NCBI GenBank assembly: GCA_021824175.1
Contig: JAKALP010000036.1
Coordinates: forward strand, 1-51,867
Direction of reading: 5' to 3'
Source of the DNA: Deltaproteobacteria bacterium
GTDB taxonomy: Bacteria > Desulfobacterota > Desulfobacteria > Desulfobacterales > Desulfosarcinaceae
Length of the DNA stretch: 51,867 bases
The position numbers were made by a program, and so were the translations under genes. The notes beneath the pieces are model-generated. The model saw only the letters and a list, made by a program, of their open reading frames with translations. It did no database searches and had not been told where the DNA came from. Shown piece after piece: positions 1 to 51,867 of the stretch; position 1 is the stretch's first letter, and every line of letters begins with the position of its first letter.

Positions 1-8
1 ATCGCGAC

Positions 9-68
9 GGAGGCAAATTTTAAACCGCAGACATACTGAAGTATTTCGAGGATTTAAAATTTGCCTCC
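9..68. repeat. Long palindrome with nested hairpin at left edge
   Basis: A 16-bp arm at 9-24 (GGAGGCAAATTTTAAA) is repeated as a perfect reverse complement at 53-68. The central segment contains a second small palindrome, ATACT-GA-AGTAT. The reading frame that enters the window at base 1 reads IATEANFKPQTY and stops at TGA 37-39, inside the palindrome, so an upstream gene may end within it. No T-run follows the right arm, so it is not a standard intrinsic terminator. It may be a dispersed extragenic palindrome or a protein/RNA-processing site. The structure is certain; the role is unknown. Confidence 0.7.
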
Positions 69-124
69 AACAAAGAGTTTGGACCAAAAAACTATTTTGA
101 GATGGCTTGTAGAAAGAACTTGGA

Positions 125-1606
125 ATGACCGACAAATCTTCGAAACCTGGCCCGCGGGGCGAGAAAAACAAATGGATGATCCTCAGCGCCGTGATGCTGG
201 GCGTCATCATGGGCCCCATCGACGGCAGCATTGTCAATGTGGTGCTGCCGACCATCGCGAACTATTTCCAAACCGATTACGCCCTGGTGCAGTGGGTTCC
301 GACCATCTATCTTCTGGCCATCTGCTCCTTTATTCTGATCTACGGGCGGCTGGGGGATATGCTCGGCTACAAGCGAATTTTTCTCACCGGGCTGGTCTGC
401 TTTGCCGGCGCCTCGCTGCTGTGCGGGTTGTCCCGCAACATCTGGATGCTCATCATCTTCCGGGCGATTCAAGGAACCACCGTGGCCATGCAGATGGCCC
501 TGGGCCTGGCCATTGTCACTTCCGTGTTTCATCCCGGAGAACGCGGCAAAGCCATCGGCATCTATGCCACGGCCATTGCCCTGGGTCTGATGCTCGGCCC
601 GGTGCTGGGCGGCATCATCGCCCAGTATCTGAGCTGGCGCTTTGTCTTCTACATTAACGTGCCCATCGCGGCCATCGCCCTTATCTGGGGCGGGCGCATG
701 ATTCCGGCAGGCGAAAAAAAGCCCGGCCAGCGCCTCGACCTGGCCGGCGCGGCCCTGGCCTTCGCCTATCTCTTCAGCATCGTGCTTTACGCCAACCGGG
801 GTGAGACCCTGGGGTGGTTTTCCGGCTGGGGCCTGGCATTGCTGCTGAGCGCCATCGGCCTGGGCTGGCTTTTTATTTACGTGGAGCGAAAGACCGCGCA
901 GCCCATGCTCAATCTCCAAATCTTTTCAAACCGCCGCTTCAGCTTCGCCTGCCTGAGCTCCCTGCTGAATTTCATGGGCCTCTATACCGTGGTCTTCCTG
1001 ACGCCATGGTTCCTATCCGACGCATTGCACCGCGATGTTTTTTCGGTCGGCATGGTGATGATGGCCTTTGCTTTGCTGACCTTTTTCGTCGGTCCACTGA
1101 GCGGCGCCTTGTCGGACCGCATCGGCTACCGGGGACTCGGAACCGCCGGCATGTTGATCCACGCCGCCGGGCTAGTGCTGCTCAGCCGGTTGGGCACCGG
1201 TGCGGGCAATCTGGATGTGGCCTGGCGCCTGGCGGTTTGCGGATGCGGCGCCGGCATGTTCCAGAGCCCCATCAACAGTGCCGTCATGGGCAGCGCGCCG
1301 GCCCAGTTCCGGGGCATCGCCTCCAGCCTGCTGGCGGTCATGCGCAATACCGGCATGGCCTTCGGCATTGCCGTGGCCGGCGCAGTCGTATACAACCTGG
1401 CGCCCTTTACCACCCGAGGGTACGCCGGACCCTTCAGCGGCGCGCATCTCGATATCTTCATCAACGGATTGCACTGGAGCTACCTGACGGGCGCGCTGTT
1501 TTCGCTGCTCTCGGCCACGGCCGTACTCTTCGCCAAAGCCGGCCCGCAGCGCACTCCGGAGTTATCCATTCATTCATCACGGACAGCCACTACCACTTCC
1601 GAGTGA
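125..1606 (+). CDS. MFS drug exporter, DHA2 (EmrB/QacA-like) family
   Basis: This 493-residue inner-membrane protein has the length and hydrophobic pattern of 14-TM DHA2 proton antiporters, which export drugs or other amphiphiles. Near the N-terminus the segment GPIDGSIVNVVLPTIA matches the family motif in TM1 (D-x-T/S-I-V-N-V-A-L-P), followed by the loop 2-3 motif GRLGDMLGYKR typical of MFS proteins. A second half-repeat motif, GALSDRIGYRG, occurs around residue 325. The C-terminal tail is short and polar. No membrane-fusion or outer-membrane partner gene is adjacent, so the substrate cannot be inferred. It converges on the MDR oxidoreductase gene with 20 bp between stops; a small hairpin (ACGCCG-GCTG-CGGCGT, 1609-1624) lies in that gap. 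Confidence 0.9.
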   Translation: MTDKSSKPGPRGEKNKWMILSAVMLGVIMGPIDGSIVNVVLPTIANYFQTDYALVQWVPTIYLLAICSFILIYGRLGDMLGYKRIFLTGLVCFAGASLLCGLSRNIWMLIIFRAIQGTTVAMQMALGLAIVTSVFHPGERGKAIGIYATAIALGLMLGPVLGGIIAQYLSWRFVFYINVPIAAIALIWGGRMIPAGEKKPGQRLDLAGAALAFAYLFSIVLYANRGETLGWFSGWGLALLLSAIGLGWLFIYVERKTAQPMLNLQIFSNRRFSFACLSSLLNFMGLYTVVFLTPWFLSDALHRDVFSVGMVMMAFALLTFFVGPLSGALSDRIGYRGLGTAGMLIHAAGLVLLSRLGTGAGNLDVAWRLAVCGCGAGMFQSPINSAVMGSAPAQFRGIASSLLAVMRNTGMAFGIAVAGAVVYNLAPFTTRGYAGPFSGAHLDIFINGLHWSYLTGALFSLLSATAVLFAKAGPQRTPELSIHSSRTATTTSE

Positions 1607-1626
1607 TCACGCCGGCTGCGGCGTCT

Positions 1627-2628
1627 CTATATCAGCTTGACCAACTGCTTGCCGAAATTCTTCCCGGCCAGCAGCCCGATGAAGGCCGCCGGTGCGCTCT
1701 CGATGCCCTGGGCAATGCTCTCGCGATATTTAATGCGGCCCTCTTTGAGCCACTGACCTATCTCCTTGAAGGCTTCGGGCCAGTGGGCCAAATGGTCTGA
1801 AACGATGAATCCCTGAAGCTTGACACGGTTGATCAGAAGACTGCTGATGTTCTTCACGCCGTACGGTTCGACGGCGTTGTATTGGGAGATCAAACCGCAC
1901 AAGGGAATGCGCCCAAAGGGGTTCATGCGCGCCAGCACGGTGTCGAGGATACGTCCGCCCACGTTCTCGAAGTAAATGTCGATACCATCCGGAGTAGCGG
2001 CGGCCAGATCTTCGGCCAGTCTTCCGCGCTTGTAGTCAATGCAGGCGTCAAAGCCCAATTCATCGGTGACATAGGCGCACTTTTCAGATCCGCCGGCAAT
2101 GCCCACGGCCCGGCAGCCTTTGATCTTGGCGATCTGTCCGACCACGCTGCCCACCGCGCCCGAGGCCGCCGAGACCACCACGGTCTCGCCGCTTTTGGGT
2201 TGGCCAATATCGACCAGCCCCACATAGGCCGTGGCCCCCGGCATGCCCAGCACGCCGAGATAAGCGGTCAGTGGAATGCCTGGGTCGTCGACCCGCATCA
2301 GCGCGGTCCCGTCACTGACCCCGTACAACTGCCATCCCAGGTAACCCACCACCAGGTCGCCCTCGTGAAAACCGCTGTGCCGGGAGACCGCCACCTGCCC
2401 CACCGTGCCGCCCACCATCACTTCGCCGATATCAACGGACTGGGCATAGGATTTGGCGCTGCTCATGCGCCCGCGCATGTAAGGGTCCAGGGAAAGATAA
2501 TGATTGCGCACCAGGAGCTGGCCTTTGCCGATATCGGGCAACGGCGTTTCTACAATTTTGAAGTCGCTGATCCGGGGTTCCCCTTCGGGGCGCCGGGCCA
2601 GTCGCACTTGGATGTTTTTCTCAGTCAT
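1627..2628 (-). CDS. NADP-dependent oxidoreductase, MDR superfamily (CurA/PTGR-like)
   Basis: The 333-residue protein is a zinc-free medium-chain dehydrogenase/reductase of the type that reduces activated alpha,beta-double bonds with NADPH (curcumin reductase, leukotriene/prostaglandin reductase group). The N-terminal region has the characteristic LSLDPYMRGRM segment. The cofactor-binding Rossmann motif SAASGAVGSVVGQIAK is in the middle, and FENVGG follows, as in this family. The length is normal. The start codon is ATG with a purine-rich stretch upstream. It is divergent from an SDR gene with a 245-bp spacer, so the two reductases may share regulation. The substrate is unknown. Confidence 0.9.
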   Translation of the reverse strand: MTEKNIQVRLARRPEGEPRISDFKIVETPLPDIGKGQLLVRNHYLSLDPYMRGRMSSAKSYAQSVDIGEVMVGGTVGQVAVSRHSGFHEGDLVVGYLGWQLYGVSDGTALMRVDDPGIPLTAYLGVLGMPGATAYVGLVDIGQPKSGETVVVSAASGAVGSVVGQIAKIKGCRAVGIAGGSEKCAYVTDELGFDACIDYKRGRLAEDLAAATPDGIDIYFENVGGRILDTVLARMNPFGRIPLCGLISQYNAVEPYGVKNISSLLINRVKLQGFIVSDHLAHWPEAFKEIGQWLKEGRIKYRESIAQGIESAPAAFIGLLAGKNFGKQLVKLI

Positions 2629-2707
2629 TTTAATTGCCTTCCTTTGTTTGAAGATGGATTCAACCGGCTCGATCGCACATGGTTTCCAACGAAAGAGCTG
2701 AACCGAA

Positions 2708-2735
2708 CAGTTAGACTGAATCGGCGAAGTGTCAA
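2708..2735 (-). promoter_or_regulatory. Candidate sigma-70 promoter of the MDR gene
   Basis: Read on the minus strand, TTGACA (2730-2735) is followed after 16 bp by TAACTG (2708-2713). The -35 box is perfect and the -10 box is weak. It lies about 80 bp upstream of the MDR start. Confidence 0.3.
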
Positions 2736-2873
2736 TCCGTAAGCCTTGGGGTCTACCTCTGTTTGAGCGATCTGGGCGCGCGGCTCGCCGGAAGATTTTT
2801 AGAAAAAAGGCATTATAGTTCCAAACAAAGAGAGTGGAATTGTAAGTTTCAAGCGTTCAATAAAGGAGAGACC

Positions 2874-3689
2874 ATGAAACCTATCCAAGACCAAACCATT
2901 TTGATTACCGGAGCAACCGACGGCATCGGCAAGCTGGCCGCGCTGCGGCTGGCCGACCAACGCGTCCAGGTACTGATTCACGGCCGGAACCCGGAAAAGG
3001 TGACGGCTGTTGTCGCGGAAGCAAAGAATTCTTCCGGCAATAAAAAGATCGAAGGGCTTTCGGCCGATTTTTCTTCACTGTCCGAAGTGCGGCGTCTTGC
3101 CGAAGAAATTCTGGAGAGACATCCGCGCCTGGATGTGCTGATCAACAACGCCGGCGTGGGTTTCGCCGATGAAAGATACAGCCGGGACGGCCATGAACTC
3201 AGGTTCGCGGTGAACTATCTGGCTCCGTTTCTCTTCACACATCTTTTGCTTCCCGCCCTGAAAAATGCCGCGCCGGCGCGCATCGTCAATGTCGCCTCGG
3301 CCGGGCAGTATCCCGTGGACTTCGAAGACATCATGCTCGAAAAGCATTTCGACGGCATCAAAGCCTACCGGCGAAGCAAACTCAGCCTGATCATGTTCAC
3401 CTTTGACCTGGCCGAAGAACTCAAAGAAGCACGAATCACCGTAAACGCCATGCACCCCGGCACCTACCTGAACACCAACATGGTGCGCCGGGCCAAGGTC
3501 ACGCCCCTGGGAGAACCAGATAGCGGCGCGCAAGCCGAAGTATTTCTCGCCACTTCGCCAGCCCTGGAAGGGGTCACCGGCCAGTATTTCAATGTGCGGA
3601 CTGAAGCCAGAGCCGAAGCTCAAGCTTATGACCCGCAGGCCCGCAAGCAATTAAGGGAGCTGGCCTTGCGTTTGACTGGCCTCAAATAA
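2874..3689 (+). CDS. SDR family NAD(P)-dependent oxidoreductase
   Basis: This 271-residue short-chain dehydrogenase/reductase carries the glycine-rich cofactor motif TGATDGIG at residues 12-19, the structural motif NNAG at 91-94 and the catalytic Tyr165-x3-Lys169 (YRRSK). The overall layout, with HPGTYLNTNMVRRAKV and a C-terminal LEGVTGQYF, resembles retinol-dehydrogenase-like SDRs that act on lipophilic alcohols or ketones. The start at 2874 is chosen because TAAAGGAGAG lies just upstream; an open frame extends further 5' but has no ribosome-binding site. It is divergent from the MDR gene. The substrate is not predictable. Confidence 0.9.
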   Translation: MKPIQDQTILITGATDGIGKLAALRLADQRVQVLIHGRNPEKVTAVVAEAKNSSGNKKIEGLSADFSSLSEVRRLAEEILERHPRLDVLINNAGVGFADERYSRDGHELRFAVNYLAPFLFTHLLLPALKNAAPARIVNVASAGQYPVDFEDIMLEKHFDGIKAYRRSKLSLIMFTFDLAEELKEARITVNAMHPGTYLNTNMVRRAKVTPLGEPDSGAQAEVFLATSPALEGVTGQYFNVRTEARAEAQAYDPQARKQLRELALRLTGLK

Positions 3690-3865
3690 CCGCCGCCTTA
3701 CCTGATACAAGGGACTGGACCTGTTCTGACAGCTTGTAATATCAGGGCATGGCCGGCTACCTGGCCACAACCCACGGCAGGGTTTAGGCCCAGCCCATGT
3801 CATGATTTAAAATGTATTCATGCGATATCGCTTCGATTCTTCTTTTTGGCCGGTTAGTTAAAAAA

Positions 3866-3887
3866 TATTCAACCTTTTGGTTGACAA
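3866..3887. promoter_or_regulatory. Operator copy 1 for the ArsR-type regulator
   Basis: TATTCAACC-N4-GGTTGACAA forms an imperfect palindrome overlapping the -35 box TTGACA. It is the same sequence as operator copy 2, 39 bp downstream, apart from the last residues of the right arm. The 22-bp size and imperfect dyad fit ArsR/winged-helix operators. Confidence 0.65.
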
Positions 3888-3908
3888 TGCAGAGTGCTTG
3901 TTTATATT
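3881..3908 (+). promoter_or_regulatory. Promoter of arsR-SRPBCC operon (probably leaderless)
   Basis: TTGACA (3881-3886) and TATATT (3903-3908) are separated by 16 bp. Transcription is expected to start 7-8 nt after the -10 box, at about 3915-3916, which is the A of the ATG. No Shine-Dalgarno sequence precedes that ATG. The message is therefore predicted to be leaderless. Confidence 0.6.
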
Positions 3909-3926
3909 CAACCTCATGGTTGAATA
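3905..3926. promoter_or_regulatory. Operator copy 2, perfect palindrome over -10 box and start codon
   Basis: TATTCAACC at 3905-3913 and GGTTGAATA at 3918-3926 are perfect reverse complements with a 4-bp centre. The site covers the end of the -10 box, the predicted transcription start and the ATG at 3916. Occupancy would block the promoter, the expected behaviour of an autorepressor of the ArsR family. Confidence 0.7.
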
Positions 3927-4263
3927 TTCCAAAGATCAGCTCCTCAGTGAAATACTCAAGGCCGTGAGCGATACCACGCGCCGCTCCCTCCTGACCCAGC
4001 TCTGCCAGCAGGGCACCAGCCGCGTCACCGACCTGGCCAACCTCTATGCGATGTCGCTCAATGCCATTTCCAAACATATCAAAGTATTGGAAAAGGCCGG
4101 ACTAGTGGCTCGCCGGACCATTGGCCGAACCCATTGGATCGAACCTAGACTTGAACGGGTGAAATGGGTCGAAGAGTGGTTCACGGAGCTCAAATCGATC
4201 TGGGAGCTGCGTCTGGAAAAATTTGATGAATTATTGAAGGACGGAGGTACCCAAAATGACTGA
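3916..4263 (+). CDS. ArsR-family winged-helix transcriptional regulator
   Basis: The 115-residue protein has the ArsR fold: residues 5-85 contain the helix-turn-helix ILKAVSDTTRRSLLTQL and the recognition helix region SLNAISKHIKVLEKAGLV, followed by a wing (RRTIGRTHWIEP). It lacks the cysteine motif of metal-sensing members, so it belongs to the non-metal group that commonly precedes SRPBCC (AHSA1-like) genes. ATG 3916 is preferred over an upstream TTG at 3877, because the promoter lies inside that extension. Two palindromic operators cover the promoter, so autorepression is likely. The next gene overlaps its stop by 8 bp, indicating translational coupling. Confidence 0.9.
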   Translation: MVEYSKDQLLSEILKAVSDTTRRSLLTQLCQQGTSRVTDLANLYAMSLNAISKHIKVLEKAGLVARRTIGRTHWIEPRLERVKWVEEWFTELKSIWELRLEKFDELLKDGGTQND

Positions 4264-4684
4264 ACTATCATTAAAAATAGACAAAACTATCCATGCGCCC
4301 ATCGAAAAGGTTTTCGATGCGTGGCTGGACCCGCAGCTCATGTCGAAATTCATGTCGGCCTGCTCGCCGGGCCATCCGGATTCCGATGTGGAAAATGATC
4401 CCCGCGAAGGTGGCAAATTTTCGATCATCATGCACTACGATAATCAAAAATTGCCGCACACGGGCGTCTATCTGGAAATCAAACGTCCTAACAAGCTGGT
4501 GTTCACCTGGAAATCGCATGTCTCCATCGATGACAGCAAAGTGACTTTGAACTTCACCAAGGTCGACGACCGTCAAACGAAGATATCGCTATTGCAGGTG
4601 AAGTTCATTGACGAAGAAAAACGCGCCATGCATGAAGAAGGCTGGAGCCAGATTCTGAAACAGTTGGAAGGGGTCTTGAACTGA
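4256..4684 (+). CDS. SRPBCC/AHSA1-domain protein
   Basis: This 142-residue protein covers a complete SRPBCC (START-like, AHSA1/CalC) domain, starting with KIDKTIHAPIEKVFDAWLDP and including GGKFSI and a C-terminal helix ending EEGWSQILKQLEGVL. Such proteins bind small hydrophobic ligands or act as chaperone activators. Paired with an ArsR gene they are usually of unknown ligand. The ATG lies within the end of arsR (ATGACTGA overlap) and GGAGG sits at the proper distance inside arsR. The two genes form a bicistronic operon that probably ends at the hairpin at 4729-4761. Confidence 0.88.
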   Translation: MTELSLKIDKTIHAPIEKVFDAWLDPQLMSKFMSACSPGHPDSDVENDPREGGKFSIIMHYDNQKLPHTGVYLEIKRPNKLVFTWKSHVSIDDSKVTLNFTKVDDRQTKISLLQVKFIDEEKRAMHEEGWSQILKQLEGVLN

Positions 4685-4728
4685 GCCGGACTTTGGCCAT
4701 CCGGGAATGGAAGCAGTATAGAAATGCG

Positions 4729-4761
4729 AGGGGAATGGCGAACAGGTAGCGCCATTCCCCT
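4729..4761 (+). terminator. Strong hairpin after the ArsR/SRPBCC operon
   Basis: AGGGGAATGGCG (4729-4740) pairs perfectly with CGCCATTCCCCT (4750-4761) across a 9-nt loop, 44 bp after the SRPBCC stop. There is no clear T-run after it, so it may be a mRNA-stabilising hairpin or a Rho-assisted terminator rather than a classical intrinsic terminator. Confidence 0.5.
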
Positions 4762-4820
4762 TCGTCCTTCGAGTCGAAAATGAAGATCGCGTTTGAAACG
4801 GCTGTGGGGAAGTAAACTGA

Positions 4821-4926
4821 TGCTCATTTTCTTCTGGCCATCAGCTCGAAGGGGTGACCAGACGCTATTTCAAGGAGTATGGCCCAAAAGACTTTTTATA
4901 TAGAATAATGCCATGTGGTGTGTTAT
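4821..4926 (+). pseudogene. Possible C-terminal remnant of an SDR gene
   Basis: The stretch 4685-5016 has no intact gene. One open frame in it reads GHQLEGVTRRYFKEYGPKDF, which resembles the C-terminus typical of retinol-dehydrogenase-like SDRs (compare LEGVTGQYF in the SDR encoded at 2874-3689). A stop codon precedes it at 4818-4820. It may be a leftover of a second SDR gene, removed except for its tail. The match is short and could be chance. Confidence 0.22.
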
Positions 4927-5016
4927 CCTCTCTACCATAATGCAACCCGAAAATATTCTCGATTACTTGATAACTTGGATCTGTTATCAAATCCGCCTTT
5001 GACGGAGAAGCGCTTT

Positions 5017-5892
5017 ATGGCCACAACTCAAGATAATCAAGAAATGTTCAAGGCACTAAATCAAACCTATGATAGGTGGCTCAACAACCGCTTTGTCACC
5101 TCATATTACCAGAATAGCAGGTACATGAATTGGGGATATTGGAATGATAAAACCCTTAACGCCAAAGAAGCATGCGACAACCTTGTCGACACCCTTATGG
5201 GCTTTATTGATGACAAGAAGGGCAACATCCTGGAAGTGGCCTGCGGTGCCGGCGGAGCTACCAAAAGATTATTCCAGTTCTATAAACCTTCCGATATTAC
5301 CGCAATTAATATTTCAGAATTTCAGCTGCGGCTCGCCAGGGAAACCGCACCGGGCTGCAATTTTGTCTTGATGGATGCGACGGATCTAAAATTTCAAGAT
5401 CACTCCTTTGACAACCTGATCTCCGTCGAAGCGGCCTTTCATTTCAATACGCGCGAAAAATTCTTCAATGAAGCTTATCGGGTTTTGAAACCAGGGGGAA
5501 CGCTGGTTTTGTCCGATATTCTTTTTTCGTCATCTTTGTTTTCAAAAATCATCAGTAAACGCTCGCGAAGTCTACTACCTGGCCCAAAAAAAGAAAGGCT
5601 GTCAGCCCACCCCAGAAGATTGACTCACGGCTGGCACACAGCAGATTTTAAAACTCTTGAGGACTATAAAACTCTATTTATTCATGCTGGATTTAAAAGC
5701 GTTGTGGTACAAGACATTACCAAGGACACTTGGCGCAAATATGTGTTTGGCATGCTTAAATCAATACCCACCTATGCCGACGGCTCTGTTCAGAAATGGA
5801 TAAGGTGCTTTATCTATTGGGTGCTGTTTTTCTCCTATTTTGAAATTACAAGACCGGTCGACAAATATATTCTGGTATCAGCAAAAAAATAA
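5017..5892 (+). CDS. Class I SAM-dependent methyltransferase
   Basis: The 291-residue protein has a class I methyltransferase core: motif I EVACGAGG at residues 73-80, acidic residue region after beta-2, motif around MDATDLKFQDHSFDNLISVEAAFHF and post-motif YRVLKPGGTLVLSD. The layout, with an N-terminal YMNWGYW segment, is that of small-molecule or lipid C/N/O-methyltransferases. ATG 5017 is preceded by GACGGAG; an upstream in-frame ATG at 4915 lacks a site. Codon use is visibly more A/T-rich than in the flanking genes, suggesting horizontal acquisition. The substrate is unknown. Confidence 0.88.
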   Translation: MATTQDNQEMFKALNQTYDRWLNNRFVTSYYQNSRYMNWGYWNDKTLNAKEACDNLVDTLMGFIDDKKGNILEVACGAGGATKRLFQFYKPSDITAINISEFQLRLARETAPGCNFVLMDATDLKFQDHSFDNLISVEAAFHFNTREKFFNEAYRVLKPGGTLVLSDILFSSSLFSKIISKRSRSLLPGPKKERLSAHPRRLTHGWHTADFKTLEDYKTLFIHAGFKSVVVQDITKDTWRKYVFGMLKSIPTYADGSVQKWIRCFIYWVLFFSYFEITRPVDKYILVSAKK

Positions 5893-5906
5893 ACTTATTA
5901 CTCCTT

Positions 5907-6998
5907 TCACGGTGTGCGATATTCAATCCCAAACGGTTTCACCTTTTCGGCTACGCACCCGCGTTCCACAAGCTCAACCAACTCATCGGCCAATTGTCTA
6001 CTCCTGCGGGAAACCGTCTGCCAGTAATCGATGCGGCCCAGGTCATCTCTCTTGAATCGCCAGAAGTCGTTGCGGTCGGGGATTTTAGCAAAAGGCAGAT
6101 CCGCCACAAATTGCTTTGAAGGCGACACCAGAAGCACATGGTCCATGTGGCCGGGGTGCGGCTTGCGCCAGATCAGCTTTTTATCGAACCACCCCGGCGT
6201 GATGCGCTGCGAGTAATGGGGAAAAAGCACCAGGCCATTGCCTTTGACGCCGAAGGGAATATCCAGGTGATAGTCGAGGATGCCGCCGTCACGGTAGGTT
6301 CCCGGCGGCGCGCCGGGGATATCGCTCACCCGGCTCATGACCAGCGGTATGGAACCCGAGGCCAGCAACGCCTGGCGGAAATTCTCTTCCGTCAATCTGA
6401 CTTGCAGGGGCGCAAACCCTTTGCCCGTCTGAAAGGGCGGGCTTTGCCGGGGGTCGCTGAAAAGAGTTTGGCGAAAAAAGATAGACAAGAGCCGCCGTTG
6501 GCAAAGATTGGCCAGAGCCGCGCCCGCAAGGCCCACCGCCAGCGGCACTCGGGCGTCGGACCCCAGCAGCCCATGACAGCGCGCGCTGAATATATTGAGT
6601 CGTTTGAAAGGATGATCCAATATTTCCCGGATGCCGGCCTCATCCAGAAATTCTTCCATAATCTTCCGGCTTTCCCGGCTGACCTCCTGGGCCGTGGGCT
6701 TGGAAGCATAGCGCTGATGGATATAAGCGGCCTCAAACCGATCCAGCGTCTGCACGGGCTGACGGCGAGATAGGGCCGCAAAGCGCCAGGCGCCGATGGA
6801 GGAGCCCACTAAAAATAAGGGAGCGGTGCGCTCCTGAAGCCAGGTGCCGAAGATCAGGCGATCCAGACCGCTGAGCACCAGCCATTTGGGCCCGCCGGCC
6901 GCACCGGCAATCACCTGGATATCTTCGGGCCTGAGTCCCCGCTCCCGCAGGATGCGCATGGCGGCTGGGCCGGCCTGGAGGGTGAGTGATGAGTTCAT
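5907..6998 (-). CDS. Patatin-like phospholipase family protein
   Basis: This 363-residue protein has the patatin Ser-Asp dyad: the nucleophile elbow VGSSIGAW with Ser67, and the Asp motif RDGGILDY about two-thirds along the chain. An oxyanion-hole glycine run occurs near residue 31 (AGAAGGPKW). Patatin-like enzymes hydrolyse acyl esters of membrane lipids or act on lipid-like metabolites; most bacterial chromosomal members are cytoplasmic or membrane-associated. No signal peptide is visible. ATG 6998 is chosen; a GTG two codons upstream (7004) is an alternative. The gene stands alone, converging with the methyltransferase gene. Confidence 0.88.
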   Translation of the reverse strand: MNSSLTLQAGPAAMRILRERGLRPEDIQVIAGAAGGPKWLVLSGLDRLIFGTWLQERTAPLFLVGSSIGAWRFAALSRRQPVQTLDRFEAAYIHQRYASKPTAQEVSRESRKIMEEFLDEAGIREILDHPFKRLNIFSARCHGLLGSDARVPLAVGLAGAALANLCQRRLLSIFFRQTLFSDPRQSPPFQTGKGFAPLQVRLTEENFRQALLASGSIPLVMSRVSDIPGAPPGTYRDGGILDYHLDIPFGVKGNGLVLFPHYSQRITPGWFDKKLIWRKPHPGHMDHVLLVSPSKQFVADLPFAKIPDRNDFWRFKRDDLGRIDYWQTVSRRSRQLADELVELVERGCVAEKVKPFGIEYRTP

Positions 6999-7093
6999 CG
7001 ACACTCGTTAACTTCTGACTGGATGATGTCAGCCCTGTTTCAAAGCTTGCAGCATCTCTTCCATCATGCGATGGATCATGACGCGATTTTCTT

Positions 7094-7618
7094 TTAGAAT
7101 GAAAATGAAAGAGAAATTTCCGGGTACACATTATTACAGGATATGCCCAGCCGTTCATCACAATCCAAATAGGCTTCGTAAACCGCGCCGACGCCGAAGT
7201 ACAAATTGCTGGAAGAAATAAAGTAAACACCGCCACGAGCGCCGGCCGAATCCTGATCATCATAGCCGTCGATAAACGTCCGGCGATAAAAGGCGCCGAC
7301 ATAGGGTCGAATCGGCGCATCGATCGGCAGCACGTATTTCACTTGCGGGCTCAGCTTGTAAATATTCGGATCGTTTCCCAGCCACGCTTCACTGTCCAGG
7401 CCGATCTCTAGTCCATCCATCAGGAAATAGCCCGCGCCCACGCCTAAAACTAAATAGTCGTTATAGAAGGCTCGGCCGGAACCCGCCACAAGCGAAAACT
7501 GCAGACTGCCCGCCTGAAAAGGATCGGCTCGGGTCTCGGCCCCGGAAGCAAGGAGTGCCGCGCCTACCGAAAAACAGAATACAGCCCTGAAGAATACACG
7601 ACATATGAATGATTTCAT
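7094..7618 (-). CDS. Small outer-membrane beta-barrel protein
   Basis: The 174-residue product begins with a classical signal peptide (hydrophobic stretch FCFSVGAALLASGAETRA, probable cleavage near residue 31). The mature part alternates polar and aromatic residues in short strands, with GAGYFLMDGLEIGLDSEAWL and LPIDAPIRPYVGAFYRR, and ends in LSFSF, the terminal-Phe signature recognised by the BAM machinery. An 8-stranded OmpW/OmpX-like barrel is likely. It is preceded by a 428-bp spacer. Function beyond outer-membrane location is unknown. Confidence 0.75.
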   Translation of the reverse strand: MKSFICRVFFRAVFCFSVGAALLASGAETRADPFQAGSLQFSLVAGSGRAFYNDYLVLGVGAGYFLMDGLEIGLDSEAWLGNDPNIYKLSPQVKYVLPIDAPIRPYVGAFYRRTFIDGYDDQDSAGARGGVYFISSSNLYFGVGAVYEAYLDCDERLGISCNNVYPEISLSFSF

Positions 7619-8046
7619 TTTAGACCCGCCATTTCTTCGCTGCCTTCATTATTGTAATCGCAGCAATTCCGTTTTGGATATCCTCGCTCGCAGTTGGGGA
7701 TTTTCGGGAGCCGAGGTCGTTGCCACGGTGGCCGTTACCACAGTGCAGAATATACAAGCTATCTTAAACTGGCAAGGCCCGGCAAGTCCCATGCGGAAAT
7801 GGCATTTGCTCAATGCGAAATAGGATGAAGTCGGAAAAAGCAGTACAGAGGCTGTTACCGTCATCCCCGCGCAGACGCGGGAACCAGTAGATTCAATCCT
7901 TTTTGGATTCCTGCCGCCATTTATCCGTGCTGTGCGCGGGGCGGGAATGACGCTCCTACGCTTGTATACGGACTCATCAATAAAGGGGGGTTTGATTGAG
8001 CCTTTCTCGGTGAAATGCATCCGGAGCGGGTTGACAGCGGCCTGCC
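7619..8046. other. Spacer without gene; holds dispersed repeat copy 1
   Basis: No plausible coding sequence is seen. The main content is the 92-bp repeat at 7860-7951. The left half is upstream of the outer-membrane protein gene and would contain its promoter, which I could not identify with confidence. Confidence 0.6.
7860..7951 (+). repeat. Dispersed GTCATCCCCGC repeat, copy 1
   Basis: A ~92-bp element with inverted ends: GTCATCCCCGCG at the left and CGGGGCGGGAATGAC at the right. The core contains GGGAACCAGTAGATTCAATC and GCCGCCATTTATCC. The similarity to the other copies extends about 18 bp to the left (AGTACAGAGGCTGTTA). Copy 2 lies inverted at 11734-11824 and a left-over half copy at 28777-28822. 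It encodes no protein and behaves like a MITE/REP-type element. Confidence 0.8.
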
Positions 8047-9867
8047 CTACACCCATCGCAAGGCTCGCATTATTTCACGATGGCGCAAGCGTATTCGCGG
8101 CGAAATCTGCAGTTCAACCGCGCGGCCTTCACAGACCAGCCGCCGCAGCTCAGTGGTGACCACGCGCAGGCGGTCATAAGCTGCCAGGTCCATATTACTT
8201 CCCTTGGGCCGGTGCGGCTCTCCCCTTCTTTGTGCATCCGGCGCCTTCCAATCAGAACATAGACTATTCTGCCGATCCACGATCACGCCCTCTTCAAAAA
8301 CCAACAGGTGCTTCAACTCTTGTGGAGCATCGGCCGAGGCCCAGGCCAAAGTGGAATTGCCTATCAGACGAAACCAGCGCGCGCGCCGCAACATATGGGC
8401 CGCATGCATCAGCGCCCCTTCAATGGCGCCGGCCACATCGGCGGGGGCCCACTTGGCTGGCTGGGCTGTGGTAGCGTTTTGAGGTTCTTCTACCTCGGCA
8501 GCTTCCATCTCCGGTTCCGAACCGCACCCCTGGGCGTTGATGACGCGTTGACGCCAGAGCTTGGCACCGATCGCAGCCACGGTCCTCAGCGCGGAACGAT
8601 GCCGTGCTTCATGCGGATGGGAACTGAGGAAAAATTCAAGCCCCTCTACCAGGACGGTAATAGAGGGTCCGGCGGGTGAAGCGAAACCGAAGAACGCGGC
8701 CTTGATGTGTTCAAGGTCATTATTGCCCACAGTCCTGCCTTGGGCCAGCCACCCGGCAAGGGACCGGAGCGACGCGACGGATCGATCATCGGGCAGCGGC
8801 CCCACGCAAAAATGGCGATCAAAGTGGTCGCGCCACTCCAGCAGGTTCCGGCTGCCATACGCGAGATTTCGTCCATCGGGGCGCAAGGCGATGTTGTAGG
8901 GCGGACCGCAGCGCTTGATTTCATCCGATTCCAGCACAGCGGCTTCCAGCGCCGAGCCGGTCGCAACGAAATCAAGATCCTGGGCCTGGGTCAGCATCTC
9001 CAGGATATGCTCCGCATGAGCCGCGCCGGCCCGGAAATAGCTGCTGACGCGCTTCTTGAGGGATTTGGCTTTGCCAATGTAAAGAATCTCGCCGTTGGCG
9101 CGGCGCATGCGATAGATGCCCGGTTGATCGGGAAGGGCGCCGCGAATGCAGCTCTGCATTGGAAAGGCGCGTTTAGCGCGGCCGCGCACAAAGGGTTCGG
9201 CCAGCCACTCATGCAGCGCACCCAGTGTGTTCAACCCGCAGCGCGATTGTAGTAATTCCACCAGGCATTGCCAGATCCGCAAGGTTGCCAGCACATGATC
9301 AGCGCTGCGTTTGAGGGCGGGCACGGCATGACCAAAATAGCCAGCCAGGGCCCGGATGCTCCGGCGCGGCAGCTCCGGCAGCAATCGCTGGGCCATGGCA
9401 TGGGTGCAGATGACCTGAAAAGGAAAACGGCTGTCCGGCGCCAGCATTACATTCAGCTGGTGCAGAAACGGAAGTTCAAAGCGCGCGTAGTGAATCACCG
9501 CCGGACAAATATCCGATGAATTCAGTGATGCCACCTGCCTTGATGCGCCCATCAGTTCTTGCCAGACAACTTCTACCGGAACAGCCTGGGCAAGATCATT
9601 TGCCGAGATACCGGTGATTCGGCTGATCTTCGGCCCAATGGGCCTGTCTTCCATTTGCTGAAGAAGATAAGAGCGGATGGAAGTTTTATCCGGCGGCGTA
9701 CTTGCGCGACCAATCCCCCAGCCGATCTCGAGAAGAGCCCCCTTATCCGGCTTGGCACCAGTGGTCTGGCAATCCAAGGCCAATATGTGCAGCTCACCAA
9801 GAAGTATATCCGTCTTGGGCGGTTCGGGAAGTTCTTGTTTTTGCGTTTTACTTCGGCCTTTATCCAT
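8047..9867 (-). CDS. DnaQ-like exonuclease domain fused to GIY-YIG nuclease
   Basis: The 606-residue protein has an N-terminal DEDD exonuclease-like domain (about 25-205) and a GIY-YIG endonuclease domain (about 240-330), as in the Cho/UvrC-related fusions; the last 270 residues are unassigned. The GIY-YIG site looks intact: GIY 250-252, YIG 263-265, Arg273 and a Glu in ALEAAVLE (308/313). The exonuclease motifs deviate: ExoI reads LDCQTTG, with Gln34 where Glu is usual, ExoII reads ARFELPF with Glu131 for Asp, and the ExoIII His is not evident. That domain may bind rather than cut DNA. ATG 9867 follows GAGG inside the end of rhuM, only 5 bp away, so the two are co-transcribed. Confidence 0.82.
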   Translation of the reverse strand: MDKGRSKTQKQELPEPPKTDILLGELHILALDCQTTGAKPDKGALLEIGWGIGRASTPPDKTSIRSYLLQQMEDRPIGPKISRITGISANDLAQAVPVEVVWQELMGASRQVASLNSSDICPAVIHYARFELPFLHQLNVMLAPDSRFPFQVICTHAMAQRLLPELPRRSIRALAGYFGHAVPALKRSADHVLATLRIWQCLVELLQSRCGLNTLGALHEWLAEPFVRGRAKRAFPMQSCIRGALPDQPGIYRMRRANGEILYIGKAKSLKKRVSSYFRAGAAHAEHILEMLTQAQDLDFVATGSALEAAVLESDEIKRCGPPYNIALRPDGRNLAYGSRNLLEWRDHFDRHFCVGPLPDDRSVASLRSLAGWLAQGRTVGNNDLEHIKAAFFGFASPAGPSITVLVEGLEFFLSSHPHEARHRSALRTVAAIGAKLWRQRVINAQGCGSEPEMEAAEVEEPQNATTAQPAKWAPADVAGAIEGALMHAAHMLRRARWFRLIGNSTLAWASADAPQELKHLLVFEEGVIVDRQNSLCSDWKAPDAQRRGEPHRPKGSNMDLAAYDRLRVVTTELRRLVCEGRAVELQISPRIRLRHREIMRALRWV

Positions 9868-9872
9868 CTACC

Positions 9873-10910
9873 TCAGCTTTTCCGTTTCGGCTGATGTGGC
9901 TGAAGCTGTTGAATGTCCTGCTCCAATTCCCTCAGGCTTTGTTCGTGTTGAATCCTACTCTGCTTTTCACGATATTTGTCATACTCCAGCGCAGCTTTTT
10001 CCAGGGCCATTTGATGGCTGATCTTCCCGGCATGGGTCAGCAGCTCCCGGCCATTCAACTGAATGATGGCATCCAACCGCGCAATCCAGTCCTTCATATA
10101 CATGGGGGTATGTTGCTGCGCCATGGTTTCGGCAAAGGCAAGGTACTGTTCCACCAGCAGCCCCAGCAGTTTAATTTCATCCTCTTTCAAATAGTTCTTG
10201 GCGATGCTGACGTCGCTTTTTCGAATGCCCAGATTGTTGCTTTTATCGAACGACTGCATGCCCAGCAATGGAAGCGCGGCGTCGACGCGGCGAAACACTA
10301 ATTCCGCCGCGGTCTGCTCGCTGATGGCCCAGAGCAGCTTGTTCTGTACCACCTTGAAAAACTCAAGCGTCTTTTCGTCCTTGGGATCGTAATCGATGCT
10401 GGTCGCGTAGATATCCTTGATCTTCTGGTAGAAGAAGCGCTCGGAAAGTCGAATTTCACGGATACGTTCCTGCAGTTCCGTGAAGTAATTCATGGAATTA
10501 CCGCTCTTGAACCGCTCGTTGTTTAGCGCAAAGCCCTTGATGATGTACTCTTTGAGCCGCTGAGTGGCCCAGATGCGAAACTGGGTGCCACGCTGGGATT
10601 TGACGCGGTAGCCCACGGAGATGATCACATCCAGGTTATAAAAGTCTATGGCCCGGGAAACCTGCCGTTCGCCTTCGGCTTGAACCGTTGCAAATTTTGC
10701 AACGGTTGCTTCGGGCCGCAGCTCACCCTCTTTGAACACGCTATTAATGTGCCGAGATATGACCGACTTGTCCCGCTGAAACAGCTCCGCCATCTGATTG
10801 AGCGACAACCATACGGTTTCATTCTCCAAGCGCACATCAACACGTGTCCGGCCATCTGGTGTCTGATAGATCAAAATCTCGGACTGTTTTTGGGGCAGGT
10901 TGTCGGCCAT
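9873..10910 (-). CDS. rhuM: RhuM family protein
   Basis: This 345-residue protein matches the RhuM family named from Salmonella SPI-3: the N-terminal region includes ILIYQTPDG, VWLSLNQMAELFQRDKSVISRHI (a Bro/KilA-N-like DNA-binding segment) and the hallmark ISVGYRVKSQRGTQFRIWAT. The C-terminal third is helical and ends in a Gln/Glu-rich coiled coil (EQSLRELEQDIQQLQ). Despite the virulence label, RhuM proteins are widespread in accessory regions near toxin-antitoxin and restriction loci, and their activity is not established. It directly precedes the nuclease gene, with overlapping translation signals. Confidence 0.88.
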   Translation of the reverse strand: MADNLPQKQSEILIYQTPDGRTRVDVRLENETVWLSLNQMAELFQRDKSVISRHINSVFKEGELRPEATVAKFATVQAEGERQVSRAIDFYNLDVIISVGYRVKSQRGTQFRIWATQRLKEYIIKGFALNNERFKSGNSMNYFTELQERIREIRLSERFFYQKIKDIYATSIDYDPKDEKTLEFFKVVQNKLLWAISEQTAAELVFRRVDAALPLLGMQSFDKSNNLGIRKSDVSIAKNYLKEDEIKLLGLLVEQYLAFAETMAQQHTPMYMKDWIARLDAIIQLNGRELLTHAGKISHQMALEKAALEYDKYREKQSRIQHEQSLRELEQDIQQLQPHQPKRKS

Positions 10911-11213
10911 CTTTATTCTATCCTTTGTCTTTTTCGGTTCATCGCGTGGCCGTCTTCATGCCGGTTTCTTCGGATAGTGAACTTTATAAAATGCACTATT
11001 CCCTCGGCAGTTTTGCCGCCGGCTCGATCTAATTGCTTGGGCTTTCCGCATTGGTGCATAGTTCACACATTATTCAGTAAGCCCTAAGCCGGACAAGCCG
11101 GAACCAAAAAGTTGGATTCGATCAAAAACTCTGTAAACAGTTGCCTGTGGTGGTTTCGCAAATGTCTTCTAAAAATTTGTACGCAAAATGCATTCAATTT
11201 CACCGTTAAGGGA
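10911..11213. other. Spacer upstream of rhuM; no gene seen
   Basis: About 300 bp of lower-GC sequence with no convincing open frame, RNA or repeat. It would carry the promoter of rhuM and the 3' end signals of the MazG-like gene; I see no strong hairpin with a T-run. Confidence 0.5.
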
Positions 11214-11552
11214 CTAATATTGGCTATATTTCAACGCATTCCCCTTGGCCTTAGCCACGGGATATTTCATTCTGTTCTTCTCAATCTTCTCATGGGCTGC
11301 TTCAACCGGATCGATGCCGAGCTTATCCGCTAAATTCACCAAATAGATCAGTACATCTCCGATCTCTTCCTTGATTTTTTCGCGCTTTTCGGGGCTGAGG
11401 TTGCGGCTCTCTTCCTGGGTGAGCCATTGAAAGTGCTCCACCAGCTCGGCCACTTCCACGCTGAGGGCCATGGCCAGGTTCTTGGGGGAGTGATATTGCT
11501 CCCAGTCGCGCTCTTGGGCGAATTGTCTGAGCTTATCGATCAGTGCGTGCAT
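11214..11552 (-). CDS. MazG-like nucleotide pyrophosphohydrolase
   Basis: The 112-residue protein is a single-domain all-alpha NTP pyrophosphatase of the MazG-like/RS21-C6 (dCTP pyrophosphatase) group. It shows the metal-binding pattern: EVAELVEHFQW (ExxE type) in helix 1-2 and EEIGDVLIYL (ExxD) further on, and starts with LIDKLRQFAQERDWEQYHSPKNLAMAL, diagnostic for the group. These enzymes hydrolyse (d)NTPs to monophosphates and pyrophosphate, clearing modified nucleotides. It lies upstream of rhuM on the same strand, separated by 303 bp. Confidence 0.88.
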   Translation of the reverse strand: MHALIDKLRQFAQERDWEQYHSPKNLAMALSVEVAELVEHFQWLTQEESRNLSPEKREKIKEEIGDVLIYLVNLADKLGIDPVEAAHEKIEKNRMKYPVAKAKGNALKYSQY

Positions 11553-11958
11553 TATGCGCCTTCTTCCATCAAAGGTTGAAAAAAGTCATAGGCTTGTCTG
11601 AACCGGCAATATGCATTTTCTGCATATTGCTTTCCTGCTTCAATTCGCCCTCTCTGAAAATTTGGCTTGATGCCAATTTGTGTGAATATCTGAATAAAGT
11701 CACGAATGACAGTCTCGTAAAAAGCCGCTTTCTATCACCCCCGCCCCGCACAAGCTTTGGGATAAACCGCGGCGGTGGGCGGAACCTGATGGATTTACTG
11801 GTTCCCCGCTTTCGCGGGGATGACGACAACGACCGTTTTACTACTTCATACGACTTCATCAAAAGTGGGGCCCTGCAAGGCGCATCACGAATCTATCCTC
11901 TGCGCTGGTGATCAGGCCGGGCTTTGAGCGGAGCAGATTGGGCCAACCCTTTTCCAGG
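11553..11958. other. Spacer without gene; holds dispersed repeat copy 2
   Basis: No gene is visible. The right half is the inverted copy 2 of the 92-bp repeat. A short palindromic TATGCATTTTCTGCATA-like sequence is present near 11610-11626. Confidence 0.5.
11734..11824 (-). repeat. Dispersed GTCATCCCCGC repeat, copy 2 (inverted)
   Basis: Read on the minus strand it starts GTCATCCCCGCGAAAGCGGG, continues GAACCAGTAAATCCATCAGG and ends GCGGGGCGGGGGTGATA, matching copy 1 along its whole length with scattered differences. Its orientation is opposite to copy 1, so the two bracket the nuclease/rhuM/MazG segment. Confidence 0.8.
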
Positions 11959-12843
11959 TCACTGGCCGCCGGACGTATCGAAACCGCCGTCCTGGCAAAA
12001 CCCTTGCCGCGCCAGCCACGGCCGGGAGCGGTCCAGGTTTTGGCGGGCGATTTTTGTACGCGCAAAGCCGCCCTGTTCGGGCGTGGCGCCGGTATAGCCG
12101 CCCAGGGCGAGCATGAGGCAGAAGCTGTTGTAGGCGGCCTGAATCTCGTTGGTGAAGCCCATGGCATCCTGCATGTGGTTGAGGGTGGATTTGATGGTGC
12201 CGGTCCAGGCTGGTGCGGTCAGGTAGTTGTCGGCCACTCGCTCGGCGTAGGCCAAGGTTTCGGCCTCAAGCTGGTCGGCGGGAAAAAGGCGGTTGACGAA
12301 TCCGCAGGCCAGTGCTTCGGCGGCGGGCACGAAGCGGTGTTCGAGAAGTATTTCTTTGGCTTTTTTGGGGCCCAGATCCCAGGGGGCGGAAAAGTACTCC
12401 ACCATGCCGGGTAAAAACAGGGCATCTTCAGCGGCGAAGAGCACGTCCATGGCCGCCGCCAGCATCCAGCCGCCGTAGATGCAGTAGCCATGAACCATGG
12501 CAATGGTGGGCTTGGGGCAGTTGCGCCAGGCCAATGTCTTTTGCACATAGTATTCGTACATATCCGCTACCTTCTTGCGGAAGTCCATGGTCGTGGGTTC
12601 AGCCAGGCCATGTTGATGGCAGTACTCTACGTCTTCCGGCGTGCCGAGGTCGTGGCCGGCGGAAAAGGCCCGGCCGCTGCCGGAGAGCACTATGGCGCCG
12701 CAGGCGTTGTCCGCGGCCGCGGCTTGAAAGGCGCGGTCGACCTCATCGAGCAGTTGATAACCTTGGGCATTGAGCTGATTGGGGCGGTTGAAGATGATGC
12801 GGGCGACTTTGCCGGGTTGGTAGAGGATGTGTCCGAATTCCAT
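11959..12843 (-). CDS. Enoyl-CoA hydratase/isomerase (crotonase) family protein
   Basis: The 294-residue protein belongs to the crotonase superfamily: substrate-binding segment GRAFSAGHDL forms the first oxyanion-hole strand and HGYCIYGGWMLAAAMD the second. The glutamates of classical enoyl-CoA hydratases are not both at the usual positions, so hydratase activity is uncertain; isomerase, hydrolase or decarboxylase activity on an acyl-CoA is possible. The start is ATG with AAAGGAG 5 nt upstream. It is 19 bp downstream of a second crotonase gene and co-transcribed with it. Confidence 0.88.
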   Translation of the reverse strand: MEFGHILYQPGKVARIIFNRPNQLNAQGYQLLDEVDRAFQAAAADNACGAIVLSGSGRAFSAGHDLGTPEDVEYCHQHGLAEPTTMDFRKKVADMYEYYVQKTLAWRNCPKPTIAMVHGYCIYGGWMLAAAMDVLFAAEDALFLPGMVEYFSAPWDLGPKKAKEILLEHRFVPAAEALACGFVNRLFPADQLEAETLAYAERVADNYLTAPAWTGTIKSTLNHMQDAMGFTNEIQAAYNSFCLMLALGGYTGATPEQGGFARTKIARQNLDRSRPWLARQGFCQDGGFDTSGGQ

Positions 12844-12862
12844 GTGCGCTCCTTTCTTTGTT

Positions 12863-13573
12863 CTACACGTTGTAATTCAGCCGCCAATCCAGCAGTTCTT
12901 TTTCGAAGATGTCCAGGACATGGGCCGACTCTTCCTGGCGCAGGAATTTCTTCGTGGCCGCATAGGCGGGCGTGTGCAGTTTGAAGAGCTTTTCGGCATA
13001 GGCGGAAGCGGCCGCCATGATGTCGCCGCCCTCTTCCACCAGATCATCGACGATGCCGCGCTCGAAGGCTTGCCGGGGAGTATAAGGCGTGGCGTGCAGC
13101 AACGCCTCTTTCCAGTAGCGGTGGGGAATGGCGGAGCGGCAGATCAGGGTGATCCAGCTCGGGATGACCATCTTGTTGGCCACTTCATTGATTTGAATGG
13201 TGTAGGGCCCGTCGGCGACCATAAAGCGGTCGCAGGCGTAGGAGAGAATGGCGCCGCCGGCGATGGAATGACCGGCATAGGCCGCGATGGTCGGCACGGG
13301 GAACTGATAGACTCGCAGCATGGTGGTGGCGAAGGTCCGCTGAAATTTGACCTGCTCGCCGAGGTCCTGGGTGGGCAGCAACTTCAGGTCAAGGCCCGCG
13401 GAGAATATGCCCGGCCGGCCGGTAAAGATCAGGACCGCGGCCTTGTCGGCAATGGTCCGGTCCAGAGCCGCATTGAGTTCGCTGAAGAACTCCCAGTTCA
13501 TGGCGTTGACTTTGCCGTCATCAAGGGTGATGCGGGCGATTTGGTCCTCTTTTTCATAGCGCATTTTGGTCAT
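12863..13573 (-). CDS. Enoyl-CoA hydratase/isomerase (crotonase) family protein
   Basis: A compact 236-residue crotonase with the oxyanion-hole segments GIFSAGLDLK and AGHSIAGGAILSYACDRFM. The short length resembles delta3-delta2-enoyl-CoA isomerase-type members. The conserved KVNAMNWEFF segment at the N-terminus and the lack of a canonical second catalytic Glu leave the reaction open. AAGAGG precedes ATG 13573. Together with the downstream crotonase it forms a two-gene operon, so both probably act on one acyl-CoA pathway, perhaps beta-oxidation of a branched or unsaturated acid. Confidence 0.88.
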   Translation of the reverse strand: MTKMRYEKEDQIARITLDDGKVNAMNWEFFSELNAALDRTIADKAAVLIFTGRPGIFSAGLDLKLLPTQDLGEQVKFQRTFATTMLRVYQFPVPTIAAYAGHSIAGGAILSYACDRFMVADGPYTIQINEVANKMVIPSWITLICRSAIPHRYWKEALLHATPYTPRQAFERGIVDDLVEEGGDIMAAASAYAEKLFKLHTPAYAATKKFLRQEESAHVLDIFEKELLDWRLNYNV

Positions 13574-13955
13574 GATGTTCCTCTTTTCCGTTGGATGATG
13601 GTTGCACGTGATCTTGAATTATCTGTTGGCTCCATACATTGGCTAGCGGTAAAATCCAAATTCTCGGGCGCAAGCATGCCGTTCGAAGATGCCGAGCCAT
13701 TCATCGGGATTTCCGGTTACAGATCCCGGATGCGATCTCAGCGCGAAAACAAAAACCTTTCTCCGCATCGCCCGCGTCCCGGCCGCCTTGTTCTGTGAGA
13801 TATCAACTGGCTCTTTATTTAACAATAGCCGCGTTGTGCAGCTCGGGATCATCGCACAGCCAGTCCATGCATGCGGATGCATGATTGACAAATCAATGAA
13901 TATGCAAACTTTTTTACGCGATATTCAGATCTTAAAAACCAAGGAGGTTTCCACC
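13574..13955. other. Divergent spacer between crotonase operon and flavin reductase gene
   Basis: No gene is convincing here. Near the right end lies ATGCATGCGGATGCAT (13867-13882), a dyad made of two palindromic hexamers, followed directly by TTGACA at 13885-13890 on the + strand; a good -10 box is not obvious. It may regulate the downstream flavin reductase gene. Confidence 0.4.
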
Positions 13956-14534
13956 ATGAAAAAAGTCACCCTCGGACCGCAAACGTTGTTGTATCCCATG
14001 CCCGCGTTTCTCATTGGGGCCAACGTGGATGGCAAAGCCAATTTCATGACCGCGGCCTGGAGCGGCATTGCCAACAGCAATCCGCCCATGGTCACCGTGG
14101 CCTTGCAGCATCACCGCCACACTTATAAGGGGATCAAGCAGACCGGCACCTTTTCCATCAATGTGGCATCCGAAGACCAGGTCCGACAGGTTGACTACTG
14201 CGGCATGGTTACGGGCTCGCGGAAGGACAAAACTGCCGATTGCGGGTTCACCATTTTCTATGGCAAGCTGCAGAACGCGCCCCTCATCGAGCAATGCCCG
14301 CTGAATTTGGAATGCAAGGTGATGCACATTCTCAATCTGGGCAGTCATGCCCTGGTGGTGGGTCAGATCGAGGAGGTTCATGCATCCGAGGAGTGTTTGA
14401 CCGACGGCGTGCCGGACGCAGCCAAGGTGAAACCAGTGATGTACAGCCCTGGCCCGGAGAAGCGCTATCACGGCTTAGGAAATTCATTGGCCAAGGCATT
14501 CAGCGTGGGTAATGAGTTGAAGACCAAAGCGTAA
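13956..14534 (+). CDS. Flavin reductase (DIM6/NTAB) family protein
   Basis: The 192-residue protein has the flavin reductase-like split-barrel fold that binds FMN: N-terminal LYPMPAFLIGANVDGKANFMTAAW, the central NPPMVTVAL and a later FSINVASEDQVRQVDYCG. In anaerobes this family supplies electrons or acts as an FMN-containing redox protein rather than feeding monooxygenases. ATG 13956 is fixed by AAGGAGG 8 nt upstream; a longer frame upstream is not translated. It is followed 30 bp later by a DinB-fold gene on the same strand. Confidence 0.88.
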   Translation: MKKVTLGPQTLLYPMPAFLIGANVDGKANFMTAAWSGIANSNPPMVTVALQHHRHTYKGIKQTGTFSINVASEDQVRQVDYCGMVTGSRKDKTADCGFTIFYGKLQNAPLIEQCPLNLECKVMHILNLGSHALVVGQIEEVHASEECLTDGVPDAAKVKPVMYSPGPEKRYHGLGNSLAKAFSVGNELKTKA

Positions 14535-14564
14535 TTAAGCGAATCCGCAACATAAGGAGAACCC

Positions 14565-15134
14565 ATGAGTGAGGAATTGGTGCTCGACTCTCTGCGCCGC
14601 CGCATGCGGGCCATGTTTTCGTTATACGAAGAGGCCACGGCGACCATGAACGCTGCCCAGGTGAACCACCGCGAACGCGAGGGGGTTCTACCCATGGCCT
14701 TCAGCCTGTTCCATTTTATCAATCTGGCGGATACGGCCTCAGCAGCGCTGATGGGAGGGCCACCCCTGTGGGACGCGTCCTGGGAAAGCCGCATCCAGCC
14801 GGGGATTGCCGACCATGGCAAACATCGCACGGTGGCCGAAATGCAGCATCAGCAGATCGGTGACTTTCCAGCTTTTATCGAATATATGAAGGCGGTCTTT
14901 GCCCGAATCGAAACATGGCTGGCCAAGCTTGCACCTCCGGAATTAGGACGGGTGATGGTGCAACGACCGTTTCCGCCCCAACTTGCCAGCACTTTCAGTG
15001 CGCGTGTGGCTGGAGACCAGGGAATCACGGTGCTCGACGGCATCGAATGCTGGATCTACCAGCATGGGCTGCGGCATATGGGGGAGATCGAGCTGGCGCG
15101 AAGCTTTGTGGGGCTGCAGGGCATGACGTCGTAG
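14565..15134 (+). CDS. DinB-like four-helix-bundle protein
   Basis: This 189-residue protein resembles the DinB/YfiT-like metal-binding helical bundle family: a histidine in helix 2 (LFHFINLAD) and the paired histidines near the C-terminus (YQHGLRHMGEIELAR) are the expected metal ligands. Members act as thiol-dependent transferases or remain uncharacterised. It has a good ribosome site (AAGGAGAA) and follows the flavin reductase gene closely, so both are probably one operon; the pairing suggests a redox or thiol function, but this is inference. Confidence 0.75.
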   Translation: MSEELVLDSLRRRMRAMFSLYEEATATMNAAQVNHREREGVLPMAFSLFHFINLADTASAALMGGPPLWDASWESRIQPGIADHGKHRTVAEMQHQQIGDFPAFIEYMKAVFARIETWLAKLAPPELGRVMVQRPFPPQLASTFSARVAGDQGITVLDGIECWIYQHGLRHMGEIELARSFVGLQGMTS

Positions 15135-15288
15135 CGTCAGGCAAATTTTCTTTGGACAGGGTTAACATGTGTTGAGCTTGCTAGCCTACTCAACATCGAT
15201 ATTCCTTTAGAAAGGCACCGACTTTCGCCGGAGTAATTGGCCGGCCCTTCTCATCCTTTCTTCGGCCTTCAAGATGCCAACAAATGGC

Positions 15289-16551
15289 TCAATTGCCAAT
15301 GGTCACAAGGGGCACGCCGCCGGCATTGAGAATATCTCCGGCCCGGCTTTGCATGAAGAGCTGGCCGTCGGTGTAGAGATCGTTGGTATAAAATGATTGG
15401 CCGCCAGCGCCGGGACCGAAAAGCAACGCGATTGCGCCCGCATCGGCGAACTTGCGCAAATGATCCGTGCCATTGGCAAAGAAGTATTCGGGCCGATTGT
15501 CTTTATACCCCTCCCGCGGTCCGTCGTTGTTCCAGATGTTGAGGTGGTTGGAGTTGCCCAGGGGGATTTGCCACAGCACCCAGCGTTTTCTTGATTTGAT
15601 GTTCCACAAGCGCATCCATTCGGCATAGCGGTTAAAGCTTTTGCTGTTGATGGAAGCACTGTCGGAAGCATCCCACCAGCGCTGCTGGCCGAGTCCTTCG
15701 TGGACTTCATAGAAGCCTGAATCGCGATCCAGGGGATCGCCCACCAGCACATCATAGGTGTCGCCGGTGACATTGGCGGCCAGCCCGAGCTTCGATAGGA
15801 AAGCATAGGCCTTATCGACTTCAGGCTGCAGCGGGACATCGGTCTAATAATAGCTGATATCCTTCTGGGGCGCCCAGGCCGAGATGTGCATGCCCAATAT
15901 CACTTTATCGGCGCCCACGGCCTGGCGGATTTTTAAAAAGGCCAGGCCCCAGCCCGCGGCGGTATTGGGCAACCCCTGAAGTTCAGACATACCGGTGGCG
16001 GCCACGGCCGAATAGGCGTTGGGGTTGTCGCCTGATTGAATCTCCATGTAGGCGTAACCATCACCCTCCATCAGCACCAGCACCGGTTTGTCAAAATCTT
16101 TACAGCGTTGCATCAATACTTTGAAATCATCGAAGTACTGCGCCATAGTAGAAGCACTCTGGGTGGTAGTCAAAAAGGCGCTTTCGTTGTAATTGGAATA
16201 ACCGTTTATGCAGTAGTACTGCACTACGGGAATAAATCCAGACTTATCACACTCTTCCATGAAAGCCAGACCCCATTGGCCGCTGTTGGTCTGGTCCCAG
16301 CCCCAATTATTGCGCCAGCCATAAACGAAGTAGTGATAACGCATGTCCCAAGCCACACCACTCTCCGCCATCCAAGTCTCATTTGGCTCTTCCATCAGCC
16401 CCACGCTTAACCTCGCCGGCAGCCCATCCGGCACATCGCCATAAGCCTGGTCGCCCGCCGGTTCAGTGGTGCCCACAGCCACATTCCACATGACAGCCCA
16501 AAGAATGATTTCATCCACGATGATCGCAGCAACCCCATATCTCCTCCTCAT
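15289..16551 (-). pseudogene. Secreted hydrolase-like protein, split by in-frame TAG
   Basis: Two minus-strand segments in one frame, 16551-15844 and 15843-15289, are separated only by a TAG at 15844-15846. Read through, they give one ~420-residue protein: WDMRYHYFVYGWRNNWGW, PVLVLMEGDGYAYME, VILGMHISAWAPQKDISYY, then after the TAG TDVPLQPEVDKAYAFLSKLG and YAEWMRLWNIKSRKRWVLWQ. The aromatic-rich sequence resembles secreted carbohydrate-active, TIM-barrel-like proteins, but I cannot assign a family. The N-terminus has a poor signal peptide, so the 5' end may also be damaged. Most likely a nonsense-mutated pseudogene; stop-codon readthrough or pyrrolysine insertion are less likely alternatives. 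Confidence 0.7.
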
Positions 16552-17055
16552 GGCATCCAGGCCCTATAGGTCATCCTCGCCGGCCAAAGAGGCACTTCAT
16601 GCTGCCTTCACCGGACAATGGATGGTGCCCTCCCCAATCACAGGCACAATGCATGCCCGGTTGCGCCAAGAAGCAATTCAGATAAAAATATATAAAATAC
16701 CAGAAGGTTGCGGCGATCGATTCGGCATTGAACAACATGATAGAAATATAGCTGCTGTAAATGTGTGCACATACGGTAACGTCATGCGCTGTTTTCAACA
16801 TGCCGTCATATGACTTTCGATCCGAGTTTCGTTATCTTTGTTACTGAACGCGTGGTTCCGCTTTGATCCGGACCTTGGCGGGTCCGTATCCAGTCCCATA
16901 AATCGACACAAAAACATTGTCATAATGAATCTTAGCCGCTAAAAAAACGAATTCTTATACTTGTCCTGCGCCGGACGGATGAGGATGCCCATTAAAAAGA
17001 AGCAACTCATGGATGGGCGATAGAAAAGCGCTGCAATCACTTTAGGCGAGGAATC
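16552..17055. other. 500-bp spacer; no gene seen
   Basis: No credible coding frame. A short A/T-rich stretch occurs near 16680-16700 and a TGTGCACA palindrome near 16762. A hairpin GGACC-N6-GGTCC lies near 16875-16890. The 3' end carries GGCGAGG, the ribosome-binding site of the thioesterase gene. It may contain eroded 5' sequence of the split gene to its left. Confidence 0.5.
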
Positions 17056-17817
17056 ATGAGCAAACCTATCTGGCTCGAACAGTTCACCATCCATACACAC
17101 GAAGCGGATGCCAATGGCCTGGCCCGGCTGGATTCGCTCTTCAGCTGCTTTCAGGAGGCCGCGGGCCATCATGCCATCGACCTTGGTGTGGGCCGCAATC
17201 ACTTGGAGCGCCAGGGATGTTTCTGGGTGCTTTCGCGCTGTTGGATGCAGATCCAACAATATCCGCGCCTGGGACAACCGATTACGGTGCGGACCTGGCC
17301 GCGGGATGTGGTGCGCCTTTTCGCCCTGCGCGACGTCCAGTTTCTATCGCAAGAGGGCGAATTGCTCGGCTCCGGGGTTTCGGCGTGGTTGATCCTGAGC
17401 CAGGATAAGCATCGCTTGATGCGGCCCGGGCCCATCATGAAGGATGTGGCCCCCACCCAGGAGCCCCCAGTAGCCGGCGATGTACTGGAGAAACAGGCCG
17501 CCGTAGGAAATCTCTCCGAGCTGCGGCGTTTTTCCGTGCGCTACTCTGATTTGGATGTGAACCGGCACGTCAACAATGCGGCCTATGTGCGCTGGATTCT
17601 GGACAGCTTCAACGCCGAGCGCCACGACCGTTCTGAAATCGCCGCCATCCGCATCGACTACCTGTCGGAAACGATTCTGGGCGAGCACATCGATGTGCTC
17701 GCCCAGGACTTGGTATCGGACGGCCGCCAGGTCATCGTAGGCGTGCGCCCCGAAGGTGCCCAGCCGGTCTTCCAGGCCGCCGTCACCTGGCGCGACCGTC
17801 GGCCTGTCGTTCCCTGA
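17056..17817 (+). CDS. Acyl-ACP thioesterase
   Basis: This 253-residue protein has the double hot-dog layout of acyl-[ACP] thioesterases (Fat family), which release free fatty acids from acyl carrier protein. The first half holds DSLFSCFQEAAGHHA and the second hot dog the catalytic region YSDLDVNRHVNNAAYVRW, with Asp165/Asp167, Asn169, His171 and Asn173, matching the D-x-N-x-H-V-N-N pattern of plant and bacterial members. The ribosome site is GGCGAGG. It converges on fabH with 19 bp between stops. Clustering with an initiating condensing enzyme fits a role in fatty-acid supply or recycling. Confidence 0.9.
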   Translation: MSKPIWLEQFTIHTHEADANGLARLDSLFSCFQEAAGHHAIDLGVGRNHLERQGCFWVLSRCWMQIQQYPRLGQPITVRTWPRDVVRLFALRDVQFLSQEGELLGSGVSAWLILSQDKHRLMRPGPIMKDVAPTQEPPVAGDVLEKQAAVGNLSELRRFSVRYSDLDVNRHVNNAAYVRWILDSFNAERHDRSEIAAIRIDYLSETILGEHIDVLAQDLVSDGRQVIVGVRPEGAQPVFQAAVTWRDRRPVVP

Positions 17818-17836
17818 TCAATACCTCGGCCGCTGA

Positions 17837-18850
17837 TCAACCCGGAATGCGGTAGAGCACGGCGCCCCAGGTGACGCCGGCGCCCAGCCCCAGAAACATG
17901 ATCGTGCTGCCCGGCCCGATAATCTTCTTCTCGATGGCCTCATCAAAGGCCAGCGGAATGCTGGCGGCCGTAGTGTTCCCGTAGCGCTGAATGTTGTGAT
18001 AGACCTTTTCGTCCGGCAGATCCATGGCCTTGGCAAAGGCCTGATTGATTCTCATGTTGGCTTGGTGCGGGATGAACAGGTCCACCGCCGACAACGGCAG
18101 GCCCACTTTTTTCAGAACCTCCATGGTGACTTCCGGCAGTCGCCGCACTGCGTACTTGAATATGTTGCGGCCATCCATCACCGGATATTGCTTGCCTTCC
18201 CTGATCATCTGCTCGGTGATGCGCGGGTTGTCGCGCGAGGCCGGGGCATAGGCCATCAAACTCTCCGCCAGGGATCCGTCGGCATGCAGGCTGGCGGCCA
18301 TAACACCGGCGCTGGCATCACTTTCCATGGGCTCTAAGCAGACGGCGGCCGCGCCATCGCCGAAGATCACGGCCACATCCCGGCCGCGGGTCGAAATATC
18401 CAGACCGGTACTGTGCACTTCGGCGCCCACCAGCAAAATCCGTCGGGCCAATCCGCTGCGGATGTAGGCATCGGCCGTGGCCAGGCCGTAAAGAAACCCG
18501 GTGCACTGCTGCCGGATATCCAGCGCCGGGGTGGCGGTGAGCCCCAAATTATGCGCCAGCAGGCACCCGGAGCCCGGGAAAAAAAGATCGGGGCTTAAGG
18601 TGGCAAAAATGATCATGTCCAGATCCTCTGGTTTCCAGCCGGCCCGCTCCATGGCGATTTTCGACGCTTCCAGCCCCAGATCAGATACGCCTACACCGCC
18701 CTCCTCCGGAACCCAATACCGTTGTTCAATGCCCGTACGTTGTTGAATCCATTCATCGGAAGTTTCCATCCACTGAGTCAGATCCTGATTGGTGACGCAC
18801 CGGGGAGGCAGATACCGCCCGGTGCCTTTAATCACTGTAATTTGCTTCAT
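17837..18850 (-). CDS. fabH: Beta-ketoacyl-ACP synthase III (FabH-like)
   Basis: The 337-residue thiolase-fold enzyme has the complete FabH triad: Cys116 in DIRQQCTGFLYGL, His in IPHQANMRI and Asn in YGNTTAASIP. FabH condenses an acyl-CoA primer with malonyl-ACP to start fatty-acid synthesis. The gene stands apart from other fab genes, so it may be a second KASIII with a special primer, and the facing thioesterase gene supports a dedicated lipid role. ATG 18850 is used; a TTG two codons upstream is possible. The symbol is given on family grounds only. Confidence 0.88.
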   Translation of the reverse strand: MKQITVIKGTGRYLPPRCVTNQDLTQWMETSDEWIQQRTGIEQRYWVPEEGGVGVSDLGLEASKIAMERAGWKPEDLDMIIFATLSPDLFFPGSGCLLAHNLGLTATPALDIRQQCTGFLYGLATADAYIRSGLARRILLVGAEVHSTGLDISTRGRDVAVIFGDGAAAVCLEPMESDASAGVMAASLHADGSLAESLMAYAPASRDNPRITEQMIREGKQYPVMDGRNIFKYAVRRLPEVTMEVLKKVGLPLSAVDLFIPHQANMRINQAFAKAMDLPDEKVYHNIQRYGNTTAASIPLAFDEAIEKKIIGPGSTIMFLGLGAGVTWGAVLYRIPG

Positions 18851-19052
18851 ATCCAAATCTACCCCATGTCAATCATTTGCAAACTAAGTCTCTAATTCGG
18901 CCGCGGCCCCGGAACAAACGAAATTTGAAAAATTTACACCAGCGTTTAATTATACCTTTTTTAGCGGCGGCTTTCCATCGCGAAAAATTAGGTGAGTTGG
19001 GCGCTTTGTTTTCATTGATGCTTCACATCGTGGAAGTGAAGCCAAGCTTCCA

Positions 19053-19271
19053 ATGAAGGTTCCGGTTTCAGACAAGGCCCAACGCTGCAAGCAGTGGTTC
19101 AAGCAAATTTACAGCGACGCCCATAAGGGTCGGGATACGCTCCCCCGGAGCGGTTCCTTGAGGCTTCCAGAGGCCTATCAAAAGGCTCTGGTGGCGGACG
19201 TCGCCCAAATGTGCAATGCTGCAGGGGTTACTTTCCGGCATTGCAAACATGATGTGTTGACCCGGAGGTAG
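19053..19271 (+). CDS. Hypothetical 72-residue protein, possibly a gene remnant
   Basis: A small frame encodes a basic protein with a plausible globular C-terminus (SLRLPEAYQKALVADVAQM followed by CNAAGVTFRHCKHDVLTRR), but no ribosome-binding site precedes the ATG. It could be the 3' remnant of a larger gene. I do not recognise the family. The opposite strand is also open over most of this stretch, so coding status is doubtful. Confidence 0.3.
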   Translation: MKVPVSDKAQRCKQWFKQIYSDAHKGRDTLPRSGSLRLPEAYQKALVADVAQMCNAAGVTFRHCKHDVLTRR

Positions 19272-19464
19272 GATTCCACGGCCTGGAGGGCTTTTGCTTC
19301 GGTGGTCATAGCAATGGATAGGCAGATGATTGAAGAAAAAAAGAAAATAGGACTTGACGGCGGAGGGACACTACTTTGAGAAATGGAAGTATTTCTCCTG
19401 TCATCGAGAAAATCCCCTGCCCTATACCATCATTCTATCTTTGCTGCTTCTGGCGATTACAAGA

Positions 19465-19875
19465 TCAGACGATCGGATTGACGATGCGAACACCTCGAAC
19501 GATTTGGCCGTCTTTAAGGTCTTCCGTCCACAGGATGTCACATTTGGCGCTTTCAGCTGCAGCAATAATCAGGGAATCCCAAAAGGAGAGCCGGTTGATT
19601 ATTGCACAATCAATAGCCTCCTTAATGATGGCCGGGGTAATAATCACTGTTTCAAGTCTATCCAGCGAAGTAATGATGTCTTTGATCAACAGCGGTTCAG
19701 CACCCAGCTTATTTGTCGCAACCACATAAAATTCCTGTACTACCTGAGTGGAAATGACGCCTCTCTTTTCAGTGATGACTTCCCTGATTAGATTTCGACA
19801 CCTATCCCGCTTTTCTGAATTGGACTGATCCAAGCTATAAACAAGAATATTCGTGTCGATGAAAACCTTAGACAT
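19465..19875 (-). CDS. vapC: PIN-domain toxin, VapC-like
   Basis: The 136-residue protein has the PIN-domain ribonuclease core: Asp7 in VFIDTNILVY, a Glu in TQVVQEFYVV, the Asp in SFWDSLIIAAA and a fourth acidic site in WTEDLKDG. VapC toxins cut tRNA or rRNA. ATG 19875 lies inside the end of the antitoxin gene (ATGTCTAA overlap), so a longer frame upstream is ignored. The overlap implies translational coupling, the standard arrangement of type II toxin-antitoxin operons. Confidence 0.88.
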   Translation of the reverse strand: MSKVFIDTNILVYSLDQSNSEKRDRCRNLIREVITEKRGVISTQVVQEFYVVATNKLGAEPLLIKDIITSLDRLETVIITPAIIKEAIDCAIINRLSFWDSLIIAAAESAKCDILWTEDLKDGQIVRGVRIVNPIV

Positions 19876-20092
19876 CGTAAAGGTCCTCACGTTTCCATCT
19901 CTTGCCTTCCGAGTGGACATTGGCGCGATCCATTAGAGAAAAACATTCGTCAATCCACTGGATAGAATCATCTTTTACTGTCTGTTCCAATAAACTGCGA
20001 ATAAGTGCATTCATGGATGTTTGATGTTTTTCCGCATATTGGCGGCCAAGCTTTAATAATTGTTCGTCCAACGATATTGTAATGTTAGGCAT
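19868..20092 (-). CDS. vapB: VapB-like antitoxin
   Basis: A 74-residue protein beginning MPNITISLDEQLLKLGRQYA, which fits a ribbon-helix-helix (or RHH-like) DNA-binding N-terminus, followed by helices and a polar C-terminal tail (SEGKRWKREDLYDV) that would neutralise the toxin. ATG 20092 is preceded by TTGGAGGTG. The next gene is vapC with an 8-bp overlap. A consensus promoter with a dyad is directly upstream, so autoregulation by the VapBC complex is expected. Confidence 0.8.
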   Translation of the reverse strand: MPNITISLDEQLLKLGRQYAEKHQTSMNALIRSLLEQTVKDDSIQWIDECFSLMDRANVHSEGKRWKREDLYDV

Positions 20093-20113
20093 GTTACACC
20101 TCCAATAGACCAC

Positions 20114-20142
20114 ATTGTATGTGTACACTGATACCGTGTCAA
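20114..20142 (-). promoter_or_regulatory. Consensus promoter of vapBC with internal dyad
   Basis: On the minus strand TTGACA (20137-20142) and TACAAT (20114-20119) have 17-bp spacing. The spacer contains the palindrome GTGTACAC (20121-20128), inside a wider imperfect dyad GTAT-N10-ATAC, the likely operator. Confidence 0.65.
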
Positions 20143-20253
20143 CACCAATTCAAACACCACCTTAGAGAACCATAGAGAGAACCATAGTAAGGATCGATCT
20201 CAAGCCAGAAATTCGACCATACCGTGGCTCTTTTGACATTCCAATTAGAGCAT

Positions 20254-20288
20254 AAAAAAAGGGATTAGCCGTATTTCGCTAATCCCTT
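20254..20288 (-). terminator. Intrinsic terminator after tRNA-Asn
   Basis: On the minus strand AAGGGATTAGC pairs with GCTAATCCCTT across an 8-nt loop and is followed by a run of seven Ts. It lies just 3' of the tRNA. Confidence 0.85.
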
Positions 20289-20294
20289 GAATTT

Positions 20295-20370
20295 TGGCTC
20301 CCCGAACAGGACTTGAACCTGTAACCTAGTGGTTAACAGCCACCCGCTCTGCCGATTGAGCTATCGGGGA
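20295..20370 (-). tRNA. tRNA-Asn (GTT)
   Basis: The 76-nt cloverleaf has the acceptor TCCCCGA pairing with TCGGGGA, a D-arm AGCTCAATCGGCAGAGC, the anticodon loop CTGTTAA (anticodon GTT), T-arm CAGGTTCAAGTCCTG and encoded CCA. It decodes AAC/AAU. It is the target adaptor for AsnRS or, together with a non-discriminating AspRS, for the GatCAB route. Confidence 0.95.
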
Positions 20371-20395
20371 ATGGAAACGATTTTAGAGAACCTTT

Positions 20396-20464
20396 TCCCC
20401 GAGCTTGCAATCTTTTGGTCGATCCTGCCTTAGGCAGGGCCCCTTCTGATTGACCGATCGGGGA
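20396..20464 (-). pseudogene. tRNA-like remnant next to tRNA-Asn
   Basis: A 69-nt element on the same strand as the tRNA starts TCCCCGAT and ends TCGGGGA, the same 7-bp acceptor stem as the tRNA-Asn downstream. After the acceptor it reads CGGTCAATCAGAAGGGGC, close to the tRNA-Asn D-arm, then has a CCTGCC-TAA-GGCAGG hairpin where an anticodon arm would be. No proper anticodon loop or T-arm can be drawn. It is best explained as a decayed second tRNA-Asn copy. Confidence 0.4.
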
Positions 20465-20511
20465 TTTCGGCGTTGCATGATTTGGTGCGCAACGCCCCGA
20501 TGAGATTTGGC

Positions 20512-20540
20512 TATTTAGTAGAGCCGGTGTCGAATGTCAA
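20512..20540 (-). promoter_or_regulatory. Candidate promoter for the tRNA region
   Basis: Minus strand TTGACA (20535-20540) and TAAATA (20512-20517) with 17-bp spacing, upstream of both the tRNA-like remnant and tRNA-Asn. Confidence 0.45.
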
Positions 20541-20620
20541 GGGGTTTGGCGGCAGAAATCTGCAAGAAAAATCGCTTCCCTGTTCACTTCGGCTTCATCG
20601 GCAATCGCCCTATCAGGCTT

Positions 20621-21430
20621 CTAAAAGAGATAGGCACAGCGGAACGTCAAAGCCCAGTCTGGCGCGCCGTCAGCCAAGCCGATGCTCAAACCGCCCCGGA
20701 GCGCGAGATGGCGATCAAGTTTATACTCTAACCCGCCGCGGAGCTGGATGTCGTTTTCGAAATCATCATACGCCTCGGTGGCGAAATTAAGCTCGCCCTG
20801 AACGTTCAATTGTGAGTTGACCTGGTAGATGACTCCACCGCCCATGGCCATCTGCGTTTTTCCGTCGACGCGCGAGGTGGTGTTGTTTATCTTGACATCC
20901 ATGTCGTTGTTCTGGCGCAAAGCCAGGTGTCCGATTAGGGCCAGCAACCGGTTGGCCTGGTAACGGGCGGCCCCGAATACTTCGGCATTGAATTCTCCAG
21001 AAGCATGCGGATGCACAATTTCATCAGAACCGGTGGGCAACGTGACCAAAAGCCCGGCGGAGACCAGCACCTGACTGTCTTTGTAGACCTGATATTTGCC
21101 CCAGGCATCAATGTCGCTCAAACCGGTCTCGCTGCCGGAGTAGTTCGGATCATAATTCATGATATCCAAACGGGTGCCCAGTTCGAGTTGGGGAACCGCC
21201 TTCAATGAAGTGATGAAGGTGCCGCCCAGACTCCAAACATCGGCCTTATAGGAATCGTTCTCCCATTTTTCATAGGTCAGCCCGCCATCGAGCCAAGGCG
21301 ACGGCATGACTGCGCCATCCCACTCCGGGCGCTGCAAGAGGCGATCACTTTGGGTCACATCGGCCCGGCTGATGGCGGGTGCAACCGCCACCATCAATAC
21401 CAATAGACTGAAAATTGCCAACTTTTTCAT
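20621..21430 (-). CDS. Outer-membrane beta-barrel protein (phenol-MetA pathway/transport-like)
   Basis: The 269-residue protein has a clear signal peptide (KKLAIFSLLVLMVAVAPAISRA), then alternating strands such as LDGGLTYEKWENDSYKADVW, SAGLLVTLPTGSDE and GLEYKLDRHLALRGGLSIG, ending in CAYLF with terminal Phe. The LPTGS(D/x)-containing barrel resembles the MetA-pathway phenol-degradation/OprD-like porins of uncertain substrate. ATG 21430 is fixed by AAAGGAG at proper spacing. It stands alone between aspS and the tRNA. Confidence 0.7.
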   Translation of the reverse strand: MKKLAIFSLLVLMVAVAPAISRADVTQSDRLLQRPEWDGAVMPSPWLDGGLTYEKWENDSYKADVWSLGGTFITSLKAVPQLELGTRLDIMNYDPNYSGSETGLSDIDAWGKYQVYKDSQVLVSAGLLVTLPTGSDEIVHPHASGEFNAEVFGAARYQANRLLALIGHLALRQNNDMDVKINNTTSRVDGKTQMAMGGGVIYQVNSQLNVQGELNFATEAYDDFENDIQLRGGLEYKLDRHLALRGGLSIGLADGAPDWALTFRCAYLF

Positions 21431-21726
21431 GTGTAACGTTCTCCTTTCCTGTTGATTATACGATCCTTGAAGTGATGGGTGATGGAACAAGCTTGGGAAC
21501 TGGATAATTGACGGTGCATATTTCCTAGTGAATGGTTGTCTTGTCTACTCCTTTTGGATTTGCTTTCCGTGCAGCCGGTTTCGGATCTGCAAGACCGGCC
21601 TGGAATTGGGTTAACTGGAAAAATTAACTTTTTAGGGCCAGTGAGGGCAGGTATAACAAGTAATATATTTTTACACTCTCCGGGCCCGTCAATATAGAGG
21701 GGCCCGGAGGTGATCAATACGCTGAT

Positions 21727-23517
21727 TCAAACTTTGGCCGTGGCCTTGATGCGAATGGACAGCTCGTCCAACTGGGCCGGGGCCGCATCCGAGGGCGCGC
21801 CAGTCAGCAGGCAAGCCGCCTTCTGGGTTTTGGGAAATGCGATCACATCCCTGATGGAGCTCTCACCGCACAGCAGCATGATCAGCCGATCAAAACCAAA
21901 GGCCAATCCGCCATGGGGCGGGGCCCCGGATTGCAAGGCTTCGAGCAGGAAGCCAAACTTGCCTTTGTAGGTGGCTTCATCCATGCCCAGGACTTTGAAC
22001 ACGCGGGATTGCAGCTCCATGTCGTGGATACGAATACTGCCGCCACCGATCTCAAAGCCGTTGAGCACTAGATCATAGGCGCGCGATCTCACCGCCGTGG
22101 GCTCTTTCTCCAGCAGGTCATAATCTTCTTCCAACGGCGCCGTGAACGGATGGTGCAATGCTTCGTGGCGCTTTTCGTCTTCATTCCATTCGAACATGGG
22201 GAATTGGGTGACCCAGGTGAATTTAAAAGCTTTGGGATCAATGAGGTTGAGTTTTTTGCCCAGGTGGTTGCGCAACTGGCCCAAGGCTTCGTTGGCGATC
22301 TTGGGCTGGTCGGCCATGAAGAAGATCAGATCACCGGGGGCCATTTCGATGCGCTCGGACAGACGCGCTTTTTCTTCTTCGGTGAAGAATTTGGCGATGG
22401 GCGATTGCCAGCCATCTTCGCGCATCTTGATCCAGGCCAAGCCCTTGGCTTTATAGACCGCCACGAACTGGGTCAGGTCGTCGATCTCTTTGCGCGACAT
22501 CTCCACGCAACCCTTGGCGTTGAGGGCCTTGACGATGCCGCCTTTCTTCACCACATCGGCAAATACTTTAAAGCCCGAATCCTTGACAATATCGGAGATC
22601 TCTTTGAGTTCCATGCCGAAACGGATATCGGGTTTGTCCAGACCGTAGCGCGCCATGGCCTCATTATAGGTGAGGCGCGGCAGCGGCAGGGGGATGCTCT
22701 GGCCTAATACTTCCTGGAAGACATAGGCGATCAAACTTTCGGAAATGGCCATGATATCTTCTTCGCCGATAAAGGACATCTCCAGATCGATCTGGGTGAA
22801 TTCCGGTTGGCGGTCGGCGCGCAAATCTTCGTCGCGAAAGCAGCGCACGATTTGATAGTAGCGCTCAAAGCCCGACACCATCAGCAGCTGTTTGAACAAT
22901 TGCGGCGATTGGGGCAAGGCGTAAAACTGACCGGGATTGACCCGGCTGGGCACCAAATAGTCGCGCGCGCCCTCAGGAGTGCTGCGGGTCAGGAAGGGGG
23001 TTTCGATATCCAGAAAACCGTTGCCGTTTAGATACTGACGCACCGAGGCCCCGGCCTTGTGGCGCAAAATGATGTTCTTCTGCAACCGCGGCCGGCGCAG
23101 ATCCAGATGCCGGTGGGTCAGGCGCGTGACTTCTGATACTTCGATATTCTCTTCGATCTGAAAGGCCGGTGTCACGGCCGGGTTGAGAATTCTCAGCTCC
23201 GAAACAATTACTTCGATGGCACCGGTGGCGAGGTTGGGATTGACCATGCCCTCGGGCCGCAGTGCCACGCGCCCGCGCACGCCGATCACGAATTCGCTGC
23301 GGATCACATGGGCTTTGGCATGGGGTTCGGGATGGATATCCGGATTGAACACCACCTGGGTGAGGCCTTCCCGGTCCCGCAGATCAATGAAGATTACACC
23401 GCCATGATCCCGGCGGCGCTGCACCCATCCCATGAGGACCACTTCCAGGCCCACATCTTCCGCGCCCAACTGGTTGCAGTGGTGGGTTTTACGCAGGTTG
23501 CCTAATAGATCCGCCAA
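21727..23517 (-). CDS. aspS: Aspartate-tRNA ligase
   Basis: The 596-residue bacterial-type AspRS has an N-terminal anticodon-binding OB fold ([21 protein letters not shown]), motif 2 region [20 protein letters not shown], a GAD insertion domain typical of bacterial enzymes and motif 3 [13 protein letters not shown] near the C-terminus. Length is normal. It starts at TTG 23517, with AAGGAG 8 nt upstream. It follows hisS on the same strand across a 123-bp spacer that contains an octamer array. A discriminating versus non-discriminating specificity cannot be told from sequence alone. Confidence 0.95.
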
Positions 23518-23536
23518 GGTCTGTTCTCCTTATAAT

Positions 23537-23571
23537 CCGTTTGCCCGTTTCCCGTTGGCCCGTTTGCCCGT
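23537..23571. repeat. Octamer array A1 (CCCGTTTG type)
   Basis: Tandem units CCGTTTGC, CCGTTTC (7 bp), CCGTTGGC and CCGTTTGC occur in the hisS-aspS spacer. The same unit family is found in three spacers of the moeA/rtcB operon. Confidence 0.75.
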
Positions 23572-23640
23572 CAAACACCATAATGTATCTAATCCAGATG
23601 TTTGATCCCGCCGGGCTTTGGCGGGGTTTGCCCGTTTTAG

Positions 23641-24909
23641 CTAATCAGCTTTTCGTCCACTTAACGATTCAACCATTTTTTCAACCAAACCCTCCAAGGC
23701 CAATTCCGACTGCTCCTTGGTGGCCATATCCCGCAACATCGCTTTGCCGGCGGCCATTTCAGAATCGCCCACGATGAGCACATAGGCCGCGCCCAGACGA
23801 TCGGCGCGTTTCATCTGGGCTTTGAGGCTCTTGTCGCCATGCTCCATCTCTACATAGGCTCCGGCCGCGGCCAATTGCGCGCACCATTGAAATGCCGCTT
23901 GCCGGGCGGCATCCCCCAGGGCGGCGATAAAGAATGCCGGTTTGGCGGCCGCGACACTCTGCTCCTGAGCCAATATCTCCACCAGCCGGTCAAAACCAAT
24001 GGCGAATCCAATTGCCGGTGTGGGTGGCCCACCCAGGGATTGCACCAGACCGTCATAGCGCCCGCCTCCGGCCACGGCGCTTTGGGCGCCGAGCATGGTG
24101 GTCTGGATCTCAAAAGCGGTGCGGGTATAGTAGTCCAACCCCCGGACCAAGCGTTTATCCAAAGCAAAGGGCACGCCAAGTTGGGTCAAACCGCGGGTCA
24201 GGACATCAAAATGGCTCTGGCACTGACCGCACAAAAAATCGACGATGGCCGGAGCCTCAGTCACAGCCTGCCGGCAAGTGGGCACTTTACAGTCCAACAC
24301 CCGCAGAGGGTTACGAGATTTGCGCCGCTTGCAGTCCGGGCACAACTGTTCCTCCACGCGGTCCAGCAACGCCAACAGTGCTTCCCGATAATTGGGCCGG
24401 CACACCGGACAACCCAGGGAGTTCACGTGGGCTTGGGTGTGGGATACCCCCAGGCGCTCAAAGAGCAGGTGCAGCATGTAAATCATCTGGGCATCGAGGT
24501 AGGGGCTTTCAATGCCGAACACCTCGGCGTCGATCTGGTAGAACTGTCGATAACGCCCCTTCTGTGGCCGTTCGCGGCGGAACATGGGGCCGATAGTGAA
24601 GAATTTGCGTATCGGATCATCGGCGTGCATTTTGTGCTGAATATACGCCCGAACGATGGAAGCCGTGGCCTCGGGCCGCAGGGTGATCTTTTCGCCGCCG
24701 CGATCTTCAAAGGTGTACATCTCTTTTTCGACGATGTCGGTATCCTCGCCGATGCCGCGGGCAAACAGTTCGGTTTTCTCCATGATGGGCACGCGGATCT
24801 CGCTATACCCGAAGGCAGCAAACACCGCCTGGGCGGTGCGCTCAATGTGCTGCCAGAGCTCTACTTCGCCGGGCAAGATATCTTTGAATCCGCGTATGAG
24901 TTGAATCAT
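23641..24909 (-). CDS. hisS: Histidine-tRNA ligase
   Basis: The 422-residue class II synthetase has IRGFKDILPGE at its start, the motif 2 loop FRRERPQKGRYRQFYQID, the histidine-binding signature RGLDYYTRTAFEI and the motif 3 GGGRYDGLV. The internal region CPVCRPNYREAL...CPDCKRRKSRNP..CKVPTC contains five cysteines in pairs, a possible zinc-binding insertion common in this lineage. ATG 24909 is chosen because the conserved sequence begins there; an upstream frame is open but is not conserved-looking. It precedes aspS. Confidence 0.95.
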   Translation of the reverse strand: MIQLIRGFKDILPGEVELWQHIERTAQAVFAAFGYSEIRVPIMEKTELFARGIGEDTDIVEKEMYTFEDRGGEKITLRPEATASIVRAYIQHKMHADDPIRKFFTIGPMFRRERPQKGRYRQFYQIDAEVFGIESPYLDAQMIYMLHLLFERLGVSHTQAHVNSLGCPVCRPNYREALLALLDRVEEQLCPDCKRRKSRNPLRVLDCKVPTCRQAVTEAPAIVDFLCGQCQSHFDVLTRGLTQLGVPFALDKRLVRGLDYYTRTAFEIQTTMLGAQSAVAGGGRYDGLVQSLGGPPTPAIGFAIGFDRLVEILAQEQSVAAAKPAFFIAALGDAARQAAFQWCAQLAAAGAYVEMEHGDKSLKAQMKRADRLGAAYVLIVGDSEMAAGKAMLRDMATKEQSELALEGLVEKMVESLSGRKAD

Positions 24910-25283
24910 CTCCGTTACCCTTTTCACAGGTTGCGCCCGAGTGGTGCGCCTCTGTACCGACCCGGTTAGACAAAGGCGCGGGCAGACCAAGCCCATAAAC
25001 CGCTTCTGATAGACCAATTGGTGTAAAAGAGTCAATAATAAAGACTGGGTGGGTTGTCGGGGGAAAGCGACCTGAAAACTTGATATTTCGCAGAAGAAAA
25101 TTCAGGAACTCAGGTTTGACTTTCCGGGTCTACTTGGGATACTTTAGCTATCTCAAGGGTTGCCGTAGGGGCGGAGTTCATTCATCAAATTAACGAAAAG
25201 TGGCGCTATGAGACCTCCCCGCTGTTGGGTCTTACTGAATCCGAGCCAGGAGTTGAACCTGATTGCGCCGCGGGAAAATAATC
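24910..25283. other. Divergent spacer between hisS and the hydantoinase gene
   Basis: No gene seen. The sequence contains GC-poor stretches that could hold promoters for both genes; no operator or riboswitch is recognisable. Confidence 0.4.
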
Positions 25284-26975
25284 ATGATCATCGGACTGGA
25301 TGTTGGCGGTACACATACCGATGCGGTTCTCATCAGCCATTCGGGAATTGAAAAAGAGGTCAAAGTTCCAACCGACGAAGGTCATTTATTTGAAACGGTT
25401 CTATCCGGCATTGAAGCTGTAACAGCCGGCGTAGATCCCAAGGGTATCCGCAGGGCGGTATTAAGCACCACCCTGGCCGCCAATATCGTGGTGCAGCAAA
25501 AACTCCCACCCGTGGGCATGATCGTGGCGGGCGGCCCAGGTCTGGACCCGGCAGAATTCCGCGTCGGCGATCACTATGTCGTCGTCAAAGGCGCTTTGGA
25601 CCATCGCGGCCGGGAAATCGAAGCCTTGGCCGAAGACCAGGTGGAAGCTGCCATCGAGGGATTCAAGAAAGGTGGCGTGCGTTTTGTGGGTGTGGCCACC
25701 AAATTCTCAGTGCACAATCCGGATCACGAAAAACGGATGGCCGAAATCCTGGCCCCCCACTTCGAACGGGTTTTTTTGGGCCACCAGCTCTCCGGCAACC
25801 TCAACTTCCCGCGCCGCATCGCCACCACCTATCTCAATGCCGCGGTTTATCCCATCCATCGAGATTTTTTTGAAGCAGTTAAAAAATCCTTGGCCCAGAA
25901 AGGGCTTGATGTGCCGCTGCGCATTTTAAAACCCGACGGCGGCAACATGAGCTTCGACTCTTCCTTTGACGACCCGGCCCAAACCATTCTCTCGGGGCCA
26001 TCGGCCAGTGTCATGGGCGCCTTGGCCTATGCCCCGCGCAGCGGCGCCACGCTGGTGTTGGATATCGGCGGCACCACCACCGACATGGCGGTGCTCATCG
26101 ACGGGGTCCCGTTGCTGGCCCCCCAGGGCATTGAAATCGGGCCATTTAAAACCCTAATCCGCGCCTTACAAACCCACTCCATTGGCGTGGGCGGCGACAG
26201 CACCATCCATCTGGAAGATGGCCGGTTGACTGTCGGCCCTGACCGTACCGGCCGGGCCATGGTGTACGGCGGATCAGCGCCCACCCCCACCGATGCCTTC
26301 TGCGTATTGGGTCTCATCAATGGCGGTGACCGCGATCGGTCTGTCCAAGGTCTGACCCCCATTGCTCAAAAATTGGGCCTCTCGTTGGAGAACGCGGCCG
26401 TGGCTATCTTCGACCAGGCTTGCCGCCAGATCATGGCCGGCGCCAAGGAGATGATGGCGCGCATCAACAGCAAACCGGTCTATACCGTCCATGAATTATG
26501 GGAAGGCAGCGAAATCAAACCCCGCCACATGATGGTGCTGGGTGCGCCGGCGCCCCAATTCGCCGAAAAGCTTCGCACCATGTTCGACGGCAATGTCACC
26601 GTGGTGCCTCACTGGCATGTGGCCAATGCGCTGGGCTGTGCTCTGGCGCGCACCACCAGCGAGGTGACCCTGTTCGCTGATACCGCCGAACAGGTGGCGG
26701 TGGCCGCGGGCGAGCATTTCAGCCGCGACATACCGACCGATTTCAATCTGGAAAATGCCCAAGAACTGGCCCTTCAATTGCTGCGTGATAAAGCCTTGCG
26801 CCGAGGGGCCAACCCGGAACATTTGGAACTGGAAGTGACCGAGGCGTACCAGTTCAACATGATCCGCGGGTTCCATACCATCGGCAAAAATATACGGGTT
26901 CGGGCCCAGATCAAACCAGGCTTGATCGAAGGCTATGATCCAGTGGGCGGGAAGTTGAGAAGAGAAGATTTGTAA
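25284..26975 (+). CDS. Hydantoinase/5-oxoprolinase family ATPase-fold protein
   Basis: The 563-residue protein has the HyuA/ASKHA layout: N-terminal phosphate loop IIGLDVGGTHTDAVL, central LILKPDGGNMSF-like region, ILSGPSASVMGA and VLDIGGTTTDMAVL forming the nucleotide site. Family members hydrolyse hydantoins or 5-oxoproline in an ATP-dependent reaction or carboxylate acetone-type substrates with a HyuB partner. No HyuB is adjacent, and the chain is about 100 residues shorter than typical HyuA, so the activity may differ. ATG 25284 is preferred over a TTG 7 codons upstream. Confidence 0.85.
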   Translation: MIIGLDVGGTHTDAVLISHSGIEKEVKVPTDEGHLFETVLSGIEAVTAGVDPKGIRRAVLSTTLAANIVVQQKLPPVGMIVAGGPGLDPAEFRVGDHYVVVKGALDHRGREIEALAEDQVEAAIEGFKKGGVRFVGVATKFSVHNPDHEKRMAEILAPHFERVFLGHQLSGNLNFPRRIATTYLNAAVYPIHRDFFEAVKKSLAQKGLDVPLRILKPDGGNMSFDSSFDDPAQTILSGPSASVMGALAYAPRSGATLVLDIGGTTTDMAVLIDGVPLLAPQGIEIGPFKTLIRALQTHSIGVGGDSTIHLEDGRLTVGPDRTGRAMVYGGSAPTPTDAFCVLGLINGGDRDRSVQGLTPIAQKLGLSLENAAVAIFDQACRQIMAGAKEMMARINSKPVYTVHELWEGSEIKPRHMMVLGAPAPQFAEKLRTMFDGNVTVVPHWHVANALGCALARTTSEVTLFADTAEQVAVAAGEHFSRDIPTDFNLENAQELALQLLRDKALRRGANPEHLELEVTEAYQFNMIRGFHTIGKNIRVRAQIKPGLIEGYDPVGGKLRREDL

Positions 26976-26984
26976 GGGAAAGTT

Positions 26985-27095
26985 TTAAGTAGGAAAGTTT
27001 TAAGTATAAAGTTATGGAAGCTTCGCGATAGATAAGTTTAATAATGGTAGAATACCTTAACTTTCATACTTTAAACCTTACTACTTTATACTATC
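26985..27095. repeat. Octamer array D with inverted arm
   Basis: Left arm: GGAAAGTT, TTAAGTA, GGAAAGTT, TTAAGTAT, AAAGTTAT. Right arm (about 27058-27097): AACTTTCA, TACTTTAA, ACCTTACT, ACTTTATA, CTATCAAC. AGTATAAAGT (27003-27012) and ACTTTATACT (27083-27092) are exact reverse complements. The array lies between the hydantoinase and HDAC-like genes. Confidence 0.6.
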
Positions 27096-27149
27096 AACTG
27101 CTTGACCAGTAGATGAAGCACGACTCAAAATATATCGGGTAATTCGACT

Positions 27150-28472
27150 ATGCTACAAGCCAAGAATAAAACCGGCCTCGTTTTCTTCCCAGCCTTTGAC
27201 TGGGCCATCAGCCCCACTCACCCCGAGCGGGAAGAGCGTCTGCTCTACACCCAGGACCAGGTGTTTGAAGAGGGCTTGCTGGATATCGACGGCATTGTGG
27301 AGTTCAAGCCGGACCTTGTGACCATCAAGGATGTACAGCGCGTGCATTTCTGCCTGCCCGATCCCTGGGCCGTGATGACCGAATCTCATTTTATCAGCGC
27401 GGGTGGCGCAAAAACCATTGGTATGGCGGTGATGGAAGGCAAGGTGGATCGCGGCTTTGCGCTGGTGCGGCCGCCGGGTCATCACGCCAACCGTGTGGTC
27501 CATGGTGCCAGGGGCTTTTGCAACGTTAACATCGAAGCCATCATGATTGAATATCTGCGCCGGGCCTACGGCGTGGATCGCATCGCCATCGTGGATACCG
27601 ATTGCCACCACGGCGACGGCACCCAGGATATCTACTGGCACGACCCAGATACGCTATTTATCTCCATTCACCAGGACGGCCGCACTCTTTATCCCGGCTC
27701 AGGCTTTCTCAACGAAATCGGCGGGCCCAATGCGGTTGGCGCCACCATTAACATTCCCCTGCCGCCCCACACCTCCGATGAAGGCATTCTATACACCATC
27801 AAAGAAGTGGTGATGCCCATTCTGGCTGATTTCAAACCCGAGCTGATCATCAACTCCGCGGGCCAGGACAATCACTACTCCGATCCCATCACCAACATGA
27901 ATTTCTCCGCCCGGGGTTACGCTGAGCTCACCCGCATGCTGCAGGCCGACATCGCGGTCCTGGAAGGAGGATATAGCATCGAAGGCGCGCTGCCCTACGT
28001 GAACACCGGCATCATTCTGGCCATGGCCGGATTGGATTTTCATAATCTGGCGGAACCCAATTATGATCCCGAGCGCTACCGGCAGAACCTTTCGACCACC
28101 AACTACATTGAACAAACCGGCATGCGTGTGCTCAAAGCGTGGCAGGAGCGCTTGAAATTAAAAAAGCTGATACGCGAAGAACCCGAATGCGGCCAACGCA
28201 CACGCCGGATCTATTACGATACGGACAATATCTACGAAACCCAGTCGGAGACAGTGCGCATCTGCGATGACTGCGGCGGCGCCTTGCGCATTGAATCGGC
28301 CTCGGATAGCAAGGGATCGATACTGGCCGTGCACATTCCGCGCAAAGCGTGCAAGGCATGCAAGGAACAGGCTTATCAATGGTATGAGTCGGCAGAGCAT
28401 AGCCAATTTAAGCAGATTTTTCTTCAGGACCGGCCGGAAGATAATTTTCTTGAGAAGAAGAAAAACGCGTGA
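27150..28472 (+). CDS. Histone deacetylase-family amidohydrolase with C-terminal zinc ribbon
   Basis: The 440-residue enzyme contains the arginase-fold HDAC core: RPPGHHA with His111/His112, the zinc ligands Asp151 and His153 in DTDCHHGDG, Asp240 in SAGQDNHYSDP and Tyr275 in EGGY. Bacterial members deacetylate polyamines, acetoin-related or other acyl-amino substrates. The C-terminal ~70 residues add CDDCGG and CKACKEQ, a probable zinc ribbon not part of the catalytic domain. It follows the hydantoinase gene on the same strand, across a spacer containing array D. The substrate is unknown. Confidence 0.85.
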   Translation: MLQAKNKTGLVFFPAFDWAISPTHPEREERLLYTQDQVFEEGLLDIDGIVEFKPDLVTIKDVQRVHFCLPDPWAVMTESHFISAGGAKTIGMAVMEGKVDRGFALVRPPGHHANRVVHGARGFCNVNIEAIMIEYLRRAYGVDRIAIVDTDCHHGDGTQDIYWHDPDTLFISIHQDGRTLYPGSGFLNEIGGPNAVGATINIPLPPHTSDEGILYTIKEVVMPILADFKPELIINSAGQDNHYSDPITNMNFSARGYAELTRMLQADIAVLEGGYSIEGALPYVNTGIILAMAGLDFHNLAEPNYDPERYRQNLSTTNYIEQTGMRVLKAWQERLKLKKLIREEPECGQRTRRIYYDTDNIYETQSETVRICDDCGGALRIESASDSKGSILAVHIPRKACKACKEQAYQWYESAEHSQFKQIFLQDRPEDNFLEKKKNA

Positions 28473-28487
28473 TGGGCGTGGCGCGAA

Positions 28488-28567
28488 GGGCAATGGGGCA
28501 AAGGCACAAAGGGACTGAGGGACTGAGGCACAAAGGCACAAAGGGGCTGAGGGACTAAGGGACTGAG
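28488..28567. repeat. Octamer array B (ten perfect 8-bp steps)
   Basis: Units in order: GGGCAATG, GGGCAAAG, GCACAAAG, GGACTGAG, GGACTGAG, GCACAAAG, GCACAAAG, GGGCTGAG, GGACTAAG, GGACTGAG. The register never slips. A single inverted unit CTTTGTGC follows at about 28582. It sits in the 382-bp spacer (28473-28854) between the HDAC-like gene and epmA; the rest of that spacer holds the half repeat at 28777 and no gene. Confidence 0.8.
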
Positions 28568-28776
28568 AAGCAGTCTTCGTGGCTTTGTGCGAGATTTAAG
28601 GGAAGCGGAAGATTCCAATATACTGCTTATGTTTTCAACCACACGAGCAAGTGCTCCCTCTCCCCAAGGGGAGAGAGTCGCGGTGAAGGGCCGCCCCTCC
28701 TTTTAAAGCTCTATCGGATTTTTCTCCACCCCTAAATATTGATTAGCCCGTAACAAGTAGTACAGCGACTGTTAAC

Positions 28777-28822
28777 GTCATCCCCGCCCTGCACAAAGCA
28801 CGGGATAAGCTGCGGCGGGAAT
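28777..28822 (-). repeat. Dispersed GTCATCCCCGC repeat, half copy 3
   Basis: GTCATCCCCGCCCTGC then ACAAAGCACGGGATAAGC and GCGGCGGGAATT match one end of copies 1 and 2. The other half is absent. As in copy 1, the sequence AGTACAG-N1-GACTGTTAAC precedes the element. Confidence 0.6.
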
Positions 28823-28854
28823 TCTGCCCTGGAAGAAATATATCCTCATCTTCT

Positions 28855-29775
28855 ATGAGTGCATCCCATCAAAAGACCATGGGCAAAGTGCTTCACCAGC
28901 GGGCCCAAATCATTGCCGCGCTGCGGCGATTCTTCTTGGAACAGGGTTATCTGGAAGTCGAGACCCCCATCCGCATACCGGCGCCGGCGCCCGAAGCCCA
29001 TATCGATCCCGAGCCGTCCGGCCCGTGGTATCTGCACACCTCCCCTGAACTGTGTATGAAACGGCTGCTGGCCGCGGGATTTCCCAAAATATACCAGATC
29101 TGCAAATGCTTCCGTAAGAATGAACGCGGCGGCCGCCATCTGCCTGAAATGACCATGTTGGAATGGTACACGGCCGACCAAGACTACCGCCACATGATGG
29201 TCCAATGCGAATCGCTGCTGACCTTTGTGCTGCAAGCCATGGGCAGGCCCTTGCAATTGATTTACCGGGGTCAGGCCATTGATTTAAGTTTGCCTTGGTC
29301 GCGCCTGAGTGTGACTGAAGCGTTTGAACGCCATGGCGATTGCTCGGCGGCCACGGCCCTGGCGCAACACCGCTTTGACGAGATCATGGGCTTGCAGATC
29401 GAACCCCAACTGGGACGGGACCGCCCCACCCTGCTCTATGACTACCCGGCCCCATGCGGAGCCTTGGCCCGCTTAAAACCGGGACAATCAGACATCGCTG
29501 AACGCTTCGAGCTCTACATCGGCGGCCTTGAGCTATGCAATGGTTTCAGCGAACTGACCGATCCCCAGGAGCAGCGCCGCCGTTTCCAGGATGAAGTTGG
29601 TCGCCGTCTGGCCCAAGGCAAAACCGCCGCTCCTCTGCCGGAACCTTTCTTAAGCGCCCTGGCCTACATGCCGCCGGCCACCGGCAATGCCTTGGGCGTC
29701 GACCGTCTGGTCATGTTGCTGACCGGCGCTGAAACCATCGATCAAGTGGTGGCCTTCACCCCGGAAGATCTTTAA
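28855..29775 (+). CDS. epmA: Elongation factor P--(R)-beta-lysine ligase (EpmA/GenX)
   Basis: This 306-residue protein is a LysRS catalytic domain lacking the anticodon-binding domain, the hallmark of EpmA, which attaches (R)-beta-lysine to a lysine of EF-P. It has the class II motif 2 region FRKNERGGRHLPEMTMLEWY and motif 3 GNALGVDRLVMLL. No efp or epmB (2,3-aminomutase) gene is in this window. Neither possible ATG (28855, 28879) has a strong ribosome site. The start 28855 follows the end of repeat copy 3 by about 30 bp. Confidence 0.92.
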   Translation: MSASHQKTMGKVLHQRAQIIAALRRFFLEQGYLEVETPIRIPAPAPEAHIDPEPSGPWYLHTSPELCMKRLLAAGFPKIYQICKCFRKNERGGRHLPEMTMLEWYTADQDYRHMMVQCESLLTFVLQAMGRPLQLIYRGQAIDLSLPWSRLSVTEAFERHGDCSAATALAQHRFDEIMGLQIEPQLGRDRPTLLYDYPAPCGALARLKPGQSDIAERFELYIGGLELCNGFSELTDPQEQRRRFQDEVGRRLAQGKTAAPLPEPFLSALAYMPPATGNALGVDRLVMLLTGAETIDQVVAFTPEDL

Positions 29776-30003
29776 GCTCGTGCCCATCCATAAATGGCTA
29801 TTTCTGGATGGACACTATCCTCACCCAATCGGTCTTCCTGCTTGGCCCTCGAAATCACCCCTTCAAAAAGAAGATTTCAAAACATTCCCAGGCCATAAAC
29901 TTGGGATCGTTGACAATCGGCCTCAAGATTTGACCGATTATGGACGATACTGTCCAAAGGCGACCCTTAACATCATTAAAAGGTCGCAGCTGGGGACTTA
30001 TCG

Positions 30004-32004
30004 ATGGACGATTGTGGCGACATGGGGGAACCTGCCGGTATCGACAAGCCGCTTGCGCCCGCTTGCATCGACTGCGCACAACGCCGGCAAGATTCCGCTT
30101 TGGCGGACCCTTCCAGGAACGACCGCTTCAAACACTGCTGTGCACTGTTTGAGCACACCGGCACCGCTTCTTTGCTCATCGCGCCGGATATGACCATTGT
30201 CCGGGCCAACACCATGGTCACCCAGAGCTTCGGGTATGCCCGGGAAGAGGTTCTCCATCGGTGCTTCCTGGATTTCTTGACGCCGGAATACCGTGAATTC
30301 GCCAGGCTTTACCATGACATGGTCCAAGGCAATCAAATTGATCCGCCCAAAATGCTGGAGTGCCAACTATACGACAAACAGGGCAAGGTCCGGGAGGTAA
30401 TGGCCCAAATCGGATGGGTCGGACCGGATCGGCATGCCATCATTTCGCTGATCGATTTTACCGCCAATCGTGCGGCCGAACGCGAACGCCACCGCCTCAG
30501 TGAAGTTGTTGAACAATCCTCCGAGAGCACCCTGCTGACCGAGGTGCGCGGCCAAATCGTCTATGTCAACAAAGCCTTCGAAACATTGAGCGGCTATTCC
30601 AGAGATGAAATGCTGGGGCGTAACTTTGAGCACCCCTTTTTCAGCGAACAGGACCGCCTGGCCTTTAAAAAAATGGGATTCAGCGCGGCCTGCGAAGACG
30701 TCACCGAACACCGCACCCAGAATACGAACCGGCATGCATATGCAGTGTCGACCAAGACACGCATCGCTGCCATCTGCGATAATAAAGGCCGGCTGACCCA
30801 TCTGGTGTGCACCAAGAAAGACATCACCCGGGAAACCCAATTCGAGCAGCAGCTCTACGAGTCGCAAAAAATGGAGGCCATCGGGACCCTATCCAGCGGA
30901 ATCGCCCACGACTTCAACAACATATTGGGCGGCATCATGGGGTATGCCGAAATGGCGATCCAGCCCAGCGCGGATCAAGCCAAGGTGCGAAAATATATGA
31001 CCCGTATCTTGCAGGCCTGCGAACGCGCGCGGGATCTCACCAGCCAAATTCTGGCCTTCAGCCGCCAAAAGAATCATGAATACCAGGCCGTCCAAATTCA
31101 GCCCCTGGTGAACGAAGCGCTCAAACTGCTGCGGGCTTCCACCCCCACCACCATCGAGTTCCGCAAATCCCTGGCCGCTGCCCAAAGCGCGGTCATGGCT
31201 GATCCCACCCGCATCCATCAGATCATCATGAATTTGTGCACCAACGCCTCGCAAGCCATGGAGAGCGACGGTGGCATATTGGAAGTACGGCTGGAAAATG
31301 TCACGCTGCCCGCCGAAGAGACGACCCCATCCGCAACCGCTCAATCTCAATCGTACGTGATGCTGAGCGTGCATGATACCGGCGCGGGCATCGACGCCAA
31401 GAGCCTGGAGCACATCTTCGAGCCCTACTTCACCACCAAAGCCGCCAAGGGCGGCACCGGCCTGGGGCTTTCGGTAGTTCAAAGCATTGTCAAGGCCATG
31501 GCCGGTTTCATCAAGGTCCACAGCGAACAGGGCCATGGCTCCACCTTCGAGGTCTATTTGCCGCGCATCGAGCAAACCTCGCCGGTTGAAAAACCAGCGG
31601 AACAGCTTTTGCCCAGAGGCCGCGAACGGGTGCTGATCATCGATGACGAAGCGTTTATCCTGGAAGTACTTCACGACATGCTCGGCGCCCTGGGCTACCA
31701 GGTGGAGACCGCCGAAGGCCCCAATTTTGTACTGGACCGCTTGCGCAAAGACCCCAAGCGCTACGACCTGGTGATTGCCGACCTGACCATGCCCCACATG
31801 AACGGCCGCCAGCTCTCCGCCAAAATCAAAGAACTTACTTTGGACCTGCCCATCATTCTCTGTACCGGCATGTCCTACACCCTTGAGCAATTCAACGTGG
31901 AAATCCCCAACATCAAAGCCCTGATGCCCAAGCCCCTTCAGTACGACCGTTTGGCGGCGACGGTGAGGGAAGTATTGGATGGAAAGTTGAAGGGCGCGGT
32001 TTGA
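30004..32004 (+). CDS. Hybrid histidine kinase (PAS-PAS-HisKA-HATPase-REC)
   Basis: The 666-residue cytoplasmic protein has two PAS domains (about 42-165 and 168-290), a HisKA dimerisation domain with the phosphorylated His302 in GIAHDFNNILGG, an HATPase domain with N-box NLCTNASQAME and G-boxes DTGAGI and GTGLGL, and a C-terminal receiver domain with phospho-acceptor Asp593 in VIADLTMPHMNG. There are no membrane segments, so it senses an intracellular signal. No response regulator with an output domain is adjacent; the signal would pass on through a phosphotransfer partner elsewhere. Confidence 0.92.
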   Translation: MDDCGDMGEPAGIDKPLAPACIDCAQRRQDSALADPSRNDRFKHCCALFEHTGTASLLIAPDMTIVRANTMVTQSFGYAREEVLHRCFLDFLTPEYREFARLYHDMVQGNQIDPPKMLECQLYDKQGKVREVMAQIGWVGPDRHAIISLIDFTANRAAERERHRLSEVVEQSSESTLLTEVRGQIVYVNKAFETLSGYSRDEMLGRNFEHPFFSEQDRLAFKKMGFSAACEDVTEHRTQNTNRHAYAVSTKTRIAAICDNKGRLTHLVCTKKDITRETQFEQQLYESQKMEAIGTLSSGIAHDFNNILGGIMGYAEMAIQPSADQAKVRKYMTRILQACERARDLTSQILAFSRQKNHEYQAVQIQPLVNEALKLLRASTPTTIEFRKSLAAAQSAVMADPTRIHQIIMNLCTNASQAMESDGGILEVRLENVTLPAEETTPSATAQSQSYVMLSVHDTGAGIDAKSLEHIFEPYFTTKAAKGGTGLGLSVVQSIVKAMAGFIKVHSEQGHGSTFEVYLPRIEQTSPVEKPAEQLLPRGRERVLIIDDEAFILEVLHDMLGALGYQVETAEGPNFVLDRLRKDPKRYDLVIADLTMPHMNGRQLSAKIKELTLDLPIILCTGMSYTLEQFNVEIPNIKALMPKPLQYDRLAATVREVLDGKLKGAV

Positions 32005-32047
32005 AAAAACTATTAGATAGAGCATAGGAGACCGACGCGGTTTCGAA

Positions 32048-32533
32048 TTATTCTCTAAACCGCTCATCCGACCTTAGCCGGCGGGCCAGATTTGCTTTGC
32101 CTTCCAGCCAGCCTGTGGCGGTTGCGGCCGGGGCGTCGAACTCGGGCACAAAGGGTTTGATGTCGAGCAGGGGCGTGCCGTCCAGCACATCGATGCAGTC
32201 CACGTGTAGAATATTCTTCTCGCGGCGCAGTAAAGGCACGATCGACAAACCGATGGGGTTTGGCCGGCGGGGGGCGCGGGTGGCGAACAAGCCGTGGATC
32301 TGGTCGTCAAGAAATGGCTTTACTTTCAACTCGTACCCCTTCGAAGCATGAAAGAAGTAAAGCAGTATAAGGTGGGAAAAGCCTTCGATATCTGCCAAGC
32401 CTTCGGCATAGGCTTCCTCCACGACAATGGTTCCCACCGCACCTTTGGCGCCAGCAGGTTGAATGGGCATGTCCTGGAGGTGTTGGTAAGGCGTGTGAAT
32501 GACGCCGATGGGTGTGAAGGCCAATCGATCCAT
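32048..32533 (-). CDS. trmO: tRNA (N6-threonylcarbamoyladenosine-37)-N6 methyltransferase, TsaA/TrmO family
   Basis: The 161-residue protein is a beta-barrel TsaA/TrmO enzyme that uses SAM to methylate t6A37 of tRNA-Thr(GGU). It shows PIGVIHTPY at the N-terminus, the signature RAPRRPNPIGLSIVPLL in the middle and DVLDGTPLLDIKPFVPEFD before the end. Length is typical of short (bacterial/archaeal) forms. It is the last gene of the minus-strand cluster, 31 bp after the MFS gene stop. The fold is well recognised; substrate assignment is by family. Confidence 0.85.
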   Translation of the reverse strand: MDRLAFTPIGVIHTPYQHLQDMPIQPAGAKGAVGTIVVEEAYAEGLADIEGFSHLILLYFFHASKGYELKVKPFLDDQIHGLFATRAPRRPNPIGLSIVPLLRREKNILHVDCIDVLDGTPLLDIKPFVPEFDAPAATATGWLEGKANLARRLRSDERFRE

Positions 32534-32564
32534 GGATGCCCCTCTGAAGTTGGAAGTAAACGGT

Positions 32565-33743
32565 TTATCCTTGAGGAACCGGCGGTGAGGTTGTGCTCCG
32601 TGTACAGATCACGAAAATCACAATGCCGAGCAGGAGCCCCACGCCTCCCAAGACGAAAGCAATACGCAATTCGAACCAGTCCATCATCAATCCGCCTAAG
32701 AGGGAGCCAGCCAGCATGCCCAAGCTGTGAGCCATGGTCAGCAAGGCAATAACGGACCCCATGGACTCGGTCTGTTGGCCTTTGATCACGGCCATGGCCA
32801 TCAATGCCGGCATGGCGGTGCCGCCGCCCAGGCCAAATAAAACGCTGACCACGAACAGGTATTCGAAACTGTAAGCGCGCTGGTAGGCCAACAGGGCCAC
32901 GACCGCCACAAGCCCCCCTACCACGACCATGGTTTTGCGATGCCAGATATCGGCCAGTTTGCCCATGGGCAATTGCACCAGGCCCGAAACCAATACGCCC
33001 AGCATCACCAGAACGCCGATGCGCGAACTGCTCAGTTTCAATTCGGCATCAGCCAAAACCGGCAAAAATCCCCAGATCACGCCGATACCCGCGGTATAGG
33101 CCAAACGGTAAACAAACAGACCGGCGATCGTACGGTCGGCCAGAATCACGCGCCAACGCACGGGCGGCCGTTGGCGATGAATGACAATCTCCTCGCGGGT
33201 GGGCGGCAACAGGCCAAGGCACAAAAGAAATCCGATGAAAGATAATACTCCCATGGAGAAAAAGGTGGATTGCAGACTCAGATGATCCTTGAGCAGGCCG
33301 CCCAAAACCGGCCCCATGCTCAATCCGAAAAACAGGGACATGTTGAAAGCCCCCATGATAAACCCTTCCCGGCCCGGCGGAGTAATCTCGCCCACATAGG
33401 CTTGAACCACCGGCATGATCATGGCCGAGGCAATGCCCTGAAAAAAGCGGATGGCGATCAAATGCATGACCTGGGTGCAGAAGATGAAGGCCACCGAAAC
33501 CAGGGTGTAAGCCAGCATGCCTATGATAATGAAGGGTTTACGGCCCTTGCGATCCGAGAGGCGGCCGAAATAGGGTAGAAAAACGGTGCGTGACAGCGAG
33601 AACGCGCCGAAGATCAGGCCGATGTAAACTCCGGCCGCCCCCATGCTGTGAGCGTAAACCGGCAGCAAGGGCACCACGATGCCCACGCCGGTAATGGTGG
33701 AAAACAGGGCGAAGAAAAGGGTGGCGAAGATGTGTTTGTTCAC
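32565..33743 (-). CDS. MFS transporter, 12-TM (TetA/MdtG-like)
   Basis: A 392-residue major facilitator with the loop 2-3 motif GRLSDRKGRKPF after TM2, VQAYVGEITPPGREG between TM4 and TM5, and QLPMGKLADIWHRK in the second half. It is an exporter-type protein of unknown substrate. It starts at GTG 33743, overlapping the mutase stop codon as GTGA, so it is translationally coupled to the mutase gene. Confidence 0.9.
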   Translation of the reverse strand: MNKHIFATLFFALFSTITGVGIVVPLLPVYAHSMGAAGVYIGLIFGAFSLSRTVFLPYFGRLSDRKGRKPFIIIGMLAYTLVSVAFIFCTQVMHLIAIRFFQGIASAMIMPVVQAYVGEITPPGREGFIMGAFNMSLFFGLSMGPVLGGLLKDHLSLQSTFFSMGVLSFIGFLLCLGLLPPTREEIVIHRQRPPVRWRVILADRTIAGLFVYRLAYTAGIGVIWGFLPVLADAELKLSSSRIGVLVMLGVLVSGLVQLPMGKLADIWHRKTMVVVGGLVAVVALLAYQRAYSFEYLFVVSVLFGLGGGTAMPALMAMAVIKGQQTESMGSVIALLTMAHSLGMLAGSLLGGLMMDWFELRIAFVLGGVGLLLGIVIFVICTRSTTSPPVPQG

Positions 33744-35098
33744 CCAACTTCTTTCTTAATCTTTTCCAAGGCCGCTTCAACCGTAGTCCGGATCTCGGCC
33801 AGCCGTTTCTCGGACAGAGCTTCAAAGCGCAGCACCAGGGCCGGTTGGGTATTGGAGGCCCGCACCAGGCCCCAGCCGCCGTCAAACAGCACGCGGGCAC
33901 CGTCGATGTCGATCACTTTGGCGAGCTTGCGGAAGTAGTCGGTGACTTTGGTCACCACTTTGAATTTGATGCGGTCGGCGCAATCCATGCGGATCTCCGG
34001 CGTGTTGTAAGTCTTGGGCACATCGGCGAGCAACTGACGAATGGTTTTGCCCGTGTCGGCCAGGATTTCCAGCAAGCGGCAAGCCGCATAAACCGCGTCA
34101 TCGTAGCCGAAGTAACGATCAGCGAAGAAGAGATGACCGCTCATCTCGCCGGCCAGTTCGGCTTTGACTTCTTTCATCTTCTGCTTGATCATGGAGTGGC
34201 CGGTTTTCCACATGATGGGGTTGCCACCCTGTTTGGCGATATCGTCATACATGGTCTGGGAGCATTTGACTTCCGAAATGAAGGTGGCACCGGGCTTGCG
34301 GGAAAGTATTTCACGGCTGAAGAGAATCATCAGTTGATCGCCGTAAACCAGGCTGCCGTCGCTGTCCACCACCCCCAGGCGATCGGCGTCGCCGTCAAAG
34401 CCCAAGCCGACGTCCAATTGCTTCTCCTTGACCAGGGCGATGAGGTCGGCCATGTTGGCGGGAATCGTGGGGTCAGCTTCATGATTGGGAAAGGTGCCAT
34501 CCATCTCGGTATATAGCTCGTGGACCTCGCACTCCAAATTGGTGATGATGGGCACGGCCGTGACCCCGCCCGTGCCGTTGCCCGCATCGATGCCCACTTT
34601 CAAGGGCTTTTTGAGATCGATGTTTTCCAGAATATAGTCGATATAATCGGGCAGAATTTCATAGGTCTCGCGGCTGCCCTGGCCGGCCGCAAACTTCCGG
34701 GCATCTATGATCTTGCGAATCTGCTGGATCTGTTCGCCAAAAACCGAGTCAGTGCCGCTGCAAATCTTGAAGCCATTATACTCCGGCGGGTTGTGGCTGG
34801 CCGTGACCATCACCGCGCCCTCGGTTTTCAAATGGCGGATGGCAAAGTAGGCCACTGGCGTGGGGCACACCCCGATATCCACCACCCGGCAGCCGGCGGC
34901 CATCAAACCTTGAATGAGGCGTTCGGCATAAGCGTCGGAGGTCAACCGGCAATCCCGGCCCACCGCCACAAATTGATGGCCCTGTTGCTTTAAATAGCTT
35001 CCGATGCCCTGCCCCAGCTGCACCACATCTTCTTCATTCATGTCCTTGCTGGCAATGCCGCGAATATCGTACTGGCGAAAAATCTCAGGATTGAGCAT
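33740..35098 (-). CDS. Phosphomannomutase/phosphoglucomutase (ManB/AlgC type)
   Basis: The 452-residue alpha-D-phosphohexomutase carries the phosphoserine loop TASHNPPEYNG with Ser101, the Mg-binding loop DGDADRLGVVD, the sugar-binding loop GEMSGHLFF and a C-terminal phosphate-binding loop FDGGWGLVRASNTQPA. It interconverts hexose-1-phosphate and hexose-6-phosphate for nucleotide sugar, LPS or exopolysaccharide synthesis. It lies 121 bp after rtcB and overlaps the start of the MFS gene by 4 bp. Confidence 0.93.
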   Translation of the reverse strand: MLNPEIFRQYDIRGIASKDMNEEDVVQLGQGIGSYLKQQGHQFVAVGRDCRLTSDAYAERLIQGLMAAGCRVVDIGVCPTPVAYFAIRHLKTEGAVMVTASHNPPEYNGFKICSGTDSVFGEQIQQIRKIIDARKFAAGQGSRETYEILPDYIDYILENIDLKKPLKVGIDAGNGTGGVTAVPIITNLECEVHELYTEMDGTFPNHEADPTIPANMADLIALVKEKQLDVGLGFDGDADRLGVVDSDGSLVYGDQLMILFSREILSRKPGATFISEVKCSQTMYDDIAKQGGNPIMWKTGHSMIKQKMKEVKAELAGEMSGHLFFADRYFGYDDAVYAACRLLEILADTGKTIRQLLADVPKTYNTPEIRMDCADRIKFKVVTKVTDYFRKLAKVIDIDGARVLFDGGWGLVRASNTQPALVLRFEALSEKRLAEIRTTVEAALEKIKKEVG

Positions 35099-35219
35099 TT
35101 ACTTCACCCCTTGCTCCTCGTTTGGCATTGAAAAAATATAGAAAAATCTAAAAATTGCTTCTATCATTTAGGCCCAGGAACTTAGCAAACCCCATGATGG
35201 AATGCAAACGACCTTCCTC

Positions 35220-36653
35220 CTATCCCTTGACCACCGCGATGGGCCGCAGCCGGGCCACCTTTTTAGATATTCCCGCCCCATGCACTACTTCCACAACTTG
35301 GGAAACATCTTTGTAGGCTTCGGGCATCTCCTCGGCCAGGGTGCCGCGGCCGGTCCAGCGCACCAAAACTCCCTGATCTTCCAGCTCGCGGTGAATGGCG
35401 CGGCCCTTGGCGCGCTTCATGGCGGCTTTGCGACTGAGGACACGGCCGGCACCGTGGCAGGTGGAGCCAAAGGTTTCCAACATGGCCTGATCCGTGCCCA
35501 CCAGCACATAAGAAGCGGTGCCCATGTCACCGGGAATTAAAATCGGCTGACCGGTGTCACGATAATCATGGCTCAGGGCCGGATGACCGGGGCCAAAGGC
35601 GCGCGTGGCGCCCTTGCGGTGGACGCACACCCATTTCTTTTGGCCATCCACCAGATGTTCTTCTTTTTTGGCGATGTTGTGGCACACATCATAGACCAAG
35701 CGCATATTCAGGGATTTGGGGCTGATGCGCAATGTCTCTTCAAATACTTCCCGGCAACGATGTAAAAGGATTTGCCGGTTGGCCCAGGCATAATTGGCGG
35801 CGCACGCCATGGCACGCAGATAGCGTTGGCCATGCTCGGACTGGATATAGGCGCAGGATAATTGGCGGTCCGGCAATTCGATTCCCAGGGTGCGCACATG
35901 TTTGCTCATGCTGGCTAGAAAATCATCGCATACCTGGTATCCCAAACCCCGCGAGCCGCTGTGCAGCAGGACGGTTACCTGGCCTTGGCGCAGGCCAAAT
36001 ACTTCGGCGGCTTCGGGTAGAAATATCTCTTCCACCACGCCCACTTCCACAAAATGGTTGCCCGAGCCCAAGGTACCCAATTGGTTGCGGCCCCGTTCCA
36101 GGGCGCGCTGGCTGATGACTTCCGGGTCGGCATGCTCCAGACAGCCGCCATCCTCGGTGTGATCGATATCTTCATCCAGGCCAAAGCCCTGGTCCACGGC
36201 CCATTGACTGCCCTGGGACAGCACTTTGCGTTCATCCTTGGGGGAGAGCTTCACCGACCCGGTGGAACCCACGCCCGAGGGCACGTGATGGTAGAGAGCA
36301 TCCACAATGTCGCGCACCCGGCCCTGAATCTCTTCGAATTGGAGATCCGTGGCCGCCAGGCGCACGCCGCAGTTGATGTCGTAGCCCACGCCCCCCGGCG
36401 AAACCACGCCGCTCTCCCAATCAAAGGCCGCCACGCCGCCGATGGGAAAGCCATAACCCCAATGTATATCAGGCATGGCCAGGGAAGCTCGAATGATGCC
36501 GGGCAACGTGGCCACATTGGCCACCTGGTTGACGGCCTCTTCTTCCCGGAGTTGATCCAGCATGCGCGCGCTGGTGAACACAATGCCAGGCACGCGCATC
36601 AGGCCGGACTGCTCCACTTGCCAGCGGTAGTCGTCAATGCGTTTGATTTGCAT
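35220..36653 (-). CDS. rtcB: tRNA-splicing/RNA repair ligase RtcB
   Basis: The 477-residue protein is a full-length RtcB: GYDINCGVRL (Mn ligand Cys), GSGNHFVEV and HSGSRGLG (Mn-binding His/Asp), and the guanylylation histidine in STCHGAGRVLSR. It joins 2',3'-cyclic phosphate and 5'-OH RNA ends through a GMP intermediate. ATG 36653 is fixed by AAGGAGGA; upstream codons lie in an octamer array and are not part of the gene. Archease is the next gene upstream, as often seen. Confidence 0.95.
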   Translation of the reverse strand: MQIKRIDDYRWQVEQSGLMRVPGIVFTSARMLDQLREEEAVNQVANVATLPGIIRASLAMPDIHWGYGFPIGGVAAFDWESGVVSPGGVGYDINCGVRLAATDLQFEEIQGRVRDIVDALYHHVPSGVGSTGSVKLSPKDERKVLSQGSQWAVDQGFGLDEDIDHTEDGGCLEHADPEVISQRALERGRNQLGTLGSGNHFVEVGVVEEIFLPEAAEVFGLRQGQVTVLLHSGSRGLGYQVCDDFLASMSKHVRTLGIELPDRQLSCAYIQSEHGQRYLRAMACAANYAWANRQILLHRCREVFEETLRISPKSLNMRLVYDVCHNIAKKEEHLVDGQKKWVCVHRKGATRAFGPGHPALSHDYRDTGQPILIPGDMGTASYVLVGTDQAMLETFGSTCHGAGRVLSRKAAMKRAKGRAIHRELEDQGVLVRWTGRGTLAEEMPEAYKDVSQVVEVVHGAGISKKVARLRPIAVVKG

Positions 36654-36675
36654 GGTTCCTCCTTCTGTTCGTGTG

Positions 36676-36800
36676 CCCGTTTGCCCGTGTGCCGTTGGCC
36701 CGTGTGCCCGTGAGCCCATTCGTCGGTTTGCCGGTTCGGCGATTAGGTGAAGTAATGCTAACGGGTTCACTCCCGCCCCAACGGGCCAACGGGCTAACGG
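36676..36800. repeat. Octamer array A2 with inverted arm (rtcB-archease spacer)
   Basis: Left arm 36676-36722: CCCGTTTG, CCCGTGTG, CCGTTGG, CCCGTGTG, CCCGTGAG, CCCATTCG. Right arm 36759-36800: AACGGGTT, then AACGGGCC, AACGGGCT, AACGG. The right arm is inverted relative to the left, so a transcript could fold into a hairpin. It ends at the archease stop. Confidence 0.75.
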
Positions 36801-37241
36801 TCAAACATCAAACACCACCCGCGCCCGCCAACTCCCATCTGCTTGTGACCCCACGTCGATCTGATGATAGGTGACCGCCTTGATCTCCTTGTTGATTTGA
36901 TGGATCTGCGGCGAAAAGTCTTCCGATGTTACCAGGGCCTGTAATCTGGTTGGGGTTAACGACTCGATCTCGATGCGGTTGATAATTTGCTGGGCGCCGT
37001 GCCAGAAGTAAAGCAATTCCCGCAGCCAGTTGATCATCAGGTCGGGCCAATCTTCGCCTTCGATTTCTATCCGGTGCTGATGGCCTGACTCGGACGGTGG
37101 TTCTTCGCTGGTAACCATGACCTCAAAAAGCGCTTTGCCGGCGTTGGCGAACAGGGCTCTTTCATTCACGCCAAAAATTTCCATGCCCAAGTCGGCGGTA
37201 TGATCGAATAGTCGAAAATATGGTTTCGACTCCTGTTTCAA
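36801..37241 (-). CDS. Archease, RtcB cofactor
   Basis: The 146-residue protein has the archease fold: FDHTADLGMEIFG at the N-terminus with the conserved His-x-Ala-Asp, GEDWPDLMINWLRELLY in the middle, and a C-terminal KEIKAVTYHQIDV strand. Archease speeds the guanylylation of RtcB and widens its NTP use. It starts at TTG 37241, sharing TTGA with the end of moeA-PBP, so translation is coupled. It is separated from rtcB by octamer array A2. Confidence 0.92.
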   Translation of the reverse strand: MKQESKPYFRLFDHTADLGMEIFGVNERALFANAGKALFEVMVTSEEPPSESGHQHRIEIEGEDWPDLMINWLRELLYFWHGAQQIINRIEIESLTPTRLQALVTSEDFSPQIHQINKEIKAVTYHQIDVGSQADGSWRARVVFDV

Positions 37242-39163
37242 AGCAGTACTTCCCCCGTTCTTTCCGTATGATATCCACCCAACTCTTCCACGCGCTGTTT
37301 AAAGCGGCGGCTGCGGATCACGGACAGCAGCTCCTGGATGGAAGCGGTTTCGAAGTAGACATCCGGGATCAGCAGGTCATACTGCTCAGTGACCACGGGA
37401 ATGAAGTCGAGGCTCAGGGCCTTGGCCGCCGAGAAAATACCCAGCCCCACATCGGCCGCGCCGCTGAGCACGGCGGCGGCCACGGCCATATGGGTAAACT
37501 CTTCATTGGTATAACCGGCAATGCGTTGGGCTGCGATGCCCAGCTGTCTGAGGCGGAAATCGAGCAGGATTCGAGTGCCAGACCCACCCTGGCGGTTGAT
37601 CAAGGTCACATCTGCGCGCGCCAGGTCTTCGATACCCTTGATATTTTTAGGGTTGCCGGAAAGCACCATCAAGCCTTGATCGCGCATCACCAGGTGCACC
37701 AGACGGACCCGTGTTTCAGGCAAATACTTCCGGATGTAAGAGAGATTATAACTACCGTCCTGTTCATCCAGTAAATGGGTACCGGCCAGATGACATACCC
37801 CGCGCTTGACCGCCATCAGGCCGCCCATGCTGCCCACATGGCTGGATGACAGACTCACGCGGGAGTGTTGGGCGCGCAGCTCGTCGGCGAGCAGGTCCAA
37901 GGTGTTGTCATGGCTGCCAACCACGACCAGGGTTTGCTCAATGACCTGCAGGGGCCTCAACAGCTCGGCGGCCACCGGCTGGCCTTCGGCCACCCCTTCC
38001 ACATCGGCCGGGATGCGGATGATACCATCGGCTTCAGTGATGCTGGTGATCTGGCCCGCGCCGCGCGGCAAGCTGGTGGCCACCAGGCGGTCGCCCACGC
38101 GGCCGATCTTGACGCGTACAAACTCTTCGGTGCCCAGCTTGGAAGCAATTTTGCGCGTGGGCAGCACATCCACCACCGGACGTTGCAGCGGCGGTTGGCC
38201 CAGCCAGGCAGCGACCAGAGGCTGGACCAACTGTTCAAAGGCCATGATGGTCGACACGGGGTAGCCGGGCATACCGAAGACCGGGGTTGTGCCCACCCGG
38301 CCGACTATGGTGGGTTTGCCGGGCATCATGGTCACACCGTGCACCAGAACCTCTCCGTGTTCTTCGATAACGGCCCGGGCGAAATCTTCGGACCCGGCCG
38401 ATGATCCGCCCACGATCATCACCAGATCAACACCGGACTCAACCGCTGAGCCAAGCCGTCGGCCGATGGCTTGCAGATCATCCCCCAAAGGCGCTAGCCG
38501 CTCAAAGCAGCCGCCGGCGGACTCCAGCAGTTTGCCCAAGACATAGGCGTTGGATTCGATGATCCGGCCAGGGGTCAATTGTGCCAATGATTCAGTGGAC
38601 CAATCCAGCAGCTCTGAACCGGTAGGCAGAATGGCGGCTCTGGGCCTGCGAAGCACCTTCACACTGAACTGTCCGGCCGCCAGCAAGGCCCCCACGCAAT
38701 AGGGTGTGATCTGATGCTGCCTGGCAAACAGCATTTCGGTGGCCACGATGTCTTCGCCCATTTTGCGTACATGCTGCCAGGGAAAGGCCGGCGCTTCGAT
38801 CTGGACACTGCCGGCATCCAGAACCTGTACGTTTTCAATTATGATCACGGCGTCGGTGTCCGGCGGCAGCACATGGCCGGTGTTTACGAAAAATGCTTCC
38901 TGGCCCACGCACAATTGCCTGGGTTTGGCCGAATGGGCGCCGAATGTCGCTTGGGCTTTGACCGCGATGCCATCCATGGCCGCGGCGTGAAAATGGGGTG
39001 ACGAGAGGCGCGCGGCCACTGGTTCGGCCAGCACCCGGCCCACAGCTTCCGGCGTGGAGATCTCTTCTACTTCCAATGATTTCCCGCCGAATGCCTCCAG
39101 CACCACGCGCCGGGCTTCATCCAGGGGTTTCATGTTGAGGTAGATGTTACGCTTTTGGGACAT
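37238..39163 (-). CDS. moeA: MoeA molybdopterin molybdotransferase fused to a PBP-like domain
   Basis: The 641-residue protein has an N-terminal MoeA (about 1-400): AAAMDGIAV, TGSELLD, VMIVGGSSAGSEDF and HGVTMMPGKPT, ending with FVRVKIGRVGD. MoeA inserts molybdate (or tungstate) into MPT-AMP. The C-terminal ~220 residues form a type 2 periplasmic-binding-protein-like domain (GSHDNTLDLLADEL ... NRQGGSGTRILLDFRLRQLGI ... YTNEEFTHMAVAAAVLSG), as in ModA/TupA- or LysR-like effector domains, but without a signal peptide. This arrangement recurs in anaerobes and archaea. It is followed by archease with overlapping codons. Confidence 0.88.
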   Translation of the reverse strand: MSQKRNIYLNMKPLDEARRVVLEAFGGKSLEVEEISTPEAVGRVLAEPVAARLSSPHFHAAAMDGIAVKAQATFGAHSAKPRQLCVGQEAFFVNTGHVLPPDTDAVIIIENVQVLDAGSVQIEAPAFPWQHVRKMGEDIVATEMLFARQHQITPYCVGALLAAGQFSVKVLRRPRAAILPTGSELLDWSTESLAQLTPGRIIESNAYVLGKLLESAGGCFERLAPLGDDLQAIGRRLGSAVESGVDLVMIVGGSSAGSEDFARAVIEEHGEVLVHGVTMMPGKPTIVGRVGTTPVFGMPGYPVSTIMAFEQLVQPLVAAWLGQPPLQRPVVDVLPTRKIASKLGTEEFVRVKIGRVGDRLVATSLPRGAGQITSITEADGIIRIPADVEGVAEGQPVAAELLRPLQVIEQTLVVVGSHDNTLDLLADELRAQHSRVSLSSSHVGSMGGLMAVKRGVCHLAGTHLLDEQDGSYNLSYIRKYLPETRVRLVHLVMRDQGLMVLSGNPKNIKGIEDLARADVTLINRQGGSGTRILLDFRLRQLGIAAQRIAGYTNEEFTHMAVAAAVLSGAADVGLGIFSAAKALSLDFIPVVTEQYDLLIPDVYFETASIQELLSVIRSRRFKQRVEELGGYHTERTGEVLL

Positions 39164-39179
39164 GAGTGGTTCCTTGTTT

Positions 39180-39445
39180 CTCGTTTACCCGTTAGCCCGT
39201 TGGCCCGCGAGCCCGTTTGCCCGTTTACGGCATGATGTTTAATGCTACCAATTGAACGAGAGCTCATGGGCTCCTGATCGAAGTTATTCCCACGGGTCGA
39301 TTGGGGGAACGCCAATCAATACGACTCTTAAACGGCCAACTCCATCTATTCGTTTCGCTATCAACGGGCTCACGGGCAAACAGGCAAACGGGCACACGGG
39401 CCAACGGGCCAACGGGCCAACGGGCTAACGGGCCAACGCCCCAAC
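39180..39445. repeat. Octamer array A3 with two inverted arms (moeA-moeA spacer)
   Basis: Left arm 39180-39227: CTCGTTTA, CCCGTTAG, CCCGTTGG, CCCGCGAG, CCCGTTTG, CCCGTTTA. Right arm 39363-39442: AACGGGCT, CACGGGCA, AACAGGCA, AACGGGCA, CACGGGCC, AACGGGCC, AACGGGCC, AACGGGCT, AACGGGCC, AACGCCCC. The arms are inverted and separated by about 135 bp of unrelated sequence, which contains no gene. A transcript would form a stem over 40 bp. Confidence 0.85.
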
Positions 39446-40669
39446 CTAAAACAACCAAACCTCCACCTCCGCCCCCTGCTCCACCCCTTCGCTGTTCTTT
39501 GCGATGGCAATCATTCCATCGGCTTCAACCATGGTGCGAATCAAGCCCGAGGCGCCCAGCACCGGTTCGGCCCAGGTCTGGCCGTTTCGTTCCGTCAGGC
39601 GCACCCGCACAAAATCCACCCGTCCCTGGGCCGAAGCCAGGTTGCGGCTCAGGCGGGCGCTCACCCATACCGGCCGATCGTATTGCCAGCCGGCGATGTG
39701 AGCCAGAAAAGGGCGCACCAATACCATAAACACCACCATGGCGGATGTCACATGGCCGGGCAGGCCCCAAAAGGGCTTGGCACCGCATTGGGCCAGAATC
39801 GTGGGTTTGCCGGGGCTGATGGAGACGCCGTGCACCAAAATCTGGCTTTGGGGTAGGGATGATAGCACTTCGACCGTCAGATCGCGGGTGCCCACCGAAC
39901 TGCCGCCCGAGACCAGTACCATATCGGTTTCGGTTAAAGCGCGGTTGCAAGCGGCCAACAGTTCTTCAAACCGATCTTTTACTATGCCGTACAAAAAAGG
40001 CTGCCCGCCAACCTGTTGCAACAGGGCGGCCAAGGTGTGGGCATTCACATCCCGCACCTGACCCGGCGCAGGCTCAGTCTCCACCGGCACCACTTCATCG
40101 CCGGAAGAGATGATCCCCACCCGTGGACGTTTAAATACTTGGACCAAGGAGGCGCCACAGGCCGCCAGCAGCCCCATCTCCTGGGGCCTGAGGCGGATAC
40201 CGGCGGGCAACAAGGTTTGACCATGGGTTGCATCCTCATCTTTGGCCACCACATGCTGGCCGGGAGCCACGCTGCGATAGACCTCTATGGTGCGCGCATC
40301 CAGCTGACCCGCATGCTCCACCATCACCACACTGTCAGCGCCTGGCGGCAGCATGCCGCCCTTTTCAATGCGGGACGCCAGCCCCGGCCCCACCTCATGA
40401 TCCGGCTCCTGCCCCATGCCGACAGCCCCCACAATGGTTAGATAGGCGGGATTGGCTTCGCTGGCCCCGAAAGTGGAAGCGGCCGCCACGGCATAGCCAT
40501 CCATGGTGGCACGGTCAAAACCGGGGATGTCGGCCGGGGCTTTGAAATCCAGCGCCAATACCCGGCCCAGGGCTTCGCTCAAGTTAATCTGCTCACTGCC
40601 CACGGTGCTGAAGCCGGAGCGCAAAGCCAGCACTGCATCGATATCCATGACCTTAAAAAAATCTTGCAT
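39446..40669 (-). CDS. moeA: Molybdopterin molybdotransferase MoeA
   Basis: The 407-residue protein is a complete MoeA: FDRATMDGYAV near residue 50, PGADSVVMVEHA, ISSGDEVVPVE, VLVSGGSSVGTRDL and HGVSISPGKPT, with a C-terminal domain IV FVRVRLTERNG. It ligates the metal to adenylylated molybdopterin. It is the first gene of the minus-strand cluster and the second MoeA in it, separated from the fused version by array A3. Two paralogues may load different metals (Mo and W) or serve different cofactor forms. Confidence 0.93.
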   Translation of the reverse strand: MQDFFKVMDIDAVLALRSGFSTVGSEQINLSEALGRVLALDFKAPADIPGFDRATMDGYAVAAASTFGASEANPAYLTIVGAVGMGQEPDHEVGPGLASRIEKGGMLPPGADSVVMVEHAGQLDARTIEVYRSVAPGQHVVAKDEDATHGQTLLPAGIRLRPQEMGLLAACGASLVQVFKRPRVGIISSGDEVVPVETEPAPGQVRDVNAHTLAALLQQVGGQPFLYGIVKDRFEELLAACNRALTETDMVLVSGGSSVGTRDLTVEVLSSLPQSQILVHGVSISPGKPTILAQCGAKPFWGLPGHVTSAMVVFMVLVRPFLAHIAGWQYDRPVWVSARLSRNLASAQGRVDFVRVRLTERNGQTWAEPVLGASGLIRTMVEADGMIAIAKNSEGVEQGAEVEVWLF

Positions 40670-40676
40670 TGATCCG

Positions 40677-40722
40677 TCACCCGTTTGTTGTTGCCCTTGG
40701 CCCGTAGGTCCGTTGGCATGTT
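40677..40722. repeat. Octamer-like remnant A4 upstream of moeA
   Basis: CACCCGTTTGTTGTTGCCC, then TTGGCCCGTAGGTCCGTTGG, resembles degraded CCCGTTTG/CCCGTTGG units. It lies in the moeA/winged-helix divergent spacer. Confidence 0.5.
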
Positions 40723-40844
40723 TTAATGGAATTATCTTTTGTATTCAATGCCAATTCCAAAGTCCGTTTCATTCTCCCATTGGGTGTGTTATGAATTCAG
40801 TTCGGCATAATTCCGTGCCGCCCAAGGTAGAAAAAGGAACAGCC

Positions 40845-41378
40845 ATGCCCATTGCAACCGACAACGAACAGGCCTTCTTGCTGGAGCTGTATAAAATGAC
40901 CAGCGGGGACACCAACGCCAAAAGATCGATGCATGACGTCGGAGCGGCCATCGGCCTGGACAAAGTTCAATCCGGCAAGATGGCGGAAGAGATCATCGGC
41001 AAAGGCTGGGCTGAGATCAAGACCTTGTCGGGCGGCATCGGTATCACCGCCGATGGAATTGAAGCGGCCCAGCAGGCGGGCGCCGCGCCGGTCGGAGCCA
41101 GCGGCTTGAAATTGAGCGCGGGGCCTGTTCTCTCTACCGAAGATCGTCAAACCATTGGAAAAATCCTGGTGGACATCAAACAAGCCGCGGCCGCAATGAA
41201 ATCCGATTATGCCCGGTTGGAAGAAATGGTCTTGGACCTTAAAACCATTGAAGTGCAATTACTTTCGCCCAAGCCCAAAACCGCCGTGATTAAAGAACTC
41301 CTGCGCTCTTTGTCGGGCAACTTTGAACAAGCCGGAGCAAAAGAAATCGCCGGACAGTTGAAAGGGGCAATTGGCTGA
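40845..41378 (+). CDS. Winged-helix-like hypothetical protein
   Basis: A 177-residue protein whose first ~75 residues (MHDVGAAIGLDKVQSGKMAEEIIGKGWAEIKTLSGGIGITADGIEAAQ) look like a winged-helix DNA-binding fold, followed by a helical region rich in Ala and Lys (IGKILVDIKQAAAAMKSDYARLEEMVLDLKTIE) that could dimerise. AAAAAGGA precedes ATG 40845. It is divergent from the moeA cluster. No known family is recognised. It is followed by the DUF3786-like gene with array C in between. Confidence 0.7.
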   Translation: MPIATDNEQAFLLELYKMTSGDTNAKRSMHDVGAAIGLDKVQSGKMAEEIIGKGWAEIKTLSGGIGITADGIEAAQQAGAAPVGASGLKLSAGPVLSTEDRQTIGKILVDIKQAAAAMKSDYARLEEMVLDLKTIEVQLLSPKPKTAVIKELLRSLSGNFEQAGAKEIAGQLKGAIG

Positions 41379-41468
41379 TTGGTTATTTGTTTTGAAAGCT
41401 ATGGAAACCACTAAACCACTCAACCAATCAACCAATCAACGAATCAACGAATCAACGAAGAAACAAAC
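41370..41468. repeat. Octamer array C with inverted arm
   Basis: Main arm 41405-41468: AAACCACT twice, CAACCAAT twice, CAACGAAT twice, CAACGAAG, AAACAAAC, in exact 8-bp register. Inverted arm 41370-41393: ATTGGCTG, ATTGGTTA, TTTGTTTT. The inverted arm overlaps the 3' end of the preceding gene. Confidence 0.8.
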
Positions 41469-41469
41469 C

Positions 41470-42072
41470 ATGGCCAGCAACTACGCCACCATCATCCAAG
41501 ATAACTTAACCAAACTCTTCGCATGCGATCTCCACGAACGCGCCGGAGCACTACCGGCCCAGATAGAAGGCCAAACCCTTAATTTTAAGGCCTTCGGCAC
41601 CCCATGTCGCCTCAGCGCTGAAGAACTGACTCTGGACGGTCGCAAAGAGGACGGTCCCAGGGGCATCATCACTTCGCTCTATGCGTTGCACGCCGCCGGA
41701 GAAGAGATGGTCCTGGAGCCGTTTCAATCTTTCAAAGAGATTCCCAACAGTGCGCCTTATGTGGGCGCTTTTGCCAACCGCACCGAACAAGCCCTGGTGC
41801 CCGCCGTAATGCGTCTGAAGAACAGCCTCTCCGCCATCATCTCCCGGCTGGACGGCGGCAACGCCCCGGCTTCGGTGAGCGGCGACATCGCCTTTGTCGT
41901 GCGCCCTCTGCCCAAAATAGCTCTCTGCTACGTCTGCTACCTGCCCGACGAAGATTTTCCGGCCGGCGTCACCTGCCTTTACTCCCGCAATGCCCATCGA
42001 TTCCTGCCCACCGATGCCCTGGCGGATGTGGGCGAGTATACCAGCAAGACCATTCTGGCGATAATGGGATAA
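41470..42072 (+). CDS. DUF3786-like protein
   Basis: The 200-residue protein resembles the DUF3786 family of anaerobic bacteria and archaea: YATIIQDNLTKLFACDLHERA, a central LYALHAAG with EPFQSFKEIPNSAPYVGAFAN and a cysteine-containing ALCYVCYLPDEDFPAG before the end. Function is unknown; the family often occurs near corrinoid or Mo/W genes. ATG 41470 is taken, directly after array C; the frame is open back to a TTG at 41371, but that would translate the repeat. Confidence 0.65.
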   Translation: MASNYATIIQDNLTKLFACDLHERAGALPAQIEGQTLNFKAFGTPCRLSAEELTLDGRKEDGPRGIITSLYALHAAGEEMVLEPFQSFKEIPNSAPYVGAFANRTEQALVPAVMRLKNSLSAIISRLDGGNAPASVSGDIAFVVRPLPKIALCYVCYLPDEDFPAGVTCLYSRNAHRFLPTDALADVGEYTSKTILAIMG

Positions 42073-42099
42073 GCTGCCGGCCCGATGCCTTTGACGAAG

Positions 42100-42275
42100 G
42101 CCTTGGTAAAATAATTTAAGAAAATCAGGAAAAGGGACGATAAGAGGCTAAGCCATGGGTGTCCAAAGGGCCAACCCGGTGATGGGCACAGCCATGGCCG
42201 ACGCGCCCCCACCCACCGGGAGGGAGGAAACTTTTGCTTTGGCCCGATGACACCGGCATCAAGACATAGAGGATG
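42100..42275 (+). other. Possible structured leader of the chemoreceptor mRNA
   Basis: The 210-bp spacer contains GGGACGATAAGAGGCTAAGCC, then CCATGG-G-TGTCC pairing with GGGCA-CAG-CCATGG over about 42150-42197, and AAAGGGCCAACCCGG in the loop. Parts resemble the GEMM c-di-GMP aptamer, but several conserved positions differ. No confident call is possible. Confidence 0.25.
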
Positions 42276-42283
42276 AATTCACG

Positions 42284-44278
42284 ATGCAATTCAAATTCAA
42301 CAAAAACAGCATTATCGTGAAATTTCTATTCGTGATATCCGCCATCTTTGTTTCGGCCATGGCGATCCTGGTGATTGTGATTCTTCAGCTGCAAAACCGC
42401 TACACGGCCCATGTGGGGCAGGCGGTCACCGGATCTTTGCAAGGCACCACCCAAGCCGTGCAAAACCATTTTGGAGATATGGAGACCGCCATCACCCAAA
42501 CCTTGGCAGGCAATCTGGAGCAGGCCTCCGGTACCCTCTCCCAATCCACCTCTTCGGAGCTGGATAAAGTCAAGGCGTTTTTCATCATCGGCCTTGAAAC
42601 CGAAATGCGCAAAACCGCGGATTTCCTGGCCTTGATGATGGCGCAAAACGCCGAACGTGCCATGGAGGCCGGAAACCGGGCCGACCTTGAGGCCTACGTC
42701 AAATCGGTCCATCTCAACGCCGATGTCTCCTATGCCGTTTACATGGACCCGAGTGGGCGGCCCATCACCGAGCACCTCAACACCAAGAACCCCAAAATAG
42801 AAACCTATATAAAAAACGGGTCCGGTAACAGTGATTTAGAAAAAGTGCTGAGCGCATCGGCCATAGACAATACCGCCTTGATCGCACGGAAAAAGATCAC
42901 CGTGGAAGGCGCTCTCATGGGTGAGATTATTTTGTGCCTGGACCGCTCGTCCATATTCCAAAAACGCGAAGAAGTGGACAAACGGTTCAAGGCCATTATC
43001 GCCAACAACGATAAGATGATCAAAGATGCCCTGACGCAAGTATCCAGCGCCACGGGCCAAAAGATGCAAGAGACCTTAAAAGGGATCGACAGCCAGTCCG
43101 GCACGGCCTGGAATCAGATCGCCAAGGATATCGACCGGATCGGATCAGAAGCAAAAACAGGCATGCGGCGCGCCTTGGCGGTTGTTGGCTTCATTTTTGG
43201 GCTGACCATGCTTGGCGTGATTGGCACCTTGACGCTATGGCTTGTGCTCAAGCCGATTCATAAAGTCGTGGCTGGCCTGAAAGATATCGCCAATGGCGAG
43301 GGCGACCTGACCAAGCGGCTGGACATTCACTCCAAGGATGAAATCGGGGCACTGGCACGATGGTTCAACCAATTCATCGTCAATCTGCAATCGATCATCC
43401 GGGACCTGGCAACCAATACCGAGGCCGTTAAAAACGCCTCCGCCGATCTGTCGCAGATCGCCAATCAAATGTCAGTGGGGAGCCAAAAGACATCGGATCG
43501 AGCCAAGGGGGTCACCGGCGCCGGCGAGCAAATGCGCACCAACATGAATTCCATAGCCGCGGCCATGGATCAGGCTGCCGGAAATTTAGGCATGGTGGTC
43601 TCGGCGGTGGATGAGATGAAGGCCGCTATCAACGAAATCGCCCATACCAGCGAGAGCGCCAGAGGCAAGACCGGCTCGGCCATGCAGCTTGCCAACGACA
43701 CATCATCCCTGGTGAGCCAGCTCGGTATATCGGCCGAAGAGATCGGCAAGGTCGTTGAAACCATCACCGACATTTCGGAACAGGTGAATCTGCTGGCGCT
43801 GAATGCGACCATCGAGGCGGCCAGAGCGGGCGAGGCCGGTAAAGGCTTTGCCGTCGTGGCCAATGAGATCAAAGAGCTGGCCAAGCAGACCTCGGCTAGC
43901 TCCAATGAAATCAAAAACAGAGTCGGCAGCATCCAAAACGCCACCAAAGACACGGTGGCGCGAATCGGCGAGATTGTAAACGCCTTTGGAGAAGTCAACG
44001 ACTTGGTGGGAACCATTGCCTCCGCCATCGAAGAACAATCCACCACCAGCGCCGAGTTATCAACCAATCTGACTCAGGCCAATGCCGGTATCAGCGAGGT
44101 CAAGGAAAATGTAGACAATTCCACGGCCGTAGCCTCCAAGGTGGCCGATGATATCTCCGATGTGAAGCTCGAAGCTGATGAGATGTCCACCAGCAGTATG
44201 CAAGTCCACCAAAATGCAGCCCAATTGGCCACACTCTCCGAACAGTTGGCGGCCATGGTGGGAAGATTCAGGATTTAG
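42284..44278 (+). CDS. Methyl-accepting chemotaxis protein
   Basis: The 664-residue receptor has TM1 near 9-31 ([20 protein letters not shown]), a ~270-residue periplasmic sensor, TM2 near 295-318 ([18 protein letters not shown]), a HAMP linker ([27 protein letters not shown]) and a full signalling domain with the hairpin tip [20 protein letters not shown] and [20 protein letters not shown]. It binds CheA/CheW. The sensor lacks a recognised dCache/4HB signature by eye. It stands alone, with no che genes nearby. Confidence 0.93.
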
Positions 44279-44577
44279 ATTGCCGACACTGTAGAAGAGA
44301 ACGGCGAGCATCATACCTCGGTATTTCATTCCAGCGTCCTTGACAAGATTGAATTGGGTTATTATTGATGTGTCTCCGCTGGTGTGGTAGCGATGTGGTG
44401 CCACGGTAAGCTTACAATTCTCCAAGGTCTTTGAGATATTTCATCTCCCCCTCACCCAGAAGACCATCAAGTAGACCGCTTAGATCATTCATCTGCGCTT
44501 TTCACAGGTATTGACGCCGATCAGAACAGTGACTCATCCTTGGACCCATTTAACTATAAGAGCCGGAGGGACCTTCG

Positions 44578-45915
44578 ATGGTTCGACTCATAAAAATTTT
44601 AGGCGTTATGATCCTGCTGGTTTTTATCGCATTCCTGGGCATACGGGGCACCATGGCGAAGCAGCCATCGAAACCTGGTGCGCAGATTATCTTGACCGGG
44701 CCTTACCTTGATCAACAGAATAATGCGCTGACGGTCGCCTTGCGAACTACACCCGAAGAAAAAGCGGCGCCTGACGCCCAATTGGCGATTGTGCGGGGCC
44801 TGGAAATACTTTCTAAAACAGACAGCCTCGCAAAAAGAAAAATACTAAAGCTCGCACCAGGTCATTACATGTTCAGCCGGCCGGTTATGTTCAAGCAAAG
44901 CTACCAAGGCATCGAGCTGATCGGGGCTCCAGAGATTACGCGGCCATTTACCGAAAAGAAGATAGAGCCAGCGACCATTCATCAGGACATCGCCAAAATC
45001 CGGCCCCATCTGCCGGTGATCGATGGCGGTGGCGTCAGCAGCTTCATGGTAGTAGATGGTGTTGCTGCCGCGGTTTCCTTGACCGCGAAGATATCCGGTT
45101 TCTATTTCATCAACCAAATGGCCGGATTGGGGGGGAACCATTATCCCGATCTATCGTACCGGCTTACAGCTGACGCTGCTGCAAAACAGAAGTTACATTA
45201 TACTCCTTTTGTTTTTACGGACGGCGGTGTCGTGTCGGTTCTTGGAAATGCTGCTATCAATTTTATCTACAACATCGTCGATCAACCGTCAGCGTATCAA
45301 TGCGGCGGCGTGCTGCGCAACGAACAGTATGGCGGCTCCGCGGACACACCACCCTCGACCGTTACATCCAACATCGTACTCAACCCTTTTGCCTGGCACA
45401 CCGGTGCCTTTGTGGATAACAGCGATGATTCGTATGTTCGGATAACTCGCAATCAAATTCTTATTGATATGCAGCAGCACCACCCGACGGAAATGATCAC
45501 CAATTTCACTGGAGGGTTTCTGATTGTCGAAGACAATTCCTTCATCGATGCCCGCCCCCTTAAGGATGAACCCACCATCGGCATCCGGATATTAGGGCGG
45601 GCTGGGGACTTCATATCCCAAGGAAATACCTATCAAAACATCGGCATCCCTGTGCATATGATCAACGGATTGCCCCATTTCGCCATGTTTCGTGCCTTTT
45701 ATTTCCTGGTCGAAAAGAAAAAAGGGATCGCGCTTATAGAAAATCTCCCGGAGGCAGGATTCAATTTTGTGCGGCCAGGCCACTGGCCGGGCTATATGGC
45801 CCCGTACATTCGGCCTTTCCGGACCGGAGAGATTGAAAATGATGATCAGATAAGGATCGCGGCCTTGAACCGGGATTTTAAGCAGTTGCGCCGATATTTC
45901 TCCTCCGACCGATGA
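44578..45915 (+). CDS. Membrane-anchored right-handed beta-helix-like protein
   Basis: The 445-residue protein starts with one hydrophobic segment (LIKILGVMILLVFIAFLGIRG), a signal anchor or uncleaved signal peptide. The remainder has many short repeats of the type FINQMAGLGGN, ITRNQILIDM, LIVEDNSFIDARP and ISQGNTYQNIGIPV, characteristic of parallel beta-helix (pectate-lyase-like) folds. It would sit at the periplasmic face and may act on polysaccharide or peptidoglycan, but catalytic residues cannot be named. It is followed by the FAD oxidoreductase gene with a 50-bp gap. Confidence 0.6.
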   Translation: MVRLIKILGVMILLVFIAFLGIRGTMAKQPSKPGAQIILTGPYLDQQNNALTVALRTTPEEKAAPDAQLAIVRGLEILSKTDSLAKRKILKLAPGHYMFSRPVMFKQSYQGIELIGAPEITRPFTEKKIEPATIHQDIAKIRPHLPVIDGGGVSSFMVVDGVAAAVSLTAKISGFYFINQMAGLGGNHYPDLSYRLTADAAAKQKLHYTPFVFTDGGVVSVLGNAAINFIYNIVDQPSAYQCGGVLRNEQYGGSADTPPSTVTSNIVLNPFAWHTGAFVDNSDDSYVRITRNQILIDMQQHHPTEMITNFTGGFLIVEDNSFIDARPLKDEPTIGIRILGRAGDFISQGNTYQNIGIPVHMINGLPHFAMFRAFYFLVEKKKGIALIENLPEAGFNFVRPGHWPGYMAPYIRPFRTGEIENDDQIRIAALNRDFKQLRRYFSSDR

Positions 45916-45965
45916 CCTTGTTGAATTCAATAAGTTGCCGCGTCCCGTGTTCCTAAGGAGGACAC

Positions 45966-47351
45966 ATAGCCGATCAAATCCTCGACACCGATTATTTGGT
46001 CATCGGCTGCGGAGCAGCCGGAATGGCATTTACCGACACGCTCATTGACCACTCCGATGCGCACATTGTCATGGTCGATCGACGACACGCGCCGGGAGGG
46101 CATTGGACTGAGGCCTATCCGTTTGTCCGGTTGCATCAGCCTTCCGCATTCTACGGGGTCAACTCAACGCCGCTTGGCACGGATGCCATCGATAAGTACG
46201 GAATAAACGCCGGGCATTATGAACGGGCCAGCGGTCCGGAGATTGTGGGGTATTTCAGACGGGTAATGGACCAGAAGCTGCTTCCTTCGGGAAGGGTGGA
46301 CTACTTTCCGATGTGTGACTATGTGGGCGAGAATAAATTTGTTTCGCGCGTCTCGAACAAAACCTACAAGGTCAAAGTCCAAAAAAAGCGAGTCGATGCC
46401 GCTTACCTTCAACCGAGCATACCCGCGAGCTATCCACCCCCGTTTGAGGTGGCGGCCGGCGTGAGTTGTGTGCCGATCAATGCCCTTTCGCAACTCAAGG
46501 AGCCGCCGGAACGCACGGTGATCATCGGTGGCGGCAAGACAGCCATGGATGCCTGCCTTTGGCTTCTGGAGTGCGGCGTTTCAGCGGACGATATCTGCTG
46601 GGTCCGGCCGCGGGACTCGTTGCTGGCCAATCGGAAATACTTCCAGCCGGGAGATCTGGCCCTCGAAGGCTTTGCCGATCTGGTGGAATGCGCCGCCCAG
46701 GCGGAAACACCGGATGACCTGGTGAATCGACTGATCGCCAGCAAGCAGTTCTTTCCAATGGATGAAGATATAAAACCTGCCATGTTCAAGTATGCTACCA
46801 TCAACGAACGCGAGCTTGAACTGCTCCGTACGATTCGCAACGTTGTGCGTCTTGGAAAGGTCCGCCGCATCGAAGGCGACACGATCATCTGCGAAAAGGG
46901 AGCCATCCCTACCAGCCCCAATCACCTGCATGTTCACTGTGCAGCCCCTGGACTTCGGCTAGCGCCCTGCTTGCCCATCTTTGGCGAAGATACGATTACC
47001 CTCCAACCCATTCGGGCCGGAGCCTCTCCATTTGCCGCGGCGATCACCGCCTATATCGAGGCAACGCGCGATGATATCAACGAGAAGAACAAGCTCTGCC
47101 CGCCCAACCCTTACATGGATGCTCCCGCGGACCTCGTTCGCGTCACCCTCACCGGCATGAACGCAGACTATCAGTGGAGCAAACATCCCGACATCACCCT
47201 ATGGCTGCAGAAGGCTCGTCTTAATCCAACCCGAGGCATTATGGAGCGCATGGAAGAACCGGGCGTGCGGGCGTCGATCACGCGGTTAATGCAAAACTCC
47301 CGCCCGGCGGCCGAAAACCTGAAGCAAATGTTGGCCTTAAAGCAAAATTGA
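45966..47351 (+). CDS. FAD/NAD(P)-binding oxidoreductase (FMO-like), probable AUA start
   Basis: The 461-residue protein has an N-terminal FAD-binding Rossmann fold (DYLVIGCGAAGMAFTDTLI, then VDRRHAPGGHW) and a second nucleotide-binding motif TVIIGGGKTAMDACLWLL around residue 180, the layout of FMO/pyridine nucleotide oxidoreductases. The first ATG-type start available is TTG 45996, which would delete the first beta strand of the fold. Reading upstream, AAGGAGG is followed at normal distance by ATA 45966 and the codons ADQILDTDYL. AUA is therefore the likely start, or a mutated ATG. It ends 41 bp before a bidirectional terminator. Confidence 0.8.
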   Translation: MADQILDTDYLVIGCGAAGMAFTDTLIDHSDAHIVMVDRRHAPGGHWTEAYPFVRLHQPSAFYGVNSTPLGTDAIDKYGINAGHYERASGPEIVGYFRRVMDQKLLPSGRVDYFPMCDYVGENKFVSRVSNKTYKVKVQKKRVDAAYLQPSIPASYPPPFEVAAGVSCVPINALSQLKEPPERTVIIGGGKTAMDACLWLLECGVSADDICWVRPRDSLLANRKYFQPGDLALEGFADLVECAAQAETPDDLVNRLIASKQFFPMDEDIKPAMFKYATINERELELLRTIRNVVRLGKVRRIEGDTIICEKGAIPTSPNHLHVHCAAPGLRLAPCLPIFGEDTITLQPIRAGASPFAAAITAYIEATRDDINEKNKLCPPNPYMDAPADLVRVTLTGMNADYQWSKHPDITLWLQKARLNPTRGIMERMEEPGVRASITRLMQNSRPAAENLKQMLALKQN

Positions 47352-47392
47352 CAATGCCATGGATAAATGAAGCAAAGCCATGGGGAAAAAGC

Positions 47393-47423
47393 AAAGCGGG
47401 CAAGCCCAAGGCTTGCCCGCTTT
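47393..47423. terminator. Bidirectional terminator
   Basis: AAAGCGGGCAAGCC (47393-47406) pairs perfectly with GGCTTGCCCGCTTT (47410-47423) over a CAA loop; it is followed by GAATTTTG on the + strand and by GCTTTTT on the minus strand. It separates two convergent genes. Confidence 0.85.
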
Positions 47424-47450
47424 GAATTTTGATTGGATGAAGTACTACGA

Positions 47451-50400
47451 TTACTGACAGACCGCGCTAAAGTTGGGGTCGTCGAGGTAACGGGTTGGAT
47501 CATCTCCGTAAGCAGGGTTGGCGACTTTAGTAAACCGGCAACCGAAATCGTCGGCCGCTACAGCCGCTGGATTGAGGATGTCATCTCCCTGGGGAGTAAT
47601 CCCATTTTCCACCCAGGCCACCAATTCAGCAAATGCCTGCACCTCTTCTCCCACCGTAAAGGCGCAGTGATTGCCCGAGCGGATGGCTCGGGCCCTGAAA
47701 AGATCGGCATGACCGGCATCGGCGATACGCCGCGCCCACAGCTGCTCCATGGAGAAGGGCACGAAGAGATCGCCGATAGTATGAAGGGTAAGCACGGGAA
47801 TGTGGATATTGCCCGTGACCGGATACATGCTGTCCTCGAAATTATAGACCGGGTCGCTCACGCGGAAGATGCCGGCATTCAAGGCGGCTTCTTCTTCACT
47901 CACCGTGGCGTAATCATCATCGAGTTGGTACGCGTAGGAGCTGTTGCCCACCAGATTGGTGCCGAGTCCGGCCGTGGGATCTTTGAGCCATTGCAGGGAT
48001 TGGCCGCTGATGGCAAAGGTGGCCCAGCGCGCAAAAGCCGTATCATACATGGGGCGCTTGCCGCCGGAGCGGTACATGGTGGCGGTTTTAAACTCCTCGC
48101 CGACAGCATTCAAATCCGCCATGGTGCCCGCGGCGGCAAAGTAACCCAATGGCGGAATATACCCCAGGGCGCCGTTGCCGTCGTTGGCCGGGCCAAATAC
48201 GGTGGCCTGAAATTCAGCCAGTTGCTCATCGCTGAAAGGCACTGGATCGTTCAGGCCGGTGTAGTAATTGGCCAGCAGGCCCCAATCCAGAAAATAGCTG
48301 AAGAGATCCACACCGCCGCCCACCACGCCGCACATGGGCATGGCCGCGGTATATTCTCCCGCGTAATTGGGATCGGTGATGGTTCGAGCCGTCACATGAC
48401 CGCCCATGGAGTGGCCGATCAGGTAGACCCGGCGCGGCGTGCCGAATCTGGTCTGGAAGTACTTCAACAGCTCATCGGTGCTCTGAACGCCGGAAACAAT
48501 ATTATACCCATTGGCGGTATAACTCGACGCGGCCCAGGCAAACCCTTTGCTGATGAGATAGTTTCTCAAGCGACCGGGCTGGGTCACGGTCAATTCGGTG
48601 ATCTCGCCGCGATAGCCATGGGCATACATCACCAGATCGCTGGTTCCCGGCGTCCAGCCACTGGGTATTTCGGCCTGGAATCCGGCCCCCTTGACTACAC
48701 CATATTGGGCTTGGGCTCCGGGCAGGGGATTGAATTTTAACTTGGAGGATAGCAGTTCATAACCTTCACCATTGAGGTAGTATTCGGCCGGAGCCGCTGG
48801 GAAAGTATTGAGCATGGCCAGCACCAGGCCAGCATCGGCGGCTGGCCAGCCGGCTACTTCAGCCAGGGCCGCGGCTTTGATCCCCTCGGTGGATAGCTTC
48901 TGGGTATCCATCCCGATCAGGGCCTTCTTCATGTCGGCATCCAACCGCATGTAAGTCGGCGCATCGGTCGCGGTATCATTGGACCACTCCTTCCATTCCA
49001 CCCCGTCGACAATGCCGGGTTGGCCGTTGCGAACAAAATTGCCAAGATAACCCATCATGACCTGCTGCAAGGACCTGAAGCCGGACTGGTTCTTCTTGGT
49101 GAGGGCATAGCCGAACAGGTCTTTTTCTTCTCCCAAGAAAAAGGGAATATCCATGGCATGGGCGGGGCCGAAGACATGGGCAAACTCTTCTGAAGCCGAG
49201 CTGGTTCCGCCCCATTTGAACTCAAAGGCGTAGACGCCATCCTGGCGGTTTTGCAACAATGTGGCCAACTCATCCACGGCCTTATACTTCCAGCCCATAC
49301 TCTGGTATTTACCCATGGCTTCATAGAGGTCGAGTTCAGCCTGGGTCGGGAAGATTTCAGCAAAAGTCCACTCTTTGGCCGGATCAAAATTCGGATCAAA
49401 GAGGTCGTACACATAGCCCCAGTTGGGATGCCCCACATTGGTGGCGTAAAGCGGTAGAAGATCTTTGAACTCATATTCGGTGCTGCCCAGAAGTACTGGA
49501 ACGTGGTTGTATTTGCCACCGAAGATCGTATCGACGTAACGGCCCGGCAGGACCGCGCCGTCTGAAAAGCCGGAAAAAGTAGTGCCGTGGGCCAACACAA
49601 GTTCTTGCGCGGTTTTGCTGCGCAGAAATGCTTCCACGGCCGCACTGTTGTTGGGATCGATCTGATCATAACCCGGCAAATTGGCGAGCATGGCCTGAGC
49701 CAGTACATCGCCGGCGGCCGGGGTGATGATATCGCCACCGACGCTCTGCATCACGGCCTTTTGAAATAGTCCGGCGGCCAGAGGAGAAATAATCAGCTTG
49801 GCCACATTGGAGGCGCCGGCCGATTGCCCGCCAACGGTCACATTAGTGGGATCGCCGCCGAAAGCGGTGATATTGTCCTGAATCCACGCCAGGGCCTGAA
49901 TATTGTCCAAGGTGCCGAAATTGCCCGAATCATCTTCCGGATCACCTTTGCGCAACGACGGGTGCCGCAACCACCCCAGCGGCCCGAGGCGGTACTGGGC
50001 GATCACCACCACCAGGTTTTGATCCTTGGCCAGGTTGGAGGGATCATAGTTGGGGGCCCCGCCGAAGCGATTGGCGCCGCCGTGAAAAAAGACATAGACG
50101 GGCAGATCCTGATCGTGATTTTTGGGACGATACACATCCAGGTAAAGGCAATCCTCGCTGCCCACAACAGCACCCGTCGGTTGCCAGGTGGTCTTCACCT
50201 CCGACTGGACACAGACGTTCTGGTCCTGGGTTGCGTCCCGTATGCCATCCCAGGGCATAGGGTCCATGGGCGCCTTCCAGCGCAGATCGCCTACTGGCGG
50301 CTGGGCGAATGGAAGACCGCGGTAAACAATGGCTGTTTCGGTTTTTTCGCCTTTGACTTTACCTAAAGTCGTCATGACGACAGGGTTAGAGTCAACCTTA

Positions 50401-50474
50401 CACCCGGTTAGAACAAAGGCGGTTACGAGCAGGATCAAAACCAGTTTGCTTGATCTTCCCCTCAAAATTTTCAT
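47451..50474 (-). CDS. Lipoprotein with tandem esterase domains
   Basis: The 1007-residue protein has a lipoprotein signal peptide with lipobox LTGC (Cys25). Residues about 30-540 form a carboxylesterase type B domain: GLPFAQPPVGDLRW, oxyanion FFHGGANRFGG, nucleophile GGQSAGAS and FGPAHAMDIPFFLG. Residues about 590-1007 form a second alpha/beta-hydrolase with nucleophile GHSMGGH and a C-terminal HTIGDLFVP/GNHCAF region. The product is a surface lipoprotein, probably hydrolysing extracellular esters. No partner gene is adjacent. A good promoter lies at 50629-50657. Confidence 0.85.
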   Translation of the reverse strand: MKILRGRSSKLVLILLVTAFVLTGCKVDSNPVVMTTLGKVKGEKTETAIVYRGLPFAQPPVGDLRWKAPMDPMPWDGIRDATQDQNVCVQSEVKTTWQPTGAVVGSEDCLYLDVYRPKNHDQDLPVYVFFHGGANRFGGAPNYDPSNLAKDQNLVVVIAQYRLGPLGWLRHPSLRKGDPEDDSGNFGTLDNIQALAWIQDNITAFGGDPTNVTVGGQSAGASNVAKLIISPLAAGLFQKAVMQSVGGDIITPAAGDVLAQAMLANLPGYDQIDPNNSAAVEAFLRSKTAQELVLAHGTTFSGFSDGAVLPGRYVDTIFGGKYNHVPVLLGSTEYEFKDLLPLYATNVGHPNWGYVYDLFDPNFDPAKEWTFAEIFPTQAELDLYEAMGKYQSMGWKYKAVDELATLLQNRQDGVYAFEFKWGGTSSASEEFAHVFGPAHAMDIPFFLGEEKDLFGYALTKKNQSGFRSLQQVMMGYLGNFVRNGQPGIVDGVEWKEWSNDTATDAPTYMRLDADMKKALIGMDTQKLSTEGIKAAALAEVAGWPAADAGLVLAMLNTFPAAPAEYYLNGEGYELLSSKLKFNPLPGAQAQYGVVKGAGFQAEIPSGWTPGTSDLVMYAHGYRGEITELTVTQPGRLRNYLISKGFAWAASSYTANGYNIVSGVQSTDELLKYFQTRFGTPRRVYLIGHSMGGHVTARTITDPNYAGEYTAAMPMCGVVGGGVDLFSYFLDWGLLANYYTGLNDPVPFSDEQLAEFQATVFGPANDGNGALGYIPPLGYFAAAGTMADLNAVGEEFKTATMYRSGGKRPMYDTAFARWATFAISGQSLQWLKDPTAGLGTNLVGNSSYAYQLDDDYATVSEEEAALNAGIFRVSDPVYNFEDSMYPVTGNIHIPVLTLHTIGDLFVPFSMEQLWARRIADAGHADLFRARAIRSGNHCAFTVGEEVQAFAELVAWVENGITPQGDDILNPAAVAADDFGCRFTKVANPAYGDDPTRYLDDPNFSAVCQ

Positions 50475-50628
50475 TGCTTCCTCCTCTCATCAAAGTCGGT
50501 ATTGCTCGCCTCAGCGCGCACGGCGATATGACAAAAACCAAACCCAAAAATAGAGCTGGAAAAATTGGCTCGTGGAAGAACGAATAGCAGTAAAATGTTA
50601 AGGTGGCGTATCTTGGTAGCCCACCGAA

Positions 50629-50657
50629 GCTATAAAGACATATTTTGATTATGTCAA
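50629..50657 (-). promoter_or_regulatory. Promoter of the esterase gene
   Basis: Minus strand TTGACA (50652-50657) and TATAGC (50629-50634) have 17-bp spacing. The -35 region also forms a dyad GACATA-N6-TATGTC. It lies in the 332-bp spacer 50475-50806, which holds no gene. Confidence 0.55.
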
Positions 50658-50718
50658 ATGTATTTTACAGTTCTGCCATTGCTGCTATGGTGCAGTGTTG
50701 CGCTGCTGCACACGCAGG

Positions 50719-50748
50719 AAAAAAAAGCGCCCCATGAAGGAGCGCTTT
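50719..50748 (-). terminator. Intrinsic terminator of the lipase fragment
   Basis: On the minus strand AAAGCGCTCC pairs with GGGGCGCTTT around TTCAT, followed by a run of Ts. It lies about 60 bp after the stop of the lipase C-terminal fragment and supports the fragment being the 3' part of a once-expressed gene. Confidence 0.8.
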
Positions 50749-50806
50749 GCTTTGCGAGGGAGCTTTTATCAGGCCCATTACGTCTCATATATCTGGGCAC
50801 TTTGAA

Positions 50807-51757
50807 TTATTGCACGAAGTCCCTGAATTGAACCGATATGGAACGGATGATATCAGAGGGCCAGTTGGGCACATTAATGGTCTGGGTAGCACCCTCGCCG
50901 CCTCTGGGGGTGAGAACGATGGAGATGGTCCGGTCCGGCGGGTTGGCTGCCGGGATATAGAGGTCGAGGCCCGATATGAAGGGCAGGCTGTGGAAAAACT
51001 TATTAGGGGTGCTTAAGTCACTGCTTACGCCATCGTAATTAGGATCAGGAAGACCGTTGGCGAGCTCATTGGGCCCCATATCAAAAAGGAACAACGCGCT
51101 TAATCGGTGGGCCTGCGCCGCCGCCACTGGGGTTAGAACACTTGTGACGTCTACCATAAGGATATCGTTATTTGCCCCCTGGTCGCCCCACATCTCCTTA
51201 TCCCGGCCGATCATGAGGTTGGTGTGATTCGCGCTCCGGATCAGATAATTTCCAACCCCGGACCCAGGCTCGGAAGTATTCAGACGGACGAAATAGTTAT
51301 CGGCAAAAAAGGGCTCGCGGTAGAAAATGTGGGTGGCGTTTTCTTCCGTGTCGTAGGTCAGGACAAACTCATAGGTCACGCCTTTTTTTACTTCCACCGG
51401 CCCCCAAGCGCCATTGGCGCCGATAGAGATCTCTGCAACGGGGTTGGCTGAATCGATCCGGAAACCAGTTTCCCGATCAACTTCATAGATTCTCAGGGTC
51501 CTTCCCGCCGCACCAATATTTTCCGGGAAAATATTGGCCCGGCCAGCGATATGGACGAAATCCTCGGCAGAAACCGGGATTTGACTGGTGGCGGGCGCTT
51601 CCCCGGTGAAGAATAGAAAAATTTTGACGAATGATTCTGCCGAAGTGCAGGTCTGGATATGGGATTGCTCGGCATTATGATCGTTATGAGCCCCAACAAT
51701 CTTTTTGTCGGGCGAGGCTTGGCCCCACAACGCCAAAGTATACACAGCGTCATAAAT
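50807..51757 (-). pseudogene. C-terminal part of a triacylglycerol lipase, cut by an IS
   Basis: The frame encodes the tail of a lipase of the Archaeoglobus AFL type: IYDAVYTLALWGQ, AHNDHNAEQSHIQTCTSAESF, with the probable catalytic His in QSHIQ, then a beta-sandwich C-terminal domain ending in IISVQFRDFVQ-like strands. The Ser and Asp parts are missing. Coding similarity continues upstream of the GTG at 51745 to about 51757, where a stop (TAA) is met and the sequence of an insertion element begins. It is a broken gene; the start shown is where similarity begins. Confidence 0.6.
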
Positions 51758-51794
51758 AATTGCGAATAATTATGGATTGTGCTATGCTCAATCC

Positions 51795-51867
51795 ATGAAA
51801 AAAGTCACAATATCAGATGCGGAAACCGTCATACTTATACTCCAAGACGAAATTCGCAGGTCCTATG
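51795..51867 (+). CDS. N-terminus of an IS630-type transposase (runs off the window)
   Basis: The first 24 codons, MKKVTISDAETVILILQDEI then RRSY, match the start of IS630-family helix-turn-helix transposases. The rest is beyond the window. It lies divergent from, and immediately next to, the broken lipase gene. IS630 elements insert at TA, and a TA occurs at the boundary. Confidence 0.55.
   Translation, partial: MKKVTISDAETVILILQDEIRRSY

Follow-up and report, generated by a model that had tools for sequence, protein, structure and literature searches.

The window, by which we refer to the whole stretch of 51,867 nucleotides that was analyzed, harbors two minus-strand moeA-type genes lying on either side of a spacer of 282 bp, which is occupied by two arrays of short tandem units and the core that they enclose. 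The genes and the parts of the spacer are given below in coordinate order.

37238..39163, minus strand: the downstream moeA-type gene, which carries a PBP-like domain (Pfam MoeA_N, MoCF_biosynth, MoeA_C)
39176..39226, no strand: family A arm, 5–6 units of the outer-to-inner form CCCGTTNG, about 12 bp from the start codon (39163) of the downstream gene
39227..39361, no strand: element core of 135 bp, with no room for an S23p gene and no Rfam match
39362..39447, no strand: inverted family A arm (CNAACGGG), about 10 units, abutting the stop codon of the upstream gene (39446–39448)
39446..40669, minus strand: moeA-type gene, upstream of the element (Pfam MoeA_N, MoCF_biosynth, MoeA_C)

Read in the order of the mRNA, the stop codon of one gene is followed by an array of about 10 CCCGTTNG-type units, the 135 bp core, a complementary array of 5–6 units and the start codon of the next gene. 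Folding of the spacer as RNA yielded −138.7 kcal/mol versus a mean of −96.9 for shuffled sequences (z −8.4), and 0 of 200 shuffles were as low. An earlier note on this DNA had described two inverted, non-coding period-8 arms whose transcript would form a long hairpin, and had proposed comparison with shuffled sequence as a refutation test for the inversion; the arms are real, the fold bears the hairpin out and the inversion goes beyond that of shuffled sequence. The same note had called the unit strict and homogeneous, which does not hold, as the units vary around CCCG-NNN-G. The sole match of an Rfam search of the window was a tRNA.

Four other spacers of the window carry arrays, represented by the following features.

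23537..23571, no strand: family A array with the inner boundary CCCGTCAAACA, a small dispersed core lying next to it
28488..28564, no strand: family B array (AGGCACAA/AGGGACTG), with a partial inverted partner at about 28575–28592 (by eye)
36662..36719, no strand: one arm of a further foldback pair built from family A, some 8 bp away from the start at 36653
36773..36809, no strand: the inverted partner of that arm, likewise family A, overlapping by a few bases the gene end called at 36801
41366..41391, no strand: degenerate family C left arm (TTGGCTGATTGGTTATTTG), by eye
41401..41471, no strand: family C arm (CAACSAAT), reaching the start codon of the next gene

These spacers had been taken to hold octamers unrelated from locus to locus. 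Two of them (23537 and 36662–36809) share family A with the moeA spacer, and the remaining two belong to families B and C, both of which recur throughout the genome. The small dispersed core, CAAACACC...TGTTTGATCCCGCC, was observed after family A arrays in the window (23571–23640) and at L032, L033, L097 and L106, with its start only at L035; where CCCGT units were seen again past this core, they kept the same orientation, unlike the facing pairs described below.

Families and placement of the period-8 arrays

Scanning of the window together with 400 kb of this genome recovered 24 runs with a period of 8, whereas the other periods from 4 to 25 gave 0–4 runs each, apart from the multiples 16 and 24 with 16 each; shuffled sequence contained none. 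Under a looser threshold, 852 kb (the window and 40 stretches) yielded 84 period-8 runs, all of them non-coding by the calls of our own rough gene-finding script, although 83% of this sequence was called coding. An equal rate of arrays within genes, which had been named as a second refutation test, was thus not what we found. The sampled contigs of this genome were drawn from a list of array hits, mostly at regular steps within each contig, and one stretch (C15:60001–80000) was known to hold a hit, so that the density of arrays is biased upward; part of the G009 stretches was chosen at known hits.

Each run was placed in the best fitting of three families defined beforehand (lowest fit 0.60), which distributed the 84 runs into 29 of family A (CCCGTTNG), 26 of family B (AGGCACAA/AGGGACTG) and 29 of family C (ATTSGTTG). 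The polarity of the runs proved consistent: among same-family neighbors less than 400 bp apart, 5 pairs of A, 8 of B and 6 of C faced each other, none had the opposite order and 7 shared one orientation, and one C–A neighbor pair was likewise facing. Three cases of the opposite order occurred at 400–1500 bp. The outer ends lay within 30 bp of a gene in 61 of the 84 runs (median 10.5 bp), and from the inner ends the median distance to the gene on that side was 204.5 bp.

The 852 kb contain 22 facing pairs, with differing cores of 11–895 bp. One core is common to four B pairs as detected by blastn, and a matching flank was found at a fifth B arm. Our gene caller placed zero genes inside the 22 pairs, but at least two ORFs that lie between arms escaped it (S23p at L092 and an HNH ORF at L094). 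At least two of the pairs contain an ORF; as a group the pairs are MITE-like, being short and ORF-less, with inverted ends and many dispersed copies. The HNH ORF encodes 229 amino acids with HNH and weak SAD/SRA matches, within an A-armed pair (L094:15205–16221), and matches, nearly all of them weak, were observed in 33 of 97 genomes including this one.

Family A is expanded here: its pattern matched this genome 309 times, with overlapping units counted apart, whereas the four highest counts among 59 relatives were 24, 14, 10 and 6. Contigs C22 and C23 terminate inside perfect A octamer runs or only a few bases away from them, so these arrays probably break the assembly.

Mirroring of the order of unit variants between the two arms was not found: 1 of 21 pairs reached p<0.05, with a mean z of 0.6. 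Exact pairing is consequently not shown as selected and we claim no compensatory evolution of the stem; recognition of the unit may be of greater importance than an exact stem.

S23p genes between inverted arms

All three 23S_rRNA_IVP genes of this genome (S23p, PF05635, a four-helix bundle) sit between inverted arms, which belong to family B at L128, to family A at L129 and to a fourth, TTTAAAGTT-like family at L130, whereas 12 of 562 other genes of the genome have such flanks (score >30). Families A and B therefore provide ends common to ORF-less copies and to a protein-coding partner, as in the definition of MITEs; no S23p gene with family C arms was found in this genome. In a set of 32 loci (the three above and 29 of relatives), 24 exceeded 95% of a cross-paired null and 1 exceeded 99%, the latter count being low because loci with common arm families inflate this null, and a control with displaced segments is the cleaner one. 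Two further genomes contributed 20 S23p loci, one of them already within the 32-locus set, and 16 of the 20 scored >30.

The arms were also examined in public genomes, at the best 80 loci by similarity to L128 among the matches listed, a sample that is not random and of which 79 were testable. The inverted-arm score was above the 95% null in 65 of these 79 and above the 99% null in 48; the direct-orientation control at the same loci was raised too, with 17 and 11, respectively. A score >30 was reached by 48 of the 79 S23p loci versus 0 of 142 displaced segments, and the best arm period among those 48 was 7 in 34 loci and 8 in 10, a peak that was not found in random segments. The 48 armed loci span Bacteroidota, Planctomycetota, Acidobacteriota, Verrucomicrobiota, Bacillota, Pseudomonadota, candidate phyla and others, and the S23p locus of one Methanophagales archaeon fell just under the 99% null. 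With all sets pooled, 86 of 130 S23p loci are armed and 44 are below the arm threshold or untestable. Within the phylum of this genome, S23p was detected in 110 of 198 sampled genomes at E ≤ 0.001, 104 of them over the family cut-off. In genome G022, three S23p genes lie in a row over about 2.3 kb with a single arm family (L280–L282).

The protein itself is conserved: in ten diverged S23p pairs, pN ranged from 0.09 to 0.28 versus a pS of 0.71–0.86, with synonymous sites at or near saturation, and an eleventh, near-identical pair was uninformative in this respect. At 108 loci, the S23p gene ran with both neighbors in 74, against both in 8 and in a mixed arrangement in 26, a co-directional bias that is expected if S23p is read from the mRNA of the host operon. 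This bias was no weaker at armless loci (26 of 30) than at armed ones (48 of 78). The S23p protein of L128 matches the solved structures 2gsc and 2rld and resembles Avd of diversity-generating retroelements (E 6.7e-9 and 2.3e-7, both below the curated cut-offs); searches with the S23p proteins of L129 and L130 returned no Avd match.

Comparison of loci from different hosts revealed that the arms travel with S23p among close proteins, a conclusion resting on binned counts and on tests of the period. Over the 86 armed elements, arms alike at a score of ≥35 were found in 18 of 26 cross-host pairs with a protein score of ≥360, in 7 of 24 at 320–360, in 9 of 108 at 280–320, in 6 of 869 at 240–280 and in 3 of 2571 below. 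Among 69 loci with a clear period of 7 or 8, 61 had the same period as their closest protein from a different host (mean 48.9 and maximum 60 under permutation), and a tree of 74 proteins required 8 changes of period versus a shuffled mean of 16.2, with 0 of 200 shuffles as low, although this tree is poorly resolved (105 columns, 38 of 71 inner branches open). With all pairs taken together, protein similarity and arm similarity were not significantly correlated by rank (rho 0.072, permuted maximum 0.139). In this pair analysis, L154 and L159 were left out because they duplicate L195 and L280, and L162 and the later G029 loci were counted as different hosts though they belong to one genome. The arm-sharing pairs labelled as different phyla, such as Chitinophaga MAG/Betaproteobacteria and Ruminococcus/Thiohalocapsa, include several metagenome bins that are possibly mis-binned; in the first of them (L191/L209), the arms are alike although pS is 0.71.

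Occupied and unoccupied sites in relatives

The spacer between the moeA genes could be read in 27 of 30 loci, nine of which come from readable relatives of the same genus. In six of these nine, the spacer measures 17–58 bp and is devoid of arrays. Among the other same-genus relatives, L055 has a spacer of 118 bp with a 9-mer array, L060 one of 151 bp with a family C-type octamer array and L059 one of 201 bp in which no array is visible; in L061, a relative from the same order, inverted arms of yet another octamer were recognized by eye. These spacers indicate that a short spacer gained the A arms and that, in other lineages, it took in different arrays.

A second site is provided by the spacer after gatB, which is syntenic in 11 of 11 same-genus genomes and holds an S23p element in this genome alone. 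In the relatives, five of the gatB spacers measure about 14–31 bp (by eye), one has a single fourth-family arm, three contain other or longer sequence, and that of L301 carries an ORF-less foldback with hexamer arms (ACTCGT).

Nature of the elements and alternative readings

We consider it likely that the moeA arrays are the two arms of one foldback element devoid of the S23p ORF, a member of a mobile family related to the intervening sequences (IVSs) of 23S rRNA, in which S23p most likely serves the spread of the element. The analysis supports this through the anatomy of the arrays, their polarity, the location of S23p between arms, the co-inheritance of both, the filled and unfilled sites, the orientation within operons and the conservation of S23p. 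The element would have a plan of inverted arms of 7–8 nt tandem units around a variable core, and would have entered the gap of a few bases that separates the stop codon of the first moeA from the ribosome-binding site of the second, a position that would have left both genes unbroken. In the full elements of this genome, an S23p gene sits inside arms of these families; the moeA element would be an S23p-less copy, its tie to S23p being the shared arm family. In the mRNA of the operon, the arms are predicted to fold, and RNase III may cut them as it does known IVSs. S23p, a relative of Avd, most likely recognizes the units of its own arms and would thereby help the element to spread, a movement that we infer; we know of no mobility enzyme for these elements.

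This plan can be set beside other repeat families. Eukaryotic foldback (FB) transposons have long inverted ends made of short tandem repeats around a variable core, whereas the elements described here are bacterial, with units of 7–8 nt and S23p as cargo. REP/BIME sequences combine a conserved palindrome with a RAYT transposase, and differ from the present arms, which are tandem arrays of three families. The STRR heptamers of cyanobacteria may resemble these arrays as well.

The statement of the earlier note that no named family has such properties is too strong, since the 23S rRNA IVS/S23p elements and the paired octanucleotides of Geobacter metallireducens come close. The IVS of Coxiella, which has been called selfish, has ends forming a 28-bp stem, is excised by RNase III and carries tandem heptamers before S23p, the function of which is stated as unknown (PMC4990558). 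Likeness to the IVSs with an S23p ORF (PF05635/TIGR02436) lies in the stem-forming complementary ends, the ORF inside and the tandem heptamers beside it (PMC4990558). The elements analyzed here differ in lying between protein genes, in their number and in having several arm families; the moeA element shares the stem from complementary ends (z −8.4) and sits between two moeA genes instead of in a 23S rRNA gene, with no S23p ORF in its core. In Geobacter metallireducens, tandem octanucleotides of several unit classes lie on opposite strands at variable distance and were read as regulator sites (PMC2700814); this arrangement equals that of the present arrays and the unit TWGTTGAY is close to family C, and the available text of that paper states no link to S23p. 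The G-rich heptameric repeats of Xanthomonas and Nostoc are mostly intergenic and form 70 and 75 inverted pairs in two Xanthomonas genomes; they differ in their period of 7 and in the few pairs of Nostoc, and were interpreted as G-quadruplex elements (PMC4692102). We rejected a G-quadruplex reading as a general one for the present arrays, because GGG tracts occur in families A and B and are absent from C. In Beggiatoaceae, short tandem TAACTGA units lie beside start codons and are scattered across phyla; the authors, to whom no mechanism of transfer was evident, proposed a translational role; those arrays differ in being direct, with one inverted exception (PMC4679880).

Tandem repeats of 7 nt have been reported to be in excess in bacterial intergenic DNA, with no settled cause (PMC4679880, PMC4692102), and the finding of S23p between arms of 7–8 nt repeats that are inherited jointly with it ties the puzzle of S23p to that of the intergenic repeats. 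Parts of the anatomy are thus already published, and in the open full-text literature, a scope outside which most subscription papers fall, we found no publication that connects arrays of this type with intergenic S23p elements. A wider extension, which we put forward tentatively and which may well prove wrong, is that these are widespread selfish elements of bacterial and perhaps archaeal operons, in which S23p would recognize the 7–8 nt arms, RNase III would excise the element and a borrowed reverse transcriptase might allow re-entry into DNA, the S23p-less copies accounting for much of the intergenic excess of heptamers and octamers.

Among the alternatives, we regard it as unlikely that the arrays belong to miniature DNA transposons that some ordinary transposase, encoded elsewhere, has moved, with S23p as a passenger. 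The inverted ends, the short ORF-less copies and the heterogeneous cargo, to which the HNH ORF of L094 belongs, are compatible with such transposons, whereas the change of the arms along with the S23p lineage argues against a mere passenger. Target-site duplications, which also bear on this reading, were not found for the elements; at moeA none was seen by eye, in a comparison where the relatives are too diverged to fix the exact ends.

Growth of a distinct octamer in each spacer by replication slippage, with nothing having moved, is quite improbable in our judgment. It is close to the proposal of the earlier note, which favored copying or slippage at each site over transposition, and published work contains a proposal of slippage for 7 nt units (cited in PMC4679880, PMC4692102). 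Perfect runs of about 13 and about 15 units exist and the unit order differs between arms, as slippage would predict, and slippage probably does change the copy number of the arrays. An origin by slippage alone is nevertheless contradicted by the three genome-wide families with one fixed polarity, by the core common to several B elements and by the S23p genes that lie inside the same arms. The sites in relatives point the same way, given that the moeA spacer is short and array-free in six of nine and holds different arrays in two, and that the S23p element after gatB is present in one genome and absent from others.

Still more doubtful is the reading in which the arrays are paired sites bound by a global or DNA-bending regulator, an idea put forward for Geobacter metallireducens, where the same anatomy is in print, with four octanucleotides in tandem, on opposite strands and separated by a variable distance (PMC2700814). 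The lack of a mirrored unit order suits such sites more than it suits a strict stem, but they would leave unexplained why S23p lies between such arms in many phyla, why the arm sequence tracks close S23p kinship and why the insertion falls between a stop codon and a ribosome-binding site.

Domesticated, REP/BIME-like mRNA hairpins for transcript stability or attenuation are the least probable reading and can be given very little weight. The RNA fold is strong, and genes on the same strand flank 44 of 55 spacers with arrays, but they also flank 321 of 461 other spacers; the unit order is not mirrored and the moeA hairpin is absent from six of nine same-genus relatives.

Beside arms of the C type and of the TTTAAAGTT type, we also observed a subterminal motif, GGAATTCTATC or GGAATTCTGTC, at L092:8781, L097:18152 and L042:9306, which resembles the sequence flanking the arms of S23p elements in relatives.
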